In this document: positions 1 through 33,013 of the stretch, one piece after another | How positions within the stretch are numbered: position 1 is the stretch's first letter | Layout of the letters: every line of letters starts with the position of its first letter | NCBI GenBank assembly: GCA_020354555.1 | Contig: CP070648.1 | Span: forward strand, 1,019,183 to 1,052,195 | Direction of reading: 5' to 3' | DNA from: Armatimonadota bacterium | Lineage (GTDB): Bacteria > Armatimonadota > Hebobacteria > GCA-020354555 > CP070648 | DNA: 33,013 nucleotides | Program-made: the position numbers and the translations under genes | The notes under the pieces: generated by a model | What the model was told of the DNA's origin: nothing | Database searches by the model: none | Seen by the model: the letters and a program-made list of their open reading frames with translations, nothing else

Positions 1-242
1 ACCACCGTGTCAATGTTGACGACGCTCGGCGTGACGGCCCGCGCGACTGTCGCAAATGACGGCGGGACGCTCATGTCCGGCGCCGCGGCCATGACCCGCT
101 GCATTGCGGGCGGAGCGAGCCGGCTGTGGCTCAGCGCGAGCACGAGCCACGACGCGGCAAGGCCGCCGACGAATCCTGCTGCGACTGCAGCAGCGATAAC
201 GGGACTGAGGGTGCGTATGGGCGAAATGCTGCGATCTCTCAT
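1..242 (-). CDS. HtrA/DegP-like S1C serine protease, N-terminal part (cut by window edge)
   Basis: The minus-strand frame opens with ATG at 242-240 and stays open for 80 codons to the window edge, so only the N-terminus is present. Residues 1-10 are basic/polar, residues about 14-38 form one hydrophobic segment (an uncleaved anchor or signal peptide), and the segment FATVARAVTPSVVNIDT near residues 63-79 matches the start of the trypsin-like domain in the HtrA/DegP family (pattern F...v..v.PsVVnI.t). Members are envelope proteases or chaperones that degrade misfolded exported proteins; the catalytic His-Asp-Ser triad and PDZ domains would lie outside the window. The gene follows ribH on the same strand after about 120 nt, and I see no strong ribosome binding site before the ATG. 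The call rests on the short N-terminal motif and on the membrane segment. Confidence 0.68.
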   Translation of the reverse strand, partial: MRDRSISPIRTLSPVIAAAVAAGFVGGLAASWLVLALSHSRLAPPAMQRVMAAAPDMSVPPSFATVARAVTPSVVNIDTV

Positions 243-363
243 GGCGTTAGCGGCCGGAACGCGGGGCGACCGTGAGGGCAAGTCAATCTGTTTCCGCCGT
301 TACCGCGCCGCGTGCCGGCCGCAGTGGAGTCAGGAGCCCTGGTCGTGCGTTCGAAGGCGCTCG

Positions 364-843
364 CTACTTCCCTTTCCGCGGGAGCTGCGCCATCAGGTTC
401 GCCATCTCGATGGCGCTCATCGCCGCGTCGAAGCCGCGGTTGCCGGCCTTGGTGCCGGCGCGCTCCACCGCCTGCTCGATGGTGTCGGCGGTGACGATGC
501 CGTAGATCACCGGCACCCCGGTCTGCAACCCCGCCTGGGCGATGCCCTTCGACGCCTCCGCCGCGACGTATTCGAAGTGTGGTGTCGCGCCGCGGATAAC
601 CGCGCCGAGGCAGATCACCGCATCGTATTTCCCGGTCTGCGCGAGCTTCTGCGCCGCGAGCGGGATCTCGAACGACCCCGGCACCCAGGCGACCTCGACC
701 TGCGACTCCTCCGCGCCGTGACGCTGCAGCGCGTCCATCGCTCCGCCCAGCAGCCGCCGCGTGATGAACTCGTTGAACCGGCTTGCGATGATGGCGAAGT
801 TGAGTCCCTCCGCCGTCAGCTTGCCCTCATAGGTCTTCGGCAT
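364..843 (-). CDS. ribH: 6,7-dimethyl-8-ribityllumazine synthase
   Basis: This 159-residue protein condenses 5-amino-6-ribitylamino-uracil with 3,4-dihydroxy-2-butanone 4-phosphate to make lumazine, the next-to-last riboflavin step, in the cytoplasm. Family motifs are visible in order: SRFNEFIT (21-28), [11 protein letters not shown] (54-64), [13 protein letters not shown] (80-92) with the catalytic His at 89, and the C-terminal [15 protein letters not shown] block (123-137) followed by AIEMANL. The length is normal for the family. The frame extends 10 codons upstream, but the ATG at 843 is chosen because AAGGAG (855-850) sits 6 nt before it and the protein then begins like its relatives. It lies downstream of ribBA on the same strand with a 118-nt gap that contains a perfect 9-bp hairpin just before the ribosome binding site. 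Confidence 0.96.
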
Positions 844-849
844 ATATCG

Positions 850-855
850 CTCCTT
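850..855 (-). promoter_or_regulatory. Ribosome binding site that fixes the ribH start
   Basis: AAGGAG on the minus strand, 6 nt before the ATG at 843-841. It selects this ATG over the longer in-frame ATG at 873. Confidence 0.8.
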
Positions 856-860
856 TTGTG

Positions 861-882
861 GCACAGCCGCCATCGGCTGTGC
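861..882 (-). repeat. Perfect 9-bp hairpin directly upstream of the ribH ribosome binding site
   Basis: GCACAGCCG (861-869), loop CCAT, CGGCTGTGC (874-882). It lies in the ribBA-ribH gap and ends 5 nt before the ribH ribosome binding site on the transcribed strand. No T-tract follows, so it does not look like a terminator. It could be an mRNA processing or stabilising hairpin, or a copy of a dispersed palindromic repeat like the ones seen at several other gene boundaries in this window. Confidence 0.7.
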
Positions 883-961
883 AAGGCGTCGGGTGAGGAT
901 TGCCTGTGATTATTCCCCGGGCCCGCTATCGGCGTCCATGCGCGGTTTCAACGCCGCGCCA

Positions 962-2161
962 TCAGTCCACTGGCAACTGGTGCCCCAGCTTGTCCCGCTT
1001 CGCGCGCAGATAGCACGCGTTTTGCTCGGTCGGCGGCACCGCCAGCGGCACCTGCTCGACGATCGTCAGCCCGTAGCCCTGCAACCCGACCAGCTTCTTC
1101 GGGTTATTCGTCATCAACCGGATGTTCTTCAGACCCAGGTCAACCAGCACCTGCGCCCCGATGCCGTAATCGCGCAGGTCGGCGGGGAAGCCGAGCAACT
1201 CGTTCGCCTCGACCGTGTCGTGCCCGCCGTCCTGCAGTTCGTACGCACGCAATTTGTTCAACAACCCGATGCCGCGTCCCTCCTGGTGGACATAGAGCAG
1301 TACCCCGCGCCCGGCGTCCTGGATCATCTTCATCGCCAGTTCTAACTGCGCCCCGCAGTCGCAACGGCAGGAGTGAAAGACATCGCCCGTCACGCAACTC
1401 GAGTGCACGCGCACCAGCGTCCCGTCCTGGGTGACGTCGCCGAGCGTGAGCGCGAGGTACGGGTTGGTGTCCACGACTGATTCATAGGCGTGCGCGGTGA
1501 ACGTCCCGAACGGCGTCGGGAGCGTGGTCGTCGCCAGGCGGCGCACCAGCTTCTCGGTCCGCCGCCGGTACTGAATGAGGTCGGCAATCGTCATCACCTT
1601 GGAGCTGTGATCGGCGCCGAATTTCTCCAGGTCCGGCAGGCGTGCCATGCTGCCGTCGGGGTTCTTGATCTCGCAGATGGTGGCGATGGGTTTCAACCCC
1701 GCCAGCCGCGCGAGGTCAATCGCGGCCTCGGTGTGCCCCGAGCGGTGGAGCACGCCGCCCGGCTCGGCCATCAGCGGCTGCACGTGGCCGGGCCGGACGA
1801 AATCCTCGGCATGGGCGTGCGGATCCGCGAGCTTGCGGATCGTCGCCGCCTGGTCCGCGGCGGAGATTCCCGTCGTCGTGATGCCCTTGGCGTCCACGGT
1901 GACGGTGAATGCGGTGCGGTAGCGCTCGGTGTTGTCCGTCACCATGAGCGGGATGTCGAGCGCGCGCAAGCGCTCGCGCTCCATGGGCACGCACAGCATC
2001 CCGCGCGCGTGGATCTCCATGAAGTTGACCGCGGCGGGCGTGATGAACTCGGCGGCCATGATGAGGTCGCCCTCGTTCTCGCGATCCTCATCATCCACGA
2101 CGATCACGAAATTGCCGGCGCGTATTTCCGCCAGCGCTTCTTCTATGGTTGCGAACGGCAT
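962..2161 (-). CDS. ribBA: Bifunctional 3,4-dihydroxy-2-butanone-4-phosphate synthase / GTP cyclohydrolase II
   Basis: At 399 residues this is a normal-length RibBA fusion supplying both branches of riboflavin synthesis. The N-terminal half makes DHBP from ribulose 5-phosphate: DDEDRENEGDLI (23-34) is the acidic metal/substrate loop, and RPGHVQPL (123-130) and RSGHTEAAIDLARLAGL (140-156) complete that site. The C-terminal half (about 205-399) opens the imidazole ring of GTP: HSSCVTGDVF with C256, C267 and C269 forms the zinc site, and VHQEGRGIGL holds the catalytic region. Position 255 is Ser where E. coli RibA has Glu (HSEC); I would not read much into this. The ATG at 2161 has GAGG about 5 nt upstream. 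A TATAAT box at 2228-2223 suggests its own promoter, separate from ribD-ribE transcription, with ribH downstream. Confidence 0.96.
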   Translation of the reverse strand: MPFATIEEALAEIRAGNFVIVVDDEDRENEGDLIMAAEFITPAAVNFMEIHARGMLCVPMERERLRALDIPLMVTDNTERYRTAFTVTVDAKGITTTGISAADQAATIRKLADPHAHAEDFVRPGHVQPLMAEPGGVLHRSGHTEAAIDLARLAGLKPIATICEIKNPDGSMARLPDLEKFGADHSSKVMTIADLIQYRRRTEKLVRRLATTTLPTPFGTFTAHAYESVVDTNPYLALTLGDVTQDGTLVRVHSSCVTGDVFHSCRCDCGAQLELAMKMIQDAGRGVLLYVHQEGRGIGLLNKLRAYELQDGGHDTVEANELLGFPADLRDYGIGAQVLVDLGLKNIRLMTNNPKKLVGLQGYGLTIVEQVPLAVPPTEQNACYLRAKRDKLGHQLPVD

Positions 2162-2222
2162 AACCGCCTCATATGCTCTCTTAGCCGCGGATAGACGCGA
2201 TGGACACCGATTCGACTGTTTT

Positions 2223-2228
2223 ATTATA
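2223..2228 (-). promoter_or_regulatory. Candidate -10 box of the ribBA promoter
   Basis: The minus strand reads TATAAT, a perfect sigma-70-type -10 hexamer, about 60 nt before the ribBA ATG. No good TTGACA-like -35 is seen at 16-18 nt spacing. The implied leader is about 55 nt, which is too short for a full FMN riboswitch aptamer. Confidence 0.55.
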
Positions 2229-2291
2229 GCCGAAATCGCGGGACGACAGGGCGCGTTTTGCCCGACGAAAGGCGGAATGGGGGATCAGTAG

Positions 2292-2311
2292 GGGCGTACG
2301 GCTGTACGCCC
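2292..2311. repeat. Short palindrome between the 232-residue membrane protein gene and ribBA
   Basis: GGGCGTAC (2292-2299), loop GGCT, GTACGCCC (2304-2311): a perfect 8-bp stem just downstream of the stop of the membrane-protein gene. It is preceded by GTAGG. No T-tract follows on the minus strand. It is built like the other intergenic palindromes in this window and may be a dispersed repeat or a transcript-end hairpin. Confidence 0.6.
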
Positions 2312-2329
2312 TGGCCTAGCCCAGCTCGT

Positions 2330-3028
2330 TTACGCCGTGTGCCGTGGAGGGGACGGAGCCGCGGTATGGCCCGCCGCCGGCGCTTGACCCATCTTGCGCG
2401 CCAACCGGCCGTAATACCAGAGTTGCAGGTCGACGAGGCTCATGGTCAGCAACAGCAACAACATAGCCCAAAAGACCAATCGAGATGAGATTCTGTATTC
2501 AAGGATGAAGGCGATAAAGGCTGTGCCGAAGCCGATCCATGCCGCACCTGCCACCAAATACCCTGCCCACACCCGGAGCCGAATCCGCAAAGGCAATTCA
2601 TCCCATCGCAGCGGTATCTCCGGGGATCCTCGCCGCGCGAGCGCAGCCAGGCGTAAAGCCCTACCGGCCCGCAGCCGTGGCAGCATCGCCAAGGCGGCGC
2701 CTATGGTGAACACCGCCCAGGCGATCATTGCGCACCCCGCCGCGTAGACACCCACCCGCACTACCTCGTCAAGCGCCGCGATGAACCTGTGGCGCACGTT
2801 ATCCGGATGTGGACCAAGCAATGGATCCAAGACGCCCCCTTCGAGCGCCGCGCCGAGCGGGAGTAACGCTATCCAGATGACCCCTGCGAAGGCGCCGACA
2901 GCCAGCAGTGGACTTGCCTCTTTCCGCCGGACGCTGGCAACCACCACGACCAATATGGCAATCATGACCGCGAGTGCCATCCCGCCGAGGATCAACGCCG
3001 GCATGTCGTTGTCCCAGTCAGCTTGCAT
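2330..3028 (-). CDS. Multi-pass membrane protein of unknown function in the riboflavin operon
   Basis: This 232-residue protein matches no family that I recognise. About five hydrophobic segments are visible (near 10-32, 41-62, 90-115, 150-175 and 180-202), with a basic loop around residues 118-145 and a polar Pro/Ala-rich C-terminal tail. The ATG at 3028 overlaps the end of the preceding 68-residue gene by 11 nt, which implies translational coupling; an alternative ATG lies eight codons downstream. Because it is the last gene of the ribD-ribE transcription unit, a link to flavin handling or transport is conceivable, but nothing in the residues shows it; the length and helix number are only loosely like an ECF substrate-binding component. 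Real coding is supported by operon position and consistent hydrophobic layout. Confidence 0.7.
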   Translation of the reverse strand: MQADWDNDMPALILGGMALAVMIAILVVVVASVRRKEASPLLAVGAFAGVIWIALLPLGAALEGGVLDPLLGPHPDNVRHRFIAALDEVVRVGVYAAGCAMIAWAVFTIGAALAMLPRLRAGRALRLAALARRGSPEIPLRWDELPLRIRLRVWAGYLVAGAAWIGFGTAFIAFILEYRISSRLVFWAMLLLLLTMSLVDLQLWYYGRLARKMGQAPAAGHTAAPSPPRHTA

Positions 3029-3224
3029 GGCCCACCCCCGCCGCGCCGACCGCGAATGCCAACGCTATTGTGGCCACGACTACGACCGCAACGTACCAAG
3101 CCGGAATCCGGTCGTACCATCCGACCTCGCCGCCGCGGGTACGCACCAGGCGGCGGTGTGCAAGCACGAGCACGGCACCCCAGGCGACATAGGCAGCGAA
3201 CTTGACAACATCCGATGTCGTCAC
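3018..3224 (-). CDS. Small two-helix membrane protein, unknown function
   Basis: A 68-residue protein with two hydrophobic segments (about residues 7-24 and 43-66) separated by a short polar loop containing a run of Arg residues. Its ATG (3224-3222) overlaps the ribE stop codon in an ATGA arrangement, and its own stop lies within the start region of the next membrane-protein gene, so all three are probably translated from one mRNA by coupling. I know of no named family for it. Its small size means the coding call depends on these overlaps and on the membrane-like composition. A partner role with the following 232-residue membrane protein is a reasonable guess from adjacency only. Confidence 0.62.
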   Translation of the reverse strand: MTTSDVVKFAAYVAWGAVLVLAHRRLVRTRGGEVGWYDRIPAWYVAVVVVATIALAFAVGAAGVGHAS

Positions 3225-3883
3225 AGATACCCCCCCTCGCCGAGCTTGTCGAGGGTCAAGCCATCCACATCCGTCTGCGCCTGCACCCGGCCCTCCCGGT
3301 ACTCCAGCAGCCGTTCCAGGTATCGCGCGAGCAGGTCGCCCTCCAGGTTCACCTCATCGCCGGGGCGCAGGTCGCCCAGCGTTGTGGCATCCAAGGTATG
3401 GCGCACCAGCGAAACGGTAAACGAGGCCTCCGCCGTCTCGGCTATGGTCAGGCTTACTCCATCCACAGCTACCGACCCCCGCGGCGCGAGGTAGGGCTGC
3501 ACCGCCTGCGGCGCCAAGACTGTCAGCAGCACCGATTCGCCCCTCTGCTCGCGCGCGCTGACCGTCCCGACCGCGTCCACATGCCCCGCGACCAGGTGCC
3601 CGCCGACGGGATCATTCAACGTCAGCGGCAATTCGAGATTCACCCGCGAGGCGGGGCGCAGCTTGCCCAGCGTGGTTTTCGACGCCGTCTCGGCCATGAC
3701 GGACGCGACGAAGGCGTCGTCCTGCTCGCGCTCGGCGGTGAGGCAGACACCGTGCACGCACACGCTGTCGCCGACGCGCAGCCGCGGCGCGGTCTGCGGC
3801 GCGGCAACCGTGACATTGAGCCCCTGTGCCGCGCGAGCAATCGTGCGAACCGCCCCGACCTCAGTTATGATGCCCGTGAACAT
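3221..3883 (-). CDS. ribE: Riboflavin synthase (alpha-type)
   Basis: This 220-residue protein dismutates two lumazine molecules to riboflavin plus the pyrimidine precursor. The near-universal family start MFTGIITEVG fixes the ATG at 3883, although the frame stays open 36 codons further upstream. The two tandem lumazine-binding repeats are visible: the first contains LRVGDSVCVHGVCLT (around residues 39-53), and the second contains LAPRGSVAVDGVSLTI (around 131-146) and ends with an RHTLDATTLGDLRPGDEVNLEGD block. The length is normal. It lies about 120 nt downstream of ribD on the same strand and overlaps the next small membrane-protein gene by 4 nt (ATGA). The ribosome binding site is weak (GAGG about 12 nt before the ATG). 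Confidence 0.95.
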   Translation of the reverse strand: MFTGIITEVGAVRTIARAAQGLNVTVAAPQTAPRLRVGDSVCVHGVCLTAEREQDDAFVASVMAETASKTTLGKLRPASRVNLELPLTLNDPVGGHLVAGHVDAVGTVSAREQRGESVLLTVLAPQAVQPYLAPRGSVAVDGVSLTIAETAEASFTVSLVRHTLDATTLGDLRPGDEVNLEGDLLARYLERLLEYREGRVQAQTDVDGLTLDKLGEGGYL

Positions 3884-4003
3884 GATGCGTCGTGCCTCTT
3901 CGTCGGAGCCGGGCTCTGCCCCCGTTCGCCAATTCGGCCCGTACCGATCATGATAACCTGCACACGGCGCTGATGCCGGCGAAGGGCTCACCCCGACGCC
4001 CGC

Positions 4004-5110
4004 TTACGCACTGTGCAGGTATCCCTCTATGACAAGATCCTCCCCAATGCGGCGACAGCGCATGTCGGCGACCGGCCACGCCTCCGCGATCGCCTCGACG
4101 CCGCGCCCTGCCACCGCCGTCGGCGCCTCGGCCCCGCCGATGATCTTCGGCGCGATGAAGACGACGATCTTGTCCCCCAGATCCTGCTCGATGAACGAGG
4201 CAACCAGTTCGCCCCCGCCTTCGACGAGCAAGGCGGCGACCTCCCGCCGCCCCAGCTCCTCCAGCAGCGCGGCGAGATCCACACGCCCCTCGCGACTCGG
4301 CAACGCGATGACCTCGGCGCCCTCTCTGCGCAGCGCCTCGACGGCTTCGCCGCGCGCGCGGTCGGTGACCGCGATGAGCCCCGGCGGGTCGCCGCCATGG
4401 ATAACCTTGGCGCTGCGCGGCGTGCGCGCCTCGCTGTCGACGACGACGCGCAGCGGCTGGCGACGGGCGCGTCCGTGCCGCACCGTCAGCGCCGGGTTGT
4501 CGGCGAGCACGGTGCCGATCCCCACCATCACCGCATTGCTGTTGCGCCGCATGCGGTGTGCCATCGCGCGCGCGCGCTCCCCCGTGATCCACCGCGATTC
4601 GCCGGTACTCGTCGCGATCTTTCCGTCCAAGCTCATCGCGATCTTGAGTGTGACGAAAGGCCGACCGGTCGTCATGTATTTCCGATAGGCCTCGTTGAGG
4701 CGGTTCTCCTGCTCTCGCAGCAGCCCGGCCTCGACCTCGATCCCCGCCTGGCGCAGCGCCTCGATCCCCGCCCCCGCGACCTTCGGGTTGGGGTCCTCCG
4801 AGGCGACGACCACTCGCGCCAAGCTCGCCTCGCACACCCTCGGCGCGCACGGCGGCGTCCGGCCGTGATGGGTGCATGGTTCGAGGGTCAGATACATCAT
4901 CGCCCCGCGCGCCTTTTCCCCCGCCTGTTCGAGGGCGACGATCTCGGCGTGCTTCGTCCCGGGCCCGCGGTGATACCCCGCCCCAACGACCGCCTCGCCG
5001 GAGACGATTACCGCGCCGACCATGGGATTAGGGCTCGCCTCGCCTTGCCCGCGCAGGGCCAAACGCAGCGCTTGGCTCATCAACCGCTCGTCCGCGTCAG
5101 TCGTCGGCAT
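4004..5110 (-). CDS. ribD: Bifunctional diaminohydroxyphosphoribosylaminopyrimidine deaminase / 5-amino-6-(5-phosphoribosylamino)uracil reductase
   Basis: At 368 residues this is a full-length RibD. The N-terminal cytidine-deaminase-like domain shows the zinc site HAE (54-56) with C79 and C88 in LEPCTHHGRTPPC. The C-terminal reductase domain begins near RPFVTLKIAMSLDGKIA and includes GESRWITG and the GIGTVLADNP segment that binds NADPH and substrate. It carries out steps 2 and 3 after GTP cyclohydrolase II. The ATG at 5110 is preferred: it overlaps the end of the upstream membrane-protein gene by 14 nt and gives a family-like N-terminus, whereas the frame's first ATG at 5221 would add 37 residues lying inside that neighbour. 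It is co-transcribed with ribE downstream. Confidence 0.95.
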   Translation of the reverse strand: MPTTDADERLMSQALRLALRGQGEASPNPMVGAVIVSGEAVVGAGYHRGPGTKHAEIVALEQAGEKARGAMMYLTLEPCTHHGRTPPCAPRVCEASLARVVVASEDPNPKVAGAGIEALRQAGIEVEAGLLREQENRLNEAYRKYMTTGRPFVTLKIAMSLDGKIATSTGESRWITGERARAMAHRMRRNSNAVMVGIGTVLADNPALTVRHGRARRQPLRVVVDSEARTPRSAKVIHGGDPPGLIAVTDRARGEAVEALRREGAEVIALPSREGRVDLAALLEELGRREVAALLVEGGGELVASFIEQDLGDKIVVFIAPKIIGGAEAPTAVAGRGVEAIAEAWPVADMRCRRIGEDLVIEGYLHSA

Positions 5111-5513
5111 CTGGAATATCCGGCCCGTCCTCGCCGCGGTCGCGGCGGATGCGCTCGGCCAGCACGCGGGCGAAATCGCGCCAGATTTCGTGCTCCCGAT
5201 CACGGCGGCGATTCTCGACATGCCGCAGGTCAGCCAGGGCGAGGAACATAAGGATGACCGCGATGGCGAGGCATCCCAGCCACCATGCCAGGAACAGCAC
5301 GGGTCGGCCTGTTGGGCTGCGCAGGCCCAAGATGAACAGTCCGAGGAATATGGCCGTGATCAAGCAGAGCAGAAGCAGGCCCCCCAGCATCCGCAGCCCT
5401 ACCTGCCGCCGCGAGATGACGGTCCTGCGCGCCTGCCATTCCCGTGCCTCGACGAGCATGAGAATGATCACGCCGATCCCGAGCGCCGGCAACAGGATGG
5501 ATAGCACGTACAT
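5097..5513 (-). CDS. Small membrane protein heading the riboflavin operon
   Basis: A 138-residue protein with three hydrophobic segments (about 3-20, 42-65 and 72-95) followed by a highly charged, Arg/Asp/Glu-rich tail of about 40 residues that is likely cytoplasmic. I recognise no family. The gene ends 14 nt inside ribD, so the two are probably coupled, and it is the first gene of the minus-strand unit leading into ribD, ribE and two more membrane genes. Upstream, the 138-nt gap to the sulfatase-fold gene holds that gene's terminator and a weak -10 (TATCAT, 5545-5540). I looked in that gap for the conserved FMN-riboswitch segments and did not find them. Confidence 0.68.
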   Translation of the reverse strand: MYVLSILLPALGIGVIILMLVEAREWQARRTVISRRQVGLRMLGGLLLLCLITAIFLGLFILGLRSPTGRPVLFLAWWLGCLAIAVILMFLALADLRHVENRRRDREHEIWRDFARVLAERIRRDRGEDGPDIPDADD

Positions 5514-5539
5514 GGCGCCGCTCCCGCTTTCCCGCGGTC

Positions 5540-5545
5540 ATGATA
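5540..5545 (-). promoter_or_regulatory. Weak candidate -10 box for the ribD-ribE unit
   Basis: The minus strand reads TATCAT about 27 nt before the ATG at 5513. No convincing -35 hexamer is seen at the usual spacing. It is placed mainly because a new transcription unit should begin after the terminator at 5621-5651. Confidence 0.3.
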
Positions 5546-5620
5546 GCACAAGGGCAGGGCAGGGACAAGGAAGTCCGAGCGCGGCACGCTTGGCGCGCCG
5601 ACGTGTCGCTCCGAGTGAAA

Positions 5621-5651
5621 CGAGGCCGGCCCGCCTGCGGCGGGAGCCTCG
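5621..5651 (-). terminator. Hairpin terminator after the sulfatase-fold gene
   Basis: On the minus strand, arms CGAGGC/GCCTCG (5651-5646 with 5626-5621) enclose a second stem CCCGCC/GGCGGG with a 3-nt loop. The hairpin starts immediately after the stop codon at 5654-5652. It is followed only by TTTC, so it is a weak intrinsic terminator by the usual U-tract rule. It contains the 11-mer CCGGCCCGCCT (5626-5636), which also occurs in the terminator at 32547-32580. Confidence 0.6.
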
Positions 5652-7037
5652 TCACGCCCCGGGCAGCTCCCGTCGCCGCGCGACGAAGTCGTCCTTCGTG
5701 CCGACCGATTCGAGCAGCTCGACGTACGCGGCGTGCAGGCGCTTGGCCTCGTCCTTGTGCTCCGCGAAAACGTTGCGCTCCTGAGTGGGGTCGGAGAGGA
5801 GGTGATACAGCTCCGGCTCGACGTCCTGTGCGCCACAGATGAGCGCCCATTCGCCGTCGTTGACCGTGCTCGGCTTGAGCCCGCGCGCCTGCTCGAACCA
5901 TTCGTAGAAGTCGCGGGCGACGGGCGGCGCCTCCTTGGGCTCGTGGATGATCGCCCAGGACGACACCGCGACCTCCCGCAGAGCACGGTCATCGCCCTTG
6001 AGCAGCGGCGCCAGCGACTTCCCGTGCATCGTGCCCGGGTCATCCGCGCCCGCGAGTTCCACCAGCGTCGCCATGATGTCCGGCGCCTGCACTAAAGCCG
6101 AGGAGCGCCGCGCGCCCGCGCCGCCCGGCATGTGCACCATGAACGGGACGTGACACACCTCGTCGTACAGCATGACCACCTTGCCCGTCAGGTTGTGCTC
6201 GCCGAGGTAGAATCCGTGGTCGGTGGTGAAGATTATCACGGTGTCCTCGAACAGGCCGAGATCCTCGATCTTCTGCAGAAGCCGGCCCACGGCGCGGTCC
6301 ACCATGGTCACCTCGCCCGCGTAGAGCGCGCGCATGTGCTTGAGCTCGGCCTGGGTCAGGTAGGTAGCGGGGCCGTACACGGGGTACGTGACCTCCTCGC
6401 CCTCATACCCGAGATCGTACATGTCGGCGTAGTAGCGCGGTGGATCCCACGGCTCGTGCGGATCGAAGGTGTCCACGTAGAGGAAGAACGGCTTCTGCCG
6501 GTAGTTGCGTTCGAGCCACTGCTCGGCGGTGCGCATGGTCTTCGGCGCGAAATAGTCCTCCTCGTGCTGGCGCAGCGACGTGTTGCGCATGTGCCGCGCC
6601 ACATTGCGCGTCGCCGCGCGCAGCTTATCGGGGGAGCACGGGAATTCGACGTCCGCCGGAGACGTCATGTAGCGATCGTTCTCCTGGCCGCGTATCCACT
6701 GCCAGCCGGTGAAGCCGCGGTCGAAGTACGAACCGTCGCGGATCATGTGCGGCGTGTCCACGATCATGTACGTCAGGTAGCCCGCATCCCCGAGCACCTG
6801 CGACAGCACCACCGAATCGCGCGCCAACGGTGCCCAGTCGGTGTAGGTGAAGCAATACTGCCCGGTCATGACGTCCGTCCGGTGCGGGATCGTCGGAAAC
6901 GATCCGGTGTATGCGTGGTCGCAGATGACGCATCGCTCGGCGAACCGGTCGAGGTGCGGCGTGCTGATCCACTTGTTCCCGTACAGCCCGAGATGATCCC
7001 GCCGCAGCGTGTCGGAAATGATGACGATGAAGTTCAT
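5652..7037 (-). CDS. Sulfatase-fold (alkaline phosphatase superfamily) hydrolase with Thr at the usual formylglycine position
   Basis: A 461-residue protein with no signal peptide. The N-terminal metal-site segment IISDTLRRDHLGLYG (6-20), FLYVDTFDPHEPWDPP in the middle and IIFTTDHGFYLGEHNLTGK toward the C-terminal half are typical of type I sulfatases and phosphonate/phosphodiester hydrolases. The nucleophile motif C/S-x-P-x-R reads T49-I-P-H-R53, so there is no Cys or Ser to be converted to formylglycine; in this superfamily Thr nucleophiles occur in phosphotransferases and phosphodiesterases such as LtaS and the NPP enzymes. The substrate is therefore uncertain and need not be a sulfate ester. 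The ATG at 7037 has GGAGG 5-7 nt upstream; the open frame above it is not family-like. A hairpin terminator overlaps its 3' end. Confidence 0.9.
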   Translation of the reverse strand: MNFIVIISDTLRRDHLGLYGNKWISTPHLDRFAERCVICDHAYTGSFPTIPHRTDVMTGQYCFTYTDWAPLARDSVVLSQVLGDAGYLTYMIVDTPHMIRDGSYFDRGFTGWQWIRGQENDRYMTSPADVEFPCSPDKLRAATRNVARHMRNTSLRQHEEDYFAPKTMRTAEQWLERNYRQKPFFLYVDTFDPHEPWDPPRYYADMYDLGYEGEEVTYPVYGPATYLTQAELKHMRALYAGEVTMVDRAVGRLLQKIEDLGLFEDTVIIFTTDHGFYLGEHNLTGKVVMLYDEVCHVPFMVHMPGGAGARRSSALVQAPDIMATLVELAGADDPGTMHGKSLAPLLKGDDRALREVAVSSWAIIHEPKEAPPVARDFYEWFEQARGLKPSTVNDGEWALICGAQDVEPELYHLLSDPTQERNVFAEHKDEAKRLHAAYVELLESVGTKDDFVARRRELPGA

Positions 7038-7081
7038 GCGGTCCTCCGATGTGGTTTGGGCTGGAGGAATAGGTTCGTAGG

Positions 7082-7100
7082 GCAGGAGCTTGCCTCCTGC
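7082..7100. repeat. Short palindrome upstream of the sulfatase-fold gene
   Basis: GCAGGAG (7082-7088), loop CTTGC, CTCCTGC (7094-7100): a 7-bp perfect stem preceded by GTAGG, in the 131-nt gap between the ATPase gene and the sulfatase-fold gene. It resembles in build, and in its GTAGG lead-in, the palindrome at 2292-2311. Confidence 0.55.
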
Positions 7101-7168
7101 TCCCTTGAGCCGGAGGCCCGTCGCGCCGGCGGTGCGCCGTGGCGCTGGCGCGGGATCTGACGCAGAGC

Positions 7169-8878
7169 TTACCCTGCCGCGCAGCGCAGCGTGCGCAGGC
7201 GGTTGATGGCGCCCGCGATCTCCCATCGCCGCGGGCGCGCGTAATCGCCGGACTTGCCCGGCACTGCCGCGAGGAGCCCGCGCGCGTCGAGCAGCTCGTT
7301 CAATCGGTCGAGCCCTTGCGTCAGCGTTGTCTCGCCGTCGAAGATGTACTGAGCGGCGTGGTGGATGAGCCAGCCGATCGCGCGCGATTGAGCGGGATCA
7401 ACAAGCTGCTCCAGCGCGGACAGGTCTATGTGCTCGGTGCCGAAGTCAATGCCCCGCGTGCCCCGCGGCCTGATCTTCACCGTGCGCCCGCGATAGGGGT
7501 CGAAGCTCGCGGCAACCGGCATGCGCGGGCGCAGGTCGGTAAACCGCTTGGCGGATTCTTCTCGCCGCTGGCTGGCATAGGCGCCGGCGATCCGCTTCGC
7601 CTCCGGCGTCACGTCGGTGACGTGATAGCTGTCGAGCATGATGACTCTATCCGCGACGTCGAAGTAGTCGCCGGAACCGCCCATGACGAGTATCGTTGAA
7701 ACTCCGAGGTCCTGTTCGAGCAGGCGCACCGTGTCAATCAGCGGCGTGATCGGCTCTTTGTCCTTGGCGACGAGTTCCTGCATCCGCTTGTCGCGGATCA
7801 TGAAGTTGGTCGCGGAGGTGTCCTCGTCAATGAGCAGCAGGCGACTGCCTGCCTCCAGGGCTTCGATGATATTCGCGGCCTGCGACGTGCTGCCGGACGC
7901 GTTGGGCGTCGTGAATGCGCTCGTGTCCTGGCCGAACGGCAGGTTGGAGATGAACGGGCTGATGTCCACCTCGCTGATGCTGCGCCCGTCCTCCGCACGG
8001 ATCTTCGCGGCGTCGGCGCATGTTACAGCCAGCTCCCGGCCGTCACCCGGGATATGGTTGTACACCCCGAGGCTGATGGCGTCGAGCAGCGTGGATTTGC
8101 CGTGATACCCGCCGCCGACGATGAGGGTTATTCCCTGGGGGATAGCCATCCCGGCGACCCCCCCGCGATTGGGTAGGTCGAAGTTGACGCGCAGCGAAGG
8201 AGGGCTCGCGAACGGCACCGCTGTGTCGCCCAGCGGTCGATCACTGACGCCGCTCTCGCGCGGCAGCACCGCGCCGTCCGCGACGAAGGTGACCAGCCCC
8301 TGCTCGCGCAGGCACGCCCGCAAGAAGTCGGCATCATCGGCCATCTCGACGTGACAGCGCGCGGCATGGCCATCGAGGCTGCCATAGAACAGCGACTGCC
8401 CAACGATCTCCGGCACTTCGTCGAGCAGCATTCGCTCCGCTTCGGCCCCCGCGATGGTGCGCCCGAACGCCGGCAGGCCGATGAAGAACCTGGCCTCCAC
8501 CACCCGTTCGCTCACCTCGACGCTGGTGCGCTCCAGGATCTCCTGGCCGCATGGCAGCATCTCGATGAGGCCGCTCTTACCGCTGCCGCGCCGCCCTTTG
8601 CGCACTCGGCCGCACGCGGCGCCGAACGCGCGCGTCAGGTAGTCCTCGAGACCGGTCCGGCGCGACTTTGTCGAGAACAGTTCACGCGGAAGCCGCGCGC
8701 GCGCCTGCTCGACGACCACGCGCGCCTCGCTCGGCGGAGCGAAAGGGTCGCTCTGCACGCGGTCAATGTGAAGCACGTAATCGGGGAAGCCGTACGCGCC
8801 CTTGAGATCTTTGTACGCGCCGTAGCCCCGGCGGTCTATCCGGCGCAGCTCGTTTCGCAAATCGTTGGCTTGTCGCAT
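7169..8878 (-). CDS. ABC-class P-loop ATPase (PF09818-type), function unknown
   Basis: A 569-residue protein matching the predicted 'ATPase of the ABC class' family, whose trypanosome relative MRB1590 is linked to RNA editing; the bacterial role is not established. Seen in order: the N-terminal family block with KDLKGAYGFPDYVLHIDRVQ (24-43), Walker A GGGYHGKST (255-263), a signature-like ASGSTSQAAN (327-336), Walker B LLLIDEDTSA (347-356), and a late basic C-terminal domain with RGTRGIDFG. There are no membrane segments, so it is not a transporter subunit. The ATG at 8878 is chosen because family members start close to NDLRNELRRID; the frame above it is Pro/Ala/Arg-rich and unlike the family. 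The ribosome binding site is weak. It diverges from the cysteine-block membrane protein at 9084 and lies upstream of the sulfatase-fold gene on the same strand. Confidence 0.9.
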   Translation of the reverse strand: MRQANDLRNELRRIDRRGYGAYKDLKGAYGFPDYVLHIDRVQSDPFAPPSEARVVVEQARARLPRELFSTKSRRTGLEDYLTRAFGAACGRVRKGRRGSGKSGLIEMLPCGQEILERTSVEVSERVVEARFFIGLPAFGRTIAGAEAERMLLDEVPEIVGQSLFYGSLDGHAARCHVEMADDADFLRACLREQGLVTFVADGAVLPRESGVSDRPLGDTAVPFASPPSLRVNFDLPNRGGVAGMAIPQGITLIVGGGYHGKSTLLDAISLGVYNHIPGDGRELAVTCADAAKIRAEDGRSISEVDISPFISNLPFGQDTSAFTTPNASGSTSQAANIIEALEAGSRLLLIDEDTSATNFMIRDKRMQELVAKDKEPITPLIDTVRLLEQDLGVSTILVMGGSGDYFDVADRVIMLDSYHVTDVTPEAKRIAGAYASQRREESAKRFTDLRPRMPVAASFDPYRGRTVKIRPRGTRGIDFGTEHIDLSALEQLVDPAQSRAIGWLIHHAAQYIFDGETTLTQGLDRLNELLDARGLLAAVPGKSGDYARPRRWEIAGAINRLRTLRCAAG

Positions 8879-9031
8879 CGTTTCCGGCGGAGTGAATCCG
8901 CTGCCTGCGACGTGTTCGCGGCGCGGTGACAGCGCTCCTGCCCTGCACGATGGCGGCGCACGCTGCATCTGCATGAGCGGGGAACATACGCCAGGGCGCG
9001 GCGCGAGGTTCCCAGCGCCGCCCGCGCGTGG

Positions 9032-9037
9032 TAGAAT
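9032..9037 (+). promoter_or_regulatory. Candidate -10 box for the cysteine-block membrane protein
   Basis: TAGAAT, with TTCCCA at 9009-9014 at 17-nt spacing as a weak -35. This implies a start near 9044 and a leader of about 40 nt to the ATG at 9084. Confidence 0.35.
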
Positions 9038-9083
9038 GGACGGGTAGGCGCGTGGCGCCGTGAGGCCATGCCCTGCCGCCATC

Positions 9084-10265
9084 ATGGGTCAGCGCATCGA
9101 GCGAAAACGCCGCAAGCAGCCCGAAGGCCCTCCGAGCGTGGCGGGCGCGGCGCTGTATCTGCTCGACCGCCTGCTCATGGTAGCCGCCGCGGCCGTCGGC
9201 ATTGCGATCTTCTATCTGCTCCATTCCCTGATCTCCGGGAATACCGCCGCGTTCCCCAAAATGCCGACCGGCGAGCTGCTCTCTCCCGCCGTGCAGGAAC
9301 AGTTCATCCACGGCCTGCGCGTCGCGTCCTACGTCTTCATGGGGGGCATGTGGGGCATCACCGCCGTCAGCATCTTCCGCTTCCGCGAAAACGACGTCGC
9401 CGGCTGGGTTGGAGGCTTCGGGGGAGTGCTGTGCTACGTCGCCTTGCCGTGGCTCGTGCGCAGTGCGCTGATGCACCACAACGCCAATCCCAATGTCGCC
9501 AGCGATCTGCTGCTCGCGTCGTTCCGCGCGACTGGCAAGGTGCTGCTGCTGATTACGATTGTCTATTTCGCGGTGAAGGTGATGGTGCGTCTGAAGAACC
9601 GTCCGGCCCGTGCGGCCGCCGCTTCCGCACCCATGGTGCTCGACACCGATCAGCCGCACAAGCCGGCCGAGAAGACCGCGCCACGCCGCACGATGCTGCG
9701 CCAGTGCTGGGAACTCTCGATGTGCCGCGACACCCTGCGCGAGAACTGCCCGAGCTTCAAGCTCGACGCCACCTGCTGGAAGCGCGGCACCGGCTGCCAG
9801 TGCGACCCGATTCTCGCGCGGCGGCTGATCGACGACCTGGAACGCAAGCTGCGCGGGGAAATCCCCGAGAAGGAGCGCATTGCCCGCGAGCGCATGAAGG
9901 AGCAACTCAACTACCGCATCGCCGAGCACCAGGGCGAATCATACTGTCGCTCGTGCCCGATCTACAACGAGCACCAGTACTACAAATACAAGGCATTCTT
10001 CTGGCTCGCCTATCCCATCACCGGGGCGCTCGTCTTCGTGCTCCTGCCCGTCATCCATACGGTTTACCGTTGGATTGACGTGTCGGTGGGCCAGATGCTC
10101 GACTCGCTCCAGATGCTCCCTCACAACGAGCAGGCGCTGCGCCCGTTCGTCACCACGGTTTACCACTTCAACGCCGAGTTTATCTTCGTCGCCTCAGCCG
10201 CCTTGATCATCGCCGCCTACCTGCTCGACCTCGTGGACTACGCGGTGTTCCAGGCAAAGCTTTAG
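9084..10265 (+). CDS. Six-helix membrane protein with a cytoplasmic-type eight-cysteine 'two-CW-like' block
   Basis: A 393-residue protein. Hydrophobic segments lie near residues 22-50, 78-99, 108-128, 150-168, 305-327 and 365-386. The long loop between helices 4 and 5 carries a patterned cysteine set: C208-W, C214, C222-P, C231-W, C238-x-C240, then after about 47 mostly charged residues C288-R-S-C291-P. This CW...C...CP...CW...C...CxxC order resembles the small 'two-CW' domain, but with an insertion of likely helical, charged sequence before the last pair; the resemblance is from memory of the pattern. Such a set would suit a zinc or iron-sulfur site. I recognise no named full-length family. 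The ATG at 9084 is preferred over GTG at 9060. It is a single gene between divergent and convergent neighbours. Confidence 0.78.
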   Translation: MGQRIERKRRKQPEGPPSVAGAALYLLDRLLMVAAAAVGIAIFYLLHSLISGNTAAFPKMPTGELLSPAVQEQFIHGLRVASYVFMGGMWGITAVSIFRFRENDVAGWVGGFGGVLCYVALPWLVRSALMHHNANPNVASDLLLASFRATGKVLLLITIVYFAVKVMVRLKNRPARAAAASAPMVLDTDQPHKPAEKTAPRRTMLRQCWELSMCRDTLRENCPSFKLDATCWKRGTGCQCDPILARRLIDDLERKLRGEIPEKERIARERMKEQLNYRIAEHQGESYCRSCPIYNEHQYYKYKAFFWLAYPITGALVFVLLPVIHTVYRWIDVSVGQMLDSLQMLPHNEQALRPFVTTVYHFNAEFIFVASAALIIAAYLLDLVDYAVFQAKL

Positions 10266-10309
10266 GCGGCGAGGTAGGCCGGTCGAAGCCGTCACGCGCG
10301 AAGCCGCCT
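10264..10309. terminator. Possible bidirectional hairpin between convergent genes
   Basis: AGGCGGC (10264-10270) and GCCGCCT (10303-10309) are inverted 7-mers flanking a shorter internal GGC/GCC pairing, in the 48-nt gap between the convergent membrane-protein and methyltransferase genes. No T-tract is present, so this is weak. Confidence 0.25.
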
Positions 10310-10313
10310 GTGG

Positions 10314-11087
10314 CTAGCCCGCCATCCCGGCAGCTGTCAGCAGTATGCGGCGACCGGGCACGCGCTTGACCAAGGCATTCGGCAGACCCGCTCGGCGTGC
10401 CAGCTCCTGAAGCTCCTGCGCGGTGAACGACCTCGCCACTGAGACGCAGGCGTCGTGGTGGAAGGGCGCGCTGCGCGACATCAGCCGCACGAGCACCCAC
10501 GCCTCCAGATAGGTCAGCCGCGACCGAGCGAGGTCCGACACGACGACGCCGGTGCGAGCCATTTCGGCCATCCGGCGGAGCAAGTCGGCGGCCGCGCGGT
10601 CGTCGTAATGATGCAGCAGATGCAGCGCGGTGATGACGTCGAACGGCTGGCAGGGGCGGAACTCCGTGAAGTCCACCTGTTCGACAACGACCTCCGGGGA
10701 ATCCGTCGAGAGCCGCCGGGCTTCACCCGCGGCGACGGGATCCATCTCAATGCCGACGACCTCGACCGGCAACTTCCGCCGCCGCGCCCACGACGCAATC
10801 GCCCGTACCAGGTCTCCCGTGCCGGCGCCGATATCGGCCACGCGTATCGGTCGCCCGGTTGACTCGATATGAGTCCGGTCGAGGAGTCGTGACGTCGCGG
10901 CGATGATGGGGGGATGCGCGCAGGACATGACGTTAGCGCGGCGCAGGGCGGCGAGCACACGGATGCGCTCGGCCTCGGACAGCTCATCGCCGTCGAGCAG
11001 TTCGCCGAGGCCGGTTTGTCGTGGCCATGACAAGGGATGTGGCCCGCTGCGCCAGGCTGGCCTTTTCACGCTGCGCGTGAAGACCAT
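10314..11087 (-). CDS. Class I SAM-dependent methyltransferase
   Basis: Up to 257 residues. Motif I is VADIGAGTGDLVRAI, followed by VEVVGIEMDP (acidic end of strand 2), the ITALHLLHHYDD region (motif IV/post-IV) and VVVSDLARSRLTYLEAWVL. The segment SRSAPFHHDACVSVARSFTAQEL resembles a methyltransferase subfamily often found beside type III polyketide synthases, but no such partner is present here, so the substrate is unknown. The 5' end is uncertain: the first ATG (11087) lacks a ribosome binding site, and codons 3-8 fall in a palindrome (11065-11081). The true start may be further in, for example TTG at 11033, just before GLGELLDGDELSEAER, where relatives begin. It lies 40 nt downstream of rel on the same strand. 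Confidence 0.8.
   Translation of the reverse strand: MVFTRSVKRPAWRSGPHPLSWPRQTGLGELLDGDELSEAERIRVLAALRRANVMSCAHPPIIAATSRLLDRTHIESTGRPIRVADIGAGTGDLVRAIASWARRRKLPVEVVGIEMDPVAAGEARRLSTDSPEVVVEQVDFTEFRPCQPFDVITALHLLHHYDDRAAADLLRRMAEMARTGVVVSDLARSRLTYLEAWVLVRLMSRSAPFHHDACVSVARSFTAQELQELARRAGLPNALVKRVPGRRILLTAAGMAG
11065..11081. repeat. Short palindrome at the 5' end of the methyltransferase frame
   Basis: TTCACGC (11065-11071), loop TGC, GCGTGAA (11075-11081): a 7-bp perfect stem. It lies between the rel stop and the conserved part of the methyltransferase and argues that the first codons of that frame are not translated. It is built like the other boundary palindromes. Confidence 0.5.
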
Positions 11088-11127
11088 ACATCGCGTGCAC
11101 CGCGCGTGCGCGCACGAGCGATGCGCA

Positions 11128-13317
11128 CTAGGTCATCACCCGGCGGGCGTTGAGGACGTCGCTCAACCGTCCGAGGGCGCCGATCACGTTCTGGAGATGC
11201 TCGGTTCCGGTCACATCCACGGTAAGGTTGATCATCGCCTTGCGGGGCTTGGTGGTGCGGACGCGGGCGGAACTGATATTCATCTCGTGGCTGGTGATGA
11301 TGCCGGTGACGTCGTTGAGCAGGCCGACGCGGTCGAGCGCCTCGACTTCGATTTCTGCGGGGTAAACCGTATCCTTGGCGAACGTCCACTCGACTTCGAC
11401 GAGGCGTTCGGCCTCGCGCTCCGCGTACCTCGTGACATTGGGGCAGGTCTGGCGATGGATGGTCAGGCCGCGGCCGCGGGTAATGTAGCCGACGATGTGA
11501 TCGCCGGGTATCGGCGCGCAGCAGCGCGAGAGGCGGAACAGCACGTTCTCCATGCCGGGCGCGCTGATGCCGAGTTGGAGCGCGCCCTGGCGCGCCTTGC
11601 GCACGGGCAGGGGCGGCTTCCGTTTCTGCTCTAGCTGTGCCTTGATGCGGTTGACGATTGCCTCCGCCGTGACATCGCCGTGGCCCACCGCCGCCGCCAG
11701 ATCGTCAGCGCTGATGAAGTTCATGCGCGCGGCAATGCCGGAGAGGTGCTGTCCGCGCTCCGTCTCCGAGAGCTGGAGCCCGTGGCGAGCGATCTCCTCC
11801 TGAAGCATCTCGCGGCCGTGGTGGAGGTCGTCCTCGCGACGCACCTTGCGGTACCACGACTTGATGCGTCCCTTGGCCTGACTCGTCTTGACGAACGACA
11901 GCCAGTCGAGGCTGGGGCCGGCGCTCGTCTTCGAGGTCAGGATCTCCGCGACGTCGCCGTTGTGGAAGACGTAGTTGAGCGGGACGATGCGGCCGTTGAC
12001 GCGCGCGCCGACGCAGGAGTGGCCGATGTCAGTATGGATGCGGTAAGCGAAGTCAACCGGCGTCGAGCCGGCGGGCAGGTCAATGACATCGCCGCGCGGG
12101 GTGAAGACGAAGACCTGGTCCTGGAAGAGGTCTATCTTAAGGGATTCGAGCCATTCGCCGGGGTCCTGCAAATCGTGCTGGAGGTCGAGCAACTGGCGCA
12201 GCCATGACAGCTTCTGCTCGAGGTCCCGGTCGCCTTGCTCGCCCTCCTTGTAGCGCCAGTGGGCGGCGACGCCGTACTCGGCGGTGCGGTGCATGTCGTA
12301 AGTGCGGATCTGCACTTCCATCGGCTCGCCGTTGGGGCCGAAGACCTTGGTGTGCAGCGCCTGGTAGAAGTTTGCCTTGGGCTTGGCGATGTAGTCGGTG
12401 AACATCCCCGGCAGCGGGAGCCACAGCGTATGCACCTCACCGAGCACGGAGTAGCACTCGGCCAGGGTGGTGACGAGGACGCGGATGGCCTGGAGGTCGA
12501 GGATCTGGTCGAAGTCCACGCCCTGGGCCTGCATCTTCTGGTAGATGCTGTAGAAGTGCTTGGGGCGGCCGTAGATGTCGGCTTTGATGCCGACCTGGTC
12601 GAGGCGCTCACGCAACTGCGCGACGGCCTGGTTAACCGTGCGCTCGCGATCCTCGCGGGTGCGCGCGACCTGGCGCACGATGCGGTGGTATGCCCGCGGG
12701 TCGATGTGACGAAGGGCGAGGTCCTCCAGTTCCCACTTCAGGCGCCACACGCCAAGGCGGTGAGCGATGGGGGCGTAGATATGCAGCGTCTCCTCGGCGA
12801 TGGAGCGCCGTCGCTCCTGCGGGAGCGACTTCAAGGTGCGCATGTTGTGGAGCCGATCCGCGAGCTTGATGAGGATGACGCGGAGGTCGCGCGCCACCGC
12901 CAGGAGCATCTTGCGCAGGTTCTGCGCCTGGCGCTCGCGCTGAGTGCGGAAATCAATGCGGCTGAGCTTGGTCACGCCGTGGACGAGGCCGGTGATCTCC
13001 TCGCCGAACTCCTTGCGCAGCTCGTCCGCGGTGACGGAGGTGTCCTCGATGACGTCGTGGAGCAGCGTCGCCGCGAGCGCGTGGTCGTCGAGGCCTAGCT
13101 CCGCGAGCAGCACGGCGACCTCGAGGGGGTGCGAGATGTAGGGCTGGCCCGAAGCGCGGGACGCGCCGGCGTGCGCCTCACGCGCGAACTCGTATGCGCG
13201 CCGGAGCAGTTGCTCATCGCCGTCTGGGCGGTGCTCCCGCACCATCGCGAGGAGGTCGTCGAAGGTTTTCAGCTTGGTCGCTTCAGCGACAGTGGCCAAT
13301 CGAAACCCCGCCTCCAC
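11128..13317 (-). CDS. rel: Bifunctional (p)ppGpp synthetase/hydrolase (RelA/SpoT family)
   Basis: A 729-residue long-form Rel that makes and destroys the stringent-response alarmone. Domains in order: HD hydrolase with H63 (ISHPLEVA) and LLHDVIEDT (85-93), so the hydrolase site looks intact; synthetase with IYGRPKHFYSIYQKM, LDLQAIRV and EVQIRTYDMHRTAEYGVAAHWRYK; a TGS domain beginning DQVFVFTPRGDVIDLP; a linker with the CCAPIPGDHIVGYITRGRG segment; and a C-terminal ACT domain (last 75 residues, EALDRVGLLNDVTGII). The synthetase glycine loop reads MFTDYIAKPK where many relatives have RFKDYIAMPK. The start is GTG at 13317 with a weak ribosome binding site. A TATAAT box 82-87 nt upstream gives a leader of about 75 nt. 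It diverges from enolase. Confidence 0.96.
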   Translation of the reverse strand: MEAGFRLATVAEATKLKTFDDLLAMVREHRPDGDEQLLRRAYEFAREAHAGASRASGQPYISHPLEVAVLLAELGLDDHALAATLLHDVIEDTSVTADELRKEFGEEITGLVHGVTKLSRIDFRTQRERQAQNLRKMLLAVARDLRVILIKLADRLHNMRTLKSLPQERRRSIAEETLHIYAPIAHRLGVWRLKWELEDLALRHIDPRAYHRIVRQVARTREDRERTVNQAVAQLRERLDQVGIKADIYGRPKHFYSIYQKMQAQGVDFDQILDLQAIRVLVTTLAECYSVLGEVHTLWLPLPGMFTDYIAKPKANFYQALHTKVFGPNGEPMEVQIRTYDMHRTAEYGVAAHWRYKEGEQGDRDLEQKLSWLRQLLDLQHDLQDPGEWLESLKIDLFQDQVFVFTPRGDVIDLPAGSTPVDFAYRIHTDIGHSCVGARVNGRIVPLNYVFHNGDVAEILTSKTSAGPSLDWLSFVKTSQAKGRIKSWYRKVRREDDLHHGREMLQEEIARHGLQLSETERGQHLSGIAARMNFISADDLAAAVGHGDVTAEAIVNRIKAQLEQKRKPPLPVRKARQGALQLGISAPGMENVLFRLSRCCAPIPGDHIVGYITRGRGLTIHRQTCPNVTRYAEREAERLVEVEWTFAKDTVYPAEIEVEALDRVGLLNDVTGIITSHEMNISSARVRTTKPRKAMINLTVDVTGTEHLQNVIGALGRLSDVLNARRVMT

Positions 13318-13398
13318 AGTCCCAGGAGTTGACGCGTTGTGCGCCGCCGGAATGTGCTTGGAAATGGGGCGCCGGCGCGTACAGCAGGACTTGCGTCT

Positions 13399-13404
13399 AT
13401 TATA
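13399..13404 (-). promoter_or_regulatory. -10 box of the rel promoter
   Basis: The minus strand reads TATAAT. The 17-nt-spaced upstream hexamer is only loosely TTGACA-like. The predicted start is near 13392. Confidence 0.55.
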
Positions 13405-13510
13405 CTACGTTTGCGCGGAGCCAGAAAGGCCGAAACGCGACAGTCCGTCCCACCCGCCCACGCGAGGCGGCCGAGCGCGGCGCTCACATGGCTCTCGCAC
13501 ACCGCTTTCC

Positions 13511-13539
13511 TTGTGCGCCGTGACCCGCTTTGCTATAAT
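13511..13539 (+). promoter_or_regulatory. Sigma-70-type promoter of eno
   Basis: TTGTGC (13511-13516), 17-nt spacer, TATAAT (13534-13539). The predicted transcription start is near 13546, giving a leader of about 100 nt before the TTG start codon. Confidence 0.75.
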
Positions 13540-13562
13540 ACCCCACCGATGCCGCTCTGCGC

Positions 13563-13582
13563 CGCAGCGATGTCTCGCTGCG
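13563..13582 (+). repeat. Hairpin in the eno mRNA leader
   Basis: CGCAGCGA (13563-13570), loop TGTC, TCGCTGCG (13575-13582): a perfect 8-bp stem about 20 nt after the predicted transcription start. No T-tract follows. It may be a 5' stabilising hairpin or a copy of a dispersed palindrome. Confidence 0.55.
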
Positions 13583-13629
13583 ACCCACGGCTTCGCGGAG
13601 CGGCGCGCGAGAGAGCCAACATTCAATGA

Positions 13630-14931
<1,302 letters not shown>

Positions 14932-14960
14932 AGGGCCGCGGCCGAGAGACTCGTGCGCCT

Positions 14961-14972
14961 GAGGCGGGCCGG
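14961..14972. repeat. Copy of a recurring GAGGCGGGCCGG element in the eno-aminotransferase gap
   Basis: This 12-mer is identical to the right arm of the terminator at 32569-32580, and its last 11 nt are the reverse complement of 5626-5636. Here it is not part of a long hairpin and no T-tract follows. Confidence 0.45.
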
Positions 14973-15046
14973 CTGCGCCACCATCCGCAAGCCAGTACCG
15001 GAGCGGGACGCCCGCGCTGCGATGAACGAAAGGGACGACACGGCAC

Positions 15047-16345
15047 ATGGCCAAGCTGGCGTTGCTCGGCGGTGAGAAGACGGTCACGCTCCACCCCGGA
15101 TCGTGGCCGCGGGTGGGCGAAGAGGAGATCGCGGCGGTCGTCGCGGCGTTGCGCAGATCCAACGAGGACAGCCGCTATCTCACTGCGGCGGGCGGCGGCG
15201 GGCCGATGGATGAGTTCGAGCGCGACTTCGCCGCGTTCATGGGTGTGGGGATGGCGATGACGACGAGCGGGGGCGGGCCCGCCTTGCATATCGCGGTTAT
15301 GGCGGCGGGCGTCGAGGCCGGCGACGAAGTCATCGTGTCGGGGTACACGTGGGGGCAGACCGTCTCGTGCATTCTCCAGCAGAACGCGATTCCCGTTTTC
15401 GCCGACATTGAGGAGCGCACGTATAACCTGGATGCGGCGGCGGTCGAGTCGCGCATCACGGAGTCCACGCGCGCGATCGTAGTCGTGCACATCTACGGCC
15501 ACCCCGCGGACATGGATGCCATCATGGCCGTGGCGGAGAAACACGGCCTGCCGGTGATCGAGGACTGCGCGCAGGCCATCGGCGCGGTCTATCACGGGCG
15601 GCGGGTCGGCGCGATCGGGCACCTCGGCTGCTACAGCATCGGCGACGGCAAGAACATGGTCGGCGGGGAAGGCGGCCTCCTAGTGACCGACGACGAGCGG
15701 CTATTCGAGCTGGCGAACCTGATGGGGCAGCACCCCGCTCGCCACGGCCCGCTCATCAAAGACGAGAGCCTGCGCCGATACATAGACAGCCTGATCTACA
15801 CCTACCGCATCCATCCGCTGGCGGCGGTGATCGCCAACGTGCAACTGCGCTACCTCGACGAGTGGAACGCGCAGCGGCGGCGGAACGCGGAGTATCTCTC
15901 GCGCGGGCTGTCGGAGATCCCCGGCATCGAGCCGCCCTTTGTCGCTCCGGGCTGCGAGCACGTGTACCACATCTATTCCCCGACGTTCGTCGCGGACGAG
16001 GCGGCCGGCGTCAGCCGCCAGCAGTTCGTCGAGGCGGTTGCGGCCGAAGGCGTGCCGGTCGGCATGGGGTATGTGCGGACCCCGGTTTACCTTCGCCCGC
16101 GCCACCAGGAGCACGCGTACTTCTACGGCAAGGGATGCCCGTGGAGCTGTCACTTGGCCAAGCGCGCCGTCGAGTATCACCGCGGCGACTGCCCGGTGAC
16201 GGAGCGACGCTGCGACGAGCAGGAGCTGACCATCGGCGGCAGTGTTGCGTGGTTGGGCGATCAGACCCCAATGATGGATCAATACCTCGACGCCTTCCGC
16301 AAGGTGGCCGAGAATCTCGACGCGCTGCGAGAGGTGGAGGCGTAG
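15047..16345 (+). CDS. DegT/DnrJ/EryC1/StrS-family PLP aminotransferase (sugar aminotransferase type)
   Basis: A 432-residue fold-type I PLP enzyme. The family layout is clear: TTSGGGPALHIAVMAAGVEAGDEVIVSGYTWG split around residues 72-103, PVFADIEERTYNLD (116-129), IEDCAQAIGA with cofactor-binding D173, and SIGDGKNMVGGEGG with the Schiff-base lysine K202. Such enzymes transfer an amino group to a keto-sugar nucleotide, or act as dehydratases, in antibiotic, LPS or cofactor biosynthesis; the substrate cannot be read here. The C-terminal region has several cysteines (around CPWSCHLAKRAVEYHRGDCP) that are not typical of the whole family. AAAGGGA lies about 11 nt before the ATG. The next gene, a deacetylase, starts 3 nt after its stop, so the two probably act on the same envelope sugar. 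Confidence 0.93.
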   Translation: MAKLALLGGEKTVTLHPGSWPRVGEEEIAAVVAALRRSNEDSRYLTAAGGGGPMDEFERDFAAFMGVGMAMTTSGGGPALHIAVMAAGVEAGDEVIVSGYTWGQTVSCILQQNAIPVFADIEERTYNLDAAAVESRITESTRAIVVVHIYGHPADMDAIMAVAEKHGLPVIEDCAQAIGAVYHGRRVGAIGHLGCYSIGDGKNMVGGEGGLLVTDDERLFELANLMGQHPARHGPLIKDESLRRYIDSLIYTYRIHPLAAVIANVQLRYLDEWNAQRRRNAEYLSRGLSEIPGIEPPFVAPGCEHVYHIYSPTFVADEAAGVSRQQFVEAVAAEGVPVGMGYVRTPVYLRPRHQEHAYFYGKGCPWSCHLAKRAVEYHRGDCPVTERRCDEQELTIGGSVAWLGDQTPMMDQYLDAFRKVAENLDALREVEA

Positions 16346-16347
16346 GC

Positions 16348-17187
16348 GTGACGCCCTACTTGCCGGTTTACGACGTCGAGTACTTGCAGGATGTGGAGTA
16401 TTCGCTGCGCGCGCTGGCGAGCGTGGTCAAGGTGCACCGGCGCATGGCGATACCGGCGACATTGTGCATCTGCGGGCAGCTATTGGATCGCGCGGGGCCG
16501 CGCTACGCGGAGCTGCTGCGCGATGACCTGTTCGACATTCACTCGCACACCTACACGCACATGCGGCTCAAGCGCAGCAATGACTGCGAGCCCCCGGTTG
16601 ACCTGGCACGGGCGCGCGATGAGCTGGAGCGAACCGCGGCGCTGCTCGAGAAGCATCTCGGCGTCACCAATCCCGGACTGCGCACGCCGGGAGGGTTCTA
16701 CCGAGGCCTGCGCGGGGCGACGGATCTGCTCGCCCTGCTCGACGAACTGGGTGTTCCCTTCGTCAGCTCCGACGCGCGCGGGCCGATGGAGACGATCCCG
16801 TCGCCGCTGACCGAGCCGTATTGGTACGACGAGGACGGCTTCCCGGGCCTGCTGGAGCTGCCTGCGCAGGACTGGCACGAGAACGTGCTGAAGGGGCACA
16901 GCCCGGTGCCGTGCACGTGGCCGCCAATCCTGCCGTGGGGCTACCCGAGCCAGGCGCCGAAAACGCCTGAGGAGGAATTCGAGGTGTACCGAAAGTCGCT
17001 CCACGGCGTGGTCGAGATGGACCTGACGTACTATTCCCCGCCGATGCACCCGTGGTCGGTCTATCGCTTCAACCCCGAGGCGCGCACGGTCGAGTTGATC
17101 CTGGAAGAAGTGGGGCGGCTCGGCATGCCCGTCACCACGTTCAGCGCCGTGCAGCGGGAACTGCGCGCCCGACGCGAGGGGACATGA
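16348..17187 (+). CDS. Polysaccharide deacetylase-family (NodB-homology) protein
   Basis: A 279-residue protein that starts at GTG 16348, with GGAGG 7 nt upstream inside the end of the aminotransferase gene. Motifs of the NodB-type TIM-barrel metalloenzymes are present: an early Asp in VYDVEY (D9), the metal-binding H67-T-Y-T-H71 in DIHSHTYTHMRL, and a later Arg/Pro segment LRTPGGFYRG. No signal peptide is seen, so it may act on a cytoplasmic or lipid-linked sugar rather than on wall polymer. Its stop overlaps the pyruvate kinase start (ATGA), showing a tightly packed operon. The pairing with a sugar aminotransferase suggests amino-sugar biosynthesis or modification, for example N-deacetylation of an acetamido sugar. 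This is inference from adjacency. Confidence 0.88.
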   Translation: MTPYLPVYDVEYLQDVEYSLRALASVVKVHRRMAIPATLCICGQLLDRAGPRYAELLRDDLFDIHSHTYTHMRLKRSNDCEPPVDLARARDELERTAALLEKHLGVTNPGLRTPGGFYRGLRGATDLLALLDELGVPFVSSDARGPMETIPSPLTEPYWYDEDGFPGLLELPAQDWHENVLKGHSPVPCTWPPILPWGYPSQAPKTPEEEFEVYRKSLHGVVEMDLTYYSPPMHPWSVYRFNPEARTVELILEEVGRLGMPVTTFSAVQRELRARREGT

Positions 17188-18605
17188 TGAGAAGAACCCG
17201 GATCGTGTGCACCCTGGGCCCGGCGACGAGTTCCCTTCGTGTCCAGCGGGCGCTCATCAAAGCGGGCATGAACGTCGCGCGCCTGAATTTCTCCCACGGC
17301 ACGCACGACGAGCACGCGCACTACATCGCGTCCATCCGCCAATTGTCGGAGGAGTTGGGGCAGCCCATCGGCATCATGCAGGACCTCAGCGGCCCGAAGC
17401 TGCGAGTCGGGGAGTTCGCCGACGGACAGGCGCACCTGCGGCGCGGGCAGACGTTCACGCTGACGTCCAGGAAAGCCGCGGGCGATGGCGAGCGCGTCTC
17501 TCTCACCTTCCCCGATCTCGCGCATTACGTCCGCAAAGGCGAACGGATCATGCTGGCGGACGGCGCCCTGGAACTGCGGGTGCAGCGGGTGAGCCGCGGC
17601 GATATCGTCTGCCGCGTGGCCAACAGCGGCGTACTGGGGTCGCATCAGGGCCTCAACGTGCCCGATACCGAGCTACCGATCCCGGCGGTCACTGACAAGG
17701 ATTTGGATGACCTCGACTTCGGCATCGAGCACGGGGTGGATTGGGTGGCGATGTCGTTCGTGCGGTCGGGCGACGACCTGGCGCCGCTGCGGCGGCGAAT
17801 GCGAAAGCGTAAGTGTTCGATTCCCATCATCGCCAAGATCGAAAAGCACGAGGCGGTGGACGCGCTGGACGAGATTCTGGAGGCGGCGGATGGATTGATG
17901 GTGGCGCGCGGCGACCTCGGGGTGGAGATGCCGCTCGACCGGGTGCCGGGAATCCAGAAGGAGATCATCCGCAAGTGCAACGTGACGGGCACGCCTGTGA
18001 TAACCGCGACGCAGATGCTGCAGTCCATGATGGATAGCCCGCGCCCGACGCGCGCGGAAGTGACCGACATCGCCAACGCGATTCTCGACGGCAGCGACGC
18101 GGTGATGCTGTCGGGCGAGACGGCCGTCGGCAAGTACCCCGTGCGAGCGGCGAGGATGATGGCGCGCGTGGCGCGAGAGGCGGAGGAACTGCTCGATTTC
18201 GAGGCGATCCGGCGCGAGAAGACGCTCGTCGTGTCGCATAATCCGACGGACGCGATCAGCGAATCGTGCGTGGCGATGGCTCACGATCTCGACGCGAAGG
18301 CGATCATCTGCTCGACGAGTTCGGGGTACACGGCGCGGATGATCTCGAAAAACCGGCCGCGCACGCCGATTATCGCGGTGACGCCGTACAACGAGACGTA
18401 TCAGCGGCTGAGCCTGGTGTGGGGCGTAAATCCTCTGCTGGTCGAGGGCAGCAGTGACACGGACGAGATGCTGGCGCGGGCGCAGGCGGCTGCAAAGGCG
18501 CACGGGTACGTGAAGGACGGCGACCTGGTGGTGATCAGCGCGGGGGTGCCGGTTGGTGTGCCCGGGCACACCAACCTGATCAAAGTGCAGGTGGTCGGGG
18601 AATGA
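17184..18605 (+). CDS. pyk: Pyruvate kinase
   Basis: A 473-residue enzyme making pyruvate and ATP from phosphoenolpyruvate. Motifs: RTRIVCTLGPATSS, MNVARLNFSHG, QDLSGPKLRVGEF, the signature IAKIEKHEAVDALDEIL followed by DGLMVARGDLGVE, TATQMLQSM, and SDAVMLSGETAVGKYP. The three usual domains (A, B, C) are present, and there is no extra C-terminal PEP-utiliser-like domain as found in Bacillus-type enzymes. Two ATG codons stand in tandem (17184 and 17187) after GAGGGG; the first overlaps the deacetylase stop by 4 nt. It is translated from the same unit as the aminotransferase and deacetylase, downstream of enolase, so the last two steps of glycolysis are clustered. Confidence 0.97.
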   Translation: MMRRTRIVCTLGPATSSLRVQRALIKAGMNVARLNFSHGTHDEHAHYIASIRQLSEELGQPIGIMQDLSGPKLRVGEFADGQAHLRRGQTFTLTSRKAAGDGERVSLTFPDLAHYVRKGERIMLADGALELRVQRVSRGDIVCRVANSGVLGSHQGLNVPDTELPIPAVTDKDLDDLDFGIEHGVDWVAMSFVRSGDDLAPLRRRMRKRKCSIPIIAKIEKHEAVDALDEILEAADGLMVARGDLGVEMPLDRVPGIQKEIIRKCNVTGTPVITATQMLQSMMDSPRPTRAEVTDIANAILDGSDAVMLSGETAVGKYPVRAARMMARVAREAEELLDFEAIRREKTLVVSHNPTDAISESCVAMAHDLDAKAIICSTSSGYTARMISKNRPRTPIIAVTPYNETYQRLSLVWGVNPLLVEGSSDTDEMLARAQAAAKAHGYVKDGDLVVISAGVPVGVPGHTNLIKVQVVGE

Positions 18606-18640
18606 GCCGGCACGGCGAAGGCGCCCAGGGGACGTATCCA

Positions 18641-18646
18641 TATAAT
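18641..18646 (+). promoter_or_regulatory. Candidate -10 box before the ftsB-like gene
   Basis: TATAAT in the 124-nt gap after pyk. There is no clear -35 at 17 nt. The implied leader is about 75 nt. Confidence 0.4.
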
Positions 18647-18729
18647 GGGTGAAGGTTAAAGGAAGGGCGCGGCGGTCGTCGAATGCATAGCGCAACGGCG
18701 AGGCTCGCTGGGGATCCGCAGGAGCGGAT

Positions 18730-19170
18730 GTGAGGGCTCTGGCCGTCAAGCTGGTAAGGATGCTGGTCGCGGGCGCGGCCACCGGAATCGCCGGGATTGT
18801 GGTCATCTACTTCTGCTGGCGATTCCTCTGCCCCTATGCCGAGGAATGGCGGACGAGGGTTGAGGTGGCGCAACTCGAACGGCAGGTCCAAGATCTGCGT
18901 CAGGAGCATCAACGGCTCCAGCAGCAAGCGAAGCTGCTGTCCACTCCAGAGGGCGTCAAGGTCGAGGCGCGCCGACTGGGCTTGCTTAAGCCCGGCGAGA
19001 GATCGCTGCGCTTCATGACCCGCCCCGAGCCGCGCCAGACACCAGCTGAGACCGAACCACCGCCCGCCGGGGCCATCGCGCGCATCCGAACCTGGGGGCG
19101 TGCCCTGTTCGGGCGACCGGATCAGCCGGTTCCGACAGACGCGGATGCCGCGCCGAAGCCAGAGGACTGA
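18730..19170 (+). CDS. FtsB/DivIC-like septum formation initiator
   Basis: A 146-residue bitopic membrane protein. A short N-terminus is followed by one transmembrane helix (about 10-33), a Gln/Glu/Arg-rich coiled coil (about 42-72, VAQLERQVQDLRQEHQRLQQQAK split into heptads), and the family-typical end STPEGVKVEARRLGLLKPGE, as in the FtsB/DivIC/FtsL group that assembles with FtsQ and FtsL at the division site. The last 45 residues are a Pro-rich polar tail, longer than in E. coli FtsB. The start is GTG at 18730, with AGGAG 5 nt upstream. In proteobacteria ftsB commonly follows eno; here it lies in the same cluster, three genes downstream. Confidence 0.85.
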   Translation: MRALAVKLVRMLVAGAATGIAGIVVIYFCWRFLCPYAEEWRTRVEVAQLERQVQDLRQEHQRLQQQAKLLSTPEGVKVEARRLGLLKPGERSLRFMTRPEPRQTPAETEPPPAGAIARIRTWGRALFGRPDQPVPTDADAAPKPED

Positions 19171-19218
19171 TACGCCGATCCTGCCGCGCACCCCGCGTCA
19201 GCCCGCCGGGCACCGCAA

Positions 19219-19863
19219 ATGGACGACCTGACCGAAGCGCGCCAGCGCATGGTGGCGACTCAGCTCCGCGGGCGCGGCATCTCCGACGAGCGCGTGCTCG
19301 AAGCGATGAGCGGAGTGCCGCGTCATCGCTTCGTCCCCAGCGGCGGACGCTTCGCCTACGACGACAGCCCCCAACCCATCGGCGAGGGGCAGACCATTTC
19401 CCAGCCCTACATGGTCGCGGTCATGACCGAGGCGCTGGGGCTGACCGGGGACGAGAAGGTGCTCGAGATCGGGGCCGGCTCCGGCTATCAGGCAGCGGTG
19501 CTGGCCGAGCTGTGCCGTCAGGTGTACTCCATCGAACGCATCCCAGGGTTGGCCGAGCGCGCGAAGCGCGTGCTCGCGGAACTCGGCTACCATAACGTCG
19601 AGGTCGTCATGGGCGACGGCACTCGTGGCGTGCCGGAGCATGCTCCCTACGACGGCATCATCGTCACCGCAGCAACGCCGAGCTTGCCGCCGCCGTGGGC
19701 GGAGCAGCTCGCGGAAGGCGGGCGCATCGTCGCGCCGGTCGGTGACCGCTGGTCGCAGACTCTCATTATCGCCACCAAGGAACACGGCCACCTGAAGCAG
19801 CACAGCGGCTGCGGGTGCGTGTTCGTCCCGCTGATCGGGGAATACGGGTTTCCGGGAGACTAG
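19219..19863 (+). CDS. pcm: Protein-L-isoaspartate O-methyltransferase
   Basis: A 214-residue SAM methyltransferase that starts repair of isoaspartyl residues in aged proteins. Visible: the N-terminal helix block RQRMVATQLRGRGISDERVL, the PRHRFVP segment, GEGQTISQPYMVAVMTEAL (the diagnostic substrate-binding motif), the SAM motif VLEIGAGSGYQAAVLA, YSIERIPGLAE (acidic ribose contact), YDGIIVTAATPSLPPPW, and GGRIVAPVG. The length is normal for the family. It is 48 nt downstream of the FtsB-like gene and 3 nt upstream of a Gfo/Idh oxidoreductase gene, so it is probably transcribed with both. Confidence 0.95.
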   Translation: MDDLTEARQRMVATQLRGRGISDERVLEAMSGVPRHRFVPSGGRFAYDDSPQPIGEGQTISQPYMVAVMTEALGLTGDEKVLEIGAGSGYQAAVLAELCRQVYSIERIPGLAERAKRVLAELGYHNVEVVMGDGTRGVPEHAPYDGIIVTAATPSLPPPWAEQLAEGGRIVAPVGDRWSQTLIIATKEHGHLKQHSGCGCVFVPLIGEYGFPGD

Positions 19864-19866
19864 CGG

Positions 19867-20751
19867 ATGATACGTGTTGGCATCGCAACCGGTGCCGGGC
19901 TCGCGCACGGGCCGTCGTTCGCCAGCATCATCAACGGCGGGCCGGGTGCCCCGCCGGAGGACATGCGTGCCGACTTTGCGGAGGTGCGCGTCGTCGCGGT
20001 ATGGGACAAGGAGCCCGGCGTCGCCGAGAAGCTCGCGGCGGACTACGGCATCGAGCGCGTTGCGGCATCGCCGGCGGAACTGGCCGATATCGTTGACGCG
20101 GTGCTCGTGCTCGACGACGGCACGATGGAGCACCAGCGCCAGGCGCCCCTGTTTCTCGAACGCGGCATGCCGACGTTTGTGGATAAGCCGCTCAGCCCGG
20201 ATCCCCGGGAAGCGGCACAGCTCGTGGGACTCGCCGAGGAACACGGCACGCCATTCATGTCGTGCTCGTCGCTGCGCTTCACGCGGGAACAGGCGGAGGC
20301 GCAGCCTCGGCTCGACGAGATCAAGCCTTTCCTGGCGGCATGTGCGGTGGGGCCGCACGATCTGATCTACTACGGCATCCACCCCTGCGAGCTGCTTCAG
20401 GCGGTCATCGGGTCCGGCGTGGTGGCGGTCCAGAACGTCGGCGAGGAGGGCCGCCACATCGTTCGGTTGTTCTACGATGATGACCGCTCCGCCGTGCTCC
20501 AGGTTTTCGATGATATCGGCTACGTGTTCCACCTCAGCGTGTACGGCAAAGGGGGGTGGGTGAGCTTCCCGGTGGCGGACGGCCACTACTTCTACACCGA
20601 GACGATGCGGCGGTTCGTCGGCATGTGCCGGGGCGGCGAGCCGCCGATCGCTCCGCAGGACACGCTGGAGATCATCCGGACGCTGTGGTGCGCGCGGAAG
20701 TCGGTGCAGGAGGGCGGGCGCGTCGTGCGACTGGATGAGGCGAGCGGCTAG
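19867..20751 (+). CDS. Gfo/Idh/MocA-family oxidoreductase (short form)
   Basis: A 294-residue protein with an N-terminal NAD(P)-binding Rossmann fold and the family motif PTFVDKPLSPD (the E/D-K-P lysine). It is shorter than the usual 330-390 residues, and its nucleotide-binding turn is atypical: GIATGAGLAHGPSFASIING rather than the compact GxGxxG. The middle has AVGPHDLIYYGIHPCELLQAVIG, where the His-containing segment corresponds to the catalytic region in relatives, followed by a beta-rich C-terminal part. The sugar substrate is unknown. It lies 3 nt after pcm and 5 nt before the metallophosphoesterase gene, so it belongs to one transcription unit with the second Gfo/Idh gene downstream. 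Confidence 0.88.
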   Translation: MIRVGIATGAGLAHGPSFASIINGGPGAPPEDMRADFAEVRVVAVWDKEPGVAEKLAADYGIERVAASPAELADIVDAVLVLDDGTMEHQRQAPLFLERGMPTFVDKPLSPDPREAAQLVGLAEEHGTPFMSCSSLRFTREQAEAQPRLDEIKPFLAACAVGPHDLIYYGIHPCELLQAVIGSGVVAVQNVGEEGRHIVRLFYDDDRSAVLQVFDDIGYVFHLSVYGKGGWVSFPVADGHYFYTETMRRFVGMCRGGEPPIAPQDTLEIIRTLWCARKSVQEGGRVVRLDEASG

Positions 20752-20756
20752 GTGGC

Positions 20757-21461
20757 ATGAGAATCCTCGCATTTTCGGACATGCACGGGGACGTGCGGGC
20801 TGTTGCCGCCGCCGCTTCGGAACTGGCCGCCGCGGATCTGGTGCTGCTGGCGGGGGACATCACGCATTTCGGCGGACGGCGTGCGGCGGCGGAGTTGATC
20901 GGCGAACTGCGCAAGCACAATCAGCGCGTGCTGGCAGTTGCCGGTAACTGCGACACGCCCGAGGCCGCAACTTACCTGGCTGACGAAGGCATCAGCGTCC
21001 ATCGGCGGCACGTCATCGTCGGCGGTCTCGCGGTCGCGGGCGTCGGCGGCTCCCTCCCCTGCCCCGGCCGGACGCCGAACGAGATCAGCGAGAGCGACTT
21101 CGCGCGATACTTAGGCGAAGCGGTCGCGGGTGTCGCGGCTGCGACGCCTTTGGTGCTCCTGCTTCACCAGCCGCCGTTCGGCGCGGCCATAGATCGTTCT
21201 CATTCCGGCGATCACGTCGGGAGCCACGCCGTGCGCACGTTCGTCGAGGACCGCCGGCCGCTGCTGTGCATCGCCGGGCACATCCACGAGGCGCGCGGGC
21301 AGGACCGCATCGGCGACAGCGCGGTCGTCAACCCGGGGATGCTGCGGGCCGGATACTATGCATCCGTCGCGGTCAGCGACGGGGCCGATGAACCGGAAAC
21401 AGACGCGGGGCAGCCCACAGCGCGGCCTACCTGCGTTGTCGAACTGAAGGAGACAGCGTAA
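20757..21461 (+). CDS. Calcineurin-like metallophosphoesterase
   Basis: A 234-residue protein with all metal-binding signatures of the family: SDMHGD (7-12, D-x-H), AGDITHFGG (GD), AGNCDTPEA (GN(H/C)D, here GNCD as in the YfcE/archaeal-type group), LLLHQPPFGA (H) and IAGHIHEARG (GHxH). The C-terminal VNPGMLRAGYYASV is also seen in relatives. Members hydrolyse phosphodiesters or phosphomonoesters; the substrate is not evident. No signal peptide is seen. It sits between two Gfo/Idh genes, with 5 nt before it and a one-base TAATG overlap after it, so translation of the three is probably coupled. A polar tail of about 20 residues precedes the last conserved segment. Confidence 0.92.
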   Translation: MRILAFSDMHGDVRAVAAAASELAAADLVLLAGDITHFGGRRAAAELIGELRKHNQRVLAVAGNCDTPEAATYLADEGISVHRRHVIVGGLAVAGVGGSLPCPGRTPNEISESDFARYLGEAVAGVAAATPLVLLLHQPPFGAAIDRSHSGDHVGSHAVRTFVEDRRPLLCIAGHIHEARGQDRIGDSAVVNPGMLRAGYYASVAVSDGADEPETDAGQPTARPTCVVELKETA

Positions 21462-22507
21462 TGGCATCGGAGAAGGCGCAAGCGCGCGTGGCGTTTATCG
21501 GCTGCGGCGGGCACGCGACCAGGTCGCTGCTGCCGTGCGTGCACGAGATACCGGAGATGGATCTGGTCGCCACGTGTGACCTGAAGGCGGAGCTTGCCGA
21601 GGACCGCGCGCGGAGGTTCGGGGCGCGGACGTGGTACACGGACTTCCATCGCATGCTCGACGAGCAGCGACCCGACGGGGTGGTGATCTGCGGCGTACCG
21701 CAAATGCACTACGAGCTGGGCCTCGCATGTCTGCGCGCGGGTTTCCCGATCTTCGTGGAGAAGCCGCCGGCGATGGACGCGGCATGCGCGCAGGAGATGG
21801 CGGACGCGGCAGCGCAGGCGGATCTGTTCGGCATGGTAGCGTTCATGAAGCGCCACGCCGCTGCGTACCTCATGGCGCGGGACATCGTCAGCCGGCCCGA
21901 GTTCGGCGGGGTCAATATCGTCGAGGCGCGCTTCGGGCAGGGCCCATATCCCCAGATCTGGGGCATCGAATCCGCGGCGCGCAGCTTTCTCGTCGGCCAG
22001 GTGGTGCACATCTTCGACCTGGTGCGGATGTTCGGCGGCGATGTCGCGGAAGTCCACGCGCGCTATGTCGAGAAAACGCCCAACCACTTCGGCTACGTGG
22101 CCGACCTCCAGTTCGCGAATGGCGCTATCGGTCTGGTCAACCTCAACGGCCTCGAGAATCGCGCGGCCTTCCGCGATTTCACCGAGCGCTTGGCGATCTC
22201 GGGGCACGAGAATTACGTCCAAGTGGATGACATGCTCTCGGTTCACTTCCAGGCCGCCGAGGACTGGTTCGTGCCGCCGCCCGGCTTCCACGTCGGCAAG
22301 CAGAGCCACCACTTCCAGCCGACCGGCCCTGGCGCTCCGTCCATGAGCTGGTTGCTGGGGTATGTTGGGGAACTCAGGGCATTCGCCGTCAGCCTGCTCA
22401 CGCGCGAACCCGCGCGCGCCGACCTGACGGATGGCGCCAAGGCGCTCAAGGTCGGCGAGGCGGTGTGGCGAAGTATTCAGGAGGGGCGCGCCGTCGCCCT
22501 CGATTAA
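21461..22507 (+). CDS. Gfo/Idh/MocA-family oxidoreductase
   Basis: A 348-residue protein of standard length. The Rossmann fold starts RVAFIGCGGHATRSLLP, with VATCDLKAELAEDRARRFG as the next strand/helix; the family motif is FPIFVEKPPAMDAACA (E-K-P), and the catalytic-region segment QVVHIFDLVRMFGGD has a His where relatives place it. A beta-sheet C-terminal domain follows. The probable chemistry is NAD(P)-dependent oxidation or reduction at a sugar or polyol hydroxyl; the substrate is unknown. Its ATG overlaps the metallophosphoesterase stop by one base, and the large secreted protein follows after 21 nt, suggesting that the set is co-expressed. Confidence 0.94.
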   Translation: MASEKAQARVAFIGCGGHATRSLLPCVHEIPEMDLVATCDLKAELAEDRARRFGARTWYTDFHRMLDEQRPDGVVICGVPQMHYELGLACLRAGFPIFVEKPPAMDAACAQEMADAAAQADLFGMVAFMKRHAAAYLMARDIVSRPEFGGVNIVEARFGQGPYPQIWGIESAARSFLVGQVVHIFDLVRMFGGDVAEVHARYVEKTPNHFGYVADLQFANGAIGLVNLNGLENRAAFRDFTERLAISGHENYVQVDDMLSVHFQAAEDWFVPPPGFHVGKQSHHFQPTGPGAPSMSWLLGYVGELRAFAVSLLTREPARADLTDGAKALKVGEAVWRSIQEGRAVALD

Positions 22508-22528
22508 CCTTACGAGGACTACGGAGCA

Positions 22529-25330
22529 GTGAGCCGCAAGGATATCATAGCATCGGCGGCGGCGGCCGCCGCCGCGCTCCTGGCGACAGCGGGCATTATC
22601 GTCACCGGAGCGCGCATGCCCGCCGCCGAAGCCCAGCACGCAGCCCAGAGGGCGATGGCGCAATCCGCGTACATGTACGTGGACTTCGCCGACGACTTTC
22701 AGGATCCGCGTCAGGTCGCCCTCGGCTGGTCCGGCTCCGGCGACGGGTGGCGAGCAACGCGGCGACCGGGTGACGACGGGTTCATGCGCGCCGAAGGTAC
22801 GAGCGGCGCTTCGACCGGCCTGCTCGCGGCCGCGGGCAGAGCGTTCCTCGCCCGTAACTTCACGATGTACGTGGACGTGCGCCGGTCCGACCTTGCCGCC
22901 GAGGCCGGGCTGGCGTGGGGATCGGACGGTAAGGTCGGCTGGCGCGCCACGGTGCGCGGAAACGAGTTGCTTTTGGTTCGGGCGGACCCCGGCGGCGAGA
23001 TGGCGATTGCCCGCGTCCCGCTTCCGGAATCCTCGGAGAACCTCCGACTGGGAGTCGTGTCCGGCCTGGGGAGCTTTTCCGTCACGCTGGGCGACGGCTA
23101 CGTCGCGCAGGCGCCGTGGGAACGAGGGGATAATCCCGGCCGCTTCGGCTTGTGGGCGCGAGGCAGCGCGGAGTTCGACGACTTCGCGCTTGAGGCGCGG
23201 CCGCTCGATCCGGGCACGGTGGCGGTGGCGAAGACCGATCTCGCCGACAACCTCAACATCTACATCGGCCCGGCCGACGGCGGCATCGGCCGCTTCGTCA
23301 CCGCGAGATCCGGCAACAGCTACTTCCCGACGTGGTCGCCTGAGGGGACCCGGCTTGCCTTCCAAACCGACGAGGACGAGGGGACAACGGGCCTGTGGAT
23401 GACAAGCGAGAATGGGGACGACGCCCACGAGGTGATTGCCGGTCCGTACTTCCATCCCGACTGGTCGCCCGACGGTCGCTCAATCGCTTTCGACTCGACC
23501 TCCTCGGCTGCGCCGAATACCGGCGAAGGCAGTCAGCGAGACGTGTTCGTCGCGGCGCCCGACGGGTCAGGTATCAGCAACATCACAAATCATCCGAGCG
23601 ATGATTTCGACCCGACGTGGTCGCCGGACGGCCGCAGGATCGCGTTCTGCTCGGATCGCGACGGAAGCCTCGACATCTTCGTCGCCAACGCCGATGGGAG
23701 CGAGGCGGTCAACATCACCAACAGCCCCGGCGTGCCGGAGTCGGACCCGGCGTGGTCGCCGGACGGCGCGCAAATCGCATTTGTCGCCGCCGACGGCAAG
23801 GGAGGGCGGCGGGAACTCTTCGTCGTGGGCGCGCTCGGGGGAGAGAGCGCGCGCATCGCGGGCAATCCGGTGGCGGACGCGAACGCTCCGGCCTGGTCGC
23901 CCGATGGCGGCAAGATCGCGTTCACGGAAGAGCGCAGCGGGGACTACGACGTTGTGATCGTCGGCGCGGACGGAAGCAACCCGTTTCGCGCGTTCGGCAC
24001 GGACACGCCAGAGGCCACGGCAGCGTGGCGCCCGCCCGCACCGGAGCCGGAGCCGCAGGTCGCGGCGGCAAGCGTGTGGGGCTATCCGGGCAGGACTGTC
24101 GCCGTGCCCATTCTCGCCCGCGGCATTCGCGGCCTGCGCGCCGCGACGATTGATGTTGCATGGGACGGCGAGGGCGCGGCGCTGGCGCGCGTCGCGCCCG
24201 GCGAGGTCGCGCAAGACGAGGGCTGGAGCTTCGACACCGATATCGGCGCCGGGTCGGCGACGATCGAACTGAAGTCGGGGGTAGGCGATGCATGGCGGAC
24301 ATCGGGGGCGCTGGCGGAACTGGAGTTCGAGATTCCGGCCGCGGCGCGGCACGGGGCCGAGGTCGCGGTTACGATCCGGAAGGTCGCACTGGATATTGCC
24401 GGCATTGACACCCCTCGCCCGCGCGCGTGGGACGGCGGCATCCAGGTCCTGATCGCCGACCATTTCGCGTTCGCGCCGGTGGCGGAGCGCCAGATCGGCG
24501 GCGCGCTGCCGCGACGGTTTGAGATCGCACTGCGCGCGCTTGATGAGAAAGGCGATATCTGCGCGGCGTTCGTGGGACCGGTGCGACTCGAAAGCGTGGC
24601 GGGCCGCGTCGAGTCCGCGGAAACCGGTTCTTTCGTCGCAGGGCAGTGGACGGGCGCCGTCGCCGTCAGCGGCGCGGCGGATGAGACGTCCGTCCTCGCG
24701 ACCCACGCGGAGAGCGGGGCGACGGGGCACAGCGGCGGTTTCCACCTGATACCGGCCGGAAGCGTCACGGGCGACGATGTCGTGGACGCGACGGACCTCG
24801 AGCGCGCGGCGGACATCGCCGTCGGCGCGCTGACCCCAACGGAATGGCAGGCGCTCGCCGCGGACGTGAATGGCGACGGCGCGGTGACCGCCGCGGATGT
24901 TGCGGCAATCGGGCGCATCGTCCGCGGCGGGGGCGGCACGAAACCGAACCCGGGCGGCGGCCTCCAGGTCTCGCTGCGCGCGACGCGAACGAACCGTCAG
25001 ACCGTGGAGGCCACTGTGACCTGCCAAGGCGCGGGCGGGATCGCGGCGGCACAGGTCGTGCTGGCGCATCGGAGCGGCGTCCCCGCCGTGACCGTTCACC
25101 CGGGCGACCTTCTGGGATATGGCTGGAAGCTGCGAGCGAAGGACGCCAAGGACCAGACGTCTCTGCTGGCCTATGCGGAACGCGGGGCCGGCCCCGCTCG
25201 CGAAGGCGGCGTGCTGGCGGTGGTCGAGTTCAGCGGCGGCCAACCGCAGGACATCGCGCTGCGGCGAGTTGAGGCGGCCGATGCCGCCGGTAAAGTGCTG
25301 CCGGTCGCGGTCGAGAAGACAGGGGACTGA
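22529..25330 (+). CDS. Secreted multidomain protein: LamG-like, TolB/WD40-like propeller, cohesin-like, dockerin, cohesin-like
   Basis: A 933-residue protein. Residues 1-33 form a signal/anchor segment. Residues about 50-225 look like a concanavalin/LamG-type beta sandwich ending in FGLWARGSAEFDDFALE. A TolB-type propeller spans about 232-502, with five canonical WSP[DE]G blocks (W269, W312, W364, W409, W456) and a sixth degenerate one (AWRPP, W500). Residues about 512-645 resemble a cohesin fold (VWGYPGRTVAVPILARG, then SGALAELEFEIP). A beta domain follows, then a dockerin at about 746-800: the first calcium loop is degenerate (GDDVVDATDL) and the second is canonical (DVNGDGAVTAAD). Residues about 812-933 look like a second cohesin-like sandwich. 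Start: GTG at 22529. The protein probably acts at the cell surface in carbohydrate binding; no catalytic domain is seen. Confidence 0.85.
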   Translation: MSRKDIIASAAAAAAALLATAGIIVTGARMPAAEAQHAAQRAMAQSAYMYVDFADDFQDPRQVALGWSGSGDGWRATRRPGDDGFMRAEGTSGASTGLLAAAGRAFLARNFTMYVDVRRSDLAAEAGLAWGSDGKVGWRATVRGNELLLVRADPGGEMAIARVPLPESSENLRLGVVSGLGSFSVTLGDGYVAQAPWERGDNPGRFGLWARGSAEFDDFALEARPLDPGTVAVAKTDLADNLNIYIGPADGGIGRFVTARSGNSYFPTWSPEGTRLAFQTDEDEGTTGLWMTSENGDDAHEVIAGPYFHPDWSPDGRSIAFDSTSSAAPNTGEGSQRDVFVAAPDGSGISNITNHPSDDFDPTWSPDGRRIAFCSDRDGSLDIFVANADGSEAVNITNSPGVPESDPAWSPDGAQIAFVAADGKGGRRELFVVGALGGESARIAGNPVADANAPAWSPDGGKIAFTEERSGDYDVVIVGADGSNPFRAFGTDTPEATAAWRPPAPEPEPQVAAASVWGYPGRTVAVPILARGIRGLRAATIDVAWDGEGAALARVAPGEVAQDEGWSFDTDIGAGSATIELKSGVGDAWRTSGALAELEFEIPAAARHGAEVAVTIRKVALDIAGIDTPRPRAWDGGIQVLIADHFAFAPVAERQIGGALPRRFEIALRALDEKGDICAAFVGPVRLESVAGRVESAETGSFVAGQWTGAVAVSGAADETSVLATHAESGATGHSGGFHLIPAGSVTGDDVVDATDLERAADIAVGALTPTEWQALAADVNGDGAVTAADVAAIGRIVRGGGGTKPNPGGGLQVSLRATRTNRQTVEATVTCQGAGGIAAAQVVLAHRSGVPAVTVHPGDLLGYGWKLRAKDAKDQTSLLAYAERGAGPAREGGVLAVVEFSGGQPQDIALRRVEAADAAGKVLPVAVEKTGD

Positions 25331-25403
25331 AGCCGCTCGGCGGTGAGCCGGATTGCAGAGGGCGGCGTTGCCGCGACGCGGCCACACCTGCGCGGATCCC
25401 TCA

Positions 25404-25652
25404 ATGGAACAACTCCCGCTTAAGGTCAAGGTCATAACCTTCGGCGAGTTCCGCCGCGTCGCCGGCGCGGGGGAACGGGAGATCGAACTCTCCGCGCACG
25501 CTCGCGTCGCCGATGTCGCCCGCGCAGTGGGGATAGAAGAAGCGACGGGCGCCCTGGCCGTGCTCAACGGCAAGACGGCGCATCCCGACGCGGAGGTCGA
25601 GGACGGCGACGAAGTTGCGTTCTTCCCGCGCGTGGCGGGCGGCGCTGTGTAA
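25404..25652 (+). CDS. MoaD/ThiS-like beta-grasp (ubiquitin-like) small protein with GG-Ala-Val tail
   Basis: An 82-residue protein. VKVITFGEFRRVAG at the start, LAVLNGK in the middle and EVEDGDEVAFFPRVAGG near the end are typical of MoaD/ThiS sulfur carriers, in which a C-terminal Gly-Gly is adenylated and thiocarboxylated by an E1-like enzyme. Here Gly79-Gly80 are followed by Ala-Val before the stop, so the tail would have to be trimmed for that chemistry. No moaE, moeB/thiF or thiG gene is in the window. The ATG at 25404 is chosen because it gives the family's length; the frame is open further upstream. The gene converges with the CBM9/TIM-barrel gene, with only 5 nt between stops, and follows the large secreted protein by 73 nt. 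Confidence 0.82.
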   Translation: MEQLPLKVKVITFGEFRRVAGAGEREIELSAHARVADVARAVGIEEATGALAVLNGKTAHPDAEVEDGDEVAFFPRVAGGAV

Positions 25653-25657
25653 GTGCG

Positions 25658-28189
25658 TCAGCGCGACTCCGCCGCCGGCGTGATCTCGTAGACGCGCGCG
25701 GCGTAGGGCGCGAAGTCATCCGCGAGAGTCCGGCCGGATGCGGTCGCCGCGCGCTCCTCAAACATCACCCGCACCGAGGCCGCCTTGCCGGGCAGCGCGA
25801 ACTCGGCGCGGGCGGGCGTCGTCTCCCCATTGACGGCGAGCAGGTACCACTTGCCGTCGTACTCCTTGAGCAGCGCGTGGATCTTGCTCGAATTCCCCCG
25901 CACCTCAACCGGCAGCTTCGCGGGCGACAGCAAGACGGGCGAGAGTTCCTTGACTTCCTGCCCGATTTCCTTCATCCATCCCCACATCTCTTCGTACTGC
26001 GGCAGGACGCGCATGTTGTAGTAGCACCAGTAGATCAGCCCGTTCGCGCCATGGGTCAGGGCGAGGTAAGTCATGCACCGTTCCTCGTCGCGCGTCGGCG
26101 CGCGGCCGCGTCGCAGCTCACCCTCGGTGGGGATGCGTCCGCGCCCGCCGGTGGCATTGGGATCCTCGGGCGGGCGATGCTGGTACCACGCGAACGCTTG
26201 CAGCACCATCCACAGCGGCTTGAGCCCCTGTGCCGCCTCGACGCCGACGTCCGTCATCTGGCTGACGCGAATCACGGGCCGCGTGGGCACGGGGTAGACA
26301 TCAATGCCCAGCACGTCGGTGGTGGGCACGAAGTCGGGGATGATGCGGGGCACGAAGTGAACGATATAGGTCGGGTGCCCGGGGTCGGTCGAGCGCACCA
26401 GGTCGTAGTACTTCATCAGATCCGGGATCATCTTGGTAGGCAGCTCGTCGTTGAGATACCAGGCGAGGACCGCGGGATGATCCTTGAAGGTCGAAACGAC
26501 GCCGCGCGCCATATCCTCGTTGCCGATCCAGGGGCCGATCTGCTTGTGATACGTCGCAGCCGGGTAGAGGTCGTTCATGCAGTAGATGAGCTTGATGCCG
26601 TGCTGCTGAGCGGCGTCGAGGTATTCGCGTATCTGATCGACCGGCAGCCGGTTGATGCCGTAATCGAGGATGCAGTTGAACGGGCTGTCGGCGATTTCCG
26701 CGAGGTGCTGCATGCTGTGCGCGCCGTACCAGCCGAGCGGGAAGAAAGGCTCGCCGTCAACGATGAGACGGTTGTGTTCGTCCACATGGGCGGGCAGGGC
26801 GGCGGCCTGGTCCTCCGTCAAGCGCTGCAGCGGCATTGATACCTGCGCCAACTCGCGTCCGTCGAGGGTCAGGCACCGCACGCGCAGGCCGCTCTCGCCG
26901 TACGGCAGGCTCTCCGCCGGGAAAGTCAGAGTGACCGTCTGCGTGCGCGGGGTGAGGCTCTGATACAGGATCTCGGAGTCGCGGGGGAGGTCGGGCGCTC
27001 GTGCCGTGCCGGGTTCCGTCACGGGTTCGGCGGGCAGGCGCGACAGCGGACGCGTCGGGCTCGACCACGGCGCCGAATAGACTTGCATCTCCAGCGTTGT
27101 CCCCGGCAGCGCGTCCCGCGTCAGGCCCAGCTCGGCGCGGAACTCACAGCTCCGCACGTCGGGCAGGATGAGGCCGCGATAGCGCGGCCGCAGCGGCTGG
27201 AGCGACAACAGCGGCGGCAGCTTCAGCGGGCGCCACAGGCGGTAGAGCACGCGCCCCGAGTCATCGAGAAGCGTGATGCCGAGTCGCTGCTCGGCATCGG
27301 GCGACGTCGCGGCGTATAGACCGCGCGCGACCTGGCGTGCGCCGCAGGCGAGCGGCGTCGCGAGCCGCTGTTCCAGCTCGTCGCGCAGGGTGCTGATGGG
27401 CTTCGTCGCGACGGTCACTTCGCGCGCCGCGCCGGCATTGGTCAGGCGCAGCGCGAACTCGTTGCCGGGGCCCCAGCGGGGGTCGCCGACTTCCAGACCC
27501 TCAACGGTCACCGCCCCTTCCGGGCCGACTATCATCTCCCCCATCACCGCCGCATCGTCCACGCTGCCCGGCGCGCCGTTCCACACGCTGGTCTCCTCGG
27601 TAGGCTCGACGTTGTGACGGACGCGCCCGATGTTGAGCGCCCAGCGCACCGGCGTGCCGAGGCGCCGAACGCCGAGGTCGCCGAGGTCGAGTGTCATCTC
27701 GACGCGCCATTCGCCTTCATCCCTCGCCGCGGCAATCTGCGCGCGCCCGGCCATTGCGTCGTCTGTCTTGACACCGTCCGGGTTGACCGCGAATTGCTCG
27801 AAGCGGCGCTTGGTGTTGGTCACGTCAATGTGGATCTCGACGAAGTCGTCGGACCAGACGATGCCAGCTTCGGGCGTCGCCTTGACTTGCATGCCCTCGG
27901 GCTCAGCTTCCGCGCAGCGGATGCCTATGTAAAGGCGCCTGCCGTCGCACAGGAAGTGGACGGCCGTCGCCTGTGACGGCCTCTCGCCCGTTTGCTCCAG
28001 CAGGAAGCCATCCGCGACACCCGCCGACTGCCACACCGGCTCGTCGAGCGCGCCGTCGAGCGTCGGGGCGCCGATTGGCGCAACCATCGGAACGCGAACC
28101 GTCTTGGCCGCCGCGGAGTCGGGGGACAGCATCGTCGCGAGCGCGACGGCGACCAGTGCGCCTGTCAGGGACATCCGAACGGGAGTCAC
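25658..28189 (-). CDS. Secreted CBM9-like plus TIM-barrel glycoside hydrolase-like protein
   Basis: An 843-residue protein. The start is GTG at 28189, because GGAGG lies exactly 6 nt upstream (28200-28196); it gives a signal peptide over residues about 6-28 ending in SAAA-KT. Residues about 39-220 match the CBM9-like sugar-binding fold (PTLDGALDEPVWQSA, then SDDFVEIHID). A beta-rich linker region follows, then a clan GH-A-like barrel (about 472-757): FPLGWYGAHSMQ, LIYCMNDLYPA, DHPAVLAWYLNDELP with candidate acid/base E582, DVLGIDVYPVP, and GANGLIYWCYYN. The strand where the nucleophile Glu is expected reads WMVLQAF, with Gln, so classical retaining catalysis is doubtful. A C-terminal beta domain ends the protein. 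It is 59 nt downstream of the PHP gene on the same strand. Confidence 0.87.
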   Translation of the reverse strand: MTPVRMSLTGALVAVALATMLSPDSAAAKTVRVPMVAPIGAPTLDGALDEPVWQSAGVADGFLLEQTGERPSQATAVHFLCDGRRLYIGIRCAEAEPEGMQVKATPEAGIVWSDDFVEIHIDVTNTKRRFEQFAVNPDGVKTDDAMAGRAQIAAARDEGEWRVEMTLDLGDLGVRRLGTPVRWALNIGRVRHNVEPTEETSVWNGAPGSVDDAAVMGEMIVGPEGAVTVEGLEVGDPRWGPGNEFALRLTNAGAAREVTVATKPISTLRDELEQRLATPLACGARQVARGLYAATSPDAEQRLGITLLDDSGRVLYRLWRPLKLPPLLSLQPLRPRYRGLILPDVRSCEFRAELGLTRDALPGTTLEMQVYSAPWSSPTRPLSRLPAEPVTEPGTARAPDLPRDSEILYQSLTPRTQTVTLTFPAESLPYGESGLRVRCLTLDGRELAQVSMPLQRLTEDQAAALPAHVDEHNRLIVDGEPFFPLGWYGAHSMQHLAEIADSPFNCILDYGINRLPVDQIREYLDAAQQHGIKLIYCMNDLYPAATYHKQIGPWIGNEDMARGVVSTFKDHPAVLAWYLNDELPTKMIPDLMKYYDLVRSTDPGHPTYIVHFVPRIIPDFVPTTDVLGIDVYPVPTRPVIRVSQMTDVGVEAAQGLKPLWMVLQAFAWYQHRPPEDPNATGGRGRIPTEGELRRGRAPTRDEERCMTYLALTHGANGLIYWCYYNMRVLPQYEEMWGWMKEIGQEVKELSPVLLSPAKLPVEVRGNSSKIHALLKEYDGKWYLLAVNGETTPARAEFALPGKAASVRVMFEERAATASGRTLADDFAPYAARVYEITPAAESR

Positions 28190-28195
28190 AAGTAT

Positions 28196-28200
28196 CCTCC
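28196..28200 (-). promoter_or_regulatory. Ribosome binding site that fixes a GTG start for the CBM9/TIM-barrel gene
   Basis: GGAGG on the minus strand, 6 nt before GTG at 28189-28187. The longer ATG at 28243 lacks such a site and would put 18 polar residues before the signal peptide. Confidence 0.75.
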
Positions 28201-28248
28201 TCGGGCCGTTGTGGATTATCGGTGCTGCGCGCGCGTGAGTCATGCGCG

Positions 28249-29562
28249 CTATTTGCCGGGCGCGACGAAGAGCGGCTGGCTCCAGGCTCGCTTGCCGTCG
28301 GCTTGGCGCACGTAGTCCACCCTGACGTAGCGCTCATCGCCCTGCAACTCGTAGACCGCCGCTTTGCGATCGAAGGCACTGAGACCGAGCAGGCGGATGC
28401 CATGGGCGCCGCGGAACGTGAAGTAGCCATCGTCGTCGGCGCTCGCACGGATGGCGCCATCCCGCACCTCGACCCGCAGCGCGGGCCCTTGGGAGGCATA
28501 GAAGTTGCCAGCCCGCAGGTTCGCGAGGATGTCCTCAGGCGTGCAGGCCGGGGCATTGACCATGACAAAGCCGTAGGAGGTCGGCGCGTCGGGGTCACCG
28601 TGGAAGTCGTCGGAGGCGACGCCCCAGACGATCTTGCCCTTGGTCAGCAGGTAGTCCCACGGCCGGGTCTGGTCGGCGCGGCCGCCGATCTCAATCATGG
28701 CCACGCCGCGCAGCGCGTCAAGCTCTGCCAGCTCGTAGCCCACCGCGCCCTCGGGGTGGGCAAGCAAGGTCAAGCCGCCCTTGGCCGCAACGACGTTAAT
28801 GGTCTGCTGGGCGGTGAGGGTGACGCTCTTCTCGGTGTAGTTGATGCAGACGATATCGCCCTCCAGGGTGCCGCGCTCATGGCCCAGGAGGCGCACGATC
28901 TGCTCGCCGTCCGGCGAGCGGTCGTCCGTGGTGATGACGTCGTGATCGCTGATCTGCACCCACGAGCAGCCGTCGGCCAGGTACTTGCCGATAAGCACGG
29001 CGGGCGGCGTGCGGCCGTCACTGTTGGTGGTGTGGGCGTGGAGCTGGCCCTTGTACCAATTGGGATAGGAACGGCAGGGGTTGCGGACGACGAGGCGCTT
29101 GCCCGTGACGGTCGTCACCTTGGTCGCCGGGATGTCGGGCCGGAAGTCCGGGGCCGGCGGGGCCGGCGTAATGCCCGGGGTGCCGATGGTGAAGGTGGCG
29201 GTAGTGATGCTGCCCGGCGCCAGCTTGAGCCGGTAGCCCAGGGTGTCGCGAGGCACTAAGTCGAGGTGATAGACGGCGGGCAGGAACTCATCCGTCATGA
29301 CGAACTCGAAGCCCCAGACACCCGGCGAGAGCTGCGGCAGGTTCTCCTGCATGCCGGGCAGCTCGCGGATGATGAGGGTGACCGCCGTGACCACGCCGGC
29401 CGGGTCTTCGATGGTCGCCGCCATGCGCAGGGTGTCGCCCGTCTTGACCTGGGCGGGCGCGATCTGCACGTCCGCGATCTTGGGCAAGGCCTGTGCCCCG
29501 GCCAAGCTGACGACCGCCAGGAGCAGCAGGATGCAGACAGCCGATCGGAATCCTCGAGCCAT
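28249..29562 (-). CDS. Secreted PHP-domain metal-dependent hydrolase
   Basis: A 437-residue protein. The ATG at 29562 has GGAGG 6 nt upstream, and the first 25 residues form a signal peptide (basic start, hydrophobic core, AGAQA). Residues about 28-135 look like an Ig-like beta domain. The PHP fold follows, with metal-ligand motifs GQLHAHTTNSDGRTP (HxH near 175-177), WVQISDHDVIT (HD near 207), LLAHPEGAVGYE (H near 269) and WGVASDDFHGDPD (D and H near 318-321). Related proteins are annotated as CehA/McbA-like metallohydrolases or esterases; the substrate is unknown. It lies 71 nt downstream of the DUF763 gene and 59 nt upstream of the CBM9/TIM-barrel gene on the same strand, so the latter two secreted proteins probably work together. 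Confidence 0.9.
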   Translation of the reverse strand: MARGFRSAVCILLLLAVVSLAGAQALPKIADVQIAPAQVKTGDTLRMAATIEDPAGVVTAVTLIIRELPGMQENLPQLSPGVWGFEFVMTDEFLPAVYHLDLVPRDTLGYRLKLAPGSITTATFTIGTPGITPAPPAPDFRPDIPATKVTTVTGKRLVVRNPCRSYPNWYKGQLHAHTTNSDGRTPPAVLIGKYLADGCSWVQISDHDVITTDDRSPDGEQIVRLLGHERGTLEGDIVCINYTEKSVTLTAQQTINVVAAKGGLTLLAHPEGAVGYELAELDALRGVAMIEIGGRADQTRPWDYLLTKGKIVWGVASDDFHGDPDAPTSYGFVMVNAPACTPEDILANLRAGNFYASQGPALRVEVRDGAIRASADDDGYFTFRGAHGIRLLGLSAFDRKAAVYELQGDERYVRVDYVRQADGKRAWSQPLFVAPGK

Positions 29563-29633
29563 TTGACTCCTCCGTTTCATCGATTGCATGCCCGCCGCGG
29601 CGTTCTCTTGCGGGCCTGCCACAGCGCCTGCGT

Positions 29634-30704
29634 TCAGCTCGCCAGCCGGCGCAGGGCGTCGAGCTTCTCGCGGTCCCCGATGTGCGCTTTATTCACCGCT
29701 TCGCGCAGCACCTCGATCGAGCGGTCGTAGGTCTCGCGGTCCACGGGATAGGGATATCCGTCTTTGCCGCCGTGAGCGAAGGAGAACGCGGCGGGATCTC
29801 GCGTGCTGGCGGGGATGCCGTAAACCAGGTCCGAGATGAGCGCCAGCGCGCGGATCGCCTTCGGGCCGACGCCGCGCACCTCGAGGAGCTGCTGGAAGTC
29901 CTGGGGCTGGCGCTCGTATGACTTGAGCAGGATGCGCTTGAGCGAATCCGGCCGCAGCTCGCTGACGAGCACCTCATGGTGTCGCGGCAGAGAGAGCGAC
30001 TGCATGCGCTCGATCTCGCTCGCCAGGCGCTCGGGTTTCTCCTGCGACAGCAGGGCCGTCGTCTGCCGCGCCTCCTCGCTCTCCCGCGCGACCATGTTGA
30101 GCACCTGCCGCGCCGAGCCCTCGGAGCACACGCCGCGGTGGGGCTCGCGGACGAAGCTGTCCATCTCATCGGATAGCCAGTGGTATCGCCGCGCCCACGC
30201 CGTGTCCTCATTCATCCCCTGCTGCACGACCGCCCAGTGCCCGTCGCGCGTGAAGAGAAAGGTGTGATGGTAGAGTTGATAACCGTCCTGCACGGCGGTG
30301 TTGTCCACCTTGGCGGACATGCGGGAGGCGTAGATCAACTCCTCGGGATCGCGCCCGAGCGAGAATCGCTCGCCGTGGGCGGCAATGTCATCGGGCGTGC
30401 GGCGCGAGGTCTTGCCCTTGCCGCCGGCGACGAACAGGCCGAGGTCGGCCTCGGTTCCGCGCAGCGCCTGCTTGAGCGCGCCGCATACGGTCGTGGTGAC
30501 TCCGGAGCTGTGCCAGTCGAAGCCCAGGACGCAGCCGAACGCCTGGAACCACCAGGGATCCGCCAGGCGAGCCAGCATCTCGCGCGGGCCGTGTTCCTCG
30601 ACCATGCAGCGCGTGATCTCCCGCGACAGCTTCGTCATGCGACCGAACAGCCATCGCGGCGCCGAGCCGCCGTGCAGCGGGAGGTTCGCGGATCCGGTTC
30701 GCAT
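29634..30704 (-). CDS. DUF763-family protein with C-terminal helix-hairpin-helix
   Basis: A 356-residue cytoplasmic protein of the DUF763 family, known mostly from archaea and thermophilic bacteria, with no established role. Family features: the start RTGSANLPLHGGSAPRWLFGRM split over residues 2-23, GFDWHSSGVTT (61-71), GGKGKTSRRTP (94-104), DGYQLYHHTFLFT (140-152), and an HhH-like LLEVRGVGPKAIRALALI (273-290), which suggests nucleic-acid binding. The start at 30704 is set by the family N-terminus; the frame runs much further upstream with sequence unlike a protein of this family. The promoter at 30742-30714 puts the transcription start within about 3 nt of the ATG, so the message is probably leaderless. 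The PHP and CBM9/TIM-barrel genes follow on the same strand. Confidence 0.93.
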   Translation of the reverse strand: MRTGSANLPLHGGSAPRWLFGRMTKLSREITRCMVEEHGPREMLARLADPWWFQAFGCVLGFDWHSSGVTTTVCGALKQALRGTEADLGLFVAGGKGKTSRRTPDDIAAHGERFSLGRDPEELIYASRMSAKVDNTAVQDGYQLYHHTFLFTRDGHWAVVQQGMNEDTAWARRYHWLSDEMDSFVREPHRGVCSEGSARQVLNMVARESEEARQTTALLSQEKPERLASEIERMQSLSLPRHHEVLVSELRPDSLKRILLKSYERQPQDFQQLLEVRGVGPKAIRALALISDLVYGIPASTRDPAAFSFAHGGKDGYPYPVDRETYDRSIEVLREAVNKAHIGDREKLDALRRLAS

Positions 30705-30713
30705 CGCGTTCCC

Positions 30714-30742
30714 AGTATAGATGAAACCTCCGGGGGTGTCGA
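30714..30742 (-). promoter_or_regulatory. Strong promoter, probably giving a leaderless DUF763 mRNA
   Basis: On the minus strand: TCGACA (30742-30737; 5 of 6 matches to TTGACA), a 17-nt spacer, TATACT (30719-30714; 5 of 6 matches to TATAAT). The ATG begins at 30704, only 9 nt after the -10 box, so a start 6-8 nt downstream leaves a leader of about 1-3 nt. Confidence 0.75.
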
Positions 30743-31006
30743 GGCCGCCCATCTCCAGGGCGTGGTTGTGCAATCTCGGCGGCGGCGTCCACCTGCAGTC
30801 GGGCCGAGTCGGAGGATTGGCGGCACAGGGGCATGCATCGCGGGAATGAGTCGCCCTCACCGGGCCCGGCTCCGGCGCGCAGGCCAGGGGAACTCCCTTA
30901 CGCCCTGATTGCGGGAGTGCGGTGCAGGCGACGAGCGCGCGAGTGCGCCGAGGCGGGCCGCGGAAGCTGAAAGGGGCTGGTCCGAACGCACGCCGCGTGA
31001 TTCTGA

Positions 31007-31012
31007 TATAAT
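31007..31012 (+). promoter_or_regulatory. -10 box for the RlmD-type methyltransferase gene
   Basis: TATAAT 23 nt before the ATG at 31035. No clear -35 is seen. The implied leader is about 16 nt and shows no ribosome binding site. Confidence 0.55.
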
Positions 31013-31034
31013 CTACGCGGCTCGCGCGATTTCG

Positions 31035-32441
31035 ATGTCTCAAGACACACCGTCAAGTTCCCGCATACCGGTCAAGCCCGGGGATTGCGTCACCCTGCGT
31101 CTGGACTCTCTCGCCGCGGGCGGCGAGGCCGTCGGGCGGTATGAGGGTCTCGCCATGTTTGTGGAATACGGCGCGCCGGGCGATGTCGCCGACGTGCGTG
31201 TCAGCCATGTTGCACGCAACTACGCCCGCGGGCGCATCGAGCGGCTCGTCGAGCCGGGACCGGACCGGGTGGAGCCGCCGTGCCCGTACTTCGGGTCGTG
31301 CGGCGGCTGCGACTGGCAGCATCTCGAATACCAGTCCCAGGTAGCGGCCAAGGTGGAGATGCTGCGCGAGTCCTTCGCCCGCATCGCGTCGCTCGAGTTG
31401 GACGGCATCATCGCGCCGATCGCGATGCGCGATCCCTGGCGCTGCCGCAGCGCGGCGGAGTTCACGGTGGCTGCAACCGACCCGCCCGCACTGGGGTTCC
31501 TGCGCGCGCGGAGCAACGATGTCGTGCCGATCGCGGACTGCCTGGTGCAGCATCCGCTGAACGTCGAGATCCTCCACGCGATGAACGAGTGGCTGGCGCG
31601 ACACGGGGCCGGAGAGTTATGGTTGGTTGGGACGCGGACCTCGTTCGCCGAGGAGCGCGCGTTGATCGGGTTGGCGTTCCGCGGCGAGGGCCCGGCCGCG
31701 CAAGATGCGGCCGCCGATCTGATGCGCGCGGTGCCGCGCATCGCCGGGGTGTCGGCGGTCACCGCACGCGACCGCCGCGAGCAGCACCGACGCCTGTCGC
31801 GCCACGTGGCCGGCGAGGAGTTCATCCACGAGCGGGTCGGCGAGCGGACCTACCGGATCGGGGCCGACACCTTCTTCCAGGTCAATCCGCAGCAGGCCGC
31901 GCGGCTAGTCGAGACGATGGAGGAGATGGCGCGCGTCGGCCGAGGCGAGACGGTGGTGGATGCATACTGCGGAGCGGGTATCTTCCTGGTACCGTTGGCT
32001 GAGCGGGCGGGGCGCGCCATCGGTATCGAATCGAATCCCGCGGCGGTGCGCGATGCGCGCGCGAATCTGCGGCAAGCGGGCTTGGGACATGCGACGGTCG
32101 TGCGCGAGAAGGTGGAGCGCGCGCTGCCGCTGATGGCCCGCGGGAGCGGGTCCGCCGAGCGCGCCGCTGATGGAGCATCGCGGGAGCGACGAACCGCGCG
32201 AAGCGCACGGGCGGACATCGTGGTGCTCGACCCGCCGCGCCAGGGGTGCGGGAGGCAGGTCATGAACGCCGTGGGCGCGCTGGCGCCGCGCGCGGTGGTG
32301 ATGGTGAGCTGCGACCCGACGACGCTGGCGCGGGACATCGGGCTGCTCGCCGAACACGGCTACCAGGCGCGGCGCACCGTGGCCATTGACATGTTCCCCC
32401 ACACGTGGCGCGTGGAATCGGCGACCCTGTGCGAGCGCTGA
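31035..32441 (+). CDS. 23S rRNA (uracil-C5)-methyltransferase, RlmD/TrmA (RumA) type
   Basis: A 468-residue protein. An N-terminal TRAM domain (about 11-72) is followed by the iron-sulfur cysteines C83, C89, C92 (CPYFGSCGGC) and C169 (ADCLVQHP), DTFFQVNPQQA, the SAM motif VVDAYCGAGIFLVPLA, IGIESNPAAV, DIVVLDPPRQGCG, and VSCDPTTLARDI with the catalytic Cys. The family adds a methyl group to C5 of a specific uridine in 23S rRNA or tRNA; which uridine cannot be read from the sequence. An Arg/Ser/Ala-rich insertion of about 25 residues lies just before VVLDPP. The ATG at 31035 lies 23 nt after a TATAAT box; the frame above it is non-family sequence. It stands alone, divergent from the DUF763 gene. 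Confidence 0.94.
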   Translation: MSQDTPSSSRIPVKPGDCVTLRLDSLAAGGEAVGRYEGLAMFVEYGAPGDVADVRVSHVARNYARGRIERLVEPGPDRVEPPCPYFGSCGGCDWQHLEYQSQVAAKVEMLRESFARIASLELDGIIAPIAMRDPWRCRSAAEFTVAATDPPALGFLRARSNDVVPIADCLVQHPLNVEILHAMNEWLARHGAGELWLVGTRTSFAEERALIGLAFRGEGPAAQDAAADLMRAVPRIAGVSAVTARDRREQHRRLSRHVAGEEFIHERVGERTYRIGADTFFQVNPQQAARLVETMEEMARVGRGETVVDAYCGAGIFLVPLAERAGRAIGIESNPAAVRDARANLRQAGLGHATVVREKVERALPLMARGSGSAERAADGASRERRTARSARADIVVLDPPRQGCGRQVMNAVGALAPRAVVMVSCDPTTLARDIGLLAEHGYQARRTVAIDMFPHTWRVESATLCER

Positions 32442-32546
32442 CGGCGCGCCGCGTCCTTCAGGCGGTCCTCAATCCGGCGGTACCGCGTACGGTTCCCTCA
32501 GCCCCGGCGACTATAGTAGGTCGTCCGCCGCGCCTGGACCAAGAAA

Positions 32547-32580
32547 CCGGCCCGCCTCGTGGACTACCGAGGCGGGCCGG
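32547..32580 (-). terminator. Strong hairpin terminator for the pseudopilin gene
   Basis: Arms of 13 nt (32547-32559 and 32568-32580) pair perfectly around an 8-nt loop. On the minus strand the hairpin is followed by TTTCTT, so it fits an intrinsic terminator for the minus-strand gene ending at 32631; on the plus strand no T-run follows. Its core CCGGCCCGCCT is shared with the hairpin at 5621-5651. Confidence 0.75.
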
Positions 32581-32630
32581 ATCGCGGTGGGCCCTGGCCA
32601 GATCAGTGAACCAGGACCCTGCCCGAGCTC

Positions 32631-33013
32631 TTACTGAATCTCGTTCGGGCTGGTCATGAGCGCGATCGTGCTGTAGAAGCTACCGCGCCAGTACTTGACG
32701 TGACCATCGGTGAAGCCCACAGGGGTCGCGATCGTGATGGTCGGCGGATCGCCTCCCAACTCGGGCGGAACCACGTGGTCATCCGTGTAGTCGTCGCTGT
32801 AACCCTCATGCACTCCGAAGGAGTCGCATGCAAGCAACGGCTCCCACACCGGGTCGTCGAAGTTGCCGACGGCCTGGGCGCAAGCGAAGTACTCCGACGG
32901 ATCGTCGCCGGAGCCAAGGTACCCCAGAATGACCGCAACGTCCCAGATCGCGAACGAACCCCAGCCGTAGTCGCTGGCCGCGGTCCCGATCGGGTGGTGC
33001 ATGCAGAAGTAGA
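32631..33013 (-). CDS. Type II secretion/type IV pilin-like (H-X9-DG) protein, C-terminal part
   Basis: Open from the window edge to the stop at 32631, at least 126 residues; the true N-terminus (with the prepilin cleavage/methylation motif, if present) is outside. The ATG at 33002 is internal, since the frame stays open above it (Tyr-Phe-Cys precede it). The C-terminal PVGFTDGHVKYWRGSF matches the 'DGH' end motif of the pseudopilin-like proteins that are very numerous in Planctomycetota, Lentisphaerota and Armatimonadota. The sequence is acidic and aromatic-rich, typical of an extracellular domain, with two Cys that could form a disulfide. A strong hairpin terminator follows. The role is inferred from family resemblance only. 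Confidence 0.75.
   Translation of the reverse strand, partial: YFCMHHPIGTAASDYGWGSFAIWDVAVILGYLGSGDDPSEYFACAQAVGNFDDPVWEPLLACDSFGVHEGYSDDYTDDHVVPPELGGDPPTITIATPVGFTDGHVKYWRGSFYSTIALMTSPNEIQ

Follow-up and report, generated by a model that had tools for sequence, protein, structure and literature searches.

A conserved six-helix membrane protein of Armatimonadota with an eight-cysteine module related in pattern to the two-CW domain

The window, the whole stretch of 33,013 nucleotides analyzed here, encodes a six-helix membrane protein with eight cysteines, which belongs to an unnamed family without a match in Pfam, NCBIfam, or the PDB. The family is best explained as a core membrane protein of Armatimonadota passed on by vertical inheritance, and its conservation suggests that it is probably important. 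Its membrane architecture is new for what is a known kind of cysteine module. We propose that the cysteines form a cytoplasmic module binding two metals, probably Zn2+, at a site A and a site B, and that the module serves in sensing or docking within this core membrane protein, a reading to which we assign an even chance.

The features of the gene and its neighbor are summarized in Table 1. The homolog from the sister genus is full-length and co-linear with the window protein, sharing 62% identity and the same start methionine. The AlphaFold2 model of the window protein, based on 45 homologs, consists of six long helices with a mean pLDDT of 80. The cysteine loop, with a pLDDT of about 50–79, lies between helices 4 and 5, in agreement with a previous reading based on the sequence only (hereafter, the sequence-only reading); the eight cysteines that it listed all occur, in that order, in the 393-residue translation. 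Charge counts over 145 homologs gave a mean of 0.3–0.4 lysines and arginines for each of the three loops across the membrane from the cysteines, whereas the cysteine loop, the stretch preceding it, and both termini carry these residues and lie on the positive side. This distribution therefore places the cysteine module in the cytoplasm. A domain model built from 138 module sequences (pLDDT 83, pTM 0.63) is all helical, with the spacer folded as two helices. Fold searches of the PDB with the whole protein and with the cysteine domain yielded no match at E ≤ 0.001. The window protein has no Pfam match at the gathering level, and the weak Pfam matches of other members are scattered singletons. 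Sequence searches of Pfam, NCBIfam, and the PDB with 45 members produced chance-level matches only, such as ExtQ (E = 0.0064 in 2 of the 45).

Table 1. Features of the eight-cysteine gene and its divergent neighbor (positions in the window)
Feature	Positions	Strand	Basis or remark
CDS, six-helix eight-cysteine membrane protein, 393 aa, ATG start	9084..10265	+	Translation and homolog alignment
Predicted membrane helices 1–4 (residues 19–50, 68–99, 105–131, 138–181)	9138..9626	+	AlphaFold2; positive-inside charge counts
First cysteine segment, C208W-x4-C214-x7-C222P-x7-C231W-x4-GC238-x-C240 (C1 to C6)	9705..9803	+	Translation, homolog alignments
Charged spacer, 47 residues, predicted two helices (hairpin)	9804..9944	+	Homolog spacings; domain model
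Second cysteine segment, C288xxC291-x-IY-x-EHQ-xx-K301-Y (C7, C8), running into helix 5	9945..9989	+	Homolog alignments
Predicted membrane helices 5 and 6 (residues 292–342, 349–390), conserved acidic residue at 385	9957..10253	+	AlphaFold2; homologs
Divergent neighbor, PF09818 ABC-class ATPase	7169..8884	-	Not conserved beside the eight-cysteine gene

All eight cysteines, together with Trp209, Trp232, Gly237, and Lys301, are invariant in all 46 homologs that were retrieved independently of the motif. In the second cysteine segment, His297, Gln298, and Lys301 form a nearly invariant set. The cysteine spacings 5-7-8-6-1-(24..92)-2 are kept in 142–145 of 145 homologs; since some loci in this tally were retrieved through the C7/C8 motif itself, the unbiased counts for Cys288 and Cys291 are those from the 46 homologs. 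The spacer between C6 and C7 ranges from 24 to 92 residues, with a median of 42, among eight-cysteine homologs, and the 47 residues of the window protein are therefore ordinary. The sequence-only reading had treated this charged segment as an insertion, a view that we correct, as every eight-cysteine member possesses the spacer and it is thus not peculiar to the window protein. Among 156 full-length non-redundant homologs, the block contains eight cysteines in 151, nine in three, four in one, and none in one, and never five to seven; homologs lacking most of the cysteines are thus confined to two sequences. Such an arrangement lies far beyond chance. Accidental placement, or the formation of disulfides by the cysteines, is highly improbable: the even number of cysteines speaks for disulfides, but the loop is cytoplasmic by charge and the invariance is nearly absolute. 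In the membrane part, conservation of at least 70% is restricted to Gly52, Gly114, Pro122, Gly151, and the acidic residue ending helix 6.

Natural variants provide clues to how the cysteines may be grouped. The four-cysteine homolog L064 (positions 539–1576, minus strand; genome G101) has lost C1, C4, C5, and C6 together. It has also lost C2 and gained a cysteine at position 219, which leaves a CxxC...CxxC pair, while its nearest relatives (37–43% identity) keep all eight cysteines. The same relocation of C2 to position 219 is found in family f23, in which the total remains eight. In the zero-cysteine homolog L258, the whole block is gone, but the membrane frame persists, together with the LEYFFF motif at the C-terminus. 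The four-cysteine and zero-cysteine cases are one sequence each, both from draft assemblies. In genus g134, C5 and C6 are adjacent, with CC in place of CxC. The gene copies at L165 and L204 are split into two frames within the cysteine block, likely through sequencing or assembly frameshifts.

The joint loss of C1, C4, C5, and C6 with retention of CxxC...CxxC points to two four-cysteine sites, and metal binding is suggested by the invariance of the cysteines and their loss in fours. From the single four-cysteine sequence and the relocation of C2, we infer that site A would comprise the four thiolates of Cys214, Cys222, Cys288, and Cys291 (C2, C3, C7, and C8), while site B would comprise those of Cys208, Cys231, Cys238, and Cys240 (C1, C4, C5, and C6). 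In this arrangement, the hairpin of the charged spacer would return the C-terminal CxxC to the first six cysteines. The helix bearing CxxC-xIYxEHQxxK would continue straight into helix 5, and owing to this continuity the state of the metal or thiols, or a bound partner, could affect the part in the membrane. Either metal loading or thiol oxidation may be passed to the membrane helices, or the module may dock a partner there. The anatomy, the invariance, the single-copy distribution over the phylum, the profile similarity to cysteine modules of regulators, and the loss of cysteines four at a time are established here, whereas the identity of the metal, the geometry of the sites, and the role in sensing or docking are what we infer. 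With the natural four-cysteine and zero-cysteine variants, the metal-site layout of a widespread but unexplained cysteine module, that of the two-CW domain and its relatives in sensor kinases and regulators, becomes directly testable.

The choice between zinc and iron–sulfur depends in part on the distribution of the family over lifestyles. The class of the window has been described as anaerobic, while Armatimonadota outside the new marine classes have been described as mainly aerobic (PMC10290634). One or two [4Fe-4S] clusters held by the eight cysteines could respond to oxygen or to the redox state, or could pass electrons on to a partner in the membrane; eight cytoplasmic cysteines would be enough for two clusters, the class of the window is anaerobic by that description, and the loss of cysteines in fours suits clusters as well as zinc. 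However, Fimbriimonadia and Chthonomonadia conserve the family just as well, the four-cysteine variant retains a CxxC...CxxC pair of the type usual for zinc knuckles, and the membrane helices contain no conserved heme-ligand histidine or charged residue. We therefore regard iron–sulfur clusters as rather unlikely. Zinc would be favored over them because the invariance spans classes described as aerobic and classes described as anaerobic, and because of the CxxC...CxxC variant. The lack of any histidine or charged residue conserved inside the membrane helices of the 46 homologs also argues against a heme or ion relay, and it leaves the redox relay put forward in the sequence-only reading unsupported as a relay through the membrane. 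Other parts of that reading are supported: the cysteine domain is cytoplasmic and membrane-anchored and shows kinship with sensory or regulatory proteins, namely MerR and XRE regulators and GAF-histidine kinases.

The family is present in 198 of 205 Armatimonadota genomes that are at least 90% complete, nearly always as one copy, according to a profile search, and in 269 of 291 genomes of the phylum according to a single-sequence search. This protein, still without a name, occurs nearly throughout a whole phylum and in single copy, which makes it usable as a marker, and its conservation extends alike to classes described as aerobic and to classes described as anaerobic. A degenerate-DNA scan of the GTDB genome set for the CxxC...EHQxxK motif detected at least 120 stretches, and 118 of the 120 listed encode the family. 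The named carriers among the matches listed are almost all Armatimonadota, including Fimbriimonadia, Chthonomonadia, Zipacnadia, and Hebobacteria; the two non-family stretches among them are one Actinomycetes and one Thermoguttaceae record. No full-length member was found in 199 Planctomycetota genomes (the phylum of the Thermoguttaceae record) or in the 198 Actinomycetota genomes sampled, both of which gave cysteine-module matches or weak stretches only. Neither a plasmid search with the cysteine loop nor a single-protein scan of genome contigs returned a match.

Two apparent carriers from other phyla were rejected. The record titled Methanoregulaceae archaeon SJ84 (L097, JADZEW010000030.1) is probably mislabeled, as its coordinates match those of a genome assigned to Armatimonadota family f15. 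The supposed Bacillota carrier seems to be one of the genomes already assigned to the class of the window. Two genomes of the taxonomic family to which the window belongs, G000 and G001, carry two copies each, namely the window copy and one at 3.909 Mb that is 30% identical. This second copy of the window genome (L036/L005) has an iron-type alcohol dehydrogenase as its neighbor, an arrangement shared by other members of the class. A few further genomes show two matches, and in G053, G054, G055, G060, and G090 these represent one gene in two pieces or a contig break.

The divergent PF09818 ATPase noted in the sequence-only reading is real in the window, where it and a sulfatase lie between the eight-cysteine gene and a riboflavin cluster (ribD, riboflavin synthase, ribBA, and a further conserved gene; positions 364–5221, minus strand). 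In the sister genus, both the ATPase and the sulfatase are missing, and the riboflavin genes are close to the eight-cysteine gene. Since the ATPase is missing beside the ortholog, this neighbor carries no functional information, and we rejected it as a functional partner. The commonest upstream neighbor is efp, encoding elongation factor P, which immediately precedes the eight-cysteine gene, in the same orientation, in 65 of 118 loci among the matches listed. The gaps range from 4 to 186 nt, mostly below 60 nt, and about half are 18 nt or less. The efp-linked loci proceed with the RNA 3'-phosphate cyclase gene (rtcA) or accB-accC, in places with nusB. These neighbors (efp, rtcA, accB, and accC) are housekeeping genes, not metal or redox genes, which weighs against the proposed metal-site reading, and the linkage to efp is absent in all loci labeled Zipacnadia or Hebobacteria among the matches listed.

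This gene order bears on the possibility that the metal sites are purely structural, so that the module would be a zinc-stabilized docking platform for a housekeeping complex, for instance of translation with EF-P or of acetyl-CoA carboxylase, with no sensing. The near-universal, single-copy occurrence and the efp–rtcA or efp–accB-accC order agree with such a platform, and the conserved His297, Gln298, Lys301, and Glu385 at the cytoplasmic face could form a contact surface. Nevertheless, related modules occur in sensor kinases and regulators, and the efp linkage, absent from the Hebobacteria- and Zipacnadia-labeled loci, may be inherited gene order only. A purely structural platform is thus credible but unlikely. 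The occurrence of a related cysteine module in gene regulators and sensor kinases makes the protein a good candidate for a sensor of metal or redox state anchored in the membrane. A more ambitious scenario, which we consider quite doubtful, would see in it a membrane sensor of metal or redox state that defines the phylum and has a new two-site Cys4 fold. A regulator-type module would then have been split by the hairpin and built into a membrane protein in the Armatimonadota ancestor, and the sensor would act with EF-P and the fatty-acid and translation cluster.

The two-CW domain (NCBIfam NF045718) offers the first comparison. It shares the order CW...C...CP...CW...C...CxxC and the first spacing C-W-x4-C, and it is likewise a small cytoplasmic cysteine module; the short two-CW forms also share C2-x7-C3 and an arginine three residues before C3. 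In contrast to the compact two-CW domain of about 80 residues and seven cysteines, the Armatimonadota protein has eight cysteines, with CxC in place of one cysteine, a helical spacer of 24–92 residues before the CxxC, and a location inside a six-helix membrane protein. The NF045718 model (cut-off 35 bits) found no match at E ≤ 1 in any of 45 members, and the loop of the window protein alone did not match it either. Profile–profile comparison (hhalign) of the family with Armatimonadota two-CW domains gave a score of 34.9 (E = 1.8e-6), whereas 100 shuffles with the Cys and Trp columns fixed reached at most 29.6; the alignment covers C1–C4 only. For the short two-CW subset, the score was 27.6 against a shuffle maximum of 25.1. 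The family module thus resembles the two-CW domain, as the sequence-only reading had proposed, but by the NF045718 model is not a member. The short forms have seven cysteines, with one of the C5/C6 pair missing, and an invariant histidine two residues before C4. Among them are the XRE-type HTH regulators L182, L183, and L188, in which this histidine before the fourth cysteine may belong to a Cys3His site. In Armatimonadota, true two-CW domains occur in fusions with GAF-histidine kinases, PAS proteins, and XRE-type HTH regulators. The window genome itself encodes, at 3.566 Mb (L172:1480-3042), a GAF-histidine kinase with a genuine N-terminal two-CW domain; it has no membrane part predicted in Pfam and lies directly behind a response-regulator-like gene.

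With zinc-knuckle and rubredoxin-like CxxC...CxxC domains, the likeness is limited to the four-cysteine variant L064, whereas the usual member has one CxxC only. The comparison with rubredoxin-like and zinc-ribbon proteins revealed no sequence or fold match of the family to any solved structure. Further counterparts are 62-residue Actinomycetota proteins (e.g., L216), which share the eight cysteines in the form CW-x4-C-x7-CPAY-x5-CW-x4-GCLC...CxxCPIFxxH and differ in having no membrane helices and a spacer of about five residues. The family profile matches them at E = 6e-12 to 2e-9, and hhalign of the family against these compact proteins gave E = 6e-12 and a score of 58, compared with a shuffle maximum of 44. 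In L214–L217, the stand-alone 62-residue protein is encoded behind a conserved gene for 86 residues, whose product resembles a ribbon-helix-helix protein by eye and has no Pfam match. The profile also matches MerR regulators weakly (E = 2.7e-4). These differ from the family in bearing a C-terminal CW module with seven cysteines and no membrane helices; at L213 (1267-2471), two MerR regulators stand in tandem, each with such a module. Both the compact eight-cysteine form and the fusions with MerR, XRE, and GAF-histidine-kinase proteins connect the module with regulation. Given its profile similarity to the compact, MerR, and two-CW modules, the module of the family belongs to a broader set of regulation-linked cytoplasmic cysteine modules. 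Within this set, the Armatimonadota protein reads as a membrane-built version, equipped with a helical spacer.
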